Source: an uncultured Spirochaetia bacterium (GTDB lineage Bacteria > Spirochaetota > Spirochaetia > CAKZLE01). From it: a stretch of DNA of 64,000 bases. Below are positions 1 to 64,000 of the stretch, one piece after another; position 1 is the first letter of the stretch, and each line of letters starts with the position of its first letter. The notes under the pieces were generated by a model, which did no database searches, was not told the origin of the DNA, and saw only the letters and a list, made by a program, of their open reading frames with translations. The stretch is taken from assembly GCA_937125225.1 (NCBI GenBank), contig CAKZLE010000034.1:62001-126000 (forward strand). Reading direction: 5' to 3'. A program made the translations under genes and the position numbers.

Positions 1-975
1 ACATTCAGCGATCTTATCTGCATGTTCCTGCATCTTCTCAGATACCGCATTGAGGGACGAATGAATATCTTGACTGTTGAATCTGATCCCGTGTAGAGCT
101 TCCATCATAGCCTTCACCATGTCGGGGACAAGAGAGTCTGAGAAGATATGGACCTCTTCGATCTTTCCATGCTTCGTATCAAAATGAAAACTCATCTTTC
201 CCCAGTCGAAGCGGTGTGAGATCTCATATTCGAACTCTGGTGTCTTTCCGAATCTCCAGTCCCAATCTCTCATCTTATCGTAATAGGAGGTGAGATGGGG
301 GATCTCTGTGATCGTATCATAGGAGAGCTCTTCGATCTCGCATCTCTCACCATAGGTCTTAAAGAACTCCTCGACGATCTGTGCGGTCAACTCTTCATGG
401 GTTATATCAGGTTTGTATTCGACAAGGTTTGTCACTCGTGATTTGACGGATTTGATCCCTTTAGCCTTCAGCTTATCCTTGTCTGGAGTGAGGTATTCTC
501 CCAAACGGGTCATATCGGCATTGATGAGCATCGTCCCATGATGGAAGGCTCGCTCCTTGGAGAGTTTGAAGGCACTTCCTGAGAATTTCCTCTCATCTAC
601 GATCAGGTCATTCCTGCCTGATGCAGTCGCTTCGATCCCGAGATTCCTCAATGCACCGATGATGATACTGTTATTTCTTTCTTTACTGTATTCAGCCCTG
701 CTGGACATGAAGGTGAAGTTGGTGTTTCCCAGATCATGGTATACTGCGCCACCACCACTCTGGCGTCTAGCGAGTTTTACCCCATCGTTCTCCATCTGTT
801 CCAGATTACACTCCTGCCAGGGGTTCTGATACCGACCGATGACTACCGTAGGACTGTTTCTCCAGAGAAAGAGGACATTCTGATTTGGATCCATATCATG
901 GTAGAGCCAGTCCTCAGTAGCCAGGTTCAGCCAGGGATCGAACTCTTTTGCAAAGAATACTTTAACAGAACTCAT
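1..975 (-). CDS. lplA: lipoate-protein ligase A (C-terminus beyond window edge)
   Basis: Attaches lipoate, through lipoyl-AMP, to lysines of E2 and GcvH lipoyl domains in the cytoplasm. The translation begins MSSVKVFFAKEFDPW and carries the family motifs RRQSGGGAVYHDLGN (lipoate/ATP pocket) and a GRNDLIV...KFSGSAF stretch with the catalytic-site lysine. The frame stays open to base 1, so 325 residues are visible and the stop lies outside the window. Start chosen at 975: a GGAGAG sits 7-9 nt upstream, and the promoter -10 box (1009-1014) rules out the in-frame ATG at 1005. The E2-like protein at 3241-4095 is a possible relative in function, but it shows no lipoyl domain. Confidence 0.9.
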   Translation of the reverse strand, partial: MSSVKVFFAKEFDPWLNLATEDWLYHDMDPNQNVLFLWRNSPTVVIGRYQNPWQECNLEQMENDGVKLARRQSGGGAVYHDLGNTNFTFMSSRAEYSKERNNSIIIGALRNLGIEATASGRNDLIVDERKFSGSAFKLSKERAFHHGTMLINADMTRLGEYLTPDKDKLKAKGIKSVKSRVTNLVEYKPDITHEELTAQIVEEFFKTYGERCEIEELSYDTITEIPHLTSYYDKMRDWDWRFGKTPEFEYEISHRFDWGKMSFHFDTKHGKIEEVHIFSDSLVPDMVKAMMEALHGIRFNSQDIHSSLNAVSEKMQEHADKIAEC

Positions 976-1008
976 ATCTTCTCTCCAGATTACAGGTATT
1001 TTCATCAT

Positions 1009-1037
1009 ATCATAGTTAGAGGAGAGGAAAAAAGCAA
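1009..1037 (-). promoter_or_regulatory. sigma-70-type promoter of lplA
   Basis: On the minus strand, TTGCTT (1032-1037), a 17-nt spacer and TATGAT (1009-1014). Transcription would begin near 1003 and leave about 28 nt of leader with a GGAGAG ribosome site before the 975 start. Confidence 0.6.
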
Positions 1038-1090
1038 TAACACCGGAGACCAGTGCTATCGCTCTATGATATGGATAATATGAGAATGGT

Positions 1091-1267
1091 TTAGAGATAG
1101 AAGCGGAGAATGATACTTCCGGTCGTATTTGTTGTTGATAGACTCGTGGGGATGACATCACCAGGATCTGAACCATACGCATACGTAGCCTCACCTTCGA
1201 GATTCCTTATGGTGAATGAGAGCTCTCCAGATAGGGAGCAATGATCAGTGATAGAATACTCGGCACC
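1091..1267 (-). pseudogene. possible gene remnant, open frame without start codon
   Basis: This is the only protein-like stretch in the 437-bp gap between lplA and rsmE. The minus-strand frame runs 59 codons from a stop at 1268-1270 to TAA at 1091 with no usable start. It reads like a beta-rich segment (GELSFTIRNLEGEATYAYG). I do not recognise the family. It may be the tail of a decayed gene or chance; nothing else is apparent in the gap apart from the two promoters. Confidence 0.2.
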
Positions 1268-1376
1268 TCATACAGGGGAGGACTTTGCTATTCTCAAACA
1301 TGTTGCAGGGGCATACATCCCTATTAAAGAGTGCTGTACTATGTTTGGATTTCTATCTCTTTCGAGAGTGAAATCC

Positions 1377-1405
1377 TTGGGTCAACTTTTGAAACATGGT
1401 ATAAC
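1377..1405 (+). promoter_or_regulatory. promoter of rsmE, apparently leaderless
   Basis: TTGGGT (1377-1382), 17-nt spacer, TATAAC (1400-1405). Only 7 nt separate the -10 box from the ATG at 1413, so the transcript would begin at or next to the start codon. No Shine-Dalgarno sequence precedes the ATG, which agrees with a leaderless mRNA. Confidence 0.5.
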
Positions 1406-1412
1406 AAGATAT

Positions 1413-2138
1413 ATGAATATTATCCTGTTTGATAAGCGGCCTGAAGAAGATCTCATCCCGATGAGTGATGAGCGGGCAAGACATATGAAGAAGATCCTCA
1501 AAGTAGTACCTGGAGACCAGGTGCTGATGGGGCTCATAGATGGCCTAATGGGGAATGCGACAGTCAAAGAGATCAGTGAGGAAGGGGTCAGGATAGATTG
1601 GGAGCCAACGTTAGAGTCGACCCCCTTCTCTCCGGTAGAGCTAGTCGTAGCCCAGGTGAGACCTATCTGCATGAAGAGGATCCTTCGGGAGGCGGTGAGT
1701 CTTGGGGTCCGGAAGATCCATGTCGTAGGGGCAGACACTGCTGAGAAGTCCTATGCAAGATCACATCTGTGGACGAAAGGGGAGTATAAGAGCTATCTCC
1801 TCCATGGGGCGACACAGTCAGTCTCTACGAAGATCCCCGAGTGTATCACCTATCGATCGGTCGACCAGTTGGACTTCGATGATATTCCCACTCGAATCCT
1901 CCTTGATAATATCCATCCTGCCGGTGATATCATGGATATTCCCATAAGTGAACCGGTAGTCCTTGCCATTGGTCCCGAAAGAGGATGGACAGATCGAGAG
2001 CGAGCTGTCTTCACAGATAGAGGCTTCTGTTCAGTGGGGATGGGCGATCGTGTACTACGAACTGAGACAGCTTGCTCTGCAGGCCTTGGTATCATCATAG
2101 GACGTCTAAGATTGGTTGCACTTGAAACTCATCTTTGA
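1413..2138 (+). CDS. rsmE: 16S rRNA (uracil1498-N3)-methyltransferase RsmE
   Basis: SPOUT-class methyltransferase that methylates U1498 of 16S rRNA in the 30S subunit. 241 residues, the normal family length. An N-terminal PUA-like part (MSDERARHMKKILKVVPGD) is followed by the knotted SAM-binding domain with AIGPERGWTDRE and the C-terminal MGDRVLRTETACSAGL motif. The frame is open upstream to 1248, but that extension has no family match; the ATG at 1413 gives the canonical N-terminus (MNIILFDKRP) and fits the promoter. It is followed by a small membrane protein gene and thyX in the same direction, a probable short operon. Confidence 0.93.
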   Translation: MNIILFDKRPEEDLIPMSDERARHMKKILKVVPGDQVLMGLIDGLMGNATVKEISEEGVRIDWEPTLESTPFSPVELVVAQVRPICMKRILREAVSLGVRKIHVVGADTAEKSYARSHLWTKGEYKSYLLHGATQSVSTKIPECITYRSVDQLDFDDIPTRILLDNIHPAGDIMDIPISEPVVLAIGPERGWTDRERAVFTDRGFCSVGMGDRVLRTETACSAGLGIIIGRLRLVALETHL

Positions 2139-2173
2139 TACACTTCATATACATTTCTCAAAGGGAGTTGATT

Positions 2174-2392
2174 ATGGATTTTTGGTTTGCAATCGTTATG
2201 ATCGTATTGGTAGGATCCATGACAGGAGTCTTGAAAAGCTATTTTGACCATAAGAAAGGTGGTGAAGTCTCTGAGAAGGCTCTCAGTGAACTCCAGATGC
2301 GAATAGATGCACAGGATGAGCGGATCAAGAATCTTGAGACGATCATCTTCGAACTGGAGAAAGAACGTAGATTCGATACCTTGAATAATTAA
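2174..2392 (+). CDS. small membrane protein with coiled-coil tail
   Basis: 72 residues. Start at 2174, preceded by AAGGGAG (2161-2167); the longer frame from 2135 lacks such a site. An N-terminal membrane segment (WFAIVMIVLVGSMTGVL, about residues 4-20) is followed by a basic stretch and a heptad-like helix (SEKALSELQMRIDAQDERIKNLETI in outline, residues 33-57). The layout recalls PspB or envelope-stress accessory proteins, but sequence identity with a named family is not evident to me. It lies 35 bp after rsmE and 21 bp before thyX. Confidence 0.65.
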   Translation: MDFWFAIVMIVLVGSMTGVLKSYFDHKKGGEVSEKALSELQMRIDAQDERIKNLETIIFELEKERRFDTLNN

Positions 2393-2413
2393 ACAACACA
2401 GATTGGAGGAGTC

Positions 2414-3244
2414 ATGGCTCATTGTATAGTTCCAGAGGCGGAGGCGATTCTCGATAAGGAATATCCGGTATTAGATAAGGGGTTCGTTCGTCTTGTCGAT
2501 TATCTAGGTTCTGATGAGAGGATCGTTCAGGCTGCAAGAGTCTCTTATGCTGGAGGGACAAAGACCTATAGGAAAGATAGTGGTCTGATAAATTATCTCC
2601 TGAGAAACGGACATACCTCTCCTTTCGAGCAGGTCAATCTTACCTTCCATGTGAAGATGCCTATCTTCGTGGCAAGACAATGGATTCGTCATAGAACAGC
2701 AAAACTCAATGAGATCTCAGGTCGTTACAGTGTCATGTCCGATGAATGTTATATACCCGATGGGGCTAAGATCGCATTTCAGAGCGAAGACAATAAACAG
2801 GGTAGGAAAGCTGAACCAGTATCTGAAGAGATGCAACAGAAGGTAATTGAGCTCTTGAGAGCAGATCAGAAGCGATCATATGAGACCTATGAGGAACTCC
2901 TCGATCTTGATATCGCTCGTGAACTCGCACGAGTCAATCTTCCTTTAAGTCTGTATACTCAATGGTATTGGCAGATGGATCTTCATAATCTATTCCATTT
3001 TCTCAACCTGAGAATGGATAGTCATGCCCAGTACGAGATCAGAGCCTATGCGGATCAGATCTTCGAACTCACGAAACTCGTCTGTCCGATGGCGTGTGAA
3101 GCGTTCATGGATCATAGACTCAATGGTGTTGCTCTATCAGGACCAGAGGCCGATGCGGTCAGAGCTCTTCTCGCAGGAGAGGAGATACCACTGACAGGAC
3201 GTGCTAAAGAGATATTCACAGGCAAATTTGATTCAAAAGCTTAA
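2414..3244 (+). CDS. thyX: FAD-dependent thymidylate synthase ThyX
   Basis: Makes dTMP from dUMP with methylene-tetrahydrofolate and FAD/NADPH, in place of ThyA. 276 residues. The ThyX signature is present as RHRTAKLNEISGRY (around residues 93-106), a good match to RHRxxSxNExSxRY with Ala-Lys for the usual middle residues. The C-terminal helix has YEIRAYADQIFELTKLVCP, also typical. GGAGG at 2405-2409 fixes the start. Last gene of the rsmE unit; its last 4 bp overlap the end of the convergent E2-like gene. Use of ThyX is common in spirochaetes. Confidence 0.95.
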   Translation: MAHCIVPEAEAILDKEYPVLDKGFVRLVDYLGSDERIVQAARVSYAGGTKTYRKDSGLINYLLRNGHTSPFEQVNLTFHVKMPIFVARQWIRHRTAKLNEISGRYSVMSDECYIPDGAKIAFQSEDNKQGRKAEPVSEEMQQKVIELLRADQKRSYETYEELLDLDIARELARVNLPLSLYTQWYWQMDLHNLFHFLNLRMDSHAQYEIRAYADQIFELTKLVCPMACEAFMDHRLNGVALSGPEADAVRALLAGEEIPLTGRAKEIFTGKFDSKA

Positions 3245-4095
3245 TGAACCTCTGAGAGATCTGGAGCCTCATCAAGAGTCTCTGGATGCTCGAGGTGATA
3301 TTGCAGGAGTTTCATGGTCTTCATGAAATAGAATCCCTCTGCTATCCGCTCATCCACCGTGATCCCCATCTCCATGGTATCCTTTATGTACTCATTGTCC
3401 TTATCATCGATCAATCTTTTTCTGTGGAGCTTTCCCATGGTGACGAACAGCGAGGTGGTTCCCCATTCATAGAGATGGTGAAAGGGAGGGTTCGCTACGT
3501 TGATACTTCCGAGGTTAGCGATGAAGGTCGATACATGTAATCCATCCACCTCTTGAAGGGCTTTTGGGTATTTTCCGATGGTATCGAGCCACTTGAGGAT
3601 TCTGAATACGAACTTCAGCAGGAACTTTGGTAGCTTGAGAAAATTCTTGATGATCGCTTCATCCCCACTCTCATCACTTGTCCTTGCCTCTTCGATAGCA
3701 TCATAGGTGATTCTTGCGATCTCCTCGAAAGTCATTTCGGGTTGGAACTTCACGATCGCATTTCTTTCCGGTGCCTCTTCGGTCAGATCTTTCTTTACGA
3801 CGAAGTTGAAGGAGTATTCCTGTCGCTGCCAATAGTGGTAGTTTGATATGAATCTGTTCATAGCAGGCTTTAACGCCATAGTCCGTAACATCGAAGCAAG
3901 AACGACATCAAAGAGACGATATTTTTTCGTTCCAGCCTCTTTATTCTTCATGCGAATATAATTGACTGCATTGGTCATCTCAACCTCTATCCCATAATAG
4001 ACAAGAGAGTCACATCTCTTCTGCATGAGGTAGGGGAACATCTGGTTATATATCTTTATATCTGTAGCGAGTGTCGCATCATTCCGTTTTGGCAT
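3241..4095 (-). CDS. 2-oxoacid dehydrogenase E2-like acyltransferase domain protein, catalytic His absent
   Basis: 284 residues resembling the catalytic core of dihydrolipoamide acyltransferase / chloramphenicol acetyltransferase-fold proteins, with no lipoyl or peripheral-subunit-binding domain. The C-terminal motif that should read DHRxxDG is DERIAEG (about residue 255), so the general-base histidine and the following Asp are both changed. It may bind an acyl-CoA or serve structurally rather than catalyse. Start at 4095 (MPKRNDATL) is preceded by AAAAGGA; the in-frame TTG at 4110 has no such site. Tail-to-tail with thyX. Stand-alone E2-like proteins of this type occur in other anaerobes, from memory; the function is unknown. 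Confidence 0.7.
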   Translation of the reverse strand: MPKRNDATLATDIKIYNQMFPYLMQKRCDSLVYYGIEVEMTNAVNYIRMKNKEAGTKKYRLFDVVLASMLRTMALKPAMNRFISNYHYWQRQEYSFNFVVKKDLTEEAPERNAIVKFQPEMTFEEIARITYDAIEEARTSDESGDEAIIKNFLKLPKFLLKFVFRILKWLDTIGKYPKALQEVDGLHVSTFIANLGSINVANPPFHHLYEWGTTSLFVTMGKLHRKRLIDDKDNEYIKDTMEMGITVDERIAEGFYFMKTMKLLQYHLEHPETLDEAPDLSEVH

Positions 4096-4141
4096 ATAGT
4101 TCCTTTTCAATGGTACCTGACATATTCAGGAAAGTTGTCAA

Positions 4142-4170
4142 ATTATACTGTGGTTCGACTATTCAAGCAA
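4142..4170 (-). promoter_or_regulatory. promoter of the E2-like gene
   Basis: TTGCTT (4165-4170), 17-nt spacer, TATAAT (4142-4147) on the minus strand. It overlaps the stop end of the upstream radical SAM gene, so the E2-like gene has its own strong promoter and a leader of about 40 nt. Confidence 0.65.
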
Positions 4171-5476
4171 GTTCAAATCTTCTTGAGTTGATCTTATTCA
4201 TATAGGACTGTTTCATTGCCTGTTCAAAACTCTCATTATCCTTATAGGAGTGACCGAATACCGGCTCCCATAAGGAGGGGTCTTCCATGCAGAGGTAGAA
4301 GAAAACAGACTCTCTCCATTGAGGAGAGAAGCTCTCATAGGCGGTCTTGAAGAGCCTCTCTTTGATCTCGAGCGGGTATGATGATTTACCGGCAGCATCG
4401 ATGAGGGGTATCTCTGTGACCCTCGTCTTCCTCCCCGCTTCTCTGAGTTGTTTGATCACCGGCTTGATGAAGGTCAGTGTTCCTAGCGAGATCATAGCTA
4501 CCTCTTCAGGTGAGAAGAGCTCCTGTACCCGGGAGATGACTGTAAGGTAGTCCTCCTCCCATCTGTCATACCAGATCATCGGATGGAAATGGAAACCTAC
4601 GAGGAGGTTCTTATCTGCAGCTGCACGTGCAGCCTGTAGTCTTGCCTCTAATGTGGCTGTCAAATGCTCTTCAGCCTCGATAATTGCCGGTGTATTCAAT
4701 GACCAGGTAGCGATCACATTCGATGGCAATGGTTCTACACTCAACCAGTCGGTCCTTGCAGCCTTGGTCTTGAGTTCGAGAATGACATTCGGATGAGCGG
4801 TAGCAAAGGCAAAGAGGTCGGTGAGAAGGTTGTCTCTATCTCCCCACATGAGTGAATCTGAGGATTGTCCTGTCCCAATGTGATAGATCTCTTCAGGGTC
4901 CAACTCGAGTCTTGAGAGACTGCCTGCTAGGTCTTGATGGAAATAGACTCTATCCTGATCATAGAAGGATTGTATGGAACAGTAACTACATCCGAACCCA
5001 CATTGTTTGACTGCATCGAGTGTCTCGAGGTTACAGCAACGGGTCTTCTCCCCGGCGACAGGACATCTTCCCATCAATTTCTGATCTGATGAGATGGGTT
5101 CTACAACAATATCTTTTCTCTCTGAGAAAACTGGTGGTATGAAGTCCTCATAGGTGGTGATCTTCTCTCTGAGCGCTATGACAGCCTCTAGAAAACGAGA
5201 GACGATCTTCGAGCTTCGTGTCTTTCCTGTGAGTCTTTCCGTTCCGCTCTCATCCCATAGTTGTGAGATAGAAGGTTCCTCCCAGAGCGTAAGATCTACT
5301 GCTGCCTCACAGATCTTCCGTACGTTCTGTTGGGAGAGACGAAGTCTCTGTGCAGCCTCTTTGATGAACGACTGATCGGACTGTGAAAGTGTGGAGAATC
5401 CCGGTAGGGTCTCCCAGATCGATGCATCTATCACTATGGTAACTCCTGTGGAGAGATTGTATTGCTTGTTGTTCAT
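4163..5476 (-). CDS. spore photoproduct lyase-family radical SAM protein
   Basis: 437 residues. The CxxxCxxC cluster motif of radical SAM enzymes is C159-C163-C166 (CGFGCSYC), which fits the SplB-type layout: an N-terminal helical part, then the radical SAM barrel. SplB reverses spore photoproduct in DNA using SAM; this organism shows no sign of sporulation, so the substrate may be another DNA lesion or something else. It is divergent from uvrC with 52 bp between starts, which is consistent with a repair role. Start at 5476 (MNNKQYNL) is preferred because the longer frame would overlap uvrC and its promoter. Confidence 0.75.
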   Translation of the reverse strand: MNNKQYNLSTGVTIVIDASIWETLPGFSTLSQSDQSFIKEAAQRLRLSQQNVRKICEAAVDLTLWEEPSISQLWDESGTERLTGKTRSSKIVSRFLEAVIALREKITTYEDFIPPVFSERKDIVVEPISSDQKLMGRCPVAGEKTRCCNLETLDAVKQCGFGCSYCSIQSFYDQDRVYFHQDLAGSLSRLELDPEEIYHIGTGQSSDSLMWGDRDNLLTDLFAFATAHPNVILELKTKAARTDWLSVEPLPSNVIATWSLNTPAIIEAEEHLTATLEARLQAARAAADKNLLVGFHFHPMIWYDRWEEDYLTVISRVQELFSPEEVAMISLGTLTFIKPVIKQLREAGRKTRVTEIPLIDAAGKSSYPLEIKERLFKTAYESFSPQWRESVFFYLCMEDPSLWEPVFGHSYKDNESFEQAMKQSYMNKINSRRFELA

Positions 5477-5492
5477 GTTGGCAAGTAAGTTA

Positions 5493-5521
5493 TTGGAAAG
5501 TCCCCTAGATTTCTGTATATT
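5493..5521 (+). promoter_or_regulatory. promoter of uvrC, apparently leaderless
   Basis: TTGGAA (5493-5498), 17-nt spacer, TATATT (5516-5521), then 7 nt to the ATG at 5529. No room remains for a ribosome-binding site upstream of the start. I see no LexA-type palindrome here. Confidence 0.55.
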
Positions 5522-5528
5522 ATGAGGT

Positions 5529-7316
5529 ATGAGTTCAATCGATAAGCAAGTCAAAGAGATTCCCCATAAGCCCGGTGTATACCAGATGAAGAACAATAAG
5601 GGTAAGATCATCTATGTAGGGAAGGCAAAAGACCTTAAGAAGAGGGTCTCCTCCTACTTCTTGGCGAATCGGGATCTTAAGACGAGTATGCTCGTGAAGC
5701 ATATCGTTCATATCGAATATATCATCACCACCAACGAATATGAGGCTCTTATTCTCGAGAACAATCTGATCAAGCGTTGGAATCCAAAATATAATATCTC
5801 CTTGAAGGACGGGAAGACCTTTCCGGTCATCAGGATCACCAATGAGGATTATCCCCGGGTCTTTCGGACAAGGAGGGTCATCAAGGATGGTTCGACCTAT
5901 TTTGGTCCGTTCGCTGATGTGGGGAAACTCGATATCTATCTAGAACTCATCGATAAGCTCTTTCCTCTCCGTAAGTGCAAAGGAAAGCTGAAGATGCGTT
6001 ACAGCCCCTGTCTTTACTACCATATCGGTAAGTGTCAGGCACCTTGTGCCGGGAAGATAAGTAAAGAGGAGTATCAAAAACAGGTAGACCAGGTTAAGGC
6101 CTTTCTCTCTGGAAAGAGTTCTGATCTCTTAAGAAGACTTCAGGAGGAGATGAAGAGAGCCTCTATGGATCTAGCCTTCGAGAAGGCCGCTGAAGTGAGG
6201 GATACTATCGTTGCCATCCAATCGGTGAACACCCAACAGCAGGTAGAGGATTTTACTCTGACCCATAGGGATTATGCTGCTTGTATCATGAATGATCAGA
6301 TCTGCTCGATCTCACTATTTCAGATGATCGAAGGGAAGCTGATCGGTAGAGAGATGTTCAGAGCTGAGACCTCTTCGAACGAAGGTGAGGCCCTGAACTC
6401 TTTCATCATGCAGTTCTACACCGATTCTGATACCGTCCCAAGAGAACTGTATGTTTCTCATGATGTTGATAAGGAACTCCTCCAGAACTATTTCACGAAT
6501 GAGCTTGATAAACAGGTGAAGATACATACTCCTAAGCAGGGTAAACATCATAAGATCATCAGAATGGCACAAGAGAATGCAAGGCAGGATGTCACGAGAC
6601 GGAAGAGGGGTATGAAGAATATCGAGGGACTCAAGGAGTTAAAAGTCGTCCTAGGTCTCGAACACCTGCCGAAACGGATAGAAGGTTTCGATATAGCACA
6701 GCTGTCGGGGAAATACCCTGTAGCGTCTCTGATCTCCTTCTACGACGGGGTACCCGATAAGAAGCAGTATAGAAGATTCCATCTCAAGACCCTCGATGGG
6801 GCCATAGATGATTATGAAGCTATCCGAGAGGCCGTTGCCAGACGGTACACGAGGGTCATCAACGAAGAACTCGAGCAACCGAATCTGATCCTTATAGATG
6901 GTGGTAAGGGGCAGGTCAATGCCGCTAGAGAGATTCTTGAGAGTCTTGGGTTGTATCATATTCCTGTCATTGGTCTTGCTAAGGAGTTCGAAGAGATCCA
7001 TCGTCATGATGAGGATGAACCGATCAGATTACCTGAAGGCAATGAGGCTTTGAGAGTCCTTCAGGCTGTAAGAGATGAGACTCACCGGTTTGCTACCTCC
7101 TTGAACAAGAAGAAACGAGAGCAGGACTCCAAGTTCTCCCTGCTCGAATCGATACCAGGGATAGGACCAGTGAGAAGTAAGAAGATCATGCAGGAGTTCG
7201 GATCCCTTGATGCTATCCGGGATGCAGAGCTGACTCTTATTGCAAAGAGATGTGCCGTTACCATAGAACTTGCTGGTGAGATCCGGAGTGTCGTTACAAT
7301 GAGACTCGAGTCTTAA
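5529..7316 (+). CDS. uvrC: excinuclease ABC subunit C
   Basis: Makes the two incisions beside UvrB-bound DNA damage in nucleotide excision repair. 595 residues, full length. Order of domains: GIY-YIG nuclease (GVYQMKN...IIYVGKAKDLKKR, residues 15-45) for the 3' cut, a four-cysteine cluster region (RKCKGKL...CLYYHIGKCQAPC, about 148-172), UVR motif for UvrB contact (about 195-230), RNase-H-like 5' nuclease (FDIAQLSGKYPVAS; LILIDGGKGQVNAA), and a C-terminal helix-hairpin-helix (SIPGIGPVRSKKIMQEFGS). The last 23 bp overlap the convergent holA gene. Confidence 0.97.
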   Translation: MSSIDKQVKEIPHKPGVYQMKNNKGKIIYVGKAKDLKKRVSSYFLANRDLKTSMLVKHIVHIEYIITTNEYEALILENNLIKRWNPKYNISLKDGKTFPVIRITNEDYPRVFRTRRVIKDGSTYFGPFADVGKLDIYLELIDKLFPLRKCKGKLKMRYSPCLYYHIGKCQAPCAGKISKEEYQKQVDQVKAFLSGKSSDLLRRLQEEMKRASMDLAFEKAAEVRDTIVAIQSVNTQQQVEDFTLTHRDYAACIMNDQICSISLFQMIEGKLIGREMFRAETSSNEGEALNSFIMQFYTDSDTVPRELYVSHDVDKELLQNYFTNELDKQVKIHTPKQGKHHKIIRMAQENARQDVTRRKRGMKNIEGLKELKVVLGLEHLPKRIEGFDIAQLSGKYPVASLISFYDGVPDKKQYRRFHLKTLDGAIDDYEAIREAVARRYTRVINEELEQPNLILIDGGKGQVNAAREILESLGLYHIPVIGLAKEFEEIHRHDEDEPIRLPEGNEALRVLQAVRDETHRFATSLNKKKREQDSKFSLLESIPGIGPVRSKKIMQEFGSLDAIRDAELTLIAKRCAVTIELAGEIRSVVTMRLES

Positions 7317-8361
7317 GAAAGTCGTCTTTAGTGACTGGAACACCACCGTGACGGATGATCGTATAGATGAGCCGGTCGTAGAGGACAGGTTGTAGAGCAT
7401 TACCGAACTCTCTCATCTGTCCATCGATCGTGCAGATATATGAGATGATATGCTGGATATCGGGGAGGGTGTATCTATTCGATGCTTGATGATAGATCTT
7501 TTGATTATGCTTTCCTCTGATCGCTGCAGATTTCCCGAGAACTGCTGCCTTATTACAGGCTACCGATTCGGGTTCTCCCTCATCGATGAGGGACATGAAA
7601 GAGTAGAGCCTACGAAACTGCCAGAGTAAACCACCAAAGAGTTTTATCGGATCTGCTTCTCTACTGAGTTGCAGTGCCTGAAGGATCTCCAATGTTCCCT
7701 CAAGATCACGATCTGCAATCTTCTCGAAGAGGGTGAACACACTCTCAGATTTACTATGGAAGATATATTGCTCGATATCATCCTCAGTGATCTTCATCGG
7801 ACCAGCAGCCTCTTTCTCTTCATGGATGACTCCCATATAGGAGGCAAGTTGCTGTGAGACGACCTTGAGGTCTTGGGTATTGTTCTCAACGAGAGAGAGC
7901 ATCAGATCTACCGCATCACGAGTGATCTGAATGTTCTTGGAACGATAGTAGGAGATGATCCAATCCTTCTTCTGATTATCAAAGAGTTCCCAGAACATCT
8001 CACGCTGTTTTGTAGGTATCACTTTTGTGAGTGATGCATGTACGCTGTTCTGTGCACTTGTGATGATCAGGGTTGCCGTATCGGATGGGTTCTTCAGATA
8101 GGCTGCGATCATCTGAGCTTGTGCTGCCTTCAGATTCTCAGCTTCTGCCAAGATCACCAATCGATAGGGTGCGAACAGAGAGGCGTTCTGCAGGGCCGCA
8201 AGAATCTCTCCATTCTCTGTCTCAAAGGGATAGAACCTGTGGAGTTCGGCATCTTCTCCGGAGTTGAAATTTCTACAAAGGCTGAGAATCTCCTTGATCC
8301 GTTGTGACTTATTTCCAGATTCAGGACCAAGAAGCAGATAGGCGGGGAATGGTTTATTCAT
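7294..8361 (-). CDS. holA: DNA polymerase III subunit delta
   Basis: Opens the sliding clamp as part of the clamp loader. 355 residues. The N-terminus MNKPFPAYLLLGPESGNKSQRI matches the delta subunit's vestigial P-loop region, and the C-terminal collar domain is present (LFGGLLWQFRRLYSFMSL). It overlaps lexA by 8 bp and is probably translationally coupled to it; the tail overlaps uvrC. HolA is often the most diverged clamp-loader subunit, and this assignment rests on overall pattern rather than on a catalytic motif. Confidence 0.8.
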   Translation of the reverse strand: MNKPFPAYLLLGPESGNKSQRIKEILSLCRNFNSGEDAELHRFYPFETENGEILAALQNASLFAPYRLVILAEAENLKAAQAQMIAAYLKNPSDTATLIITSAQNSVHASLTKVIPTKQREMFWELFDNQKKDWIISYYRSKNIQITRDAVDLMLSLVENNTQDLKVVSQQLASYMGVIHEEKEAAGPMKITEDDIEQYIFHSKSESVFTLFEKIADRDLEGTLEILQALQLSREADPIKLFGGLLWQFRRLYSFMSLIDEGEPESVACNKAAVLGKSAAIRGKHNQKIYHQASNRYTLPDIQHIISYICTIDGQMREFGNALQPVLYDRLIYTIIRHGGVPVTKDDFLKTRVSL

Positions 8362-8962
8362 AATTACGTACTATCATATGGAGTTTTCCCAGGATCTTCA
8401 TATCCTGAGTGAATATCGGTTGGTATGCAGCATTCTCCGGTTGTAATCGGATCCGATTCTGTTCTCTGTAATATCGTTTGAGAGTAACAGCCTCTTCTGC
8501 GATTCTAGCGACGACGATCTCACCGTTTGAAGCATCCTGCACCTGTCTTATGATCGCAATATCCCCATCATGGATACCTGCTTCGATCATACTGTCGCCC
8601 TGCACATGAAGGGCAAAGAAGGCACCATTGCCAAGGACTGTCTGAGCAAATGGCATGGTCCTTTCAAGATTCTCCTCTGCAAGCAGGGGAATCCCTGCAG
8701 CGACTGAACCGAGTAGCGGTACCTGGATCATCTCTACGCTTGGGCTGTAGGCAGTATCTATGATCTCAAGAGACCTCGACTTATTGGTTCCACTCTTGAT
8801 CATATCCTTTTTCTCAAGAGCTTTGATATGATCGAATGCCGCTTTGACTGATATCCCAAACTCAGAAGCGATCTCTCTGATCGTAGGGGGGTAGGTCATC
8901 TCCATGATGAAACCCTGTATGAATGTCATGACTTCTGCTTGACGTTTGGTTAGTCCTTTCAT
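8354..8962 (-). CDS. lexA: LexA repressor
   Basis: SOS repressor that cleaves itself on contact with RecA filaments. 202 residues: winged helix-turn-helix (PTIREIASEFGISVKAAFDHI, about 26-46), then the S24 peptidase domain. The cleavage site Ala89-Gly90 (SVAAGIP), Ser124 (GDSM) and Lys162 (AVTLKRYY) are all present, so it should be active. A GAGGAAG ribosome site precedes the ATG. The 50-bp gap to HPr contains a short inverted repeat (GATGC, 6-nt loop, GCATC; 8980-8995) but no obvious SOS box, so lexA is probably read mainly from the hprK promoter. Confidence 0.93.
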   Translation of the reverse strand: MKGLTKRQAEVMTFIQGFIMEMTYPPTIREIASEFGISVKAAFDHIKALEKKDMIKSGTNKSRSLEIIDTAYSPSVEMIQVPLLGSVAAGIPLLAEENLERTMPFAQTVLGNGAFFALHVQGDSMIEAGIHDGDIAIIRQVQDASNGEIVVARIAEEAVTLKRYYREQNRIRLQPENAAYQPIFTQDMKILGKLHMIVRNYE

Positions 8963-9012
8963 TTTCTTCCTCGTGTGGTGATGCTTCTACGCATCGGTCC
9001 CTGATTGTCAGA

Positions 9013-9276
9013 TTATTCTTCGAATCTGTTCAGGAACAACTGTTCGATGGCATTAGCTGCCTCGTCCTCGTCATCACCTTCACAGACTATCTTCAATTCA
9101 GTCTTATAACTTGCTCCAAGGGTGATGATTCCCATGATCGATTTACCATTGATTCTCATGGTATCCTTCTCAATGAAGAAATCTGATGCGAACTGGTTCG
9201 CAGTCTTGACGATCAATGCCGCTGGTCGGGCATGGATCCCTGCTCTATGTTTTACTGTTACAATCTTCTCTACCAT
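9013..9276 (-). CDS. HPr family phosphocarrier protein
   Basis: 87 residues with His15 in GIHARPAA, the site phosphorylated by enzyme I, and Ser46 in NGKSIMG, the site phosphorylated by HprK. Both regulatory residues are intact. It begins 4 bp after the end of hprK. No enzyme I or sugar-specific PTS gene is in the window; in several spirochaetes HPr-HprK serves regulation rather than sugar uptake, which is known of related systems and not shown here. Confidence 0.93.
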   Translation of the reverse strand: MVEKIVTVKHRAGIHARPAALIVKTANQFASDFFIEKDTMRINGKSIMGIITLGASYKTELKIVCEGDDEDEAANAIEQLFLNRFEE

Positions 9277-9279
9277 AAA

Positions 9280-10260
9280 TTAAAACGTATCCTCGTTGTT
9301 ATAATATAGATCTCTAGCTGATTCACTCTCTAGCCATTTAAGCACATTCTTATTGAACTCATGAGAAGAGGAGTATCCTAGTTTCTTCAATCGTTCATTC
9401 ATCGCTGCAGTCTCGATGATGATCGGGATGTTCCTTCCCGGTTTTACTGGTATCTCAAGTTTCGGTATGGTCACACCCAGAATATCTGTGGTGAGGTCTC
9501 CCCCGACTCGATCATAGGCCTTGTTGGAATCCCACTCTTCAAGTTGAGCGAAGAGTTGTACCCTTTTCTTGTCTCGTATGGCACGTACTCCAAAGAGGTT
9601 TGCGACATTGACTATTCCAAGACCTCGAATCTCCATGTGGTGTGCAAGGAACTCGTTCTCACCGGTACCGATGAGGATATTACCATTCACACAACTGAGT
9701 TTGACCGTGTCATCACTGATCAGTCGGTGTCCACGTTCGATCAACTCTAAAGCTGTCTCACTCTTTCCTACTCCACTGTCACCAGCGATCAGGACCCCGA
9801 CACCAAAGACCTCTACGAGAACACCGTGGATCGTCTGCTTTGCCGAGAAGATATCATCGAGTGACTGATATAGCCTCAGAGCGAACTCACCAGATTCTAA
9901 GGTGGTCTTAAGAATAGGACATCCTGATTTCTCTGCGATCTGTATGAACTTCTCACTAGGAGTCACATCTTGGCAGAAGATACAGGTTGGTATGGGGAAT
10001 GTGAACATTCTGTTGATCGTATCATAGTTGTTGAGACTCTCAAGCTGCTCAAGATAGGCCTGTTCACCCTTACCAAAGAGTTGGATACTGTTATACGAGA
10101 ACTCTTCAAAGAACCCGCTCATCGTTAACCCCGGACGATTGACTTTAGAGGTCGTCAATATTCGAGATAGTCCAGGTCTTCCCCCGATGCATTTCAGATT
10201 AAGAACGCTTTTCTCTTTCAGATCCAGATCGAGGAGGTCTAAAACTGTGAAATCTTTCAT
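9280..10260 (-). CDS. hprK: HPr kinase/phosphorylase
   Basis: Phosphorylates and dephosphorylates HPr at Ser46 in response to metabolites. 326 residues: N-terminal MurF-like domain, then the P-loop domain with Walker A GDSGVGKSE (about 160-168), the conserved DD of LISDDTVKL, and the HprK signature EIRGLGIVNVANLFG (about 212-226). The gene begins a unit hprK-HPr-lexA-holA. The predicted promoter places the transcript start on the ATG, and there is no Shine-Dalgarno sequence. Confidence 0.95.
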   Translation of the reverse strand: MKDFTVLDLLDLDLKEKSVLNLKCIGGRPGLSRILTTSKVNRPGLTMSGFFEEFSYNSIQLFGKGEQAYLEQLESLNNYDTINRMFTFPIPTCIFCQDVTPSEKFIQIAEKSGCPILKTTLESGEFALRLYQSLDDIFSAKQTIHGVLVEVFGVGVLIAGDSGVGKSETALELIERGHRLISDDTVKLSCVNGNILIGTGENEFLAHHMEIRGLGIVNVANLFGVRAIRDKKRVQLFAQLEEWDSNKAYDRVGGDLTTDILGVTIPKLEIPVKPGRNIPIIIETAAMNERLKKLGYSSSHEFNKNVLKWLESESARDLYYNNEDTF

Positions 10261-10266
10261 GGCTAA

Positions 10267-10295
10267 AGTATATCATGCAAATCTGAAATGTGTAA
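10267..10295 (-). promoter_or_regulatory. extended -10 promoter of hprK, apparently leaderless
   Basis: TATACT (10267-10272) preceded by TG at the extended -10 position, with a weak TTACAC (10290-10295) 17 nt upstream. Six nucleotides lie between the -10 box and the hprK start codon. Confidence 0.5.
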
Positions 10296-10358
10296 ATGAA
10301 TGTTAAGTATATTTTATCTTCGATCTGGCCTCTTTAAGTCAAGGAACCCCATAAACAG

Positions 10359-10396
10359 AAAGGCCACTGCCGTTAGGGCAGTAGCCTTTTCTTTAG
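10359..10396 (-). terminator. rho-independent terminator after hpf
   Basis: AAAGGC and ACTGCC pair with GGCAGT and GCCTTT around a GTTA loop with one mismatch (10359-10389); T-rich sequence lies on both sides. It ends the hpf transcript leftward and isolates hprK from it. Confidence 0.75.
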
Positions 10397-10409
10397 ATTG
10401 CCGGACTAG

Positions 10410-10700
10410 CTAATGTTCTTTAACTTTTCCCTTTTCCTTACGGATCACTCTCTCTAGCTTGTCTACAAAGATCTCGATTGCCTCATACAATTCAAATCCT
10501 GTCTCACTCAAGACCTTGGTCTTGCTCCACTGGAAATGAACTTTTCCTTCGATCTTGTAACCTTTCGGCTCTTTGACCACTAGAATGGATAGGTCAATGA
10601 CGTAATCTTTTGCGAAGTCGATTCTCTCGAGCTTCTTGTTCAAGAACTCATAAGTTGTGTCACTGATGTTGTAATGGATTCCTCGAATGTCTAGATTCAT
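10410..10700 (-). CDS. hpf: ribosome hibernation-promoting factor, short form
   Basis: 96 residues, YfiA/HPF family: MNLDIRGIHYNISDTTYEFLNKKLERI at the N-terminus and the typical beta-strand KIEGKVHFQWSKTKVLSE. The short length indicates HPF without the C-terminal dimerisation domain. It binds the 30S decoding site in stationary phase. AGGAGGT stands 4 nt before the ATG. Position between rpoN and hprK/HPr matches the well-known rpoN-hpf-ptsN/hprK arrangement. Confidence 0.92.
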   Translation of the reverse strand: MNLDIRGIHYNISDTTYEFLNKKLERIDFAKDYVIDLSILVVKEPKGYKIEGKVHFQWSKTKVLSETGFELYEAIEIFVDKLERVIRKEKGKVKEH

Positions 10701-10730
10701 AGCTACCTCCTGAAAGTAGGGTATATATAA

Positions 10731-10759
10731 AAGATAAACCTCTGAGGTACAGATGTCAA
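10731..10759 (-). promoter_or_regulatory. promoter of hpf
   Basis: TTGACA (10754-10759), 17 nt, TATCTT (10731-10736). It gives a leader of about 24 nt containing the strong AGGAGGT site. Confidence 0.6.
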
Positions 10760-10785
10760 AGAAAAGCGATCATTAGTGGTCTTTC

Positions 10786-12168
10786 TTAACTGTTTCTATG
10801 AAATGAGGAGTCGATGTTGAGTTCTTTACGGTATTTGGCCACAGTACGTCTCGCAACAGAGATTTCCCTCTCTTTGAGTAGATCTGAGATCTTCTGATCA
10901 GAGAGCTTCTTCTTTCCGGTATACCCTTCGATGATCTCCCGGATCACCTCTTTGACTCCGATCTTTGAGATACTCTTGCCGTCATCACTCTTTCCTGCCA
11001 CTGCATTGGTAAAGAAGTACTTGATGGGGAATATCCCGAAATCTGTCTGGATATACTTCGCATTGGAGATCCTCGATATCGTGGTCTCATGTACGGAGAC
11101 CTCCTCTGCAATATCTTTCAAGGTGAGAGGTCTCAGATATTTAGGACCCTGAATGAAGAAGTCGAACTGGAATTTGATCAGTGCCGCTCCCACTTTATGG
11201 AGAGTGGCATTTCTCATCTGTATACTGTTGATCAGCCAATTAGCATCTTTGAGAGCCTTCTGAACATACTTTTCTGTCTCCTTGGAGGCTGAAGCGACAT
11301 CATCCTCGAGAATGTGTTCGAACTCGGCATCGATGCTAAGGCTCGGGATCTGGTCGGTATTGAGTCTCATGGTGAGTTTCTCTTCGATTCTGGTGATCAC
11401 AAGATCCGGGATCACATATTGGGTCTCTAGATGAGAGAAGAGTGATCCGGGAAAGGGATTGAGCGTCTTGATGAAAGAGATAGCCTCTTCGACCTCGTCT
11501 ATGGAGGTTTGGAGTTCCTTGGCGATCAGATCGAGTTTCCCGCGTTTCACTGATTCAAGATATTCTTTGATGATCTGTTCGCTCAATTCATGGGTCGAGT
11601 CATCGAGTTCACATTGTAAGATCAAAGATTCGGTAAAATCTTTGACGCAGATACCTGGAGGATCGAATCTCTGGATGATATTGATCATAGTCCGAGCTGT
11701 ACTCTCATCAGTCCCTTCTGGCAGGAGGGAGTAGGGATCCACTTGATGAAACCCATTGGAATCGAGATTAGATATGATCAATTCTCCAATCGCTATGCGT
11801 TCTTCAGTCAATGGGAATAGTCTGAGTTGATCAAGCAGGTGTTGTTGCAGGGATTCAGTCCTGTAGAGAGCCCCCTCCATAAACTGCTGTTTTGCATTGT
11901 TATCGATATGGCTGGCTTTTCTCACATACCCTGGATCAGAACTGTTCTCAAAGAAATCATACTCATTCGTCTGCGTAGCCTTATTGTATCGATCATAGGA
12001 GATGTCTGTAGAACTCGAGAGGTCTAAGGCTGGGTTCTTCTCTATCTCATCACGAATCTTGGCCTGCAGATCGAGGATCGGCATCGCCAACAGTTCGAGT
12101 GACTGATACATCTGTGGGCTGAGTTTGAGTTGTTGTCTCTGTGAAAGAATGATACGTTGTGATTGCAT
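10786..12168 (-). CDS. rpoN: RNA polymerase sigma-54 factor
   Basis: 460 residues. The N-terminal activator-interacting Q/L-rich region (SQRQQLKLSPQMYQSLELL) is followed by the core-binding domain (NPFPGSLFS) and the C-terminal DNA-binding domain with HETTISRISNAKYIQT and the RpoN box ARRTVAKYR (about residue 442). It needs an AAA+ activator, none of which is in the window. It is separated from lptB by 61 bp and is probably the last gene of the pyrG-lpt unit, though a TTGACA upstream at about 12214 hints at a separate promoter. Confidence 0.96.
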   Translation of the reverse strand: MQSQRIILSQRQQLKLSPQMYQSLELLAMPILDLQAKIRDEIEKNPALDLSSSTDISYDRYNKATQTNEYDFFENSSDPGYVRKASHIDNNAKQQFMEGALYRTESLQQHLLDQLRLFPLTEERIAIGELIISNLDSNGFHQVDPYSLLPEGTDESTARTMINIIQRFDPPGICVKDFTESLILQCELDDSTHELSEQIIKEYLESVKRGKLDLIAKELQTSIDEVEEAISFIKTLNPFPGSLFSHLETQYVIPDLVITRIEEKLTMRLNTDQIPSLSIDAEFEHILEDDVASASKETEKYVQKALKDANWLINSIQMRNATLHKVGAALIKFQFDFFIQGPKYLRPLTLKDIAEEVSVHETTISRISNAKYIQTDFGIFPIKYFFTNAVAGKSDDGKSISKIGVKEVIREIIEGYTGKKKLSDQKISDLLKEREISVARRTVAKYRKELNIDSSFHRNS

Positions 12169-12229
12169 ACCCTTAACTGAATCTGTTCCTTTTTATAAGT
12201 TCCTGTCAACAGACCCGATCATACCATAA

Positions 12230-12976
12230 TCAGAGACTAAAGTCTTCACCAAAGTAGGACTCTCGAGCGATCTGACTAGCTGCGATCTTCTCTTTAGAAC
12301 CAGATTCGACGATCTCACCCTGTTTTATGATATAGGTACAGTCTGTGATATCTAGTGTGTCTCTGGCATTATGATCTGTTATGAGGACACCTATCCCACG
12401 ATGGGAGAGTACGCGAATGATCGACTTTATCTCCTGTACAGTCTTCGGATCGATCCCAGCGAAGGGTTCATCGAGGAGTAGGAACTTCGGATCGACTGCA
12501 AGGTTCCTGGCAATCTCAGTCCTTCTTCGCTCTCCTCCAGATAATCGGTAGGCCGGTTGTTTTCTCAGTCCCTGGATCCCGAAGCTCTCAAGGAGTTCCT
12601 CTAGGAACTCCTTCTTCTGAGGCTTTGTGAGATCATTACGAGTCTCTAATATACCCCAGATGTTGTTCTCAACACTAAGTTTACTGAAGATAGAGGGCTC
12701 TTGGGAGAGGTAGGAAATACCCATTCGGGCTCTCTGATACATGGGGAGCTTTGTGATGTTCTTGTCATCGAGGAAGATGTCTCCCTGGTTGGGGTGGATG
12801 AATCCTACAATCATATAGAAGATAGTGGTCTTTCCGGCCCCATTGGGACCAAGGAGTCCAACGACCTCTCCTGAGTTCATCGAGAAGGATACATCCTCAA
12901 CAGCGGTCTTCTTACCGTAGTTCTTCTTGAGTCCCTCTACTCGCAGGACCTTTCTCTGTTCAGGTATATTATTCAT
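12230..12976 (-). CDS. lptB: LPS export ABC transporter ATP-binding protein
   Basis: Cytoplasmic ATPase that drives extraction of lipopolysaccharide (or, in spirochaetes lacking it, another glycolipid) to the Lpt bridge. 248 residues: Walker A GPNGAGKTT, signature LSGGERRR, Walker B LLLDEPFAGID, and the H-loop histidine in ITDHNARDT. It overlaps the lptA-like gene by 8 bp. No lptF/G permease is in the window. Confidence 0.95.
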   Translation of the reverse strand: MNNIPEQRKVLRVEGLKKNYGKKTAVEDVSFSMNSGEVVGLLGPNGAGKTTIFYMIVGFIHPNQGDIFLDDKNITKLPMYQRARMGISYLSQEPSIFSKLSVENNIWGILETRNDLTKPQKKEFLEELLESFGIQGLRKQPAYRLSGGERRRTEIARNLAVDPKFLLLDEPFAGIDPKTVQEIKSIIRVLSHRGIGVLITDHNARDTLDITDCTYIIKQGEIVESGSKEKIAASQIARESYFGEDFSL

Positions 12977-13625
12977 TGATAGTCCCTTTGACTCTGCCTT
13001 CGAGTGTTATCTCGTTATTGATCAGGTCCACTGAGATCTGTGAAGCCTCATAGGAACTACCCTTCCAATAGACGATGGAGTTTCCCGTCATCTCAAGACT
13101 CTGTTTGATACTATTATAGATAGCAGAGTCTGTCATACAGATCATAGGTCCATCCTCGGTGTGTTTATAGATTTTCACACTGATCTGTAATAGGGTGATT
13201 CCCGTCTCCTGGGAATTCTCGAGATAGGCAGCTTTCGCTATGATCTCATTGATTCTGTCTTCCATCTCAGCCCACCCATCTATGCGCAGGAGTGAACGTA
13301 CTCTATCATAATAGAGATTCTTGGAATTGACGATGAGTCCTTGATCGGTATCTATGATCTCGATATCACCACTACAGCTGATATAACGGGACTCTTCTCC
13401 GAAGATCTCGATGGAATCTGCCTGTATCCTAGTCGATCCTGTCTCTATCCAGGCATTACCAGAGAGCAATAAGGACTTCTGATCCTCATGCAGACTTGCT
13501 CGAGTGTAATCACTTGAGAAGTTGATCACGCTTTTTTCAGAGGTAGCCTCCTGTGCACCTAGAGGAAGAAGTATGAGAAGAAGGATCAATAGGGTGATTA
13601 TGCTAAGTCGTTTCATATCACTCAT
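12969..13625 (-). CDS. lptA: LptA/OstA-like periplasmic protein
   Basis: 218 residues. A signal peptide (LSIITLLILLLILLPLGAQ, cleavage near residue 26) leads into OstA-type beta-jellyroll sequence (LLLSGNAWIETGSTRIQADSIEIFG). Such proteins form the periplasmic bridge for outer-membrane glycolipid. Overlap with lptB and lptC-like frames by 8 bp each indicates translational coupling. The symbol rests on fold-type pattern and context. Confidence 0.8.
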   Translation of the reverse strand: MSDMKRLSIITLLILLLILLPLGAQEATSEKSVINFSSDYTRASLHEDQKSLLLSGNAWIETGSTRIQADSIEIFGEESRYISCSGDIEIIDTDQGLIVNSKNLYYDRVRSLLRIDGWAEMEDRINEIIAKAAYLENSQETGITLLQISVKIYKHTEDGPMICMTDSAIYNSIKQSLEMTGNSIVYWKGSSYEASQISVDLINNEITLEGRVKGTINE

Positions 13626-14175
13626 ATTGTATTACACCTTCAGTCATTTGAGCAAACTCAATTATACGTTTAGAGAAATCTGCATTGAAACCATAGCCTT
13701 CAACGATTGATCCATCATCATAATGGACGGTGACTAAGAGATCATCAGGACTCTTCAAACTCTGCTGTTCATGATTCCAGTAAAGAGATTCTGTCTCTAT
13801 CGTGAGAGCTTCGGTCTGAGACCTGAGATCGATGTTCCCTTCAAGGATCGTATCATTGGTATTGGTATCGATCGATGCAGAGTCTGCAGTTCCCCCAATG
13901 ATGATCTCCCCTTTCTCATTTACCTGCTCGAAGGTGACTCCAAGAAGGATCACTGAATCCTTCCTGCTGAAGAACTCCGCACGGTCTGCAGTGAAGATAA
14001 GAGGATCCGTTGAACTTCTGTTTATGTGATAGGTCGTTTTCTGTAATATGAAATCGGGGTGCTCGACCTCTTCGACCTCATCGACCTGTTGATAATCAAA
14101 GGTGCATGAGAGACTCAGGAGTAATATGAGTATATAAATGAACATAAGAGCGGCAGATGATGGAGTATGTATCAT
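13618..14175 (-). CDS. lptC: LptC-like lipoprotein
   Basis: 185 residues from the start at 14175. The N-terminus has a membrane stretch ending in a lipobox (FIYILILLLSLSC, Cys about residue 24), unlike the simple anchor of proteobacterial LptC, and then YHINRSS...FTADRAEFFSRKDSVILLG and LILEGNIDLRSQTEAL-like strands of the LptC/OstA fold. An upstream in-frame ATG at 14220 would overlap pyrG and lack the lipoprotein pattern. It is the middle piece of pyrG-lptC-lptA-lptB. Confidence 0.75.
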   Translation of the reverse strand: MIHTPSSAALMFIYILILLLSLSCTFDYQQVDEVEEVEHPDFILQKTTYHINRSSTDPLIFTADRAEFFSRKDSVILLGVTFEQVNEKGEIIIGGTADSASIDTNTNDTILEGNIDLRSQTEALTIETESLYWNHEQQSLKSPDDLLVTVHYDDGSIVEGYGFNADFSKRIIEFAQMTEGVIQYE

Positions 14176-14203
14176 TCTGCCGTCTTTGTCGTTCTTGTTC
14201 CTG

Positions 14204-15817
14204 CTAGTTCTTCTTAGCATGGTCGATGCTTGCTTTGATGAATCCTGCAAACAACGGATGTGGGTCGATCGGTGTGGATTTGAATTCCGGATGGAACTGG
14301 ACTCCAACACCCCAGGGGTGATCCTGCCATTCTACTGACTCGACGAGTTCCCCCTCAGGGGTGAATCCGCTGATCACCAGACCGGCATCTCCTAATGTGT
14401 CACGATACTTGTTGTTGAACTCATATCGATGTCTATGTCTTTCGAAAATGATCTCGTTGTTGTAACAACCTTGGATCTTCGTGCCTTGTCTCAAGTGAGA
14501 CTCACTCTTTCCGAGTCGCATCGTACCACCCATCTCTGTCACATCAAGCTGCTCTTCTAACAGACTGATTACAGGATTGTTGGTCTCTGGTTTGAACTCG
14601 GTGCTGTCTGCATCTGCAAGTCCCAGGACATCACGTGCATACTCGATCACCATGATCTGCATGCCGAGACAGATACCGAAGCAGGGGAGTTTAGCCGTTC
14701 GGCAATACTCTGCTGCTTTGAGCATACCCAAGACTCCACGTGTCCCGAATCCACCGGGGATCAGTACCCCCTCTATTCCACTGAGCTTCTCTGCAAGCTC
14801 TTCGGGAGAGATGTTCTCGAGGGTCTCAGAGTCGATCTTCACCAACTCGACTTTTGCCTTATTAGCGAATCCACCATGTCTAAGTGCCTCATAGATCGAC
14901 TTGTAGGAGTCAGGAAGGTGGATATACTTACCCACGATACCGATCTTTACCGTCTTCTTCGCATTCTTGCAGATATCGACCATCTCAGTCCACTTCCTGA
15001 GATCCGGTTCACCTGCATGCAGTTTCAACTTCTCGACGACGATGTCATCGACACGCTGTTCTCTGTAGACTAATGGAAGTTCATAGATCTCTTTTAGATC
15101 ATAACCTACGATGACTGCATCCTTCTTCACGTTCGTGAAGGAGGAGATCTTGTGGATCATATCGCTCTCGAGCATGACCGGTGCTCTACAGATGAGGATA
15201 TCTGGTTGGATACCGACCTCTCTGAGCTCTTTTACTGAATGCTGTGTTGGTTTCGTCTTGAGCTCTCCACCACCAACCTCGGGAACGAGGGTAAGGTGAA
15301 CGAAGAGTACGTTCTCTGAACCAAGATCGTTGGCCATTTGTCTTGCAGCCTCTAGATAGGGGGTAGACTCGTAGTCACCTACGGTCCCTCCGATCTCTAC
15401 GAGGGTGACATCGACACCAGGTCTCTTACCTACAACAGAGATTCTTCGTTTGATCTCGTCGGTGATATGAGGGATGATCTGAACAGTTCTTCCAAGATAA
15501 CGACCTTCTCGTTCCTTGCTGATGACTGCTTGATAGATCTGACCAGTCGTGATGGAATTCTCTTTTCGAATTGTCGCTCGGGTGAACCTTGCGTAACTTC
15601 CAAGATCGAGGTCTGTCTCTGCTCCGTCATCTGTGACGTAGACCTCTCCATGCTGATAGGGACTCATCGTACCCGCATCTACATTGAGGTAGGGGTCGAT
15701 CTTTATCATTTGTATGGTCAATCCTCTGCTCTCGAGCAGGTTGGCTAAAGAGGTTGCAGTTAACCCCTTTCCAAGACTTGAACATACACCGCCGCTGATA
15801 AATATGTATTTCTTCAT
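14204..15817 (-). CDS. pyrG: CTP synthase
   Basis: Converts UTP to CTP with glutamine and ATP. 537 residues, usual length. The N-terminal synthetase domain begins MKKYIFISGGVCSSLGKG (P-loop), followed by the C-terminal glutamine amidotransferase with Cys in CFGICLGMQ and the His-Glu pair in FHPEF. The frame is open far upstream to 16021, but that part overlaps the small RNA gene and its terminator. The start at 15817 fits both the family and the promoter. The next gene, lptC-like, starts 28 bp on. Confidence 0.97.
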   Translation of the reverse strand: MKKYIFISGGVCSSLGKGLTATSLANLLESRGLTIQMIKIDPYLNVDAGTMSPYQHGEVYVTDDGAETDLDLGSYARFTRATIRKENSITTGQIYQAVISKEREGRYLGRTVQIIPHITDEIKRRISVVGKRPGVDVTLVEIGGTVGDYESTPYLEAARQMANDLGSENVLFVHLTLVPEVGGGELKTKPTQHSVKELREVGIQPDILICRAPVMLESDMIHKISSFTNVKKDAVIVGYDLKEIYELPLVYREQRVDDIVVEKLKLHAGEPDLRKWTEMVDICKNAKKTVKIGIVGKYIHLPDSYKSIYEALRHGGFANKAKVELVKIDSETLENISPEELAEKLSGIEGVLIPGGFGTRGVLGMLKAAEYCRTAKLPCFGICLGMQIMVIEYARDVLGLADADSTEFKPETNNPVISLLEEQLDVTEMGGTMRLGKSESHLRQGTKIQGCYNNEIIFERHRHRYEFNNKYRDTLGDAGLVISGFTPEGELVESVEWQDHPWGVGVQFHPEFKSTPIDPHPLFAGFIKASIDHAKKN

Positions 15818-15825
15818 GTAAGTGA

Positions 15826-15854
15826 AGTATAATGAAAAGCTTTTTATTACGCAA
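15826..15854 (-). promoter_or_regulatory. promoter of pyrG, apparently leaderless
   Basis: TTGCGT (15849-15854), 17 nt, TATACT (15826-15831), then 8 nt to the ATG. No ribosome-binding site and no room for a pyrG-type attenuator leader. Confidence 0.55.
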
Positions 15855-15877
15855 CGTGTATCACTAGGGTTATAGCC

Positions 15878-15919
15878 AAAAGAACAGAGAAAAGGGATCC
15901 CCAAACTGAGGATCCCTTT
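15878..15919 (-). terminator. strong rho-independent terminator
   Basis: A perfect 10-bp stem AAAGGGATCC/GGATCCCTTT (15891-15919) with a 9-nt loop, followed on the minus strand by a T-rich run. It ends the small RNA transcript before the pyrG promoter. Confidence 0.85.
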
Positions 15920-16087
15920 GAAAGTATAGCTAAACATGAATAAGGAGGAAAAAGGATTGAAAGTACACCTCTTGCTAGTAGCATGGTACATGCTATGAAA
16001 CAAACTAGCAGTTATGATCAATTAATTATAAAGCCCTTTCGGGGCGATTCACCTTCTAAAAAAGTGTTTCTCGTTTGATCCTTCCTT
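15878..16087 (-). ncRNA. candidate structured small RNA, about 210 nt
   Basis: A promoter (16094-16122), no convincing reading frame, and a strong terminator define a free-standing transcript. It can fold into a closed structure: the 5' end (16078-16087) pairs in two 5-bp blocks with 15942-15957; 16059-16070 pairs over about 12 bp with 15959-15973; inside lie hairpins GCCC/GGGC (16033-16045) and GCTAGT.../...CTAGC with a nested TAGCATG/CATGCTA (15974-16009). The long closed rod with an open middle is reminiscent of 6S RNA, but I cannot identify its conserved sequence. The 3' strand includes CCUCCUU, able to pair with Shine-Dalgarno sequences. 4.5S RNA, tmRNA and RNase P RNA do not fit. Confidence 0.55.
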
Positions 16088-16093
16088 GATTTG

Positions 16094-16122
16094 AATATAC
16101 ATTCTTCTAGTTTGAAAAGCAA
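16094..16122 (-). promoter_or_regulatory. promoter of the small RNA
   Basis: TTGCTT (16117-16122), 17 nt, TATATT (16094-16099), giving a start near 16087. Confidence 0.65.
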
Positions 16123-16184
16123 GCAAATCTGTAATAATTACAATTAATAAAAAAGTGTAATAATCCCGGTAGGATATAGTTGAA

Positions 16185-16976
16185 TTACAAGTCTATATCG
16201 AGGAGGTCAGCAGCTTCTGTTGAGAAGACCGCTAGGGGAGCTCTCTGCCTGTCATGATACTTCAGGAATCTAGTGACGATCGGGGAGAGACGGTATTTGA
16301 TAGCTCTTGCTGAGGTCGGACAGACTTTGACACAGGCAAAGCAACGAAGACAGACCGACGGATCGATGGAGAAATCTCGGCTAGAGATGGAACTCACCGG
16401 ACAGGCTTTGACACAGAGTCCACATGAGATGCACAACTGATCATCTACCTTTGGGACTTTTGTGAGGATCTTTGCACTATCAGTAGGCATGAGAAGACTC
16501 ATGAGGGCACGTTTTTTTGGGGTGGTCCCTCCAACTAGCTCACATCTTCTCATATCTCTCAGGTCCTGTTCATCTGGTCTTCCAAAAGCCAGTGGTGCTT
16601 TATCTGTAGAGAAGGAGTGGTGTGCCGGTGCTGCGATACTACAGAATGGGGTGAGCCCCATACCTCTAGCGATCTGTTCGAGTTGATACAGAGCAGCACC
16701 GTACTCTACCTGGCCATAACTGACGAGAGTGACTGTCGGGATAGCATCTCCAGATATTGAACGGAATCTCTGTGCTGCGGTCTCTGGTATAGTCCCTTCA
16801 TAGACTGGGGCTCCGAGAACTATGAGATCCCCGGTAAGTTCGACCTTCTGTGTACTCGTGGTCATATCGATCAGAGAGATTTGAGCTTCGGGGTATCTTG
16901 AACAGAAGGCTTCGATATAGCTCTTCGTACCACCGGTCGGGGAGAAGAATACGGCCTGAATATGTCTAGGAGTCAT
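16185..16976 (-). CDS. EFR1-family flavodoxin-ferredoxin fusion
   Basis: 263 residues. An N-terminal flavodoxin-like domain (FFSPTGGTKSYIEAF, FMN phosphate loop; LVSYGQVEYGAALYQL) is joined to a C-terminal two-cluster ferredoxin: CISCGLCVKACP and CLRCFACVKVCP. This is a cytoplasmic electron carrier typical of anaerobes; the partner is unknown. Last gene of the unit that begins with the YmdB-like protein, 3 bp after the phosphoesterase gene. No terminator follows directly. Confidence 0.85.
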   Translation of the reverse strand: MTPRHIQAVFFSPTGGTKSYIEAFCSRYPEAQISLIDMTTSTQKVELTGDLIVLGAPVYEGTIPETAAQRFRSISGDAIPTVTLVSYGQVEYGAALYQLEQIARGMGLTPFCSIAAPAHHSFSTDKAPLAFGRPDEQDLRDMRRCELVGGTTPKKRALMSLLMPTDSAKILTKVPKVDDQLCISCGLCVKACPVSSISSRDFSIDPSVCLRCFACVKVCPTSARAIKYRLSPIVTRFLKYHDRQRAPLAVFSTEAADLLDIDL

Positions 16977-16979
16977 TGA

Positions 16980-17705
16980 TCAGCTTCCTCGTGGATGAGC
17001 ATGTTCGATGATATAGGAGAGGTTCTCCTCGAATGGTGGAGCCGCTTTCTTGATCTCCTTGAGGTATCGATCTATATCGTAAGGGACCCGTTTCTGAATC
17101 GGGAAGATCCCATCTTCGGTGACTTCGAGGATCCCGTAGGCTGCTCGAGTGTCACGGTCGAAGGAGTAGCCTACTGCACCGAAGTTGATCACCTGCATAT
17201 CACCAAGCATGAACTGAGCGGGAATATGAGTATGTCCACATAGGAGGGTATTCAGTTCAAGTTCCAATAGTTTCTTCTTCGTTTTCTCAGAGAGTTCTAT
17301 CTCGACTGATCTCTCTTCGACATCGAAGGGGGTCCCATGACAGAACCCGATCGATTTTGTACCATAGACTTTACTCTCATAGATTCCCTGGAATTCGAAG
17401 GCGAGCATCACTGAGTTTGGGACCCTGTCTAGTGCATAGTCAGCGATCGTCTTGCAGTATTGTTCGGCCTCATTGGCAGGTTCATGGGAAAGGAAATATT
17501 CGGAGAACAGATCGGTATTCCCATTGAGATTCACGTTCACATTCAGATCATAGAGCAGATCATAGCAGGCTTTAGGATAGAGACCGTTGACAATGAGGTC
17601 TCCAAGGAAGACTATATGATTCGGGCGCTCCTTCTTCAGATCTTTCACCACTGCTTTGAACGCATGGAGGTTCGCATGAATGTCAGAAAGGACCGCTATT
17701 CTCAT
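16980..17705 (-). CDS. calcineurin-like metallophosphoesterase
   Basis: 241 residues with the binuclear-metal motifs in order: SDIHANLHAF (Asp, His), FLGDLIVNG, NGNTD, FCHGTPFD and CGHTHIPAQF. All expected metal ligands are present, so it should be active. Members of this YfcE-like group hydrolyse phosphodiesters, sometimes nucleotides; the natural substrate cannot be read from sequence. It lies 1 bp from the RseC gene. Confidence 0.87.
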   Translation of the reverse strand: MRIAVLSDIHANLHAFKAVVKDLKKERPNHIVFLGDLIVNGLYPKACYDLLYDLNVNVNLNGNTDLFSEYFLSHEPANEAEQYCKTIADYALDRVPNSVMLAFEFQGIYESKVYGTKSIGFCHGTPFDVEERSVEIELSEKTKKKLLELELNTLLCGHTHIPAQFMLGDMQVINFGAVGYSFDRDTRAAYGILEVTEDGIFPIQKRVPYDIDRYLKEIKKAAPPFEENLSYIIEHAHPRGS

Positions 17706-17706
17706 A

Positions 17707-18123
17707 TTATTCCTCCTGGGAAGATCGTATTCCTGTGATGATCGGCTGATAACTCTTCTTCTTTACTTGTCCGAATATATATCCTATGAGAAAACCACCG
17801 GAAAGTCCAATAAATCCACCGAGAGCTTGGAGTCCTTCACTCGCATTATCTACGAGGGCTCTGACTCCGAGCAATCCTGCTAGGAACATCAGCAAGGGGA
17901 ACATGAGAACCATGAACCCAGAGAAGATGGTCTTTCCCGGTGGGAGGAACACATCTACGGTATCTCCGATCCTGATTGGTAGATCTTCGGTGTTGATCGC
18001 AGTGAAGGTCTTCCCCTGTATATTACAGAAGGAGTTGCCGCTACAGGCCTTACAACTTGTAGTGATACAACCGAGTGTCACCTCTTGATTATCTATGGAA
18101 ACTACTTTAGTGATTTCTGTCAT
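17707..18123 (-). CDS. RseC/SoxR-reducing-system family membrane protein
   Basis: 138 residues: an N-terminal cysteine cluster (CITTSCKACSGNSFC), the domain GDTVDVFLPPGKTI, and two membrane helices (about 68-90 and 100-118) with a short basic cytoplasmic tail. In other bacteria RseC works with the Rnf complex to reduce SoxR or other iron-sulfur proteins; no rnf gene is in the window. The neighbouring ferredoxin fusion fits an electron-transfer role. Confidence 0.85.
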   Translation of the reverse strand: MTEITKVVSIDNQEVTLGCITTSCKACSGNSFCNIQGKTFTAINTEDLPIRIGDTVDVFLPPGKTIFSGFMVLMFPLLMFLAGLLGVRALVDNASEGLQALGGFIGLSGGFLIGYIFGQVKKKSYQPIITGIRSSQEE

Positions 18124-18127
18124 CTGC

Positions 18128-18934
18128 TTATCTCTCCTCTTCTGGAGTCTCTATAGGGAACCGGATCTCTTTGATCGACTCAGCTTTCCCCTCATCTGAG
18201 AGGGTTATCAGGGCACCTTGGAGTTCAAGAGAGTCCCAGCACTCCTGTGAGCGTTCCGGTATGGCTGTTAGGAACTTTCTGATCTCCACATCCTTGTGGA
18301 GTCCTCCGACACTCATGATAGAGCCACATCTTCCATTATCGGTGATGACACCGGTCCCTTTGGGAAAGACCTCGGCATCTGCAGTGATCGCCTTATTGTG
18401 AGTCCCGATGACTGCGGAGACCTTCCCATCGGTATGGAAGAACATCGCTCGTTTCTCTGCGGTGGTCGCTGCATGGAACTGAATGATGATAAAAGGTGTG
18501 ATACTCTGGATCTTCTCTATGATCATATCAAAGAAACTGAAGGGGTTGCTCAAGTGTACTCTTGAGAACTCAGCCTGACCGAGCAGGTTGAGGACTGCTA
18601 CTTTCTTTCCATTGACCTCATAGGTCCTCCAGCCCCTTCCCGGTATCTTTGGAGGGTAGTTCGCTGGTCTCAGTATATGGTTGGATCTGCCGATCTGGTC
18701 GACCATATCTTTCTTGAAGAAGGTCTTCTCTCCGGTTGTGATCACATCCACGCCTATCTTCTTTAGATAGATGGAGTGATTCCTTCCGATACCGAAACCA
18801 CCGGTCGCACCTTCTCCATTCGCTATGACAAGGTCTATCGACTCTTGCTCTTTCAATCTTTTCAAACCTTGTTTGACGGTATAGATACCGGGTCTCCCGA
18901 CTATCTCACCAAGGGCTAATATTCTCATACTCAT
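18128..18934 (-). CDS. YmdB-family metallophosphoesterase homologue with lost metal ligands
   Basis: 268 residues, TIGR00282/YmdB family in length and motif order. Numbering from the inner ATG (18928), the family residues Asp8, Glu39-Asn40, Asn67-His68 and the GTHxH pair become Glu8 (LALGEIVG), Glu39-Gly40 (ANGEGATGG), Glu67-Lys68 (TTGEKTFF) and GTHNKA; His152 (FHAATT) and His177 remain. The binuclear centre is therefore probably broken and the protein may be a regulator rather than a cyclic-nucleotide phosphodiesterase. Start at 18934 (MSMRIL) fits the promoter; no ribosome site is visible. First gene of a four-gene unit. Confidence 0.8.
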   Translation of the reverse strand: MSMRILALGEIVGRPGIYTVKQGLKRLKEQESIDLVIANGEGATGGFGIGRNHSIYLKKIGVDVITTGEKTFFKKDMVDQIGRSNHILRPANYPPKIPGRGWRTYEVNGKKVAVLNLLGQAEFSRVHLSNPFSFFDMIIEKIQSITPFIIIQFHAATTAEKRAMFFHTDGKVSAVIGTHNKAITADAEVFPKGTGVITDNGRCGSIMSVGGLHKDVEIRKFLTAIPERSQECWDSLELQGALITLSDEGKAESIKEIRFPIETPEEER

Positions 18935-18940
18935 GGCTAC

Positions 18941-18969
18941 AATGTAGCTAGGATTCACGCAATTTGCAA
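18941..18969 (-). promoter_or_regulatory. promoter of the YmdB-like unit, apparently leaderless
   Basis: TTGCAA (18964-18969), 17 nt, TACATT (18941-18946), then 6 nt to the ATG at 18934. Confidence 0.45.
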
Positions 18970-19109
18970 GCTGTATGAATAGTATTCCTTTCAGATAGAT
19001 ACAATTGATAACCTGTACATTTGTAACATATACCTTGGTGTTTGATCCCAATCTTATTGGTTGACAACTCATCGATAGAGGCACATCAGTTTTGGGCTGA
19101 AAAAAATTC

Positions 19110-19138
19110 TTGACAAATGCGGTAATCAGGTACAAAAT
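19110..19138 (+). promoter_or_regulatory. promoter of the TRAP/transketolase operon
   Basis: TTGACA (19110-19115), 17 nt, CAAAAT (19133-19138). The -35 box is consensus and the -10 box weak. The transcription start falls inside the palindrome at 19139-19171, which fits control by repression. Confidence 0.55.
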
Positions 19139-19171
19139 ATTTACATCAGATGTCTGACGTCTGATGTAAAT
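19139..19171 (+). promoter_or_regulatory. palindromic operator, probable GntR/FCD site
   Basis: Twelve-base arms ATTTACATCAGA and TCTGATGTAAAT are perfectly inverted around TGTCTGACG. The centre has the GT-NNN-AC layout of FCD-type GntR operators. The most likely ligand is the regulator encoded at the operon's end (26029-26751). Confidence 0.6.
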
Positions 19172-19183
19172 AGAGAGGTAAAC

Positions 19184-19855
19184 ATGTCAAAACATAAGAT
19201 TGCTGCCATATATACGGGAGCCGCATTAGTAAAACCGCTGTCAGATTTGATGAAAGAGATTCTTCCTGACTATGAGGTGATGAATATTCTAGACGACAGT
19301 ATGATTGCAGAGATTATAGCTGAGGGTAAGATGAATAAGGCAGTCAAGAGAAGGCTATATGGATATTATGAGACGGCTTGTGCTTCAGGGGCTGAACTTA
19401 TTCTGAACACCTGTTCCTCTATAGGAGATGCTGTGTATGGGGCTCGAGAATTCATGCCTATTCCGATTATCAGAATTGATGAAGCTATGGCACAAAAAGC
19501 CATAGATATGGCTTCCTCTATCGCAGTCCTTGCGACTCTACCGACTACATTGGAACCGACTATCAAGTTGCTTCAGATGTGTGCTGAGGAGAGGGGGAAG
19601 AAGATTACGATTATTTCTGGCCTTGCTGAAGGGGCTTTTGAGGCGATTACAAACGGTGATTCTAAAAAACACGATCAATTGATCGTTGAAACTGCAAAGA
19701 AAATATCAGAGACCTGCGATGTAATTCTACTAGCACAAGGATCGATGGCTAGAATGGAAGGGCCTTTACGAGAGTTGACGGGTAAAACAGTTTTCTCAAG
19801 TCCCCGCCTCGGAGTCGAAATGGTGAAGGATATCATGGAGGGGCTCAATGGTTGA
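19184..19855 (+). CDS. aspartate/glutamate racemase-family protein
   Basis: 223 residues of the Asp/Glu/hydantoin racemase superfamily. The first catalytic cysteine is in ELILNTCSSIGD (about residue 76); the second position, near LLAQGSMARM, has no cysteine. One-cysteine members include decarboxylases and isomerases, so true racemase activity is doubtful. AGAGAGG precedes the ATG. It is the first gene of the operon and overlaps the transketolase N gene by 8 bp, so it probably acts on the same substrate route. Confidence 0.75.
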   Translation: MSKHKIAAIYTGAALVKPLSDLMKEILPDYEVMNILDDSMIAEIIAEGKMNKAVKRRLYGYYETACASGAELILNTCSSIGDAVYGAREFMPIPIIRIDEAMAQKAIDMASSIAVLATLPTTLEPTIKLLQMCAEERGKKITIISGLAEGAFEAITNGDSKKHDQLIVETAKKISETCDVILLAQGSMARMEGPLRELTGKTVFSSPRLGVEMVKDIMEGLNG

Positions 19856-20672
19856 TATCAAGTTTCTTGAGGACTGTGCACGTAGAATCAGACGGGACGT
19901 CGTTGAGATGGTCTATCGAACGAAAGATGGTCATCCTTCACCGAGTTTCTCGGTTGCTGATATCTTAGCAGTCCTCTATTTTCATAGTATGAAGATCGAC
20001 CCCTCTGATCCAGAGTGGGTAGAGAGAGACCGTTTCGTTCTTTCAAAAGGTCATGCTTGTCCAGCTCTTTATTCAGCGTTGGCACGAAAGGGATATTTCT
20101 CCACAAAAGAGCTGACTACTCTCAGGATGTTGAATACGAACCTTCAGGGCCATCCTTATGCTCCAAAAACGACCGGTGTTGATGCAACGACTGGTTCCTT
20201 AGGGAATGGTGTCTCAGTAGGTCTTGGTATGGCTCTAGCCGCAAGGATCAGAAAACTTGATTACCAGGTATATGTCGTGACTGGTGATGGGGAGCTCGGA
20301 GAGGGGTTGATCTGGGAAGCTGCTATGGCTGCAGGTCATCAAAGAGTCTCCAATCTTACCGTGTTTGTAGATAATAACAACTATCAGAGTGGTGGGACAG
20401 TCGAGAAGGTATCTGGACCCTACCCGATCAAAGAGAAATGGGCTGACTTTGGCTGGCATACCCAATCTATCGATGGACATGATATCAAACAGATCGTCGA
20501 GGCCATAAATATTGCGAAGACGGTGATAGATCGTCCTTCTGCCATCATTGCGAAAACGATTAAGGGGAAAGGTCTTCCTTTCATGGTAGGGGATAATACT
20601 TGGCATAAACGAGTCTATACTGACGCTGAATATGAACAGGCAGAGATTGAACTTGGAGGATGGACTGAATGA
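19848..20672 (+). CDS. transketolase, N-terminal (thiamine-pyrophosphate) subunit
   Basis: 274 residues. Thiamine diphosphate-binding half of a split transketolase: SKGHACPALYSAL, TGSLGNGVSVGLGMALA, and the TPP/Mg motif GDGELGEGLIWEAAMAAGHQRVSNLTVFVDNNNYQ (in outline). It transfers two-carbon ketol units between sugars in the cytoplasm. Translationally coupled to its partner (ATGA overlap at 20669). Confidence 0.92.
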   Translation: MVDIKFLEDCARRIRRDVVEMVYRTKDGHPSPSFSVADILAVLYFHSMKIDPSDPEWVERDRFVLSKGHACPALYSALARKGYFSTKELTTLRMLNTNLQGHPYAPKTTGVDATTGSLGNGVSVGLGMALAARIRKLDYQVYVVTGDGELGEGLIWEAAMAAGHQRVSNLTVFVDNNNYQSGGTVEKVSGPYPIKEKWADFGWHTQSIDGHDIKQIVEAINIAKTVIDRPSAIIAKTIKGKGLPFMVGDNTWHKRVYTDAEYEQAEIELGGWTE

Positions 20673-21619
20673 GCGAACAAGTTGACAGCACTAGAATAGG
20701 TTTTCGTGATGGATTGATCGACCTTGCAGAGAAGCGAGATGATGTGGTTTTTGTATCTACTGACTCTCTGATGATTGTGAAAGCAGAGCCTTTCCTTGAA
20801 CGATGGCCCGAACGAGTCATTGAACTGGGGATTGCTGAACAGAATGGTGTAGCTGTATCTTCGGGCCTGGCTTCCTCCGGACTCATCCCCTATATTTGCA
20901 CCTATGCAGGATTCCTGACTATGCGTGCCTGTGAACAGATGCGAACATTTGTTGGGTATCCCAAGCTCAAGGTGAGATTCATTGGAGCGAATGGTGGTCT
21001 TTACGGAGGCAACCGTGAAGGTGTGAGCCACCAGTTCATAGAGGATGTAGGACTTCTGAGAACTATTCCTGGATTCACGATTCTCTGCCCGGCAGATGGG
21101 GGGCAGGTACATCAGGCGATGTTAGCCTCTGTGGATATCGATGGTCCTGTCTATATCAGGATTGGAAGTGGAAAGGAAAAGAAGATGTTCTCTGATAGTA
21201 CCCCATTCCCCATCGGCAAGATTCGTATTATCGAGGATTTCGGCAATGATGTCGCACTTTTGACTTATGGATTCACGCTAGGCAGGGTTATCGAGGCTGC
21301 AAGATCACTCAAGGAACGGGGGATTGGAGCAAAGGTGGTCGAAGTCGCTACGATTAAGCCTCTTGATACTGAAGGGATCAAAGCGGTTTTAGACAAGACT
21401 GGCTGTGTCGTTACGATAGAGGACCATACTATTATAGGTGGACTCGGCAGTGCGGTTGCGGAGTTGATCGCCGAAGAAATACCTGCTTCACTCGTACGAT
21501 TGGGGCTGCAGGATGTCTATGGAGAATCGGGGTTCCCAGAAGAGTTACTTGATAAATATGGGATGTCTATTGATGATATCATGACCGCCGCAACACAGGT
21601 GATCGTGAAAAAGAACTAA
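20669..21619 (+). CDS. transketolase, C-terminal subunit
   Basis: 316 residues. Pyrimidine-binding and C-terminal domains of transketolase: IELGIAEQNGVAVSSGLA with the activating Glu, YAGFLTMRACEQMR, and the C-terminal VVEVATIKPLDTEGI. Together with the preceding gene it makes a complete enzyme. Split transketolases within transport operons usually serve a dedicated sugar route rather than the general pentose pathway, an inference here. Confidence 0.92.
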   Translation: MSEQVDSTRIGFRDGLIDLAEKRDDVVFVSTDSLMIVKAEPFLERWPERVIELGIAEQNGVAVSSGLASSGLIPYICTYAGFLTMRACEQMRTFVGYPKLKVRFIGANGGLYGGNREGVSHQFIEDVGLLRTIPGFTILCPADGGQVHQAMLASVDIDGPVYIRIGSGKEKKMFSDSTPFPIGKIRIIEDFGNDVALLTYGFTLGRVIEAARSLKERGIGAKVVEVATIKPLDTEGIKAVLDKTGCVVTIEDHTIIGGLGSAVAELIAEEIPASLVRLGLQDVYGESGFPEELLDKYGMSIDDIMTAATQVIVKKN

Positions 21620-21626
21620 GGAAATT

Positions 21627-21648
21627 ACCGACAGTTCGAAAAGTCGGT
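21627..21648 (+). terminator. intercistronic hairpin before dctP
   Basis: ACCGAC pairs with GTCGGT across a 10-nt loop and is followed by an A/T-rich tract (TTATTATAATTT). It may be a weak terminator or a stabiliser that sets the expression of the binding protein apart from the enzymes. Confidence 0.4.
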
Positions 21649-21674
21649 TATTATAATTTAAAAGGAGTTATAGT

Positions 21675-22691
21675 ATGAAAAAAGGAGCTATTCTTGTATT
21701 AGCATTTTTGATGGTCTGTGTCTTTGGTTTCACCCAAGGCCAGTCTGAAGGGCCTACACCGGAAAAACCTCTTGTTCTCAGGTATGCACACATGAATGCT
21801 GCTAACAGTCCTAATGGACTACAAGCAGACTATTTTGCAAAGCGGATCGAAGAGGAGACCAATGGAGCTATCAAGATCACTGTCTTTCCTGGTTCCCAGC
21901 TAGGAACCATCACAGAGATGGCTGAGATGGTATCACAGGGGTCAATCGCCTTACATCATAACACCTATGGAGGACTGCAGACTCTACTTGAGGACCTTGG
22001 ACTTTTTGATACCCCATTCCTCTACAGAGATGTCGATCACTTACTAAAAGCAACTGATCCATTCACCTCTCCTGTTCTTGAGGAACTCAATGAGAAACTT
22101 ATTGAAGATCGAGGTGTGAGAATCCTCTACTCATTCTACTTCGGTACCCGAAATCTAACAGCAAATGATCCAATCTATACACCTGATGATCTTTCCGGTA
22201 AGAAGATTCGTGCAATTCCATCTGCTATTTATATGGCAGCTGTAGAGGGCATGGGTGCAGTAGCTATCCCTGTAGACTGGGCGGAAGTCCCTATGGCACT
22301 GTCAACAGGACAAGCTGATGGACAGGAAAACCCCGTAAGTGTCCTTGTTACCCACAACTTGAACGATGTACAGGATTACGTGATGTTAACAGGTCATATC
22401 ATGGGATCGGAACCGGTAGTGATCAATGAGGACGTATGGCAGAGTCTCTCTTTCGACTATAAGAAGATCTTTAAAGATGTAGCTGCAGAGACACGGGACT
22501 GGGCATCGAGCTATGTAGTGAATAGTGAAGAGGCAGATCTTCAGATCCTTAGGGATAGGGGTATGACCGTGATCGGACCTGACGAAGGTTTGGATGTAGA
22601 TGCTTTTAGAGCCTCTGTCAGCCAGGTCGTTGATGAACGATTTGGTGATAAGTGGGGCAAGTATTACGAGATGATCAGAAACATCAAGTAA
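21675..22691 (+). CDS. TRAP transporter substrate-binding protein
   Basis: 338 residues, DctP family. A signal peptide (AILVLAFLMVCVFGFTQG) without a clear lipobox precedes LRYAHMNAANSPNGLQADYFAKRIEE, and the family arginine lies in LSGKKIRAIPS; FPGSQLGTITEMAEMVSQG is typical. It captures an organic-acid-type ligand in the periplasm. The ligand cannot be read from sequence; the neighbouring sugar enzymes suggest a sugar acid or sulfonated/keto sugar. AAAGGAG precedes the ATG. Confidence 0.92.
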   Translation: MKKGAILVLAFLMVCVFGFTQGQSEGPTPEKPLVLRYAHMNAANSPNGLQADYFAKRIEEETNGAIKITVFPGSQLGTITEMAEMVSQGSIALHHNTYGGLQTLLEDLGLFDTPFLYRDVDHLLKATDPFTSPVLEELNEKLIEDRGVRILYSFYFGTRNLTANDPIYTPDDLSGKKIRAIPSAIYMAAVEGMGAVAIPVDWAEVPMALSTGQADGQENPVSVLVTHNLNDVQDYVMLTGHIMGSEPVVINEDVWQSLSFDYKKIFKDVAAETRDWASSYVVNSEEADLQILRDRGMTVIGPDEGLDVDAFRASVSQVVDERFGDKWGKYYEMIRNIK

Positions 22692-22725
22692 TATACTGTT
22701 ATGGTACAATAAGCTTAAAGTATGA

Positions 22726-22753
22726 CCGTGTGCTAGGACGTTCCTAGGCACGG
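22726..22753 (+). other. stable intercistronic hairpin after dctP
   Basis: CCGTG and CTAGGA pair with TCCTAG and CACGG around a 3-nt loop, with a small internal bulge. No T run follows, so it probably protects the upstream mRNA end or reduces readthrough to the permease genes. Confidence 0.5.
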
Positions 22754-22778
22754 CCGATTCAATAAAGGAGTAAACGGT

Positions 22779-23255
22779 ATGCAATCAGCCGTCAAGAGGG
22801 TCAGTAGATACCTAGAATATATTTCGCTGGTTTTCCTGCTGCTGGTTTTTTTCTGTGTCCTTATTCAGATCATCATGAGGAACTTCTTCAATACTGGGTC
22901 GGTAGTCCTTGAAGAGCTTGCCAGATTCAGTCTGGTCTCTCTGGTCTTTCTGATGATTCCTGTACTTGTCATCGACAAGGGTCATATTATCGTCGATATC
23001 CTCATTATGCATCTTTCGAAACGTGTGAAGAGAGTTTTTGAGATTGTGACTCAGGTTGTATCTTTTGGACTCGCTGTATTCTTGCTTGCTGCAATCAAAC
23101 AGGTGATGGATAAGAACTGGAGTGTGAGAACCCCCGCAATGAGGATGCCGAACAGCATCTACTACATCCCAATCATTATTGGAATATTCTTTATGGCTGT
23201 AGGAGCCTGTATCGACCTGATAGAGGCGATCAAGGATAAGGAGCGAACCCCATGA
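22779..23255 (+). CDS. TRAP transporter small permease subunit
   Basis: 158 residues, DctQ family with four predicted membrane helices (about 15-37, 48-68, 87-108, 128-150). AAGGAG precedes the ATG. It overlaps the large subunit by 4 bp. It forms the membrane complex with DctM and accepts substrate from the binding protein. Confidence 0.88.
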   Translation: MQSAVKRVSRYLEYISLVFLLLVFFCVLIQIIMRNFFNTGSVVLEELARFSLVSLVFLMIPVLVIDKGHIIVDILIMHLSKRVKRVFEIVTQVVSFGLAVFLLAAIKQVMDKNWSVRTPAMRMPNSIYYIPIIIGIFFMAVGACIDLIEAIKDKERTP

Positions 23256-24532
23256 GTGGACTTACTATTATAATTCTGTTCCTGATCTTCATCATGGCGG
23301 GTTTTCCGATTGCGGTGAGTATGGGTCTACCTGCTGCAATCTATCTGCTGATAAATGGTATTCCTATCAGTGTTATGATTCAGAGGATGGTAGCATCCCT
23401 GAATTCATTCCCCCTACTGGCAGTTCCTTTGTTCATTCTAGCGGCCGGCTTGATGAACAACTCGGGAATTACCAAACGGCTCTTTGAATTCACCAAACTA
23501 CTGGTTGGCCGCTTGAAAGGTGGCCTTGCACAGGTGAATATCGTAGCGAGCCTTATCTTTGCCGGTATTTCTGGAGCCGCATTGGCAGATGTTGGTGGTT
23601 TGGGGAATATTGAGATCGATGCTATGACTGAACAGAACTATCCCAAAGAGGATTCTGCGGCTATAACTGCCGCATCGGCTGTCGTGGGTCCGATCTTCCC
23701 CCCTAGTATTCCCCTGATCATCTACGGTGCTGCTGCTGAGACTTCCTCGATGAGGCTGTTGATAGCTGGGGTCTTTCCGGCATTGGTGGTCGTGGCACTT
23801 CTCATGCTTCAGGTGGGTTTCTTGGCTCATAGAAAAGATTATCCAAGAGGGGTCGAGGGAAAGAGTTCCTTCAAAGAGGTCATGAAGATCATCAGGAAGG
23901 GGTTACCGGCTATGATGATGCCTGTTATCCTGATAGGTGGTATGCTCAGTGGCTTCTTTTCACCGACGGAGGTCGGAGCTATCTCTGTTACCTATGCATT
24001 GATCCTCAGTGCTTTTTACCGGGAATTGTCCATCAAGCGTTTCTTCGAGGTCTGTAAAGAGACGCTGCATTCGACAGTCAGTGTGCTATTCATCGTTGCC
24101 TCTGCTGCGATCTTCGCCTGGACTCTTACTGTTGAACAATTACCACAGCAGGTATCGAGTATGATGCTCACAATAACCGATAGTCCGATCATTCTCCTGA
24201 TGTTAGCGAATGTCGTCTTGCTCATCGCAGGGATGTTCATGGAGACGACAGCGGCAATCATGGTACTCACTCCGATTCTCTTACCACCACTCATGGCTGC
24301 CGGCGTAAGCCCTATCCACTTTGGGATCGTGATGGTGTTCAATCTGATGATCGGAATGATCACCCCTCCTGTGGGTATGAGTGTCTATATGCTGAGTTCT
24401 CTGGTAAAGATGCCTGTCGGTAAGCTATTCCGAGCTGTTGCCCCCTACTATATAACACTATTTATTTCGCTCTTGGTCATAACCTATGTACCAAAGATTT
24501 CTTTATGGTTACCAAACCTGATGATGAACTAA
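23252..24532 (+). CDS. TRAP transporter large permease subunit
   Basis: 426 residues, DctM family with about 12 membrane segments. Typical stretches: FPLLAVPLFILAAGLMNNSG near residue 52 and GPIFPPSIPLIIYG near 149, plus TPPVGMSVYM late in the protein. It carries out Na+-coupled import through the inner membrane. Confidence 0.93.
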   Translation: MSGLTIIILFLIFIMAGFPIAVSMGLPAAIYLLINGIPISVMIQRMVASLNSFPLLAVPLFILAAGLMNNSGITKRLFEFTKLLVGRLKGGLAQVNIVASLIFAGISGAALADVGGLGNIEIDAMTEQNYPKEDSAAITAASAVVGPIFPPSIPLIIYGAAAETSSMRLLIAGVFPALVVVALLMLQVGFLAHRKDYPRGVEGKSSFKEVMKIIRKGLPAMMMPVILIGGMLSGFFSPTEVGAISVTYALILSAFYRELSIKRFFEVCKETLHSTVSVLFIVASAAIFAWTLTVEQLPQQVSSMMLTITDSPIILLMLANVVLLIAGMFMETTAAIMVLTPILLPPLMAAGVSPIHFGIVMVFNLMIGMITPPVGMSVYMLSSLVKMPVGKLFRAVAPYYITLFISLLVITYVPKISLWLPNLMMN

Positions 24533-24551
24533 AGACTGGAGGTCTTTCAAC

Positions 24552-25604
24552 ATGAATAACGGCTATTTTCAACGAGTCAGGAGAGAGATGGACACTCGCT
24601 TCTGGGTAAACAACCCAACTATAGAACAGGCAACCCAGGCTATCGAAGCTGGCGCTGTCGGTTGTACGACTAACCCGAGCTATGTTTCGAAGCTTTTTAA
24701 CTCACCGGCAGACTTTGCCTATGTGGAACGGACAATAGATATTCTCATTCCTCATATCTCTGATGATACTGAACTTGCCTGTCTGGTTCAGCGGATCATG
24801 GTCTCACGTTTGAGTGATATCTTTATGCCTATGTATGACGCATCTGGAGGTAAAGCAGGATTCGTGACAATCCAGGGGAACCCTTTCACCGAGGAGCATG
24901 CCGAGGACATAATCTCTGACGGCCTAGAGAATCGGAAGATCGGTGAGAACATCACGGTTAAGATTCCGGTGACCGTACCCGGTATCAAAGCAATTGCTGA
25001 ACTTGTCAAGCGTGATATCCCAACGATGGCAACCGAGGTCATGGGGCTTTCTCAGGCTGTGTCGATCTGCGAGGCCTACAAGGAGGTCTCGGAAGAGTGT
25101 GGACATACTCCACCATTCTTTGTGACTCATATCACGGGGATTTTAGATGATCATTTTAAACGGGTCATAAAAGAAAAGAATCTTGATATTCCTGATGATG
25201 TCATAAAGTGGGCCGGCCTTTCTGTTGCGAAGAGGGAGTACGCATTACTCAAGCAGCGCGATTACCCAGGAATCATGATAGGTGGTGGTGCGAGGAAGCT
25301 TGAGGATTTTACCGAGTTAGTCGGTGGTGAGTTAGATATCACCATCAACTGGAAGGGTACGGCAGATATTCTCATAGATAAAGACTTTCTGGTTGAATCA
25401 AGGATTGATGCATACCCGGATGAGGAGATCATCGAACAACTTATGACTGATCTTCCTGATTTTAGCAGAGCATATAATATCGATGGTATGGTACCGGAAG
25501 AGTATTATGATTACGGAGGGGTAGAACTCTTTCGAACGTCCTTTATGAAGGGATGGCAGATGCTGATGAATCTGATCAATGAACGTAGGAGGTCTCTACA
25601 ATGA
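24552..25604 (+). CDS. transaldolase-family protein
   Basis: 350 residues. GCTTNPSYVSKLF matches the substrate-site VTTNPS motif, and the Schiff-base lysine is in ITVKIPVTVPGIKAI (about residue 140). It should cleave or transfer three-carbon dihydroxyacetone units. It is longer than FSA-like (~220) and classical (~320) enzymes. A GGAGGT precedes the ATG. Next to a dedicated transketolase it suggests a private route for an imported sugar. Confidence 0.82.
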   Translation: MNNGYFQRVRREMDTRFWVNNPTIEQATQAIEAGAVGCTTNPSYVSKLFNSPADFAYVERTIDILIPHISDDTELACLVQRIMVSRLSDIFMPMYDASGGKAGFVTIQGNPFTEEHAEDIISDGLENRKIGENITVKIPVTVPGIKAIAELVKRDIPTMATEVMGLSQAVSICEAYKEVSEECGHTPPFFVTHITGILDDHFKRVIKEKNLDIPDDVIKWAGLSVAKREYALLKQRDYPGIMIGGGARKLEDFTELVGGELDITINWKGTADILIDKDFLVESRIDAYPDEEIIEQLMTDLPDFSRAYNIDGMVPEEYYDYGGVELFRTSFMKGWQMLMNLINERRRSLQ

Positions 25605-25945
25605 TTCCAGAAACAAAACATAGAGGGAATCTCTATGAGGATCCTCGAGTTGAGCGGGCTCCCGGTATAGACCGAGTCACGCTCACCTATGATAAAGATT
25701 CTATGATCTGCTATTTTTATCTTGAAAAGGGTGCTGTCTTGGAGATGCATACGCATATACAGTCCCAGAACGGGATCGTTATGAAAGGGCGTATAGATTT
25801 CATCAAGGAGGATGGAGAAATTCTGGAATTGAAAGAGGGAGATGCCTATTACTTTGGCTCTAATGATCCACATGGCTCTAAAGTCATTGAAGATACAGAG
25901 CTTCTCGAATGCTTCTCACCTTCTCGTGATGATTATAAAGTGTGA
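25601..25945 (+). CDS. small cupin-domain protein
   Basis: 114 residues forming one cupin barrel. The first motif contains HTHIQSQNG (two His, Gln where the acidic ligand often is), the second has DPHGSKVIED with another His. Such proteins can be sugar isomerases, epimerases or sensors. It overlaps the transaldolase gene by 4 bp, so it belongs to the pathway; the reaction is unknown. Confidence 0.75.
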   Translation: MIPETKHRGNLYEDPRVERAPGIDRVTLTYDKDSMICYFYLEKGAVLEMHTHIQSQNGIVMKGRIDFIKEDGEILELKEGDAYYFGSNDPHGSKVIEDTELLECFSPSRDDYKV

Positions 25946-26028
25946 CAGGGCCGGGTTTATTGAAACAAAGCAATAATAACGGTAAGATGTACTATCTATA
26001 AGGCATTTGATAGCGAGGAGCTTGTCTG

Positions 26029-26751
26029 ATGAACACGATGTATGCAGTCAATGGGAAACGTCTCTCCTCTGTTGAGATAGTAGTTGAGAAAATAAAAGAA
26101 TTACTGATCAAACAGAAGCTGAAACCGGGTGATATGATCCCGAGCGAGATGGTCTTAGCAGAGAATCTTCAAGTCAGCCGTAGCTCTGTACGTGAGGCGG
26201 TCAAGATCCTCTCTGCTTACGGAATCCTTGAGATTCGTAGAGGTTCAGGTACCTTCATCTCCACGGCTTCGAATAAACGGCTTTTTGATCCTCATCTTTT
26301 TCAGATCCTTGTCCAAGAGCGTGACTACCATTCCTTGACACAAGTGAGGGACCTCCTTGAGGAAGGAGTCGTCCGCCTCGTAGTTGAGAATGCAAGTGAA
26401 GAGGATCTCAAAGTCTTAGAAGATGCTATGCAAGAGTTACTCTATGAACTATCCAAAAAGGATATTTCACGAGAGAAGGCTAATCAATATGACCTTCAAT
26501 ATCATCAACTACTGGGGAAATACTCTCATAATACGATTGTTGAGAATATATATAATTTCATTATCGAACTCTTTGCACCGACGATCAACCCGATTCACGA
26601 AGGGGTCTATGAGGCACATAGGAACCTTCATGAGGCCCTCATGGAACGTGATGCCCAAAAAGCAGTCGAATGTGTCAGGTTTCATACTGAAATATGGATT
26701 GCCTCGCACAGTTTCGATTTCCTAGATAGTGAGGCCTCTAAGGGTAATTAG
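26029..26751 (+). CDS. GntR/FCD-family transcriptional regulator
   Basis: 240 residues. N-terminal winged HTH (LAENLQVSRSSVREAVKILSAYGILE, about 40-66) and a C-terminal FCD ligand-binding domain with metal-type histidines (DLQYHQLLG; HRNLHEAL; RFHTEIW). GAGGAG lies before the ATG at 26029. It stands 83 bp after the cupin gene in the same direction and is the evident candidate to bind the palindrome at 19139-19171, with the pathway substrate or an intermediate as inducer. Confidence 0.88.
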   Translation: MNTMYAVNGKRLSSVEIVVEKIKELLIKQKLKPGDMIPSEMVLAENLQVSRSSVREAVKILSAYGILEIRRGSGTFISTASNKRLFDPHLFQILVQERDYHSLTQVRDLLEEGVVRLVVENASEEDLKVLEDAMQELLYELSKKDISREKANQYDLQYHQLLGKYSHNTIVENIYNFIIELFAPTINPIHEGVYEAHRNLHEALMERDAQKAVECVRFHTEIWIASHSFDFLDSEASKGN

Positions 26752-26939
26752 ATCCGTTTTATTAACAGATCTTGCCTCAAACGTTTTAACAATTTCCCAT
26801 GTCCAATTAACACTTATAAATGATTGACTCAATGAAAAGGTACTATATGTATCTGAAAGGGGTACAATCTAGAGATAACAAGGTGTACCGGTGTAGCTGT
26901 ATCTACTTATGACCTCTATCGTTATTCGTTTCGAAATCC

Positions 26940-26968
26940 TTGGTTTTATGGTACCATATACATATAAT
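26940..26968 (+). promoter_or_regulatory. promoter of the GH3 gene with palindrome in spacer
   Basis: TTGGTT (26940-26945), 17 nt, TATAAT (26963-26968). The spacer contains the perfect 12-bp palindrome TATGGTACCATA (26947-26958), a likely repressor site. Confidence 0.55.
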
Positions 26969-26989
26969 CCATTACTTCAGGAGGATCCT

Positions 26990-29122
26990 ATGTTCGATAG
27001 ACTGCAGCAGCGCTTTCTACAATACATGATGAGGCGTTTCGTTGGTAACTATAACCATACGATACCACCTGGATCCACTACCGTCCAGGGAGGTGATCCT
27101 GAGGATGCAGAAAGGAGGGCGAGAAACCTTCTTAACGAGATGAGTCTATCAGAGAAGATCGATTATATCTCAGGGATCGACTCCTTTGCTACCAAAGAGA
27201 TTCCTAGACTTAATATTCCCCGGATCTATGCCGCTGATGCGACCTCTGGTGTGAGATGCTTCGGAGACTCGACCAACTTTCCTGCAGGTGTAGCCATGGC
27301 TGCTACCTGGAACCGAGAGTTGATCGAAAGAGTTGGAGATGTGGTTGGTAAGGAGTGCAGGGCAAAAGGGGCATCTATCCTCTTAGGTCCTGGAGTGAAT
27401 ATCGCGAGAGTGCCTACCTGCGGTAGGAACTTCGAATATATGGGAGAGGATCCCTATCTTGCCGGTGAGATGGCTGCAAGCTATATCAATGGGGTACAGC
27501 GTAACGGGGTGATCACGACGATCAAACACTTTGCCTGTAATAATAGTGATTATGATCGTCATAAGACAGACTCTGTCGTTGATGAGAGGACTCTTCATGA
27601 GATCTATCTTCCTGCCTTCAAGAAGGCGGTGAGAGAGGCAAAGAGTATCGGGGTGATGTCCTCCTATAATCCGATCAATGGAGTATATGCAAGTGAGAAC
27701 GCCTATCTCCTCCAGGAGGTCTTGAGGGAAGAGTGGGGATTCGATGGTTTCGTCATGTCTGACTGGAACTCCCTCTACAGTACTGAAGGACCTATACGAA
27801 ATGGTCTAGATATTGAGATGCCCGGTGCCAAATGGCTCAATGAGAAGAACATACAAGAGGCGATAGACAAGAAGAGCATATCAATGAAACAGATTGACGG
27901 GATGGTCTTCAATCTGTTGAAGAGTTTCATACAAGCAGGGATCTTCGATCGCCCCACCGTCGATGCTAATGCCCCATTGAAATCGAAAGAACACAGGTCT
28001 ATTGCTCTTCAGACCTCAGATGAGGCTGTGGTTCTCCTGAAGAACAAGCGAGCACTTCTTCCTTTAGATCGGCAGAAGGTGCACCGGATCGCTGTGGTCG
28101 GAAATAATGGACTCGTGACTGCGACCGGAGGGGGTGGGTCGAGCTATCTGATCCCTGAAGAGGGGATGCATAGTATCTATGATGCCTTGAGACTCTCGAA
28201 CAGCCATGGAGAGGTCCAGTATATCACATCATCACGAGGACTCGTGGATGAGCGTGATATCAACTTCATCGTGAAGGCCGATGCAGTGGTGATCGCAACA
28301 GGGTTCAACTATATCAGTGAGAGTGAAGCCTACGACAGGAGTTGGGAACTTCCCGACCACCAACAACGGTTGATCGAACAGATGACTGCAGTGAACAGGA
28401 ACTGTATTGTCATCCTCCATGGTGGTGGTGCCATGGGTTGTACTCCCTGGATCGATGTTTCCTCTGCAGTTATCCATGCTATGTATCTGGGGCAGGAGGC
28501 TGGGAACACGATTGCCAGGATCCTCTATGGCGAGACCAATCCTTCAGGCAGACTCCCCTTCACGATGGCAGAGCACTTCGATGATTATGAGTCGGTGAAG
28601 AACTATGTCAAAGACCCAGCAAAGATGGAAATGAAGAGGGTCAAAGGAGGTCAGGGAAACCCTGATAAGCGAAAGATTACCAAGATAGAATATAAAGAGG
28701 GATTGAAGGTAGGATATCGGGATACGATGAAGCCCCTGTTTCCCTTTGGTCATGGACTCTCCTATACGAAGTTCTCTCTTTTCAAGCTGCAGATCCAAAA
28801 AGATGAAGAGAAACTATTCCCTATCACCGTCTCCAGTACGGTAAAGAATACCGGGAAGGTAAGGGGTAAAGAGGTCATACAACTCTATATCCATGATAAG
28901 GAAGCAAGTGTCTATAGACCAGAAAAAGAGCTCAAGAACTTCTTCAAGATAGATCTGGATCCCGGAAGACAGAAGAAGATATCGATGGTACTCCATGAAG
29001 AAGATTTCAGCTTCTATGATACACAGACCCACTCCTGGATATTGGAACCAGGTGTATTCACCATACTCATAGGGGTGAGTTCCTCAGATATTAGACTAAG
29101 AAGTGATATTGACATCACATAG
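26990..29122 (+). CDS. glycoside hydrolase family 3, beta-glucosidase type
   Basis: 710 residues from the ATG at 26990, which has AGGAGG at 26980-26985; the frame extends upstream but crosses the promoter. Layout: TIM barrel (RLNIPRIYAADATSGVR; KHFACNNSDYDRHKTD), nucleophile Asp in GFVMSDWNS (about residue 259), alpha/beta sandwich (VVLLKNKRALLPLD; GQEAGNTIARILYGETNPSGRLPFT in outline), and C-terminal fibronectin-III-like domain. No signal peptide, so it acts in the cytoplasm on imported beta-glycosides. No transporter is adjacent; the operon upstream is separately controlled. Confidence 0.92.
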   Translation: MFDRLQQRFLQYMMRRFVGNYNHTIPPGSTTVQGGDPEDAERRARNLLNEMSLSEKIDYISGIDSFATKEIPRLNIPRIYAADATSGVRCFGDSTNFPAGVAMAATWNRELIERVGDVVGKECRAKGASILLGPGVNIARVPTCGRNFEYMGEDPYLAGEMAASYINGVQRNGVITTIKHFACNNSDYDRHKTDSVVDERTLHEIYLPAFKKAVREAKSIGVMSSYNPINGVYASENAYLLQEVLREEWGFDGFVMSDWNSLYSTEGPIRNGLDIEMPGAKWLNEKNIQEAIDKKSISMKQIDGMVFNLLKSFIQAGIFDRPTVDANAPLKSKEHRSIALQTSDEAVVLLKNKRALLPLDRQKVHRIAVVGNNGLVTATGGGGSSYLIPEEGMHSIYDALRLSNSHGEVQYITSSRGLVDERDINFIVKADAVVIATGFNYISESEAYDRSWELPDHQQRLIEQMTAVNRNCIVILHGGGAMGCTPWIDVSSAVIHAMYLGQEAGNTIARILYGETNPSGRLPFTMAEHFDDYESVKNYVKDPAKMEMKRVKGGQGNPDKRKITKIEYKEGLKVGYRDTMKPLFPFGHGLSYTKFSLFKLQIQKDEEKLFPITVSSTVKNTGKVRGKEVIQLYIHDKEASVYRPEKELKNFFKIDLDPGRQKKISMVLHEEDFSFYDTQTHSWILEPGVFTILIGVSSSDIRLRSDIDIT

Positions 29123-29137
29123 CTCTTGATATAGTAT
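29109..29137 (+). promoter_or_regulatory. promoter of tRNA-Leu
   Basis: TTGACA (29109-29114), 17 nt, TAGTAT (29132-29137). The -35 box lies within the last codons of the GH3 gene. The start is expected 4-5 nt before the mature tRNA. Confidence 0.6.
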
Positions 29138-29148
29138 ACATGCTGCAA

Positions 29149-29232
29149 GCCCGAATGGCGGAATTGGTAGACGCGCTAGTTTCAGGGACTAGTGTCCTTA
29201 TGGACGTGGAAGTTCGAGTCTTCTTTCGGGCA
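29149..29232 (+). tRNA. tRNA-Leu(CAG)
   Basis: 84 nt with long variable arm. The acceptor stem GCCCGAA pairs with TTCGGGC (29225-29231); D-arm AATTGGTAGA, anticodon stem CTAGT/ACTAG with loop TTCAGGG (anticodon CAG, reads CUG), variable arm TGTCC...GGACG region, and T-loop GTTCGAGTC. The 3' CCA is not encoded. It marks the left edge of the accessory island. Confidence 0.93.
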
Positions 29233-29234
29233 TC

Positions 29235-29296
29235 TTTAGTAGATGTAATTGATACAATATGAAACCGGTTTTCCTAATACAGGGAGATCGGTTTTT
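29235..29296 (+). repeat. left copy of the island-bounding inverted repeat
   Basis: About 60 bp that recurs inverted at 63306-63364. The first 24 bases are identical in both copies, then a 6-base variable patch, CCGGTTTTCCTAAT identical, a 3-base indel, and GGGAGATCGGTTTTT identical. The segment starts 3 bp after the tRNA and includes its terminator. Confidence 0.85.
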
Positions 29297-29298
29297 TT
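29262..29298 (+). terminator. terminator of tRNA-Leu
   Basis: AAACCGGTTTTCC pairs along 13 positions (three G-U) with GGGAGATCGGTTT around a 7-nt loop, followed by seven T. Confidence 0.85.
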
Positions 29299-29443
29299 GC
29301 AGAGTATGGATCATGTTCTTGAACTATAATTTTCTTATATCTAAATCTGACAAAATTGAATCAATAGTTTTATCATTCGTGCTAATTGAATCAATACCCC
29401 AGGATGTATATTTCTTTGGAGGCTTCATGCCTCTATAAACAAT

Positions 29444-30382
29444 TTAATTTTCTGAATAAAAATCATAATGATAGTTATCATAAGCTCTAAAGCATAAATC
29501 TTTCTGTTTTGCTGGTGATAACTTGTTCCACCATTGAGGAGAGAAAACGATATTTTCTGTATATTCAAAAGCAAATCCCACAATTCTATTTATTATATTT
29601 GAGTGAGTTAGTAAATTAGTTATAAAGTTTAAGACAATGGTGCTCTCATATTCCCAAGAAAAGAGGATATAACCTATACCGTATTGGGAAAAGATAGTAA
29701 AGGAAACCCATTCTAGTATATCAACATCTGTTAGGTCTTGAATGAGATTTCTATCAAAATCATGATCAGGATAAAGTAATCCTCCACACATGATATCTGG
29801 TATCTGATTAATCTTAATAAACAGATGGTTTAAAATTGAATAATTCCTTTTCATAAGATTTTCTGAGAAAGATAGGTATATTTTTTCTAGTTTTTTTAAT
29901 CCTGCATTCAAACCTGCATTTTGTATATTCAAAAAGTGTCTGATTTCGGGTCTCTCTTGTGCAATATTCTCAAAAACAGGAGATGCATTAACAGCTGCTG
30001 ATTTTGTATAGTATTCTCGTGCCAATGTTCGAAAAGTAAAGAGGAAAACCTGTTCTTCTGTTGGGATTATTTCATCATCTTCGATAGCTGAAAATAGAGA
30101 TTTATCATGTTTTTTACAAAAACCATAGAATGTAGTTGCTTTATTAATTCCAACTTTTTTTGGTTGGCATGAACCATATAAAACAAAATCTTTAATACCA
30201 TTATAAGTTTGATCAAATTGAAGAACATGACCGCTTTCAGAAATACTTTTTAAACTTTGAGATTTTTGAATAGTATGTGCCTTTATAATGTCTTTATTCT
30301 TATTCTGGCAATGGGGATAAAGACAGAGCTTTTTCTGAAATTGTTTAATAATATCATGTTGAACTTCTAAATAGTGTTTCAT
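29444..30382 (-). CDS. unknown protein with treble-clef/HNH-like N-terminus, downstream of brxL
   Basis: 312 residues from the ATG at 30382 (MKHYLEVQH). The N-terminal third has a zinc-binding pattern CLYPHCQNKN...IIKAHTIQKSQSL...FCKKHDKSLF (about 20-110), the C-C-(S/A)HxIxK-CxxHD layout of treble-clef modules related to HNH nucleases. The rest is helical, AT-rich and unrecognised. It is the last gene of the BREX operon, 7 bp after brxL, so co-transcription is likely. It may be a BREX accessory effector or an independent defence gene. No terminator of quality follows; only a 5-bp hairpin at 29419-29433. Confidence 0.6.
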   Translation of the reverse strand: MKHYLEVQHDIIKQFQKKLCLYPHCQNKNKDIIKAHTIQKSQSLKSISESGHVLQFDQTYNGIKDFVLYGSCQPKKVGINKATTFYGFCKKHDKSLFSAIEDDEIIPTEEQVFLFTFRTLAREYYTKSAAVNASPVFENIAQERPEIRHFLNIQNAGLNAGLKKLEKIYLSFSENLMKRNYSILNHLFIKINQIPDIMCGGLLYPDHDFDRNLIQDLTDVDILEWVSFTIFSQYGIGYILFSWEYESTIVLNFITNLLTHSNIINRIVGFAFEYTENIVFSPQWWNKLSPAKQKDLCFRAYDNYHYDFYSEN

Positions 30383-30389
30383 ATCAATC

Positions 30390-32441
30390 TTAATCTGATA
30401 GAATCGCTTTCTGCATAAGCATCTGGGTATTCTGATAGAAAGGTACATCGGTATCCCCAAGAACTGTGGGTGGTACGTTAGAAAGTTCAGTGAGGTTATC
30501 CATTGGAACAATTACACTCTTAGCACCATTCTCTGAAAGCATGGAAACCTTATCTGCAAAGTTAATCGCCCGCTCGATTGCACCGCCAACAGAGATATTT
30601 CCTAACACCGCAAGACCAGCTTTAAGATTCTTTTTATAAAGAGCTGATACGATAGCAATATAAACAGCTGAGCCTATACCTGAGGATATAGATGCACCAA
30701 GGAGGTTTGTGACCTGAATGGTTATGTCATAATTCTTCAAGGAGTGTTTATCACTTAAGATTACTTTTTCATTGGCTTTAATGTATTGGTAGGTGTTTTT
30801 AATATTTTCCTTCACAGCTGTATTGCTGACTCCGGTAATATGCAGCTTCCCAGATCCCATAGCAACAACAGTCTCAATTCGTACCAGTGCTATATTTTCA
30901 CCATCACTTGTACTGGTATAGCAAATACCAGGGGGAAGTGGTGTACTCTCTATCAAGTGAGATCCCTTATCTTCAGGCAAGCCAATGAAGCATTCTTCTT
31001 GGCTATCTTTATCAATATAGGAGAAATTAGTATCCCAGAATTCCATACCACCAATACGTTTTAGTTGTTCCTTAACTCTTCGACGCATTTCAAGTGCGAT
31101 TTCTAAGTACTCTTTGACGTCTTCCTTGGTGTATTCTCCATCTGGATGCATCAGCTTAATGAACCCCGATACAGTCTTCTTAACTGGCTTGGTATCCCGT
31201 TGTTTCAGATGAGATCCAAGAGAATAATATGTTTCCAAAGCATCGGTGTAGGTGACTCTTCTTAAGGACTTTAGAACTTCAGAGAAGTAATCAGTACTAA
31301 AACCAAAACTGGAGGTAAAGTGTTTTGGTGAGAATTTAATCATTTCCCAGCCAGGTAGATAGAAATGGATTCGGTCAAGGAAGGCTGTATCACTATTGAC
31401 TTCATCAGAAAGAGGACTAAATAAATGTGAAGTTTGTAGTACCGTCTCAACTGGTTGATTGATATTTCCATTTAGGATAATAGATGCAATACCAGTGATT
31501 TCTCCTCCAGCTCCTGCTCGAGAGAATGATCCCGATTCCATATAATCTTTCATAAGTGGAATAGCATCTCGGTCCTTAAATATTTTGTCTGTAGCTTCAT
31601 CAAAACAAATTGCATCCCATTGTCCAACCGCACCAACTTTTCCTGTTGATCCATGAACAAACAGCTTTGCTACCGTACCTTGCCCCCCTGATATTAACAC
31701 GGCATACGGTGTGAGCTCTTTAAAAACAAAGGATTTACCTGTGGATCTAGGTCCAAGCTCGACAAAGTTGAAATTTGATTCAACCATAGGAAGTAGACGG
31801 GAAAGTAGTAGCATTTTTATTCGATCGGTAACACCTTCGGCACTTGGTTCATAACCACAGCTTCGTAACAGGATATCAAGCCACTCACTCTTGGTAAATT
31901 CCTTTCGTTTGTTGATGATCTTGCTATTGTCAAAACTAGAGAGCTGGATAGGTTTGATCTCAGTGATAACAAACGGAAAGATATTTTGTCCAATCTTTAT
32001 ATTAGGATCATACTCAACATCAATAATGGCCCAAATACCACCCATTAACATCTTCTCATGTTGTTTAACCAAATCATCACTGATATTCCCATTTTTAATA
32101 TTACTATTCTGAAGCTTAGCCCAATATATATCTTTCTTAGAGTCCAGTTCCACAGAAACTTTGTCTATGATTTTGTAGTGCCCTTTCTCTTTTATAAGGA
32201 ATTGTATTTTTGAGCTTTCTTCTGGATTTACATAATGCTGGCTTAAAACCTTTTTAACGTTTTCCATGCCAATGTGGATCTTTTCCTCATCATCAGTAGA
32301 GCATGAGTTTGCAATCAGATATTCAAGTACAAATACTGGTACATTCGCTCCTACTTTAACAGAGCGAACAAGATCTTTTTTAACAACGTATCCTCTAAAG
32401 TGTTCGAGTAGTTTTTTATCTAAATCATTCAATACTGCCAT
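30390..32441 (-). CDS. brxL: BREX protein BrxL, Lon-like ATPase
   Basis: 683 residues. N-terminal BrxL domain (LLEHFRGYVVKKDLVRSVK), AAA+ core with Walker A ELGPRSTGKSFVFKEL (about residue 224) and ICFDEATDKIF, and a C-terminal Lon-type domain (GASISSGIGSAVYIAIVSAL; GNISVGGAIERA). BrxL forms DNA-binding hexamers needed for phage exclusion in BREX type 1, though the Lon-like part need not be an active protease. AAGGA precedes the ATG. Confidence 0.92.
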   Translation of the reverse strand: MAVLNDLDKKLLEHFRGYVVKKDLVRSVKVGANVPVFVLEYLIANSCSTDDEEKIHIGMENVKKVLSQHYVNPEESSKIQFLIKEKGHYKIIDKVSVELDSKKDIYWAKLQNSNIKNGNISDDLVKQHEKMLMGGIWAIIDVEYDPNIKIGQNIFPFVITEIKPIQLSSFDNSKIINKRKEFTKSEWLDILLRSCGYEPSAEGVTDRIKMLLLSRLLPMVESNFNFVELGPRSTGKSFVFKELTPYAVLISGGQGTVAKLFVHGSTGKVGAVGQWDAICFDEATDKIFKDRDAIPLMKDYMESGSFSRAGAGGEITGIASIILNGNINQPVETVLQTSHLFSPLSDEVNSDTAFLDRIHFYLPGWEMIKFSPKHFTSSFGFSTDYFSEVLKSLRRVTYTDALETYYSLGSHLKQRDTKPVKKTVSGFIKLMHPDGEYTKEDVKEYLEIALEMRRRVKEQLKRIGGMEFWDTNFSYIDKDSQEECFIGLPEDKGSHLIESTPLPPGICYTSTSDGENIALVRIETVVAMGSGKLHITGVSNTAVKENIKNTYQYIKANEKVILSDKHSLKNYDITIQVTNLLGASISSGIGSAVYIAIVSALYKKNLKAGLAVLGNISVGGAIERAINFADKVSMLSENGAKSVIVPMDNLTELSNVPPTVLGDTDVPFYQNTQMLMQKAILSD

Positions 32442-32457
32442 TTTTATTTCCTTATGC

Positions 32458-34695
32458 TTAGAGAAGTCCGCCTAAGTCTCTATCATTATTTTGCTTCACC
32501 GTAGTTCGATCAATTAACTGCTTGGTTGTAGCGTCTAACAGTTGCACTTCCAAGCTTGGGTTGCCATCAAAGGCATATTCTTTGGTTATCGATTCATTCT
32601 GGCGAATGGTAAATACATCACTTTTATTAATTTGCATACCATTTGAAAAGAATACCATAAATACTTTTCTGTCTGCTGAAAATAAATCACCAGAACCCTT
32701 ATCTGCATGAAGCTTAATGGGGAAAAGCTCACCAGTGACATCTTTTAAGGTATCCTTGTTTTCTATGGAAATAGATAATGCTGGTGTAGACATACTGGAT
32801 TGTTCCCAACAGAAGTAGGGGGTAATCAGTTCCTGAGGAGCTAGTCCTCCATGGGAGAACCCATATAATCCTGGGGTCTTGAACGGATTGAGATTCTTAG
32901 CAAAGTAGAGATAGTTAAACTGTTTATATGGTTTTTCTATTTCAATGAAATTATGAGCTAAATCTGATTGCTTATTCACTGTTCTCATATAGCGTTCAGC
33001 TTTGGTGGACTCTCCACTAGGCGATACGGATATCTTGTCAGCTTCACTTAATAGCCCTGTTAATACAAAACCATGATCGGTAATTAGATATACTTTAGCA
33101 TAACCACTTGCTAGGAGTAATGAGATCTTCTCTGCAAGTGATCTTATTATTTCAGAAAAATATTGAAGGGCCTTCTGTTGAAGTTTCTCACCCATAGCAT
33201 CAATATCCTTATAGGTGCACAATAGAATTTGTCCTAGATATGCTTCACCTGTCATTTCATCTAGTTTAATACAGTCTATGTTGATACCAGGGTTCTGAGC
33301 GAGGAGATAATTCTCACGGATACTATGGATAGATTCAGTAATTCCATTTGCCATATAGATCCGGCTCATATTGTTCTCTGTTTCTGAAGGGCTATCAGTA
33401 AGTATCCTATCCTTTTTGAGGGTTGCAGCACTGGTAACTTGTGTAGTTACAAGCTCAGCAATCTCATAAGTAACTCCATCACCAATGATGATGGCAGTTT
33501 TTACATCGTTTGATTCATCGATAATGTGCTGTAAAATCCCTGTCTGGGTTTCTTTGTAGCTTTTAAAGTATTGGAACCACTTATCTAAGAATACTGAAAC
33601 ATATTCTTTGTAAAGCTCCTGAAAAGGATCCAAGAGTTCTTTTTTATTAAGAAATTCTGCATACAGATTTCGAATAGCAGTATCTAGTTTGTAAAAATGT
33701 TTTGTATAAAACTCAACACATTCGTCTAATGAACTTAAGTAGGAAATATTCATAGAATCAAACTCTAGTAAGGTGATTATATCTCCCCAGAAGCAAATCC
33801 CAATAGCTTGAGCTTGTTTGCTTTGATTCCTTTGATGCAATGTTGATAGTGGTATGGGTATTGATGCTTTACTTACAAGAGTCTTCCCAATCTCTGCAAG
33901 CCATCTCTCATCTATTGATCGGACCGGGTGATTGATACTTACTTGCCACACATCAGAATCAGGACTGATCGTATAAGAGTTGAGGTACTTGAAAAATGAT
34001 TCACGGTATGAGACGGAGTCTAGCCAACTCTTATAGATCGATTCTAATGTTTTATCACATGAGTTATGTAGTAACCCATCAAGCATGGAGTGTACAACTT
34101 CATGAGCAAGCGTGGTAGCTGGCTTGCTAAGATACTCCTGGTTCAGAAGTTCATTTACTTTGCGGTAGAATGTTTCTCTTAGTTGCGCATCATACTTCTC
34201 TTTTGTATAGGTATCTGGGTCATGTATAAAGGGTAATAACTCTTTAGTGAGGTCAAATATCTCTGATGCACCTTTATGAGCAATATCCATCCAGTAATTC
34301 TTGCCTTTACCTACACTGACCTTTGCTGCAGCAATAAGATCATCTTTAGGAATATTTATATTCAGGTTTAATGTTTGGTGAACTTTATCTTTGATATAAT
34401 TCTGCAGATAACGTATTTCTAGACATCCACAGACTTCACAGTATTCCCGGATAAACGTAAGATCATCGCGTTTAGAATGGGTATACACAAGAAATCTCTT
34501 ATGACTAGGGATAGCTTTTTCAATAAGGTATTTCACATGTAACTCTTCTAACTCAGTGTGTGCTTGAAGGATGCTATATTCTCTTTCAACCGACTTAAGT
34601 AAGAATTCTGCATCGCCAGTTTCATCAATGAAAACAGCAACATGATGTTTTTCATATATAGTCTGCAGGTCTTTTTTTAACCATGTATCAATCAT
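32458..34695 (-). CDS. pglZ: BREX protein PglZ, alkaline-phosphatase-superfamily
   Basis: 745 residues, somewhat shorter than many PglZ (~850). The central PglZ domain shows IIIGDGVTYEIAELV and the metal-site motif YLITDHGFVLTG. The N-terminus MIDTWLKKDLQTIYEKHHVAVF is typical of the type 1 protein. It is essential for BREX methylation and defence; its biochemical role is not settled. It is separated from pglX by the inserted rhuM gene. Confidence 0.9.
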   Translation of the reverse strand: MIDTWLKKDLQTIYEKHHVAVFIDETGDAEFLLKSVEREYSILQAHTELEELHVKYLIEKAIPSHKRFLVYTHSKRDDLTFIREYCEVCGCLEIRYLQNYIKDKVHQTLNLNINIPKDDLIAAAKVSVGKGKNYWMDIAHKGASEIFDLTKELLPFIHDPDTYTKEKYDAQLRETFYRKVNELLNQEYLSKPATTLAHEVVHSMLDGLLHNSCDKTLESIYKSWLDSVSYRESFFKYLNSYTISPDSDVWQVSINHPVRSIDERWLAEIGKTLVSKASIPIPLSTLHQRNQSKQAQAIGICFWGDIITLLEFDSMNISYLSSLDECVEFYTKHFYKLDTAIRNLYAEFLNKKELLDPFQELYKEYVSVFLDKWFQYFKSYKETQTGILQHIIDESNDVKTAIIIGDGVTYEIAELVTTQVTSAATLKKDRILTDSPSETENNMSRIYMANGITESIHSIRENYLLAQNPGINIDCIKLDEMTGEAYLGQILLCTYKDIDAMGEKLQQKALQYFSEIIRSLAEKISLLLASGYAKVYLITDHGFVLTGLLSEADKISVSPSGESTKAERYMRTVNKQSDLAHNFIEIEKPYKQFNYLYFAKNLNPFKTPGLYGFSHGGLAPQELITPYFCWEQSSMSTPALSISIENKDTLKDVTGELFPIKLHADKGSGDLFSADRKVFMVFFSNGMQINKSDVFTIRQNESITKEYAFDGNPSLEVQLLDATTKQLIDRTTVKQNNDRDLGGLL

Positions 34696-34806
34696 AGGGC
34701 AGAACCTCTCATGTAGGAATCAGTTGTTAGAGGGATCATGTAATATATCGAAGACTCAAAAAGATAGTCAGAAGCAATGGATGGCCACAGATAAGCACAG
34801 CTATTT

Positions 34807-35913
34807 TTATTCATGGTTGTCTCCATTTATCTTTGAGGCTTTGATCTGTTTAACCACTTTATCAAAGTCGGATTCAATGTGCTGCTGGGTTTTGTTGAAC
34901 TTGTCGTATTCAGTAAATGCCTTTTCTTCGGCCTTTTTGCGGGAGACGGAGCCATAGCCCTCAAGGATTTTATATTCGTTAAATTCCAGAAAACGGTTCA
35001 CACTGTTAGAAAAGCTTTCCATTGTGAAGGTAGTGTGGGTTTCAATGACACGCTCGATATAGTCAAAAAACGCGGTGACAGTTCGCTCCAGTTTTTTAAT
35101 CTCATCTTCCTTAAGGTAGTTTTTACCGATTCTGGTGTCTAATTTCAACACACGACCGTTCGGTGCATTTTTGTATGTTTTCATTCCCATCAGTGGTTTC
35201 TCGGCATCGGCGTTCAGATAAATAATCTCTGCCGCTGTATGACCAGTGATGGCGAAGTGGAACTTATCCTGTACGTGTGCGTAGAAATTACGGGTGGTTT
35301 CTGATTTTGGATCATAATCGATGCTGCATTCAGCAAAAATATCGGTGATCTGTTGATAGATGCGTCGCTCGGAGGCCCGGATGGAACGGACTCGCTCCAC
35401 TAGTTCTCGGAAATAGTCTTTACCAAAAAAGCGACCATTTTTCAGTCGCTCATCATCCATAGCAAAGCCTTTGGTGATGTATTCCTTCAGCAGTTGCGTC
35501 GCCCAGATGCGGAACTGAGTAGCTTTGGCTGAATTAACGCGATAGCCCACGGAGATGATGGCATCCAGATTATAAAACCGCGTTTTTTGTACTTGAGTTT
35601 TTCCGTCTATCGCCCCGTGTTGAGTGGTTGTTTCCAAAATGGAAATAACCACTTCTTCCTGGAGTTCCCTGGATTCAAAGATGTTCTTCAAGTGCTTGGA
35701 AATAGCAGGAATACCCACCCCAAATAGCTCGGCAATACGCTTTTGTGTAAGCCAGATTGTCTCGTCGTGCAGAATACACTCGACTTTAACCTGGCCATCC
35801 GGCGCGGTATAGAGCAGGAATTCTGTCAGCTCATCTTTTGTCGTCAAGCGTCGTTCTTCTTTATTTTCCGTATTTTGGAAGGGTTTTTCCAATTCGTGCT
35901 TATTTTTAGCCAT
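34807..35913 (-). CDS. rhuM: RhuM-family protein inside the BREX operon
   Basis: 368 residues from the ATG at 35913, which has GGGAGGAA before it. The protein matches the RhuM virulence-protein family: an N-terminal HTH-type segment (TIWLTQKRIAELFGVGIPAISKHLKNIFES) and the conserved FYNLDAIISVGYRVNSAKATQFRIWATQLLKEYI region. RhuM genes recur within type I restriction and BREX loci, where their role is unknown. Codon use is richer in G and C than in pglX and pglZ, suggesting separate acquisition. It overlaps no neighbour but keeps operon orientation. Confidence 0.85.
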   Translation of the reverse strand: MAKNKHELEKPFQNTENKEERRLTTKDELTEFLLYTAPDGQVKVECILHDETIWLTQKRIAELFGVGIPAISKHLKNIFESRELQEEVVISILETTTQHGAIDGKTQVQKTRFYNLDAIISVGYRVNSAKATQFRIWATQLLKEYITKGFAMDDERLKNGRFFGKDYFRELVERVRSIRASERRIYQQITDIFAECSIDYDPKSETTRNFYAHVQDKFHFAITGHTAAEIIYLNADAEKPLMGMKTYKNAPNGRVLKLDTRIGKNYLKEDEIKKLERTVTAFFDYIERVIETHTTFTMESFSNSVNRFLEFNEYKILEGYGSVSRKKAEEKAFTEYDKFNKTQQHIESDFDKVVKQIKASKINGDNHE

Positions 35914-35926
35914 TCGTGGTTCCTCC

Positions 35927-38900
35927 CTACCAATCTGCATTCAGATATTTCTTAAGTTGTCCTGCGTTGAGAACCTCATATGGAATCATCTTCTTTTGTT
36001 GTAATGGGGCTATATTTTTCCCAACCCCGTCATCTAGGATTGGATCATAGCCTTCAGCTAGAAGTTCATCAATTTTCTCTTTGAAATCTTCAATCTCTTT
36101 GAGTTGTTTGAAGATCTCAGCATTCTTAGTTTGGGCCTCTGCACTACTATTATGAGCGAGATCAGATTGGTAGTTGATTAAAGAACGTTCTCGATTTTCA
36201 ATATAAACTGAGCGAATTCTCATTAATTTGTCACGACTCCATTTGTAGATAATGATATAGCAATCAAATCCTTGATCTGGACCACTGGAGAGGTGCCAGA
36301 TAAATGGTGTAGCAGGTAATCGCTTAAATAGCTTGAGATGGCCGGATAGTTCTGCAAAGAAATATTTATTCAGGTATTCACTGATAGGTTTTCCAAGAAC
36401 TGAATCAAAGCTAGAATACTGCGCTGAGCTAAAGCCCTTCTCTCGAAACTTATTCTCAATACGGTCAAGTAATACTTTTTCACCAGCATTAGGAACTATT
36501 GGTATAATGCCATCTTCATCTTCCATGAGAATCTCTCTCACCATATCTACTAGGAATTCCATGGCCAGCGTATGCATCCGTTGTTGTGGGATTATATTGC
36601 TCTGTTTGAACCAATACCAAATATTGATTGGATTAATCTGATGACGAATACAGAATTCTTCCAGATCGTTATTGCTTTGATAAAGAGTTGGGAATCCACT
36701 TTCAATTTCATTACGTTCTTCAGCTGTGAAATTCTTGATTGGGAGCTCCTGGATGAAGTCATAGATATCATCAAGAGGGAAGTCCTTTGTGGATTCTGTC
36801 TCTGCCAAATAGGTGTCTCGAGCTTTTACAGAAACAGGTAGACCTCCGATACTTTGGCCTTCTTTGGCCAGCACCATAGCTTTGTCCTGTTCGGTCAGTT
36901 CATAAACTTCAAAAATCTTTTCATTGATGATGGCTTCATTGATCAAGGTTTGAGTTAATAGATAGTTTTCATAATTGAAGAATCTATTTAGTTGATTCTT
37001 CATTTCGTTCAAGGACCCATCATATGAGAACGGTGATTGTTTATAGTTTTTTTCAATAATGCTAAAAACATCTATAGCATCAAAAATTTGAATATTTCTT
37101 TTTGATAAGCTCTTGAGCACGCCTATACTATCATCTGTTGGGATTGGGAGGGGTATTCTTTTAACGTCATTTGGTTGCTTATTCACAGTTGGATTTAAGC
37201 AATCTGTAATGTAAAATATAAGTTTGGAATTGAGTGCAGAGAGAGCATAGTAAACATCCATTTTAGGAAATACAGCTGAAGCACCCATATCAAATAAGTA
37301 TCCTTTGGGCTTAAATCTAAAAGAGATACCTTTTGATCCACTTCCAGAGTAACTTAAACCTATATTTTCTCTATATTTTTCATCAACAAGATTAAAACTA
37401 TTTTGGTCTCTTATATATGACGCATTGTTAGTATAATTTACACACAACCAATTATTCCCACTCCATTTCCTAAAAGGGCCTCCTTTTGTGTACATTACCC
37501 ATCGAATTTCATTGGTACCATTAAATATGAGCTGCGATTTTATCTCCCACCAATGTCGAATTGCACCATTGTTATTTCCGGTTTTAACTCCAGAAACTAT
37601 TTCTGCATTTTTATCTAAAGAGGATGACCCGAATTTCTCCCGAAACTCATCAGATATCCAATAAATAAATGGCCAAGATTTGATGATCTTTAACTTGGCT
37701 TGAGGAATGGTGAAGACATGTTCTTCGAATTCTCCTGATAAAAATCTTTCGTAAATCTCTTTAAATAAACTTGGTTTATTTGTATGGTTTTTAAATTTTT
37801 TTAAATCAAAATAGGTACCATTAGCCTTTGACGATTTTTTTTCCAAAATATACATAACAGCATCTACTTGAACATTGGAGTTCTCAAACACCCCTCCAAG
37901 TCCTAGTTCAGCAAGCAAATTAATATTTGTTTTAGTAAGAATAAACTTTCGAACATCTTCAAATGTCTTGATATACATAAACGTAAGAGGATGAAGCATT
38001 GCGATAAATCCTGCTTTTTCTGTTAACTCATAACATCTCTTGATAAAAGTCGCGTACAAGTTTGTATGGAATTTGTAAGGTTTCTTATAGTTTGATTCAA
38101 TGAATTTTTTGAGATCAGGTCCAAAGTCAGAACTATCTGTATACGGTGGATTCGCTGTGGCCACATCGTATGTGTTATTGAGTAGTTCAAGAAACGTAAT
38201 AGCATCTTGAGTCTTGCTTGTTAAGAATGTATTACCTTGTGCCTGAGCATATTTATCAACCGCTGTTTTCAAATTGATAAAGAACGTGGCTGCAAAATCT
38301 TGATGGACATCAACTTCAGCAGCGGCAAACATATCCATCTGGTTCCCATGCTTAGCATCAACGATCAAATCGGTAATATGAGTCAATTTAGATGTGAGCC
38401 GTTCATTAATACGTATGAGAGATCCAAATTTGTAGGCATACTGCAGGTCTTTCCAGATATCTGCTATTAACTTCTGCTGACTTTTATCTAAAGTGAGTCC
38501 TTGGGTAAAGATGTGCTCAACCGTTTCGTATTCCGGTAGGTAAAAGTCAGATGAAACCACCTGAAAAGCAAGCGTTCCTATAGTACGATGTTTTTTCTTG
38601 GCTTTAATAAACAGACCAAGATGTGCCAACTGAACTGCCCGATCGTCTAAATCAATACCATGAAGATTGTTTTCAATAATTAACCTAGGGATCTCTTTCT
38701 CATCATATTCAGCGCCGTAATTGTCAATTTGATCCATATAGAGTTCATAGAAGAGATCAAACGCATAGAGCAGGAAGTTTCCCGATCCACAAGCAGGGTC
38801 GATTATCTTTATCTCGTGTAGTGGTTTTATATCTCGCTCCTGTTCTATAGGAGCATTTGCAATCTTGTAGCGATGCTTAATTTCTGAATCTGGGTACATT

Positions 38901-39628
38901 TCGAGATATAGTTTCCCGAGTGAGTTGTCGACCAGGAATTGTACTACCCACCTAGGTGTATAAACCTGTGATTGGAGAGAAACCTTATCATATTCAGTTT
39001 TTGCTTTACTATCTTTATGAGCTTGTTTTTTTACGGTATTATAGCTCTCATACAACCAGCCAAGAACATCATCACTTTGCCAGATATCATCTTCGATCTG
39101 GGTATCAGTTTCTACTGTATTAAACGCATCGATGATCTCATTTAGGCTGATTGAATCTGGAAGTAACGCATATGGATAGGTTTTGCTAAATAAGGGAAGA
39201 GTCTCTCCTAACTCATTAAAAGCTTCCTTAAGATATTCTCTGATGCCTTCCAGTTCCTCAGATCTCATATGAGAATTTCTTTCTAGCCATGCCTTATGCC
39301 CAAATGAACGGTCACCATGTTCTGGTCTTTTAGTTAAAACTGGAGGGAATAGAGAAGCCGCTTCCATGACTTTAATTGCCGCTAGACGATTAAAGAGGGT
39401 AAAGGTCAGTTCATCGATAAGCTTAGCTCGAGCATGTTCATAATCTCCCGTCTCACCGATATGGTTTTGAAGCATCTCTTCAAAACGAATTCGTTTAAGG
39501 ATCAGATCTTCAGGAAGTCTTGCAATGTCTAACTGTTTATTCTTGGCAAGTCCTAATCTGGAGAAATGATTATCAAATGTTGCTTCAATGAGACTTCTTA
39601 GCTTTTCAACATGGTCGGATAGTTTCAT
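35927..39628 (-). CDS. pglX: BREX adenine-specific DNA methyltransferase PglX
   Basis: 1233 residues. SAM-binding motif I DPACGSGNFLLYAF (about residue 290) and catalytic NPPYTDSSDF (about 493), as for N6-adenine methylases, followed by a long target-recognition half. It marks self DNA at a 6-7-bp non-palindromic site and sets BREX specificity. AAGGA stands 11 nt before the ATG, 15 bp after brxC. No homopolymer tract suggesting phase variation is evident. Confidence 0.94.
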   Translation of the reverse strand: MKLSDHVEKLRSLIEATFDNHFSRLGLAKNKQLDIARLPEDLILKRIRFEEMLQNHIGETGDYEHARAKLIDELTFTLFNRLAAIKVMEAASLFPPVLTKRPEHGDRSFGHKAWLERNSHMRSEELEGIREYLKEAFNELGETLPLFSKTYPYALLPDSISLNEIIDAFNTVETDTQIEDDIWQSDDVLGWLYESYNTVKKQAHKDSKAKTEYDKVSLQSQVYTPRWVVQFLVDNSLGKLYLEMYPDSEIKHRYKIANAPIEQERDIKPLHEIKIIDPACGSGNFLLYAFDLFYELYMDQIDNYGAEYDEKEIPRLIIENNLHGIDLDDRAVQLAHLGLFIKAKKKHRTIGTLAFQVVSSDFYLPEYETVEHIFTQGLTLDKSQQKLIADIWKDLQYAYKFGSLIRINERLTSKLTHITDLIVDAKHGNQMDMFAAAEVDVHQDFAATFFINLKTAVDKYAQAQGNTFLTSKTQDAITFLELLNNTYDVATANPPYTDSSDFGPDLKKFIESNYKKPYKFHTNLYATFIKRCYELTEKAGFIAMLHPLTFMYIKTFEDVRKFILTKTNINLLAELGLGGVFENSNVQVDAVMYILEKKSSKANGTYFDLKKFKNHTNKPSLFKEIYERFLSGEFEEHVFTIPQAKLKIIKSWPFIYWISDEFREKFGSSSLDKNAEIVSGVKTGNNNGAIRHWWEIKSQLIFNGTNEIRWVMYTKGGPFRKWSGNNWLCVNYTNNASYIRDQNSFNLVDEKYRENIGLSYSGSGSKGISFRFKPKGYLFDMGASAVFPKMDVYYALSALNSKLIFYITDCLNPTVNKQPNDVKRIPLPIPTDDSIGVLKSLSKRNIQIFDAIDVFSIIEKNYKQSPFSYDGSLNEMKNQLNRFFNYENYLLTQTLINEAIINEKIFEVYELTEQDKAMVLAKEGQSIGGLPVSVKARDTYLAETESTKDFPLDDIYDFIQELPIKNFTAEERNEIESGFPTLYQSNNDLEEFCIRHQINPINIWYWFKQSNIIPQQRMHTLAMEFLVDMVREILMEDEDGIIPIVPNAGEKVLLDRIENKFREKGFSSAQYSSFDSVLGKPISEYLNKYFFAELSGHLKLFKRLPATPFIWHLSSGPDQGFDCYIIIYKWSRDKLMRIRSVYIENRERSLINYQSDLAHNSSAEAQTKNAEIFKQLKEIEDFKEKIDELLAEGYDPILDDGVGKNIAPLQQKKMIPYEVLNAGQLKKYLNADW

Positions 39629-39643
39629 GTGTTATGTTTCCTT

Positions 39644-42600
39644 TTAGTACGTATCAATATCTAATTCGATCTCTTCCTCGGGGCGAGCTGCAGCCATAGC
39701 AGAAAGTTGAGCTACCAGGAGTGACTTATATTCACCTACGGTCATTACCTTATTGGGTAATGGAAAGCGCACTTTACGAGGTTTCTTAGGTGCTGGAGGC
39801 TGCTCAGGCGCACTAGGATTACTTGGAGTTACTGTAGGTGCTTCTTGAATAAAACTACTTTGAATAATAAGCAGCTCACTCTCCTTAGTTGGTGCCAATG
39901 CTGTATAGTTGAGAATATCGGTTAGAGAAAACCCACAATTCTTTGCAGTAATAGAAAACTCTAAAACAAGATCATTAATAATTCTATCTGAACAATAGGT
40001 TCTCAAATTATCTAATTTCGTTTTATTCTGGAGATTCAATTCAGCTGGATAATTTTGGAGGGTTCTTTGTGCTGCATCAACTTTACCTAACAGTAATTGG
40101 TACTTGTGTGTCATGCCCTCAGCAGCATTTCTCAATAGGCTATAATAGCGGTCCTTGACCGTTTGGGTGAGGTTCCGAAGACTTCCAAAGTTTCTTACCA
40201 TATCCTGTGTATACAGATGGTTGAATTCTTCATGGGCTTCTTGTATGGAAATATCACTTCGTTCAGCTTTTCTCAACTCATCAGATACTTCTTCTATAAA
40301 CCGTTTGTAATCTTTCACTTGTGAAAAGTTTTTCTTGATAAACTTTAGAGCTTTAAGAATAGTATGAACAGCACTAGAGAACTGATCTCTATTGAGTAAA
40401 AAGAACTCGACTTTTTCTATATAGTTATTTTCTGTGATTTTACCAGTAAAGCTTTGCAAGGTTTCTTTCTGTTCAGCTACAAGCGGTAGCAGACTCTCAA
40501 AGTGTTCGATTGTATCATGTAAGGTGGTAAGGGACCCGGTAAAGTGATCAGCTAATATTTTGATGCTATCAGCTAACTCAAAGTCATTGGTATTCCAATC
40601 TACCTTACGATGAGTATGTTCACTAAATTCTAGATCCATTAGCTGTTGGACTGTTTGGTTCTTCTGGGCTGCTGTGAGTTTGACATTGATTGTTTTAAAT
40701 GATGCAGATTTAAACCTGGTTGCATTTTTAAAGGCTTCTTGTATATCTGAGTTCTCGTGAGAAAAGTACTTCTCACCATTATACTTAACCGATAGACGAC
40801 CAGCACGTAAGAGAGCTGCTAGTGTTACTACTATGGTCCCGAATGAATATCCCCAAGGTGCGAGGGAAAGCTCTGCTTCGAGTACTCGTCCATCAATATA
40901 GTGTGTCTTTAGCTTCTCACTTATCTCTTCAACTACTTTCAAGTGATCGCCGGTGAAGTTACCATGACTATCAAAATACTTGAAGTCCTCACTACTGAAG
41001 AGTCGGTACAACACGTCCTTGCGGCTCGTAAATATTTTTGAAACTAAACTTTCAGATAGATTAGAAACCAGTCGTTTTGTATAAATGTTTTTAATCATTT
41101 TTCTCTGTAATTCGACAATGGTACTCTTATAACTATCGGAATTGAGTAGATGCTCATCAAATAGATAGATTATTGAGCTATTACGATAGGCATGTTCGAT
41201 ATTATGTTTAAGATCCTTTTCTTTTTCTTCTCGGATAAGAGAAAAATCTCTGATAACCTGTCGTTTGATAGGATCAGACTCGTTTGAATACTTATCTTCC
41301 ATATAAAGATAACGACTTATATCACCTATGAGCTTATCAATCAGTACAAAGTCTGAATTATCAGGTACCAGTGATATGAGATCTTTTTGGCTTTGGGTAT
41401 CAAACTTGATAGTTTCAATAAAATCTTGCCTGTCTTCACTCATATTAAAAAGACTATATACGGTCATCTGTAATTGCTTATTACCTTTGCTTGAGAGCTC
41501 ATCATCTTGATCTGAAAGAATACTAAATTTAAAACTATCTGAGCCATCACTAAGCGTAGAGACTGGAGCAAATAATTTATAGGCTGTTAGATAATTGATT
41601 AATGAACGTTTTTTGTTATGTAGTTCCACCGTAAAATCATTCATTTCTTCAAGAAGCTTTCCTTCAAGATCTGATGTGATTTTATAGGCGTTATTTGTTA
41701 CTAGGAGGACCTTTGCTTCAAGTAACAGGGAAAGACCCTTTTCAATATCTGGTTTTACCTCGTAGTACGTAGTTAAATCTGATATGTAGCTTTTGGTGAT
41801 ATTCTCGACAGTTGCCGATACAACTTCTGAGTCTGATAGAAGATGGATGGTTTGTAATAGTTTCTTGCCGTCGATAGTGCTATTTTCTTGGCCTAGGATC
41901 TTTTTAGCTGTATCATATTTATTTACCAAATCGTTAGGAGGTGCTGTTTGCGCTTCAGTACAGATGGCATATCCAGGAGCGAACCTATATAGGTCGCTAT
42001 TTCCCATGTGTTTTCTCAGAACATCAAAGGTTGTGATGATCATACCTCGTGCCGCTATTTGTGTAGCAACAAGCGCATTTGAGCTAAATAGAAATTTCTG
42101 GAGAATGTCAAACTGATATTTATGAAAGGGATAATAGGTGGCAAATTCATCTGCATCTGTTGTTTTAGTAGGAAAGGTTGATTTGAGATTCGTGGCATCA
42201 GCTATTAGTCCTTCATTTTTTGTATAGTAATCCATAAGCAATGTATGACTGTCTTTGGTTTTTTTAAGTAGCCGTGAGCGAATTATGACATCTACCTCAG
42301 TTGATTCGAGATGTAGCTTTGTTTTAAAACGATCCGTAACTTTAGTGAGTTGGCTACGATTTACATTCGTATTGTTAATAACATCATCAAGTTTTTCCTG
42401 AGCAATAGCTATGGTCCAGACTTTATGACTAATACTCGAAAGAGCTTCACTGATCCCTTCTAAATCGAGGAGGGTAAACTTCTTCTGGCTGATAGCTTCA
42501 CTTGCTTCATCAAAAACAAATACTATTGTCTCATCTGGTTTGGTTGTAAGATACTTCTCAAGTTCCATTTTAAACTTGCTTGCAGAAAAGTTATCAATAG

Positions 42601-43270
42601 CAGCGCTGTACACGCTTAGAGTATCTTCATAATCAGCGTTGCTATATCCTATTTCCAAGCATACTTTTCGCATAACCCTTGCAACTTGTCGATTACTCAT
42701 TTTTAGCTCTTCCCAATCCTTCCCTTCAAGAGATCGGGTCTTATCTTCAAATTCCTGTAGCTTTCCCTCAAGAAAGAGGTCAAATTCCATGTACCCATAG
42801 AGATCATCTCTAAATCCAAGATTCTTAAGAAGGTTCGCAAAAAGTGTGAATGCTAGCCCTTTACTGGTATTTTGTTTAGCTATGTCGAGAAATACAACCC
42901 TGCTGTTAATGGTATCAAGATTACGTATAGAGTTCTCGATAAGACTTTCATCAGAAATACCTTTTAACCTTGGAATAAATCGTTCTCGAGCAGGAGTTCC
43001 ATTAATAGTAGGGTTATGCAGGATATAACCAATCATCTTACCAAAGTATGATTTACCAGAACCATAAAAGCCTGATAACCACACTCCTGTTTCTTTTATA
43101 TTTGAGGTGAACTGATTGGTGAAGTTGTATAGATGTTCTCCAATACCCTCAGTTACGATATAAGATTCAATCTCTTGTTGAATTTCCAGTTCAGAACGAT
43201 CCTCTAAGTCAATTACGTTTTTAATATCTTCCTGAAGATTTAAGGTTAGAATATCTTGTATTTTAGTCAT
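39644..43270 (-). CDS. brxC: BREX P-loop ATPase BrxC
   Basis: 1208 residues. Walker A WLSGFYGSGKSYFGKM (about 62-77), a Walker B-like VFVFDEASEAIS (about 253), then long helical regions and a proline-rich linker (PTVTPSNPSAPEQPPAPKKP, about 1155) before the basic C-terminus. BrxC/PglY is required for BREX and is DUF499/DUF6079-like. AAAGGA precedes the ATG. Confidence 0.92.
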   Translation of the reverse strand: MTKIQDILTLNLQEDIKNVIDLEDRSELEIQQEIESYIVTEGIGEHLYNFTNQFTSNIKETGVWLSGFYGSGKSYFGKMIGYILHNPTINGTPARERFIPRLKGISDESLIENSIRNLDTINSRVVFLDIAKQNTSKGLAFTLFANLLKNLGFRDDLYGYMEFDLFLEGKLQEFEDKTRSLEGKDWEELKMSNRQVARVMRKVCLEIGYSNADYEDTLSVYSAAIDNFSASKFKMELEKYLTTKPDETIVFVFDEASEAISQKKFTLLDLEGISEALSSISHKVWTIAIAQEKLDDVINNTNVNRSQLTKVTDRFKTKLHLESTEVDVIIRSRLLKKTKDSHTLLMDYYTKNEGLIADATNLKSTFPTKTTDADEFATYYPFHKYQFDILQKFLFSSNALVATQIAARGMIITTFDVLRKHMGNSDLYRFAPGYAICTEAQTAPPNDLVNKYDTAKKILGQENSTIDGKKLLQTIHLLSDSEVVSATVENITKSYISDLTTYYEVKPDIEKGLSLLLEAKVLLVTNNAYKITSDLEGKLLEEMNDFTVELHNKKRSLINYLTAYKLFAPVSTLSDGSDSFKFSILSDQDDELSSKGNKQLQMTVYSLFNMSEDRQDFIETIKFDTQSQKDLISLVPDNSDFVLIDKLIGDISRYLYMEDKYSNESDPIKRQVIRDFSLIREEKEKDLKHNIEHAYRNSSIIYLFDEHLLNSDSYKSTIVELQRKMIKNIYTKRLVSNLSESLVSKIFTSRKDVLYRLFSSEDFKYFDSHGNFTGDHLKVVEEISEKLKTHYIDGRVLEAELSLAPWGYSFGTIVVTLAALLRAGRLSVKYNGEKYFSHENSDIQEAFKNATRFKSASFKTINVKLTAAQKNQTVQQLMDLEFSEHTHRKVDWNTNDFELADSIKILADHFTGSLTTLHDTIEHFESLLPLVAEQKETLQSFTGKITENNYIEKVEFFLLNRDQFSSAVHTILKALKFIKKNFSQVKDYKRFIEEVSDELRKAERSDISIQEAHEEFNHLYTQDMVRNFGSLRNLTQTVKDRYYSLLRNAAEGMTHKYQLLLGKVDAAQRTLQNYPAELNLQNKTKLDNLRTYCSDRIINDLVLEFSITAKNCGFSLTDILNYTALAPTKESELLIIQSSFIQEAPTVTPSNPSAPEQPPAPKKPRKVRFPLPNKVMTVGEYKSLLVAQLSAMAAARPEEEIELDIDTY

Positions 43271-43280
43271 GTCTAGTCCT

Positions 43281-43829
43281 TTATTGTACTAATGTGCAAC
43301 GATACTTCGATGCAGGTTTGAAGTTTAAAAAATAGATGTTGTCATCTTCGATCTTTGAAGGATAAAAAATCACAAGAGGATGAGGAAGACTCATAACTGC
43401 CTTATGCTCCATGATATTTAAGTTTTCAATACCCGTCCCATAGAGACAGCCTGTTCTAATGAGAATGGGAATCTTATGATCATTACATGCAGTTTTTATT
43501 TCGTTAATTATCAGATCAAAAAGATCCGGTTCAGGATCATCAGACCGAAATATGAGATATGGAGTATTCTTGAATTCTTGGTAATAGCTGCTAAATGATT
43601 CCCAACCATCAGCATCAATTGCTTGAACGAGTAGGGTGCTGATATCAATAAATACTGCGGTATCTCGGTATACTTCTTTTGCACGTTCGATGTAAAGATG
43701 CTCTTCATGTGGAGGGTAGGAAAATAGAATGCTATTACCCCCGTTAGCCTGACGTCGTATTTGGTCCTGGTTTTTAATATGAAATCCAAGATCGGTGAAT
43801 TTGCGCTGATAATCAGTTATATAAGACAT
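43281..43829 (-). CDS. brxB: BREX protein BrxB (DUF1788)
   Basis: 182 residues. DUF1788 hallmarks: LPHPLVIFYPSKIED and the C-terminal YFLNFKPASKYRCTLVQ. Start at ATG 43829 with AAGGA upstream; an in-frame GTG one codon earlier is possible. It overlaps brxA by 17 bp. Small scaffold-type protein needed for BREX. Confidence 0.9.
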   Translation of the reverse strand: MSYITDYQRKFTDLGFHIKNQDQIRRQANGGNSILFSYPPHEEHLYIERAKEVYRDTAVFIDISTLLVQAIDADGWESFSSYYQEFKNTPYLIFRSDDPEPDLFDLIINEIKTACNDHKIPILIRTGCLYGTGIENLNIMEHKAVMSLPHPLVIFYPSKIEDDNIYFLNFKPASKYRCTLVQ

Positions 43830-44613
43830 CACATATTCCTTTATAGCTATGGATTAATTCAATGTTCAAAGAAACACCGGTATAGTTCATATGAAAATAT
43901 CCTTTGAGAGAGAGCTTTTTATACCGATCATGAATACTATCAGTGGATATGAAACTGATCGGTAATAATTCATGTACGAGAATGTTGTTAATGCTAGGTG
44001 CATAGAGTTTTGCAATATACAGAAAAAGCACTTGCAACTCCGAGGAGGGTCTAATGGGTATAAAAGATTTGATTCGGCCAGTGCTTAAGAACCCAAGTTT
44101 ACTCATAAAATTGAGATACTTGGTAGAAAGAGTAGTGATAGTATTTTCAGACCAGCTGAGTTGTAATGATTCATGTTGGTGTAAAAACTCTTTCAAATAA
44201 GCAATGATATCATTCTTTGAAATACTTGCACGTCCTGAATAATAGGTTTTGGTAAAAACCTGTGTTGTGATATCTCTAAAGAGCCTATTGTTCAAAGCAA
44301 ATTGCCAAACAAGGACTAGTTCTTTATCTTTCTGTGGGACTCGATCGGTAAAGATCGCATCAATAAGTTTTTCATGATCATCGTTAATAAATTGCAGGAA
44401 GCCATTTTGAACTTCACGTTCAATTCTATTTCGACTTCTTTCGGTACGGAGATTGAATTCATTACGTTGATGAATGAGTTCTTGTACGGAATCTGTTTGA
44501 CTGAAATAGGAATCTATAGCTTTAAGAAGGACACTACAATCCTTGAGTCCTCCAATCATATTGATCGCAGTATTATAATCCCCAAGATCTATTGAGGTAT
44601 GTGTTATTTCCAT
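43813..44613 (-). CDS. brxA: BREX protein BrxA (DUF1819)
   Basis: 266 residues. DUF1819 pattern: ALNNRLFRDITTQVFTKTYYSGRASIS and SWSENTITTLSTKYLNFMSKLGFL. Related BrxA proteins bind DNA. It starts 3 bp after the HTH gene, so it is coupled. Confidence 0.88.
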   Translation of the reverse strand: MEITHTSIDLGDYNTAINMIGGLKDCSVLLKAIDSYFSQTDSVQELIHQRNEFNLRTERSRNRIEREVQNGFLQFINDDHEKLIDAIFTDRVPQKDKELVLVWQFALNNRLFRDITTQVFTKTYYSGRASISKNDIIAYLKEFLHQHESLQLSWSENTITTLSTKYLNFMSKLGFLSTGRIKSFIPIRPSSELQVLFLYIAKLYAPSINNILVHELLPISFISTDSIHDRYKKLSLKGYFHMNYTGVSLNIELIHSYKGICDVLYN

Positions 44614-44616
44614 TGA

Positions 44617-44814
44617 TTATGTTGTATCCTTATCTTGTTTGTCTGATGCACCACCAGAGCGAATCCAATCATCGACCTCGATTTGTTTAAACATCCATCT
44701 ACGACCTACTCGATGACCTGGCATGCTTCGTTGCTCAATCCATTTATAGATGGTTTCATTACTCACATTGAGATAGGTGCATATGTCATCAACTGTTTGC
44801 CATCGTTCTTCCAT
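44617..44814 (-). CDS. excisionase-like HTH protein at the head of the BREX operon
   Basis: 65 residues: MEERWQTVDDICTYLNVSNETIYKWIEQRSM is a MerR/Xis-type winged helix, with VGRRWMFKQIEVDDWI as the second half. Probably the BREX transcriptional regulator; a role as excisionase for the adjacent element is the alternative. AAGGA lies 9 nt before the ATG. Confidence 0.82.
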   Translation of the reverse strand: MEERWQTVDDICTYLNVSNETIYKWIEQRSMPGHRVGRRWMFKQIEVDDWIRSGGASDKQDKDTT

Positions 44815-44909
44815 AAGTCATGTCCTTTTTCTCAAATGCAGATTTCAACAAGTATTCGCTTCTTGAAAATCCTCAGTATTGGAAAGTGATTACATTTATA
44901 TGCCCATTA

Positions 44910-44938
44910 AGAATACCTCTTCAGTAGACCAAAAGCAA
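44910..44938 (-). promoter_or_regulatory. promoter of the BREX operon
   Basis: TTGCTT (44933-44938), 17 nt, TATTCT (44910-44915). It gives a leader of roughly 90 nt before the HTH gene. Confidence 0.55.
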
Positions 44939-44989
44939 GCCTATTATTACCGAATAGTGTCGATGTGGTAGGGTTTCTGTTTAGTTTTA

Positions 44990-45157
44990 TCACAACTCCC
45001 CGATCAACGCACTAATCACCGGATGATATTCCTCTATCAGATTCTCCTTTGCTATCTCAAATTCCTCATCATCCAAGACCCCCTGCCTGTGGAGTGCTTT
45101 GATCATGTAGAGTGCCAGGTGGTAATCTTTCTCTGCAGCAAACTGTTCTTTGGTCAT
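44990..45157 (-). CDS. small SHOCT-type protein
   Basis: 55 residues, MTKEQFAAEKDYHLALYMIKALHRQG then VLDDEEFEIAKENLIEEYHPVISALIGEL (in two parts). It matches the short SHOCT-like proteins that accompany serine-recombinase elements of Firmicutes and relatives. The ATG overlaps the stop of the interrupted gene upstream (TGATG-type overlap at 45154-45157). Function unknown, perhaps oligomerisation. Confidence 0.75.
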   Translation of the reverse strand: MTKEQFAAEKDYHLALYMIKALHRQGVLDDEEFEIAKENLIEEYHPVISALIGEL

Positions 45158-45573
45158 TCGTTATCTCCTTCGGAGTACCGATCGTAGATATAACACTCAT
45201 GAGAGCAGTATTTACGATGTCTATTTCCATATGAGGTGAACTCATCTCCACAGAATGCACAGGTGAAGGTGTAGTAGGCTTTTCTTTGTACTTGATCAGG
45301 ATGTGCGTTCCACCAGTCCATACGGCATTGATTTGAGCAAAAGAGCTATATCTTCTTACCATTGGTATGCTTGAGTTTTTTTCCACAGGTCTTACAGCCG
45401 TCTAGGACGGTCTTTGGCTTCTCTGAACCTAGGGATGTTTTCCTTATTAGCCCATGCGATTTACAGAATGCCCTGACTTCAATCCGGGTAAGATCCATCC
45501 TATTAGCGATAGTGGTATAACCCAATCCTGCATTTCTCAGATCTGTGATCCTCTTTTCTTGTTCTTCTGTCAT
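45154..45573 (-). pseudogene. zinc-finger HTH gene interrupted by an in-frame TAG
   Basis: The first part (45346-45573, 75 codons) has a sigma-region-4-like HTH (ITDLRNAGLGYTTIANRMDLT) and a CKTCGKKL zinc half-site. It ends in TAG at 45346-45348, but the same frame continues for 63 codons with FCSNQCRMDWWNAHP and CAFCGDEF...RKYCSHECYI, the remaining zinc sites of the same family. The full protein would be 139 residues plus the amber codon. The zinc sites span the stop, so this is one gene with a nonsense mutation. AGGAGG before the ATG is intact. It is usually found ahead of a SHOCT gene and recombinases, as here. Confidence 0.82.
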
Positions 45574-45587
45574 GTGGTCCTCCTATG

Positions 45588-45609
45588 TAATACCGAAAAA
45601 CCGTACCCC
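45588..45609 (-). promoter_or_regulatory. promoter/operator box of the zinc-finger HTH gene
   Basis: A 22-bp sequence ending in GGTATTA on the minus strand, 21/22 identical to the inverted copy at 47307-47328. It lies exactly 14 nt before the ATG at 45573. The core is GGGGTACGGTTTTT. The TATTA can serve as -10; no good -35 box exists, so an activator is likely. Confidence 0.6.
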
Positions 45610-45854
45610 TCGAATGAAGGGAGAAGGAGAGATGAGGATTGACGGAATGTACTAGTGTTGACGATAGGAACACATCAAGGGAAAAACTCTTGTACCTGTG
45701 ATCCTAGGAATAATTTATGGATCATATCTGGGAACATGCCATATCATTATGCAATACAGGCACTTATAGCGTATCTGTACTTATGTTCTTAGATATCTAT
45801 CTAGATATAATAATAGAATATATAGGGTAGGAGGGCGTATAGCAGGAGCGTATA

Positions 45855-45874
45855 CGTATATACACGCGTATAGG
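45855..45874 (+). repeat. CGTATATAC-type repeat, copy 1
   Basis: A 20-bp alternating sequence beginning CGTATATACACG and ending GTATAGG. Copy 2 at 46381-46400 differs at 2 positions; copy 3 at 46773-46793 is inverted with a 2-base insertion. They occur only in the non-coding origin-like region. Confidence 0.55.
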
Positions 45875-45949
45875 GTTTTTAGGGTTCATAGGAACACCTG
45901 TGAGAAAAGTCTCCGGATCTGCTCTTGGGGAGATCTCATTTGGTAGTCT

Positions 45950-46115
45950 TTACTGAGTTGCATGGTAATGAGCAGCTCGGGGTAGGCCTGCGATAAGATC
46001 ACACTAGAACCTGAGCATCACGAGAACTGCTCCTGAGATGTAGTCATCAGCAAACTAGAGCATCATATCAATGATGCCCTGAAGCGTGATCTCATGAGCC
46101 GTTAAATGGTGCAAT
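45950..46115 (+). repeat. long imperfect direct repeat, copy 1
   Basis: About 150 bp recurring at 46505-46648. Shared blocks include GAGCATCACGAGAACTG, CAGCAAAC, GCATCATATCAATGAT and TCATGAGCCGTTAAA. Copy 1 carries the perfect hairpin GCATCAT/ATGATGC (46060-46077). The two copies flank the GGACAA cluster. Confidence 0.75.
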
Positions 46116-46185
46116 TAATATTTTGAAGAAGTCATTCAGTTGAGATGCCATCATTTTAACCTCCCGTCTTTAGACAAGTTCTTCA

Positions 46186-46428
46186 GGACAAAAGTCCTCC
46201 CCCGAGAGCTTGTCACTGGACAAGATAACTGTGGACAACCTCTATCCCATGTTGTCCGAGGCTTGGTCCTATACCTAAATCATCATTCTATAATCATTAA
46301 CATTGGGGCAGGACAACTGGACAAAAAACTCTTAGTAGAGAGTTGAGGTATATCAATAAAGGACTTTAGGTATGTAGAACCGTATATACGCACGTATAGG
46401 ATTCTTCGTCCAAGTTGTCCTGTTGTCC
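46186..46428. other. cluster of eight GGACAA motifs, candidate replication origin
   Basis: GGACAA or its complement occurs at 46186, 46218, 46233, 46252, 46311, 46319, 46415 and 46423 (starts). About 0.1 copy is expected by chance in 243 bp on two strands. With the flanking long direct repeats and the CGTATATAC repeats, in a 1.7-kb non-coding gap before a primase-helicase, the arrangement looks like iterons of an element origin. I see no gene here. Confidence 0.5.
46381..46400 (+). repeat. CGTATATAC-type repeat, copy 2
   Basis: Eighteen of 20 bases match copy 1 at 45855-45874, in the same orientation. Confidence 0.55.
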
Positions 46429-46504
46429 ATGAATGCTGATTTCAGTTGGTGAACAGATCAGTTGATGCAGGGGCTAGTTCGGGTAGGGGTTGTCATGGTG
46501 ATGA

Positions 46505-46648
46505 TTACTGAGATGCATGGTGGAGAGCATGATTCAATATATCATGAGCATCACGAGAACTGACCGTAGATCGTGATTACCAGCAAACCATTGCATCATA
46601 TCAATGATACCCTATAGCGTGCTTTCATGAGCCGTTAAAAGGTGCAAT
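46505..46648 (+). repeat. long imperfect direct repeat, copy 2
   Basis: Second copy of the 45950-46115 repeat, about 530-555 bp away. The following 46649-47306 stretch has no convincing gene; it holds the inverted CGTATATAC repeat (46773-46793) and two direct ATCCTCTTT...TAAGG repeats (about 47143 and 47290). Confidence 0.75.
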
Positions 46649-46772
46649 CGGTAGTACGAGGAAATTATCTGGGTGTGGAAGAGGTGCTCACCTGTCGGGC
46701 AATACATAATCATGATCATGCTTTCTCCCTTCAGGGAACACAGGAATTGAGGAACAACAAGTTTTTATACTT

Positions 46773-46793
46773 CTATACGCGTGTGTATATAGG
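46773..46793 (-). repeat. CGTATATAC-type repeat, inverted copy 3
   Basis: Reads as copy 1 on the minus strand with a 2-base insertion. Confidence 0.45.
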
Positions 46794-47306
46794 TAGCACA
46801 GTATTATCTCCCCTTATATATACCCCAAACCATTCAATAGAGATATTCTTGTTCCTTGTTCGCTACCTCGAAAAATCCTCATCAGGGGAGGCTAACATGC
46901 TGAAATCAAGAGAGAACATGTGCAGGGACGAGAAGTGGAATGAACTCTCACTTGGTTCAATATCAATGGAACGTGACCAGTTAGTGATCAAGAGTCGGAG
47001 TGGCTAGTGTTCCCCTAATATCTATAATCCAAGCCTGCTCTCATGATACGTTCACGCCTTGTTTGTAGACCTTAAGACTTTTCAACAAATTTGATGTAAA
47101 GTATCCCCCCTGTGTTAGGCCATATTCAACCCTACAGCTAATCCTCTTTCCCCATAAGGATGATAACTCCAAAACAAGTAAAAATAGAAACTCTGTCTCA
47201 ATAACATGAGCGCTGCATTATTTATTGGTGTAGGGACTTTAGCGCAAAAATGTGCAGAAGTTTTATAAGCATATCCTCCCTCCCTCTGATCCTCTTTTCG
47301 AATAAG

Positions 47307-47328
47307 GGGGTACGGTTTTTAGGTATTA
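47307..47328 (+). promoter_or_regulatory. promoter/operator box of the primase gene
   Basis: Same 22-bp box as 45588-45609 with one mismatch, again exactly 14 nt before an ATG (47343). The equal spacing shows that both genes use the same promoter element and probably the same regulator. Confidence 0.6.
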
Positions 47329-47342
47329 AGTAAGAGGCCATT

Positions 47343-49703
47343 ATGGTTCTCCAAAATACTAATAACCGAGGTAAAAACATGTTACGAGATTTTACTGCCA
47401 ATGAGGGTTACCGGATCACCGTGAGCTCTGCTGACTGTCGAGGAAAGGGAACGAACTGCAACTTCCCTCATGAAGTGATCGTTGATGATCTGGAGGGATT
47501 TACGAAGGTCTGTACCAAAGACCATCTGCTGGGCACCTTCACGGATTATTACCGAAAAACCAAGAATTTCATCAGCGCTGATGCGTTGGGGATGGATTGT
47601 GATAACGACCATTCTGATGAGCCTGATGACTGGAAGAACCCTGAGGATGTGAGAGAAGCATTCGGTGATGTTCCCTTCTATGTGAGTTATAGCCGTAACC
47701 ATATGAAGGATAAGAAGGGTAAGTCTGCTCGTCCACGATTTCATATTATCTTCTTGATCGATCCGATGGATAATGCTAGATCCTATGCAGCACTAAAGCG
47801 GCAGACCCAAAAGCGTTTCCCCTTCTTCGATAAGCAAGCTCTGGATGCTGCGAGACTCTTCTTTGGTACCGAAGATCCCCAGGTGGCTTTCTATGAAGGA
47901 CATACAACGCTCAATGCATACTTACAGAAATCACAGGACCCAGTGAAGCAGGAGAGAAAACAGGCGCTCCCATCACGAGATGATAAGAGCATTCCAGAAG
48001 GTGAGCGTAATGCCACCTTATACCAGTTTGCGGTGAAGATCCTCAAGCGATATGGAGATACGGCAACAGCCTGGGATCATTATCTGAGTAAAACCTTGGC
48101 GTGTGATCCACCTCTGGAGGTGGAAGAGATTGATAGCATATGGGACAGTGCTGAGAAGTATTTCCATACGGTCATCGAGCAGCAAGAGGGGTACCTCCCG
48201 CCAGATGAGTATGAGGTGACTTACGGGTATGAGCCTGAAGACTATTCTGATGTTGGTCAGGCTGAGGTACTGGAACGGGTTTTTGGTAATGAGGTCCGAT
48301 TCACCACCGGTACAGGGTTCCTTCGCTATAATGGGGTAATCTGGGAAGAGTCGAGACAACGAGCTCAGGCTGCAGCTCAGGAACTTACTGCAGTGCAGTT
48401 AGTAGAAGCTCGAAAGAAAATCCTGTTTTCCATAAAAGGTCTGAGAGCGAGTGGTGCTGAAAAGTTGATTGTTGAGTTGGGAGAGAAGAAAGCAGAAAAA
48501 GAATTTTCTAAAGGGCAGCAGGAAGCTTATCAAACCTATAAAGCAGCTCGTAGCTATTACCAGTTTGTAGTGAAAAGACGAGAATCTAGGAATATCACAG
48601 CCACTCTCAAAGAAGCACAACCGATGCTGGAGATGGATCCTGCAGAACTCGATACCGATGCCTATCTCCTGAATACCCCTGAGTATACGATTGATCTCAG
48701 AAAAGGTATGAAGGGGATCCAGGAACATCGGTCTGAGGATTTCATCACGAAGTGTACCATGTGCTCCCCCAGTAAAGTAGGAATGCACCAGTGGAGAGAT
48801 GCCTTGAAGCTGTTTTTCCAGGATGACCCTGAGCTTGAGAGCTACGTGCAGGAGATTGTGGGACTTGCAGCAGTCGGAAGAGTCTATGTGGAGTTCTTGA
48901 TCATGGCACATGGTGGAGGCCGGAATGGGAAGTCCACCTTCTGGAATACCATCAGTGCGGTCCTTGGATCCTATAGCGGGAAGCTTTCAGCAGATACCTT
49001 GACCGTAGGTTGTAGACGGAATGTGAAACCAGAGCTTGCAGAGACTAAGGGTAAGCGACTCTTAATAGCATCAGAGCTTGAGGAGGGGACTCGATTGAAC
49101 ACCGCTACCATCAAGCAGTTCTGCTCTACCGATGAGATCTTTGCTGAGAAGAAATACAAGGATCCCTTCAAGTTCACCCCCAGCCATACCCTTGTGCTCT
49201 ATACCAACCATCTCCCGAAGGTCGGAGCTAATGATCCTGGTACGTGGAGAAGACTTGTGGTTGTCCCCTTCAATGCCACGATCGAGGGTAATGATGATAT
49301 CCTCAACTACACTCAGCACCTCATTGATACCTGTGGTGGAGCAGTGCTTTCTTGGATTATTGAAGGTGCGCAGAGAATCATCGCTAAGAACTTCAAACTC
49401 TCTCAGCCTGCCTGTGTGGTAAAAGCCATAGAGGCGTATCGGGAAGAGAATGATTGGCTGGGGCACTTTCTTGAGGATCGGTGTGAAGTGGGTGCGGAAC
49501 TTCTCCAGAAGTCAGGAGAGCTCTATTCTGCCTACCGATCATATTGTGGGATCAAGGGAGAGTACACACGAAGTACTTCAGACTTCTATGCAGCACTGGA
49601 GTTAGCTGAGTTTACGAGGACTCGTAACAAAAAAGGCCGATTTATCAAAGGGCTCAAGTTAAAACCCTATGAGTATGAAGCAATAGATGATTTTCTCGCA
49701 TAA
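47343..49703 (+). CDS. phage/plasmid-type primase-helicase (D5/P4 family)
   Basis: 786 residues. N-terminal archaeo-eukaryotic primase-like domain with GMDCDND (metal-binding acids, about 83) and ARPRFHIIFLI; a PriCT-like linker (about 240-280); D5_N region; then a superfamily 3 helicase: Walker A GGGRNGKSTFW (about 524), Walker B LIASELEEG, and motif C LVLYTNHLPK. It would prime and unwind element DNA. Start at 47343 has AGAGG and the promoter box; a second ATG at 47379 has GAGG and is also possible. It is the replication gene of the decayed element, with the origin-like region just upstream. Confidence 0.9.
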   Translation: MVLQNTNNRGKNMLRDFTANEGYRITVSSADCRGKGTNCNFPHEVIVDDLEGFTKVCTKDHLLGTFTDYYRKTKNFISADALGMDCDNDHSDEPDDWKNPEDVREAFGDVPFYVSYSRNHMKDKKGKSARPRFHIIFLIDPMDNARSYAALKRQTQKRFPFFDKQALDAARLFFGTEDPQVAFYEGHTTLNAYLQKSQDPVKQERKQALPSRDDKSIPEGERNATLYQFAVKILKRYGDTATAWDHYLSKTLACDPPLEVEEIDSIWDSAEKYFHTVIEQQEGYLPPDEYEVTYGYEPEDYSDVGQAEVLERVFGNEVRFTTGTGFLRYNGVIWEESRQRAQAAAQELTAVQLVEARKKILFSIKGLRASGAEKLIVELGEKKAEKEFSKGQQEAYQTYKAARSYYQFVVKRRESRNITATLKEAQPMLEMDPAELDTDAYLLNTPEYTIDLRKGMKGIQEHRSEDFITKCTMCSPSKVGMHQWRDALKLFFQDDPELESYVQEIVGLAAVGRVYVEFLIMAHGGGRNGKSTFWNTISAVLGSYSGKLSADTLTVGCRRNVKPELAETKGKRLLIASELEEGTRLNTATIKQFCSTDEIFAEKKYKDPFKFTPSHTLVLYTNHLPKVGANDPGTWRRLVVVPFNATIEGNDDILNYTQHLIDTCGGAVLSWIIEGAQRIIAKNFKLSQPACVVKAIEAYREENDWLGHFLEDRCEVGAELLQKSGELYSAYRSYCGIKGEYTRSTSDFYAALELAEFTRTRNKKGRFIKGLKLKPYEYEAIDDFLA

Positions 49704-49710
49704 TGGGTAA

Positions 49711-49814
49711 GGGTGTCAGTTATGACAGGGATTATATAAACTTATGTATAGCGATTTTTTCATAAAAAATCCCCTATAGGAAAGTTATAGAAATAGCCGT
49801 CATAACCGTCACCC
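49711..49814. repeat. inverted repeat downstream of the primase gene
   Basis: Arms GGGTGTCAGTTATGAC (49711-49726) and its near complement (49799-49814, 14/16) are 72 bp apart, with an inner hairpin GATTTTTT/AAAAAATC (49752-49771). It may be a terminator or binding site of the element. The remaining 49815-50360 has no supported gene. Confidence 0.5.
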
Positions 49815-50360
49815 CCCCCCTCCTGCTGGAATCAGATCTTAGAGATCACAAACTCAGGCAACTTAACCACGGTTCTTATAAGAGTATTCGCATGGTTTGA
49901 AAAAGTGTATAGGGGTATCGGGTATAGGGATACCTGTGCCGCCCGTATGAGGTTTATGGGAACATGTGTTTTCTTGGTATCGTTACTACCAGTTTCGATG
50001 TTCTTATGCAGTGTTTTTACATGGTTTTATACTGCTTTTGCTTGTGGCTAAATCGCTATCAGGTGTGGCTTTATGGGGAAGGGGGGTCTTAATCTCTAAA
50101 CCTTATTTTCCTTACAACGTGCAGGGGCCTTCACGCAGAAAATCACCTATTCAAAGAGGGTATTGACCCCTCCTTTGAAGTGTCTGGAAGCGTGGTTTCA
50201 CCTGTTTGAAAACCGAAGATTAATCAAAGAAATCAAACAATTCATGGGAAATCAAAGGGGCAGATCTTCCTCTGGTTTAGCTCCGATATCGCCTGGTATG
50301 GACTTGATAGATAGTCCGAATAGAGGGATGTATGTACTACCAAAATTGATGGAGGTGTAT

Positions 50361-51647
50361 ATGAAACGAATAACGAGAATAGTTGATGCTGATCTACCTC
50401 TGAGAAGGAGAAAGCGGGTAGCAGCCTATGCAAGAGTCTCTGTGGATAAAGAGATGAATCTCCACTCCCTGAAGGCTCAGGTGGAGTATTACCGAAAGCT
50501 TATCGGAGCAAAACCTGACTGGCAGTTTGCCGGGGTCTATGCTGATGAAGGGGTGACAGGGACTAAGGAGAACCGTCCTGGATTCCAGCGGCTCCTTGCC
50601 GACTGTGATGCCGGGAAGATCGATATGATCATTACCAAATCCATTTCACGGTTTGCCCGCAATACGGTAGTTCTTCTTTCAACGGTTAGGGATCTCAAAG
50701 AGCAGGGTATCAGCGTCTACTTCGAGAGGGAGCGGATAGATTCGACCTCAACTGATGGAGAGCTCATGCTCACACTCCTGGCAGCCTTTGCCCAAGAGGA
50801 GTCAAAGTCCATCAGTGATAACACCAAATGGGCGATAAGGAAGCAGTTTGAGAAAGGGATCGGGAACAGCTATACCCTCTATGGGTACCGGTGGGATGGG
50901 ACTGAGTTCGTGATTGCCCCGGAAGAAGCAGAGACGGTCCGTCTGATCTATGCTAGCTATCTTGATGGTATGACCCCTGACAGGATTGCATCGATGCTTC
51001 AGAAGAAAGGTATCAAAGCCCTTCGGGGTGGAGAGTTCAGCTATGCATCAGTCTGGAAGATCCTGCGCCAGATCAAGTATACCGGGAACTCCCTGCTGCA
51101 GAAGACGTACCGGGAGAATCACCTGACTCACAGGACGGTGAAGAACCAGGGAGAGCTTCCGATGTACTTAGCTGAAGGGACGCATCCGGTGATCATCGAT
51201 ACGGAGACCTACCATGCAGTACAGCGTGAGATCTCAGTACGACAGGCTCTGGGATTCCTTGCTAACCAGAGTATTGCATTCAGCTGTTTCTCATCGAAGA
51301 TCATCTGCGGACGTTGTTCACGGACCTATCGGCGAAAGACCTATAGCCGTAAAGGCTATACCAACCGGTATCACAAATGGGTCTGCGGTACTAAGATCAG
51401 AGGAGGAGCCAGAGCCTGCCCCTCCTGCAATGTACCCGAACGATCCCTCTACCATATGACTGCTGACATCCTGGAAGCTGAGCAGGTCACTGATGAACTC
51501 TTCGAGTCTAAGATCAACCAGATCGTGGTATCAGGTGATCATGAGCTCACCTTTATCCTCACCGATGGCAGAGAAGAAGTCCGGCACTGGCAGGATGAGA
51601 GAAACAACACGATTTACCAGAGGAGAAGAGTATATGCCGCAAGTTAA
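50361..51647 (+). CDS. large serine recombinase 1
   Basis: 428 residues from the ATG at 50361, preceded by GGAGGTG; the frame upstream to 50163 is not family-like. Resolvase catalytic domain with Ser27 in AAYARVSVD and conserved Arg in SRFARNTVVL, recombinase domain (GYRWDGTEFVIAPEEAETVRLIY), and a zinc ribbon (CGRCSRTYRRKTY...WVCGTKIRGG...CPSCNVPE). It cuts and rejoins attachment sites of the element. All three parts are present, so it may be active. It overlaps the next gene by 14 bp. Confidence 0.92.
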   Translation: MKRITRIVDADLPLRRRKRVAAYARVSVDKEMNLHSLKAQVEYYRKLIGAKPDWQFAGVYADEGVTGTKENRPGFQRLLADCDAGKIDMIITKSISRFARNTVVLLSTVRDLKEQGISVYFERERIDSTSTDGELMLTLLAAFAQEESKSISDNTKWAIRKQFEKGIGNSYTLYGYRWDGTEFVIAPEEAETVRLIYASYLDGMTPDRIASMLQKKGIKALRGGEFSYASVWKILRQIKYTGNSLLQKTYRENHLTHRTVKNQGELPMYLAEGTHPVIIDTETYHAVQREISVRQALGFLANQSIAFSCFSSKIICGRCSRTYRRKTYSRKGYTNRYHKWVCGTKIRGGARACPSCNVPERSLYHMTADILEAEQVTDELFESKINQIVVSGDHELTFILTDGREEVRHWQDERNNTIYQRRRVYAAS

Positions 51648-52104
51648 GAAAGTCACCCAGATCCCTGCAACCTTATCACCATTTGATTCGCTTCCTATTG
51701 GTGAGAGTAGGAAACGACGAGTGGCAGGGTATGCAAGGGTATCAACTGATGCCGATGAACAGAACTCAAGCTATGAGGCTCAAGTCGATTATTACACCAC
51801 CTACATCCAGGGACATGCTGATTGGGAGTTCGTGGACCTCTACACCGATGAGGGAATCAGTGGGACGAGTACTGCCAAACGTGAAGGGTTCAAGCAGATG
51901 ATTTCAGATGCACTGGAAGACAAGATCGATCTGATCATCACGAAATCAGTGAGCCGCTTTGCCCGTAACACGGTTGATAGCTTGGTGACCATCAGACAGC
52001 TCAAAGAGGCTGGGGTGGAGGTATATTTTGAGAAAAAAGACTTCTTTACAGCAAAATACCCCAATACATGCCACAGAACGCCATATATCAAGGTTTCCAG
52101 CTAA
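51634..52104 (+). pseudogene. large serine recombinase 2, truncated
   Basis: GGAGAAG precedes the ATG at 51634. The first 134 residues are a good resolvase domain (Ser37 in AGYARVSTDADEQ; SRFARNTVDSL), ending at EVYFEK (about 52036); then 22 unrelated residues and a stop. The recombinase and zinc-ribbon domains (about 350 residues expected) are missing. The break is a junction to foreign sequence, probably a deletion or the insertion of the restriction cluster. Without this partner the element is likely immobile. No gene is seen in 52105-52426 apart from a weak promoter (TTTAAA, 17 nt, TATAGT) before hsdM. Confidence 0.85.
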
Positions 52105-52426
52105 CCGTTGGTGTTTGTTTGGTGTTTAAATATACTAAACGATAGTTAACGAAAATAATCATTATCCCAAATCGAGATATTTTTCATCTAATCCTCTCAC
52201 TGAATCTTGAGACTGGTGTCTATGCTATCATAAATAAATCAGCAGAACTTATCTACATGTTACCTAGTGGTGTCAATTCACATCTTCACATCACTCATAA
52301 TCTATATACAGGTACCTGAAATGTACTTCATGCCGTAAAGATTTGCATGTTTAGCCATAGAGCTATATACTATTGGAGATTTAAAACTCATATATAGCTA
52401 GTATAGTTAGGCAAGAAGGAATCATT

Positions 52427-53971
52427 ATGGCAAAAGCAAAGAAACAAAAAGAACCAGAACCTATTGAAAAATATCTTTGGAAAGCTGCTAATAAGCTGAA
52501 AAAGAACATAGATGCTGCAGAATATAAACATGTAGTCCTCGGACTTATCTTTTTGAAATATATCTCAGATGCCTTTGAGGAGCTGTATCAGAAACTTGAT
52601 GCAGGAGAAGATGAATATGATGGAGCTGATCCTGAAGATAGAGACGAGTATAAAGCTGAGAATGTATTTTTTGTACCTGAAATCGCAAGATGGACTTATC
52701 TACAGAACAAGGCAAAAGAACCTACTATTGGAAAAACTGTAGATGATGCTATGGATGCAATTGAGAAGGAGAATCCCTCTTTACGGAATGTACTACCAAA
52801 AGTATTTGCCAGAGGTAACCTAGATCCCACCAACCTTGGTGGATTGATTGATCTTATCAGTACTATTGCTCTTGGTTCAACCAAAGCGCGAAGTGCTGAC
52901 CTTCTTGGACATGTCTTTGAATACTTCCTTGGAGAATTCGCTTTAGATGAAGGAAAGAAAGGGGGACAGTTCTACACTCCTCGTTCTGTTGTTGAACTCC
53001 TTGTTCGGATGCTCGAACCGTATAAAGGGAGAGTCTTCGACCCATGTTGTGGTTCAGGAGGTATGTTTGTTCAATCTGAGAAATTTGTAGAAAAACACCA
53101 AGGTATGATCAATGATATTTCTATCTACGGTCAGGAGAGTAACCAGACTACATGGCGGCTGGCAAAGATGAACCTTGCTATTCGTGGTATTGATAGCTCA
53201 CAAGTCAGATGGAACAACGAAGGTTCTTTTCTTAATGATGCTCATAAAGACTTGAAAGCTGACTATGTCATTGCCAATCCTCCTTTCAATGATAAAGACT
53301 GGAGTGGTGATCTTCTTCGTAAGGATGGAAGATGGAAATATGGGACCCCACCATCAGGAAATGCTAACTATGCCTGGATCCAGCACTTCTTATATCACCT
53401 GAATCCAAAAGGCAATGCAGGATTTGTTCTTGCTAAGGGAGCTCTTACTTCAAAGACTTCTGGAGAAGGAGATATCAGAAAAGAACTAGTTGAAGCTCGG
53501 TTAGTAGATTGTATTGTGAATCTCCCTGCTAAATTATTCCTAAACACTCAGATACCAGCGAGTCTTTGGTTCCTCAATAGAGGAAAAGCTAATGGAGGAG
53601 ATCATTATAGAAGAGATGAAATTCTCTTCATTGATGCTCGAGATCTTGGGCATCTGATAAATAGAAGAACAAAAGAATTTGCTGAAGAAGATATTGCTAA
53701 GATTGCTGATACCTATCATGCATGGAAGACTCCTGATAGCGACTATGAAGATATTAAAGGGTTCTGTAATTCAGCACCTTTTGAACGAGTGAAAGAACTT
53801 GATTACGTCTTGACTCCAGGAAGATATGTTGGTCTTGCTGAAGAAGAGGATGATTTTGATTTCAATGAACGGTACACTCAGTTAAAAGGTGAATTTGAAG
53901 AACAGCTGAAAGAAGAAGAACGACTGAACAAACTCATACTTGAAAATCTTGAGAAGGTGAAGCTGGTATGA
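52427..53971 (+). CDS. hsdM: type I restriction enzyme modification subunit
   Basis: 514 residues. N6-adenine methylase: motif I FDPCCGSGGMF (about 204) and catalytic NPPFNDKDW (about 284), after the N-terminal HsdM helical domain (EKYLWKAANKLKKNIDAAEYKHVVLGLIFLKYISDAF in outline). Forms the M2S1 methylase with HsdS and protects self DNA. AGAAGGAAT precedes the ATG. It overlaps hsdS by 4 bp. Confidence 0.96.
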   Translation: MAKAKKQKEPEPIEKYLWKAANKLKKNIDAAEYKHVVLGLIFLKYISDAFEELYQKLDAGEDEYDGADPEDRDEYKAENVFFVPEIARWTYLQNKAKEPTIGKTVDDAMDAIEKENPSLRNVLPKVFARGNLDPTNLGGLIDLISTIALGSTKARSADLLGHVFEYFLGEFALDEGKKGGQFYTPRSVVELLVRMLEPYKGRVFDPCCGSGGMFVQSEKFVEKHQGMINDISIYGQESNQTTWRLAKMNLAIRGIDSSQVRWNNEGSFLNDAHKDLKADYVIANPPFNDKDWSGDLLRKDGRWKYGTPPSGNANYAWIQHFLYHLNPKGNAGFVLAKGALTSKTSGEGDIRKELVEARLVDCIVNLPAKLFLNTQIPASLWFLNRGKANGGDHYRRDEILFIDARDLGHLINRRTKEFAEEDIAKIADTYHAWKTPDSDYEDIKGFCNSAPFERVKELDYVLTPGRYVGLAEEEDDFDFNERYTQLKGEFEEQLKEEERLNKLILENLEKVKLV

Positions 53972-55095
53972 GTAAATGGGAACTATATAAACTAGATGAG
54001 CTTTTTGAAGAGTCAAATCAAGGAGTAAACACTACTACTGAAAAAGTTAAATATTCTGAAAACGGAACACATCCTGTAATAAGAGCAAAAAACATCTATC
54101 AGTATAAAATAGATTATGAAGATGTAGTTTATATCAATCATGACACCTTTATAAATCTTAAAGATACAGTAAAACCTAAAGAAGGAGATGTTTTATATAC
54201 AAATATAGGTTCACAATTTGGGAATGCCTCATCCGTCACAAATATTAATGATTTTGCAATTGCATGGAATGTTTTTAGAATTACACCAAAAAAATCAATA
54301 CTTGATGCTAATTATCTGGTTTATCTTCTTAATGATCCACAAACTAGAAATTTTATTAAAAATCTTAATTCATCTTCTACTATGCCTTTTGTAAGTGGTG
54401 GTGTAATTAGGTCGCTAGAGTTTCTTATCCCCTCCCTCCCAGAACAAAAAGCAATAGCAGGAGTATTATCAAGTCTCGATGATAAAATAGATCTTCTTCA
54501 TAGTCAAAATAAAACCCTAGAAGCTATGGCAGAGACATTGTTTCGGCAGTGGTTTATTGAAGAGGTAGAGGATGATTGGGGGAAAGGAACTCTAGGAGAT
54601 ATTCTAGATCTAAAATATGGAAAAGGTCTCACAAAAGCACTCAGAACTGGAGAAGGATACCCTGTCGTTGGGTCTAGTGGAATCGTTGATTATCATTCTG
54701 AATTCCTAGTTCAAGGTCCCGGGATTGTCATTGGACGTAAAGGTACTTTAGGAAAAGTCATTTTCCTTCAGCAGAATTTTTACCCAATAGATACTACATA
54801 TTATATCAAAACAAAATTGGATAATTCTAACCTTTTATTTGAGTATTTCTTACTAAGAACACTTAGGTTTGAAGAAATGAATACTGATTCTGCTGTCCCA
54901 GGATTAAACAGAGATTTAGCTTTATCAACTGAACTCATTATTCCTCCAACAAAAAAAATCTATGACTTTAACATCTATGCAAATAACATAATTGAGAAGA
55001 AAAATTCCAACTCACACCAGATTAAAATACTCTGTGAAACAAGAAATACACTTCTACCCAAACTCATGTCTGGGGAAGCAATAATCGAGGTATAG
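53968..55095 (+). CDS. hsdS: type I restriction enzyme specificity subunit
   Basis: 375 residues with two target-recognition domains separated by conserved helices: the first ends in SLPEQKAIAGVLSSLDDKIDLL, the second (from GDILDLKYGKGL) ends in ETRNTLLPKLMSGE. Each reads one half of a bipartite DNA site. The two halves are unlike, as usual. The sequence recognised cannot be predicted. Confidence 0.93.
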   Translation: MSKWELYKLDELFEESNQGVNTTTEKVKYSENGTHPVIRAKNIYQYKIDYEDVVYINHDTFINLKDTVKPKEGDVLYTNIGSQFGNASSVTNINDFAIAWNVFRITPKKSILDANYLVYLLNDPQTRNFIKNLNSSSTMPFVSGGVIRSLEFLIPSLPEQKAIAGVLSSLDDKIDLLHSQNKTLEAMAETLFRQWFIEEVEDDWGKGTLGDILDLKYGKGLTKALRTGEGYPVVGSSGIVDYHSEFLVQGPGIVIGRKGTLGKVIFLQQNFYPIDTTYYIKTKLDNSNLLFEYFLLRTLRFEEMNTDSAVPGLNRDLALSTELIIPPTKKIYDFNIYANNIIEKKNSNSHQIKILCETRNTLLPKLMSGEAIIEV

Positions 55096-55096
55096 T

Positions 55097-55930
55097 ATGA
55101 GTTCATTATCCTTTATTGAGAAAGAAAATCTTGAAGAATTCTTAGGTATGGGTGGCGGCTATGTACTGGACTTCAATGATAGAACGTATGATACATTTTT
55201 CCGAGATGAAGTTGGAGTTAATATCAGAACCGGTAAATATGCTCAAAATGGGAATTCTAAAGCTAAACGATTGAGATGTTTTTGGGATATCCAGAACGAT
55301 AAAATAGTAGCAAAAGCTCTACAACAGTTTATTGTTTATGTAAAATATAAAAGAATATCTCCCTCCATAGATAAAGTGGAGACTGTCCAACTAATTGTAA
55401 ACAGATTATTGGGTATAGAGAAAAATCCTGAAACTGAGATGTCAGAAAATGATTTTCTTGAAAAAGAGTTTGACGATATCAATATTTCAGGATTACCTAT
55501 TGAGTCGGTATTTACGGATGTGATGAATGAAAGAATTCAAGAATTGACACAATGTATGAATCAAAAAATACCTCTTGCTTCAATATTTCACTGTGGAAGT
55601 ATTCTTGAAGGCCTTTTATTGGGATTAGCCCAGAAAGAACCTAGAAAATTCAACTCATCATCGGTTGCCCCAAAAGATAAATCAGGTAAAGTACTACACT
55701 TCCAGAAATGGAGTTTAGCGAGCTTAATCGATGTAGCTACAGATGTTGAAATTCTTACACTAGACATAAAAAAATTTAGTCATGGGTTACGGGATTTTAG
55801 GAATTATATCCATCCCTTTGAGCAGGCAACCAGCAAGTTTAAACCCGATCAACAAACATCTCAAATTTGTTTCCAAGTGTTAAAGGCCGCTGTGATAAGA
55901 ATCAGAGATAATAGCAAAGGTGATCTATGA
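55097..55930 (+). CDS. AbiJ/HEPN-like protein embedded in the type I operon
   Basis: 277 residues. The N-terminus (FLGMGGGYVLDFNDRTYDTF, then SKAKRLRCFW) matches the AbiJ N-terminal-type domains found in abortive-infection proteins, from memory of the pattern. The C-terminal half is helical with RDFRNYIHP (about 240), consistent with the HEPN RNase motif Rx4-6H. It starts 1 bp after hsdS and overlaps hsdR by 4 bp, so it is translated with the restriction enzyme. It may act as a back-up RNase toxin when restriction fails; this is inference. Confidence 0.6.
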   Translation: MSSLSFIEKENLEEFLGMGGGYVLDFNDRTYDTFFRDEVGVNIRTGKYAQNGNSKAKRLRCFWDIQNDKIVAKALQQFIVYVKYKRISPSIDKVETVQLIVNRLLGIEKNPETEMSENDFLEKEFDDINISGLPIESVFTDVMNERIQELTQCMNQKIPLASIFHCGSILEGLLLGLAQKEPRKFNSSSVAPKDKSGKVLHFQKWSLASLIDVATDVEILTLDIKKFSHGLRDFRNYIHPFEQATSKFKPDQQTSQICFQVLKAAVIRIRDNSKGDL

Positions 55931-58900
55931 GCTATATAACAGAAAATAAGATTGAAGAATACTCTATACAACTCTTAGCAGAACTCGGATATGATTATAT
56001 CCATGCTCCTGATGTAGCACCTGACTCTACTGATCCTTGGCGCTCTTCATACTCTGAAGTTATGTTTCCTGACCGATTAAAGGCTGCTATTAATAGATTG
56101 AATCCGAATATTACTGAATCTGCTCGAGATCATGCCTATAAAGAACTCCTGAGAATCAACTCTCCTGAACTTATCACAAATAATGAGACTTTTCATCGAA
56201 TGCTCACAGAAGGGATTAAAGTTCAGTATCAACAGGATGGCCATACTCGTGGAGATCTTCTCTGGCTTATTGACTTTGAGCATCCTGAGAATAATGACTT
56301 TCTTGTAGTAAACCAATTCACAGTTATCGAGAACCATGTGAATAAACGCCCTGATGTCATTATCTTTGTTAATGGACTTCCTCTTGTTGTTTTTGAACTG
56401 AAGAATGCGGGTGATGAGAATGCAACCATAAAATCAGCCTATAAGCAGTTCCAGACCTACAAACAGGCCATTCCATCATTGTTCACCTATAACGGCTTCC
56501 TGATCATTTCAGATGGCTTAGAATCACGAGCAGGAACGATCTCATCAGATTTGAGCAGATTCATGGCTTGGAAGACTTCTGATGGAAAGAAAGAAGCCTC
56601 TGCTTTTATTGGCCAGTTAGAAACACTTATCAAGGGAATGCTGAACAGGCAGACTTTACTTGATCTGATACGACATTTCATTGTCTTTGAAGAGACCAAA
56701 CATGAGGATCTGGAAACAGGGATCATCTCAAAAACAACCATCAAGAAGTTGGCATCGTATCATCAGTACTATGCTGTCAATAAGGCAGTAGAATCTACCT
56801 TACGAGCTTCAGGTTACGCTCAGAGAGAGTATATGATATCTGCTGAAGAAGTAGCCTCCCCTCCTGCACAATATGGTCTGAAGGATGTTCAAGCTCAACC
56901 TGACGGTGATCGAAAAGGTGGGGTTGTCTGGCATACGCAAGGGAGTGGTAAGTCCCTTTCCATGGTCTTCTATACAGGTAAAATTGTTCTGAAGATGGAT
57001 AATCCTACCGTTGTTATTATTACCGATAGGAACGATCTTGATGATCAGCTCTTTGATACCTTTGCGGCATCTGCTCAATTACTTAGACAGGCCCCTGTTC
57101 AGGCCAAGAACAGAGATGATCTCAAAGCTCTATTGAAAGTAGCTTCAGGAGGTGTGGTATTCACCACCATCCAGAAGTTCCAGCCTGATGAAGGGAATGT
57201 CTATGCGGAGCTTTCTCAACGGGAGAATATCATCGTCATTGCTGATGAAGCTCATAGAACCCAGTATGGTTTCAAGGCTAAGACTATTGATGATGTGAAA
57301 GATGGGAAAGTCATCGGTAAAAAGATTGTCTATGGCTTTGCAAAGTACATGAGAGATGCCCTTCCCCATGCGACCTACTTGGGTTTTACCGGAACCCCTA
57401 TTGAAAATACTGATGTGAATACTCCTGCAGTATTCGGAAACTATGTTGATATCTATGATATCGCACAGGCAGTCGAGGATGGAGCAACCGTCAGAATCTA
57501 CTATGAAAGTAGACTGGCCAAGATCGAACTGAGTGAAGAAGGAAAGCAACTAGTAGAAGACTTTGATGAAGAGCTAGATCAAGGAGAACTGACAGATCCT
57601 CAGAAAGCAAAAGCCAAATGGACACAGCTCGAAGCCCTGATTGGTAGCGAGAACAGACTCCAACTTGTGGCAAAAGATATTATTGATCACTTTGAGCAGA
57701 AGCAAGAAGTGTTTGATGGCAAAGGCATGATTGTATCAATGTCGCGAAGAATTGCTGCTGAACTCTATGAGAAGATCATAAAACTCAGACCTGATTGGCA
57801 TGATCCTGACTTGAAGAAAGGGTCTATTAAGGTTGTCATGACATCATCCTCAGCTGATGGTCCACTTATTTCTAAACACCATACTACCAAAGACCAAAGA
57901 AGAACCCTAGCCGATCGTATGAAATCTCCACAAGATCCTTTGAAGCTAGTTATCGTCAGAGATATGTGGTTAACAGGGTTTGATGTTCCTAATCTACATG
58001 TGCTCTATATTGATAAACCCATGAAAGGGCATAATCTCATGCAGGCCATAGCACGAGTAAACCGTGTCTATAAAGATAAGCAAGGTGGACTGATCGTTGA
58101 TTATCTGGGAATAGCATCAGACTTGAAGAAAGCTCTCTCCTTCTATTCTGACAGCGGAGGAAAGGGCGATCCTGCTATTGCCCAAGAACAGGCTGTACAG
58201 ATCATGCTCGAGAAACTGGAAGTTGTTTCTCAGATGTTCCACGGGTTTCCCTATGAAGACTACTTCTTTGCAGATACAGGAACAAAGCTGTCTATGATCC
58301 TTGCAGCAGAAGATCACATTCTTGGACTTGAGAACGGAAAGAAACGTTATGTAAATGAAGTATCTGCCCTTTCTAAAGCCTTCAGTATTGCCGTTCCTCA
58401 TGAACAGGCTATGGATGTGAAAGATGAAGTCTCTTTCTTCCAGGCTGTAAAAGCTCGACTGGTCAAATTCGATGGATCAGGAACAGGGTACACGAATGAT
58501 GATATAGAAACTGCTATCCGACAGGTTATTGATCAGGCTCTTGTTTCAGATCAGGTCGTCGATGTATTTGATGCAGCAGGTATTAAGAAACCCGATATCT
58601 CAATTCTTTCAGAAGACTTCCTGCTTGAAGTGAAAGATATGAAGCATAAGAACGTGGCTCTTGAAGTACTGAAAAAGCTGCTAAACGATGAGATCAAAGC
58701 ACGGAGCAAGAAGAACCTCATCCAGAGTAAATCATTGATGGAGATGCTAGAAGCCTCAATTCAGAAATACCATAACAAAGTTTTGACTGCAGTTGAGGTA
58801 ATAGATGAGTTGATCAAACTGGCTCAAGATATTCATGATATGGATAAAGAACCCAATGAGATGGGGCTAACTGATTATGAATATGCTTTCTATACAGCCA

Positions 58901-59151
58901 TTGCTAATAATGAGAGTGCCAGAGAAGTCATGGGTAAAGACCGCTTGCGAGAACTTGCAGTCGTCCTCTATGAGAAAGTAAGAACCAATGCTTCAATTGA
59001 CTGGACGATAAAAGAGAACGTCAGAGCTAAACTTAAGATTGCGGTGAAGAGAACCTTGCGGAAATATGGCTATCCACCAGATCTACAGAAACTGGCTACA
59101 GAGCATGTACTAGAACAGGCTGAGATGATAGCAGAGGAACTGACAGCTTAA
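55927..59151 (+). CDS. hsdR: type I restriction enzyme endonuclease/translocase subunit
   Basis: 1074 residues. N-terminal PD-(D/E)XK nuclease (VVFELKNAG), SF2 translocase with Walker A HTQGSGKSLSM (about 340), DEAH-type IADEAHRTQYG (about 439), GFTGTPIE, and the C-terminal helical assembly domain. It cleaves unmodified DNA after translocation. All motifs are intact, so hsdM-hsdS-hsdR should be functional. Confidence 0.96.
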   Translation: MSYITENKIEEYSIQLLAELGYDYIHAPDVAPDSTDPWRSSYSEVMFPDRLKAAINRLNPNITESARDHAYKELLRINSPELITNNETFHRMLTEGIKVQYQQDGHTRGDLLWLIDFEHPENNDFLVVNQFTVIENHVNKRPDVIIFVNGLPLVVFELKNAGDENATIKSAYKQFQTYKQAIPSLFTYNGFLIISDGLESRAGTISSDLSRFMAWKTSDGKKEASAFIGQLETLIKGMLNRQTLLDLIRHFIVFEETKHEDLETGIISKTTIKKLASYHQYYAVNKAVESTLRASGYAQREYMISAEEVASPPAQYGLKDVQAQPDGDRKGGVVWHTQGSGKSLSMVFYTGKIVLKMDNPTVVIITDRNDLDDQLFDTFAASAQLLRQAPVQAKNRDDLKALLKVASGGVVFTTIQKFQPDEGNVYAELSQRENIIVIADEAHRTQYGFKAKTIDDVKDGKVIGKKIVYGFAKYMRDALPHATYLGFTGTPIENTDVNTPAVFGNYVDIYDIAQAVEDGATVRIYYESRLAKIELSEEGKQLVEDFDEELDQGELTDPQKAKAKWTQLEALIGSENRLQLVAKDIIDHFEQKQEVFDGKGMIVSMSRRIAAELYEKIIKLRPDWHDPDLKKGSIKVVMTSSSADGPLISKHHTTKDQRRTLADRMKSPQDPLKLVIVRDMWLTGFDVPNLHVLYIDKPMKGHNLMQAIARVNRVYKDKQGGLIVDYLGIASDLKKALSFYSDSGGKGDPAIAQEQAVQIMLEKLEVVSQMFHGFPYEDYFFADTGTKLSMILAAEDHILGLENGKKRYVNEVSALSKAFSIAVPHEQAMDVKDEVSFFQAVKARLVKFDGSGTGYTNDDIETAIRQVIDQALVSDQVVDVFDAAGIKKPDISILSEDFLLEVKDMKHKNVALEVLKKLLNDEIKARSKKNLIQSKSLMEMLEASIQKYHNKVLTAVEVIDELIKLAQDIHDMDKEPNEMGLTDYEYAFYTAIANNESAREVMGKDRLRELAVVLYEKVRTNASIDWTIKENVRAKLKIAVKRTLRKYGYPPDLQKLATEHVLEQAEMIAEELTA

Positions 59152-59165
59152 GGATATGATATGAT

Positions 59166-59189
59166 TAAGATTACTGTTCTGTAATCTTA
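59166..59189 (+). other. inverted repeat between hsdR and the STAND-like gene
   Basis: TAAGATTAC pairs with GTAATCTTA across 6 nt. No T run follows. It could be a regulator site or weak terminator in the 58-bp gap. Confidence 0.4.
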
Positions 59190-59209
59190 GTTATGAGCTT
59201 GGAGTAGTT

Positions 59210-62200
59210 ATGACACAAATTGTAGAACCTATCGGAGATCCCTCTCGTGAAGCCATTGATGCTTTAAAAGGGTATGTATATCAAATATATCAGACTGCTC
59301 TCGCATGGATTGAATTGCAAGCAAATGAATTACTGTTCATCGAAGTTGCTGAAGATTTTGCTATTGTCACGACAGATGAGTTAAAGGGAATTCAAGTTAA
59401 AGGAACTGCACATACTGTTACAATCAATAGTAAGGATATTATCGATTCCATCGACAGCTTTTCTCATTTATGCCAGAAGAACCCTTCACTATCTGTTGAA
59501 TTAATTCATTTAACTACTTCTGTTATAGGAAAAGAAAGAGCTATCGAGGATCGTATTGGGAATACCCCTACACTAGATTCTTGGAGACAACTAGCTAGAG
59601 GAGGTGATATTGAACCATTAAAGAAAATCTTACAAAAATCGAAATTAAAGGAAGAAACAAAAAAACATATAAACAGTCTATCTCCTGAAGAATTTCGTTC
59701 AAAATTCCTAAAACAAATACATTTTATTTGTGGAGCTTCAGATTCATCACAAATAAAAAAAGAACTGCATGTAAAAGTTCAAGATATTATACTCTCTCGA
59801 GGGGGAGAATCTTCCTTACTTAATGATTGCATAAATAAAATCTTAATTACGATCCTAGAGACAGCAACAAAGATAACAGATAGATATGTTGATAAACTAA
59901 TGTTTGAAAAAATCATTAGTGAAACAACACAAATAACAATCAATCGCAAAGACTTTAATAAATTGAATCAGCTTGTTTGTCAAATCCTATCAAGAGGTAT
60001 GCCTACAACAAATAACACAATAAATACAAGGATCACTCCTCCTAGACCTATAGACGATATTCCCTTCCCTAGTATCATAGCAGAACGATCGACGCAAATT
60101 GATAAAATTATAGATTCAGTAATTCAGAATGGTATTGGGTGGATTTCTGGCGCTACAGGAGTAGGAAAAACTTTGGGTGCCAGAATTGTATCAAATAGGA
60201 TCGGTGGGGCTTGGGCAATCGTTAATATGAGAGGGGTTAGCGATGAGCAAGTTGAACTCATCTTGACTCATTTAATTGATATGATATTAAATAAAGAGCT
60301 TGATGGCATACTTATTGATGATCTTAATGTTACTCTCAATTCAAATACTATTGATAGGCTTCTCTACTTTTTATCCTATTGTAAACGAAAAGATTTGTTA
60401 GTAATTATTACTTCAACAAAATCTTTAGATTCAGCTTTAGCATATATAGGTAATTTACCAACTACTATAGAAACAAAACTTGAAGCTTTTACCAAGGTTG
60501 ATATAAAAGGAATACTAATCAAACTAAACATAATAAATCAAAGTTGGACAGACTACATCTATCTTGTTTCAGCAGGACATCCACAATTAGTTATTGCAGA
60601 AATTCAGTACCTCCAGAACCTAGATTGGGATGTGAAAGAATTTCAAACCTTAAATTCTCTTTTGGAGGGTACAACAGAAATTGATAATATTCGCAAAAAA
60701 ACACGAGAAAGACTTTTATCTGAACTTCCAGATAATTCAAGAAGAATACTAGAACGATTATCAGTTAAAGCTGGAAGTTTCAATCGAGATTTTCTACTTT
60801 CTCTTTCGCAAATATCCCCTGTCATTCAGGATGCAGGAATAATTTTTGATAGTTTAATTGGAACATGGATTGATCAGCTTGAAAAAGATAGATTTTCATT
60901 ATCACCTCTCCTAACCGGATATTCTAACAATACATTATCTGAAAAACAACGTAATCAGTTTCACTATGATATTGCAGATATTCTAACAGAAAAGAAATCA
61001 ATTGATGTTACTAACCTTGATGCCATATTTATATCAGCATTAATTGGAAAGAATAGCCAAGTACTTGTAAATATGTGTTATATAATACTAAAAATGGATC
61101 AATCTGAGATTGAAAAAATCACTCCCTATCTGTTAATTCCACAATCTCTCACAATAGAAAAAAATCTTTATCAAGATGATTTATACACAAGTTTTTTACT
61201 ACGAGGTATACAATTATTGCTACTTAGCCAATCTAAAGACCAAAAAAACCATTTTAAAGAAGCTTATAATAGATTTAAACATGAAAAACAATTTGATTCT
61301 GAGAAACAGCATAGTAATCTGTTTACCCTTCTTATCAATATAAAGTTGCTACTTTGCACCTCTCAATTTGGAGCATTACCTGGATTTTTAACAATCATAA
61401 AAGAAACGTCTGACCTTTATAAAGAAATAGGAATAAACTTATCCAAAGCAAGCATAAAACCCGGTTGTTTAGAAGATTTTTCAGAAGAATCATTTATAGG
61501 ATTTTTATTCTTAAACCAAGCTTGTCAAATTAAAACAATTAATGATTTACAATCAGTTTTTTTATTTCTTGATTCTTGTAAAAAAGATTTTCGTAATGAG
61601 TTAATGGCAGGATTAAAAGATCCAATTTTAGATATTGAAATGTTTGTTACTGGTGCTTGGCTTGAAGAAAGCGATAATAATACTATTAATCCTGATATTC
61701 ACGAAAAAGTATACCAGGAATTGGAAGATTTAGCATATTCTTGGGAACAAGTTGAACTTGCTGTATCATGCTGTAAAATCAGGGCTATTATTATTGATGA
61801 ATATGCAAATCAGAAAGATCAAGCTTTATCAATTATCAATGATGGATTGAAAAGATATGGAAAAAATCAAGTAAATCTTTATAGACAAAAGGCTAAAATA
61901 TTATTTAGAGCTAAAGATTTTAAAGAAAGTTTGTACTATTCAAATAAAGTATTTAATTGTATTGATGGAATAAACTCAACGGAAAAAATCTTTCTTGCAA
62001 GAGAAGCTGCTATTTGTGCAGAAAAGGAAAAAAAGTATGGTATAGCAAGAAAATATTTCCTAATTGGGAGAGAATTTGTAGAGCTTTCTGCTAATCCTAG
62101 TATTCTTCCACTACGAATTGGTTTTTTAGGTGATGCGGCTTTAGCTAGTTGGAAATTAGGTGATAAAAAAACAAGTCTAATGCAATTCTCTTCTGTTCTT

Positions 62201-63253
62201 GAAGAACTTTCAAATCTAAATCCTAATGATTCATTACGTGCAGCACACATAAATGCCTTAAGTAGGCATGCCTTATTATGGATATATCAGGAAGCATCAG
62301 GAAAAAAGATATTGATTGACAACCAATATGAAACTATAGCAGTTCCTGGCATGATCAGTAACCCAGAGCCTAATCCTGAAATAAAGAATAAACCTTTAGC
62401 TTTACTTGAAATTTCATGGTATATGTTAGCGGCAGTTGAAAATTTTCTCTTAGTCGATGTTGGAATAAATAAGAACTTAACAAAATATTTATGCAACAAG
62501 TCTTTTCTGGAAGGGCAATTTCTGTTGACCGAATCACAGGTTGTAAAAGCATTAAAAATAATCGATACTCAGTTATTTTTATTAGCTTTGAAAGATAGAA
62601 TACATCAATTTGTTATTTTTTCATCTGGTAAAGAAAACAATTTCAACGTACAAAGCGGAACATTAGTAGGGAATCCAATACTACCTGATCATGAACTATC
62701 CAAGTATTATGATTTATTTGAAAGCTTTATGCTCTTATACATTGCAATGAGTATTATTAATAATCGTACAATAAACATTAAGTCTTTTACAAATATGATA
62801 ATAAATGACCAAAAGATATTTGTGCGAAATGAATTCATTAGTTGTCTAAAGCAAGAAGGAATAATCACTGATTACAATTTAAATATTGCAAAAGAATTCT
62901 CTGTTATTTATTCAAAAATAGATAAAAATGAATGTTTTACCCCTAAAGAAGTCTTTATATTTGCTCTAAGAACCCTCCAATTAGCATCACAAACAAAAAT
63001 ACAAATATATTTTATTGAACCTATTTTTTCTTGGGTAAAACAAAAATGGGATAATATTTGGGAGAATCAACGTTTTCTATTACATAGCCCTACCGTATAT
63101 ATTACAGAAATAGAAATGAGTTATCAAAAACCTTTTAGTTTAGAAAGTCTAATTGACTTGTTAATTGCCATTCTTCCTACAATAGGATTAAGAAATGAAA
63201 ATGATATAAATATTATATTAAACAATATGAGAACCACAGGAAATAATACTTGA
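59210..63253 (+). CDS. nuclease-STAND NTPase fusion, putative antiviral (Avs-like) protein
   Basis: 1347 residues, very AT-rich. N-terminus: helix GYVYQIYQTALAWIEL (21-36), acidic LLFIEVAEDF (41-50) and GIQVKGTA (60-67, Lys64), the E...D...QxK pattern of DUF4297/Cap4-type PD-(D/E)XK nucleases. Then a P-loop NTPase: Walker A ISGATGVGKT (about 313-322), Walker B DGILIDDLN (about 365-373), sensor-like LLVIITSTKS, winged-helix-type segment around 510-560, and from about 650 a long helical C-terminus like TPR repeats (NLYRQKAKILFRAKDFKESL). The order effector-NTPase-helical sensor is that of Avs proteins, which degrade DNA after recognising a phage protein. No close named homologue is recognised. 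A GGAG precedes the ATG. Confidence 0.65.
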   Translation: MTQIVEPIGDPSREAIDALKGYVYQIYQTALAWIELQANELLFIEVAEDFAIVTTDELKGIQVKGTAHTVTINSKDIIDSIDSFSHLCQKNPSLSVELIHLTTSVIGKERAIEDRIGNTPTLDSWRQLARGGDIEPLKKILQKSKLKEETKKHINSLSPEEFRSKFLKQIHFICGASDSSQIKKELHVKVQDIILSRGGESSLLNDCINKILITILETATKITDRYVDKLMFEKIISETTQITINRKDFNKLNQLVCQILSRGMPTTNNTINTRITPPRPIDDIPFPSIIAERSTQIDKIIDSVIQNGIGWISGATGVGKTLGARIVSNRIGGAWAIVNMRGVSDEQVELILTHLIDMILNKELDGILIDDLNVTLNSNTIDRLLYFLSYCKRKDLLVIITSTKSLDSALAYIGNLPTTIETKLEAFTKVDIKGILIKLNIINQSWTDYIYLVSAGHPQLVIAEIQYLQNLDWDVKEFQTLNSLLEGTTEIDNIRKKTRERLLSELPDNSRRILERLSVKAGSFNRDFLLSLSQISPVIQDAGIIFDSLIGTWIDQLEKDRFSLSPLLTGYSNNTLSEKQRNQFHYDIADILTEKKSIDVTNLDAIFISALIGKNSQVLVNMCYIILKMDQSEIEKITPYLLIPQSLTIEKNLYQDDLYTSFLLRGIQLLLLSQSKDQKNHFKEAYNRFKHEKQFDSEKQHSNLFTLLINIKLLLCTSQFGALPGFLTIIKETSDLYKEIGINLSKASIKPGCLEDFSEESFIGFLFLNQACQIKTINDLQSVFLFLDSCKKDFRNELMAGLKDPILDIEMFVTGAWLEESDNNTINPDIHEKVYQELEDLAYSWEQVELAVSCCKIRAIIIDEYANQKDQALSIINDGLKRYGKNQVNLYRQKAKILFRAKDFKESLYYSNKVFNCIDGINSTEKIFLAREAAICAEKEKKYGIARKYFLIGREFVELSANPSILPLRIGFLGDAALASWKLGDKKTSLMQFSSVLEELSNLNPNDSLRAAHINALSRHALLWIYQEASGKKILIDNQYETIAVPGMISNPEPNPEIKNKPLALLEISWYMLAAVENFLLVDVGINKNLTKYLCNKSFLEGQFLLTESQVVKALKIIDTQLFLLALKDRIHQFVIFSSGKENNFNVQSGTLVGNPILPDHELSKYYDLFESFMLLYIAMSIINNRTINIKSFTNMIINDQKIFVRNEFISCLKQEGIITDYNLNIAKEFSVIYSKIDKNECFTPKEVFIFALRTLQLASQTKIQIYFIEPIFSWVKQKWDNIWENQRFLLHSPTVYITEIEMSYQKPFSLESLIDLLIAILPTIGLRNENDINIILNNMRTTGNNT

Positions 63254-63305
63254 ACGTCTTATGTCTCTAAAGACAGACTACCTCAAAGTCTACCCTAAGA
63301 AATAT

Positions 63306-63364
63306 AAAAACCGATCTCCCATTAGGAAAACCGGCTTCTCATTGTATCAATTACATCTACTAAA
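63306..63364 (-). repeat. right copy of the island-bounding inverted repeat, with terminator
   Basis: Inverted copy of 29235-29296. On the minus strand it forms CCGGTTTTCC/GGGAGATCGG with a TAAT loop and TTTTT, so it also ends the DUF296 transcript. It overlaps an 81-codon frame at 63261-63506, which is therefore not credited as a gene. Confidence 0.85.
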
Positions 63365-63502
63365 TATTGTTTCATGGATGTTATTGATACAAAACTCAGA
63401 TAAATATAAAAATCTAAGCAATGCAGATAATGATTATATTCACCTAGCTTTAGGTAACATAAAATATTCGTTATTTATCCTTATACCTAACGGACTGAGG
63501 AT

Positions 63503-63913
63503 TTAGCATAATTGTCTAAAACTATCCCATTCATTAATATCAACATCAGAGAATTCAACCAAACATATTACACAAAATGTTGATGCTATTATATCTTCTT
63601 TTAAATGACCATTATGTGATTTTTTATCATCTGTAAAGTGTATATGTGCTTGGGTTCTTCCATCAATAATCATTCCAGTTATCGAAACAATATCCTGGAG
63701 CAGATCACCATTTGGGGGGATTTCAGCAGGTGGTAAGGTTGTATCAGATACTACATGGTTGTGATAACTTGCAGAGGCTCCTAACCCATTCATAATGAAT
63801 GCATTCTTTATCTTTTTTTTCAAAACAGCAAGTTGAATGCTTTTTAGAATATCATTTCCAGGATTCACCCTTACGAGAAAGGTTCTCTGTATAGTAGCAG
63901 TTTCGACAATCAT
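63503..63913 (-). CDS. PPC/DUF296 domain protein
   Basis: 136 residues. The plants-and-prokaryotes-conserved domain is complete: FLVRVNPGNDILKSIQ at the N-terminus and GRTQAHIHFTDDKKSHNGHL with the metal-type His residues. Single-domain bacterial members are trimeric and of unknown role. GGAGAG precedes the ATG; the short 22-codon frame upstream overlapping its start (MPNFLRALEESRV) and a possible gene tail reading IVIAFLPYA at 63971-64000 are too short to annotate. Confidence 0.85.
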   Translation of the reverse strand: MIVETATIQRTFLVRVNPGNDILKSIQLAVLKKKIKNAFIMNGLGASASYHNHVVSDTTLPPAEIPPNGDLLQDIVSITGMIIDGRTQAHIHFTDDKKSHNGHLKEDIIASTFCVICLVEFSDVDINEWDSFRQLC

Positions 63914-64000
63914 CTTATCTCTCCATTCTCATTAACATTGACTCTTGATTCTTCTAACGCTCTTAAAAAGTTAGGCATAGGGTAGAAAAGCAATCACTAT

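Follow-up and report, generated by a model that had tools for sequence, protein, structure and literature searches.

A noncoding locus upstream of pyrG in an uncultured spirochaete may encode a PerR-controlled small RNA that shares its 3' module with a peroxiredoxin mRNA

What is encoded in the noncoding interval that separates a ferredoxin gene from pyrG in an uncultured Spirochaetia bacterium? The interval lies on the minus strand of a 64,000-nucleotide stretch of DNA, hereafter called the window, and is flanked on the same strand by a gene for a flavodoxin/2[4Fe-4S] ferredoxin (EFR1-like; 16185-16976) upstream and by the CTP synthase gene pyrG (14204-15817) downstream. An earlier note had placed here an orphan, structured small RNA gene with a clean promoter, nested long-range pairing, a terminator, no credible reading frame, and a likeness to 6S RNA. 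The terminator is readily recognized as a strong minus-strand stem-loop of 13 pairs, AAAGGGATCCTCAGTTTGGGGATCCCTTT (15919-15891), followed by TCTCTGTTCTTTT. The predicted RNA is about 200 nt in length (15887-16087), with its start inferred 7 nt past the -10 element and its end in the T run, and the functional unit as a whole starts with an operator at 16143 and extends to about 15887. Within this RNA, no start codon combines a usable Shine-Dalgarno sequence with a closed frame, in agreement with the earlier note, and the frame that runs into pyrG meets a stop in the relative described below, so a small protein was rejected. A repeat or mobile element was also rejected, since the stretch is unique within its genome, as was tmRNA, which was found on another contig. 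Judged by its sequence, the gene is real: it has its own promoter, an intrinsic terminator, and no credible ORF, the combination by which small RNA genes are recognized, and it would presumably be transcribed.

The predicted fold is less distinctive than it first appears. Compared with shuffled sequences, the whole RNA yields a z score of -3.35 with the terminator and -1.40 without it, whereas the 5' part alone yields -2.23, so it is chiefly the terminator that makes the fold exceptional. The nested long-range pairing proposed earlier is partly borne out, in that a closing helix (16087-16079 with 15949-15942) receives pair probabilities of about 0.46-0.85 in the fold model, but the exceptional stability does not derive mainly from this pairing. 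The 5' part of the RNA (15969-16087), which contains hairpins at 16066-16050, 16045-16033, and 16009-15974, is lineage-specific and cannot be aligned with the corresponding unit of the relative. A CCUCCUU stretch is present and is paired within the fold model. When the Rfam families were scanned, as the earlier note had recommended, the locus produced only sub-threshold chance matches, even at E values up to 10.

A more informative result emerged from searches for homologous DNA, which were made in 60 relatives and then in 395 genomes of the class. Convincing homology was found only in 'Spirochaetia bacterium Tobar13m-G40' (JAIPFY010000001.1), a member of the same family and another genus, where it occupies the syntenic place; the other class members searched gave chance matches only. 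The gene order in this relative is ferredoxin, operator and promoter, a 1-Cys peroxiredoxin of 217 amino acids, the conserved block with its terminator, and pyrG. The conserved module (15881-15967, 83% identity, E values of 1e-15 to 3.5e-16) therefore forms, by position, the 3' end of the peroxiredoxin mRNA, directly after the stop codon, and no ORF precedes the copy in the window. The description of the gene as an orphan is consequently only half true, since in the sister genus its 3' part closes the transcription unit of a peroxiredoxin.

The genome of the window retains both flanks of the peroxiredoxin unit without the ORF. An ortholog of the relative's peroxiredoxin was not found in this genome, where the best match anywhere is 28%, and the interior of the locus (16092-15970) shows no resemblance to the relative's peroxiredoxin unit, given that 334 of 1000 shuffled sequences align as well. 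A peroxiredoxin remnant inside the RNA was rejected for this reason. With two genomes compared, the difference would reflect either loss of the peroxiredoxin in the window's lineage or its gain in the other. In a more distant relative (L027), YmdB-like and RseC-like genes are joined directly to pyrG, and the phosphoesterase, ferredoxin, and RNA seen in the window are not present there.

Between the two genera, the PyrG proteins are 86% identical, while the fourfold-degenerate sites of pyrG are 34% identical, which is to say saturated. Set against this background, the 83% identity of the noncoding 3' block indicates that the block has been under constraint, probably at least until the ORF was lost. 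The terminator stem is nearly the same in both genomes, and the two genomes are the only ones among those searched that carry the module. A conserved TATACT within the block was considered as a second promoter and was rejected, as no conserved -35 element lies at the proper distance.

The upstream signals likewise connect the locus to peroxide defense. A near-perfect palindrome, TTGTAATTATTACAG (16129-16143), has the form of a PerR-type operator and is the sole match in the window, where 0.17 would be expected at up to one mismatch. The promoter that follows (-35 TTGCTT, 16122-16117; 17-nt spacer; -10 TATATT, 16099-16094) falls below the 9/12 consensus threshold used for scanning, yet by synteny it corresponds to the peroxiredoxin promoter of the relative. 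From the operator to the -10 element the two align without gaps, with 34 of 50 positions identical, and their local similarity was matched by one of 1000 shuffled sequences. Similar boxes of the palindromic 7-1-7 form are found near the promoters of peroxide-defense genes: at the same place before the relative's peroxiredoxin, upstream of its Fur-family gene (perR), and, in the window's genome, immediately ahead of a rubrerythrin gene with the orthologous perR behind it. The best NCBIfam match of the regulator encoded in the window's genome is PerR, at 112 bits and hence below the cutoff of 180, and its best PDB match is the PerR protein of Bacillus subtilis (2fe3). The alignment retains all five of the residues H37, D85, H91, H93, and D104 of the B. 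subtilis protein, the metal ligands of PerR.

Because the box also precedes the rubrerythrin-perR genes and the regulator keeps all five ligand residues, peroxide control of the small RNA by PerR is likely. The box is centered at about -49, upstream of the -35 element and not across the promoter, which leaves repression uncertain, and both the binding of PerR to the operator and the sign of its effect are predictions. Allowing two mismatches at most gives 29 box-like sites against 14 in the control, only about twice as many. The box, rubrerythrin, and perR constitute an operon in the window's genome (L142; G000:C2:78471-79564), and in the relative perR follows the box without an intervening rubrerythrin ORF. 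Perfect 15-base palindromes of the PerR type occur at two further places in the window's genome (L138, G000:C29:3509; L140, G000:C34:16095), one ahead of a gene whose exported product is fimbria-like, the other close to where a large gene for a predicted lipoprotein begins; these could be additional members of the regulon or chance occurrences.

The conserved module also contains what appears to be a base-pairing region. Its putative seed, UCAUGUUUAGCUAUACUU (15922-15939), is identical in both genera and mostly unpaired in the fold model. When both genomes were searched with the seed-complement pattern, one match other than the RNA itself was common to the two: the complement AAGUAUAGCUAAA, at the extreme 5' end of orthologous mRNAs transcribed from a TTGACA-17-TATAAT promoter. 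In both genomes, therefore, a conserved and mostly unpaired seed has its complement in an mRNA leader, as is characteristic of base-pairing small RNAs. The encoded product is an exported, beta-rich, porin-like protein, for which a weak, sub-threshold match to Porin_3 was obtained in the relative only.

The proposed duplex consists of two collinear parts. In the first, UGUUUAGCUAUACUU pairs with positions +1 to +15 of the mRNA, and in the second, a C-rich stretch of the small RNA, UUCCUCCU (15943-15950), pairs with the Shine-Dalgarno sequence AGGAGGAA and the start region. The earlier remark that CCUCCUU might bind ribosome sites was therefore useful. In the fold model, the C-rich stretch pairs with the 5' end of its own RNA. 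Cofolding energies (ddG) are -25.8 kcal/mol in the window's genome and -25.6 kcal/mol in the relative. A helix of 5 bp beside the seed reads UAUUC/GAAUA in the former and UGAUC/GAUUA in the latter, with all five pairs kept through one double-sided change and one change to a G-U pair.

How unusual such a match is must be considered with care. By duplex and cofold energy, the target leader ranks first among 396 leaders sampled from 464 kb of the window's genome and first among 389 sampled from about 420 kb of the relative's, but these ranks are biased and partly expected because the target had been chosen by a pattern search of the whole genomes. By seed energy alone, it stands about sixth among 30,864 windows in the 464 kb. 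Shuffled seeds gave a perfect 13-base match in three of 300 trials over the 396 leaders (about 1%), which corresponds to roughly 7-8% for the whole genome, and a 13-mer is shared within one in 13 pairs of orthologous leaders. As a rough estimate, a conserved target match would arise by chance about 1% of the time, with the second site not counted. The conserved pairing is also not fully independent evidence, since the region around the start of the target gene shows strong conservation. In this 5' region (L161/L158), the DNA of the porin-like gene is almost identical between the two genomes despite the saturated synonymous sites of pyrG, as expected for a very highly expressed gene.

These observations can be assembled into a mechanism. 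Peroxide would inactivate PerR, whereupon the promoter at 16122-16094 would produce the RNA of roughly 200 nt. Its 3' module, comprising the seed (15939-15922) and the C-rich stretch (15950-15943), would pair with the leader of the porin-like mRNA, where the seed would cover positions +1 to +15 and the C-rich stretch would cover the Shine-Dalgarno sequence and start region, and translation of this envelope protein would be blocked during oxidative stress. In the sister genus, the same module would serve as the 3' UTR of an mRNA for peroxiredoxin under PerR control, the coding part of which is missing here. We put the chances at about even that the RNA is a trans-acting, PerR-controlled, base-pairing small RNA and hence a noncoding arm of the peroxide response. 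The fuller account is more tentative, and we would currently wager against it as a whole: the two genomes would represent two stages in the separation of a small RNA gene from its parent mRNA, as a 3' UTR in one and without the ORF in the other, with both forms silencing the same porin-like protein through a two-site duplex. Repression of this target is itself predicted from the complementarity.

A different history might explain the same remains. If the peroxiredoxin gene was deleted, then the promoter, 3' UTR, and terminator could persist without function, and the block in the relative would be a 3' UTR and terminator and nothing else. This possibility is unlikely, though it deserves serious attention, as the window's genome has the two ends of the peroxiredoxin unit but no ORF, the stretch that separates them shows no relation to the relative's unit, and the form lacking the ORF is found in one genome only. 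The operator, -10 element, seed, and terminator have nevertheless stayed intact while neutral sites became saturated, an argument that a recent deletion would escape. Furthermore, a bare 3' UTR leaves unexplained why an invariant, unpaired stretch of 18 bases complements the same leader in both genomes.

Base pairing by the RNA would account for that stretch. Alternatively, the stretch could be a DNA element such as a protein-binding site, with a further copy where the porin-like gene begins, or a chance match, with the RNA acting in some other way. The near-exact complement is common to both genomes at a single place besides the RNA itself, and its seed energy is not rare, so neither idea is unreasonable. 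We consider them rather improbable, however, because the copy in the window is not situated in a recognizable promoter, and because the collinear second complement to the ribosome-binding site and the pair-preserving flanking helix are better accommodated by RNA pairing.

The position of the RNA directly upstream of pyrG, with a terminator at its end, invites comparison with a cis-acting leader or attenuator. A CTP-sensing GGGC start is known for Gram-positive pyrG, but this start is absent here, and in the relative the block sits behind peroxiredoxin. Moreover, pyrG has a separate promoter downstream of the terminator (TTGCGT-17-TATACT, 15826-15854) that ends 8 nt before the ATG, so the RNA is not expected to be a pyrG leader, and we regard this role as very improbable. 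A similar promoter precedes pyrG in 13 of 16 scored spirochaete loci and in one or two of the scored non-spirochaete loci. The pyrG start in the window has no Shine-Dalgarno sequence. In the spirochaete loci of this type (L028, L029, L032-L037, L040, L044, L045, L047, and L049, together with the window), a sigma-70-type promoter ends 6-10 nt before the ATG and a Shine-Dalgarno sequence is likewise absent; the pyrG mRNAs of many spirochaetes are apparently leaderless, a type of mRNA that is common in Leptospira (PMC5243855).

The notion of a 6S RNA, or of a second one, is scarcely credible despite the similar length, closing helix, and open middle, given that RF00013 is unmatched at this locus even at an E value of 10, that the only relative does not conserve the 5' part, which includes the 5' side of the closing helix, and that genuine 6S genes exist on another contig of the window's genome (G000:C26:76439; 47.8 bits, above the gathering threshold) and in the relative, with an alignment of these two 6S loci extending over some 3.2 kb (68%). 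What stands of the earlier note is its structured small RNA gene between the ferredoxin unit and pyrG, a reading that is supported by the homologous promoter and terminator parts and by the conserved 3' module.

The proposed small RNA would have parallels in better-known systems, although we do not assign it to any named RNA family. OxyS is a peroxide-induced small RNA, and MicA and RybB are sigma-E-dependent small RNAs that pair with mRNA leaders and thereby repress outer-membrane proteins; all three differ from the RNA described here in their regulators and sequences. CpxQ, the 3' UTR of cpxP in the Cpx response (reviewed in PMC9438474), is likewise the noncoding arm of an mRNA induced by stress, with its seed and terminator at the 3' end and with envelope-related targets. 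CpxQ, however, arises by processing of an mRNA and acts together with Hfq, whereas the unit in the window has its own promoter and no coding part, and no sequence relation is claimed. Among spirochaetes, the noncoding RNA rh859 of Leptospira interrogans lies beside a peroxidase gene (ccp), and its level goes up on exposure to peroxide and when perR is mutated (PMC7567364). It resembles the RNA in the window as a PerR-affected noncoding RNA next to a peroxidase gene, but no target is known for rh859, and the likeness is one of description.

The origin of stand-alone small RNA genes is an open question, for which a pair consisting of one mRNA-bound form and one form without an ORF offers a testable case. 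In Leptospira, noncoding RNAs that depend on PerR have been described, though without established functions (PMC7567364), and if the proposal is true, it would add to the spirochaetes a peroxide-responsive small RNA with a predicted target.
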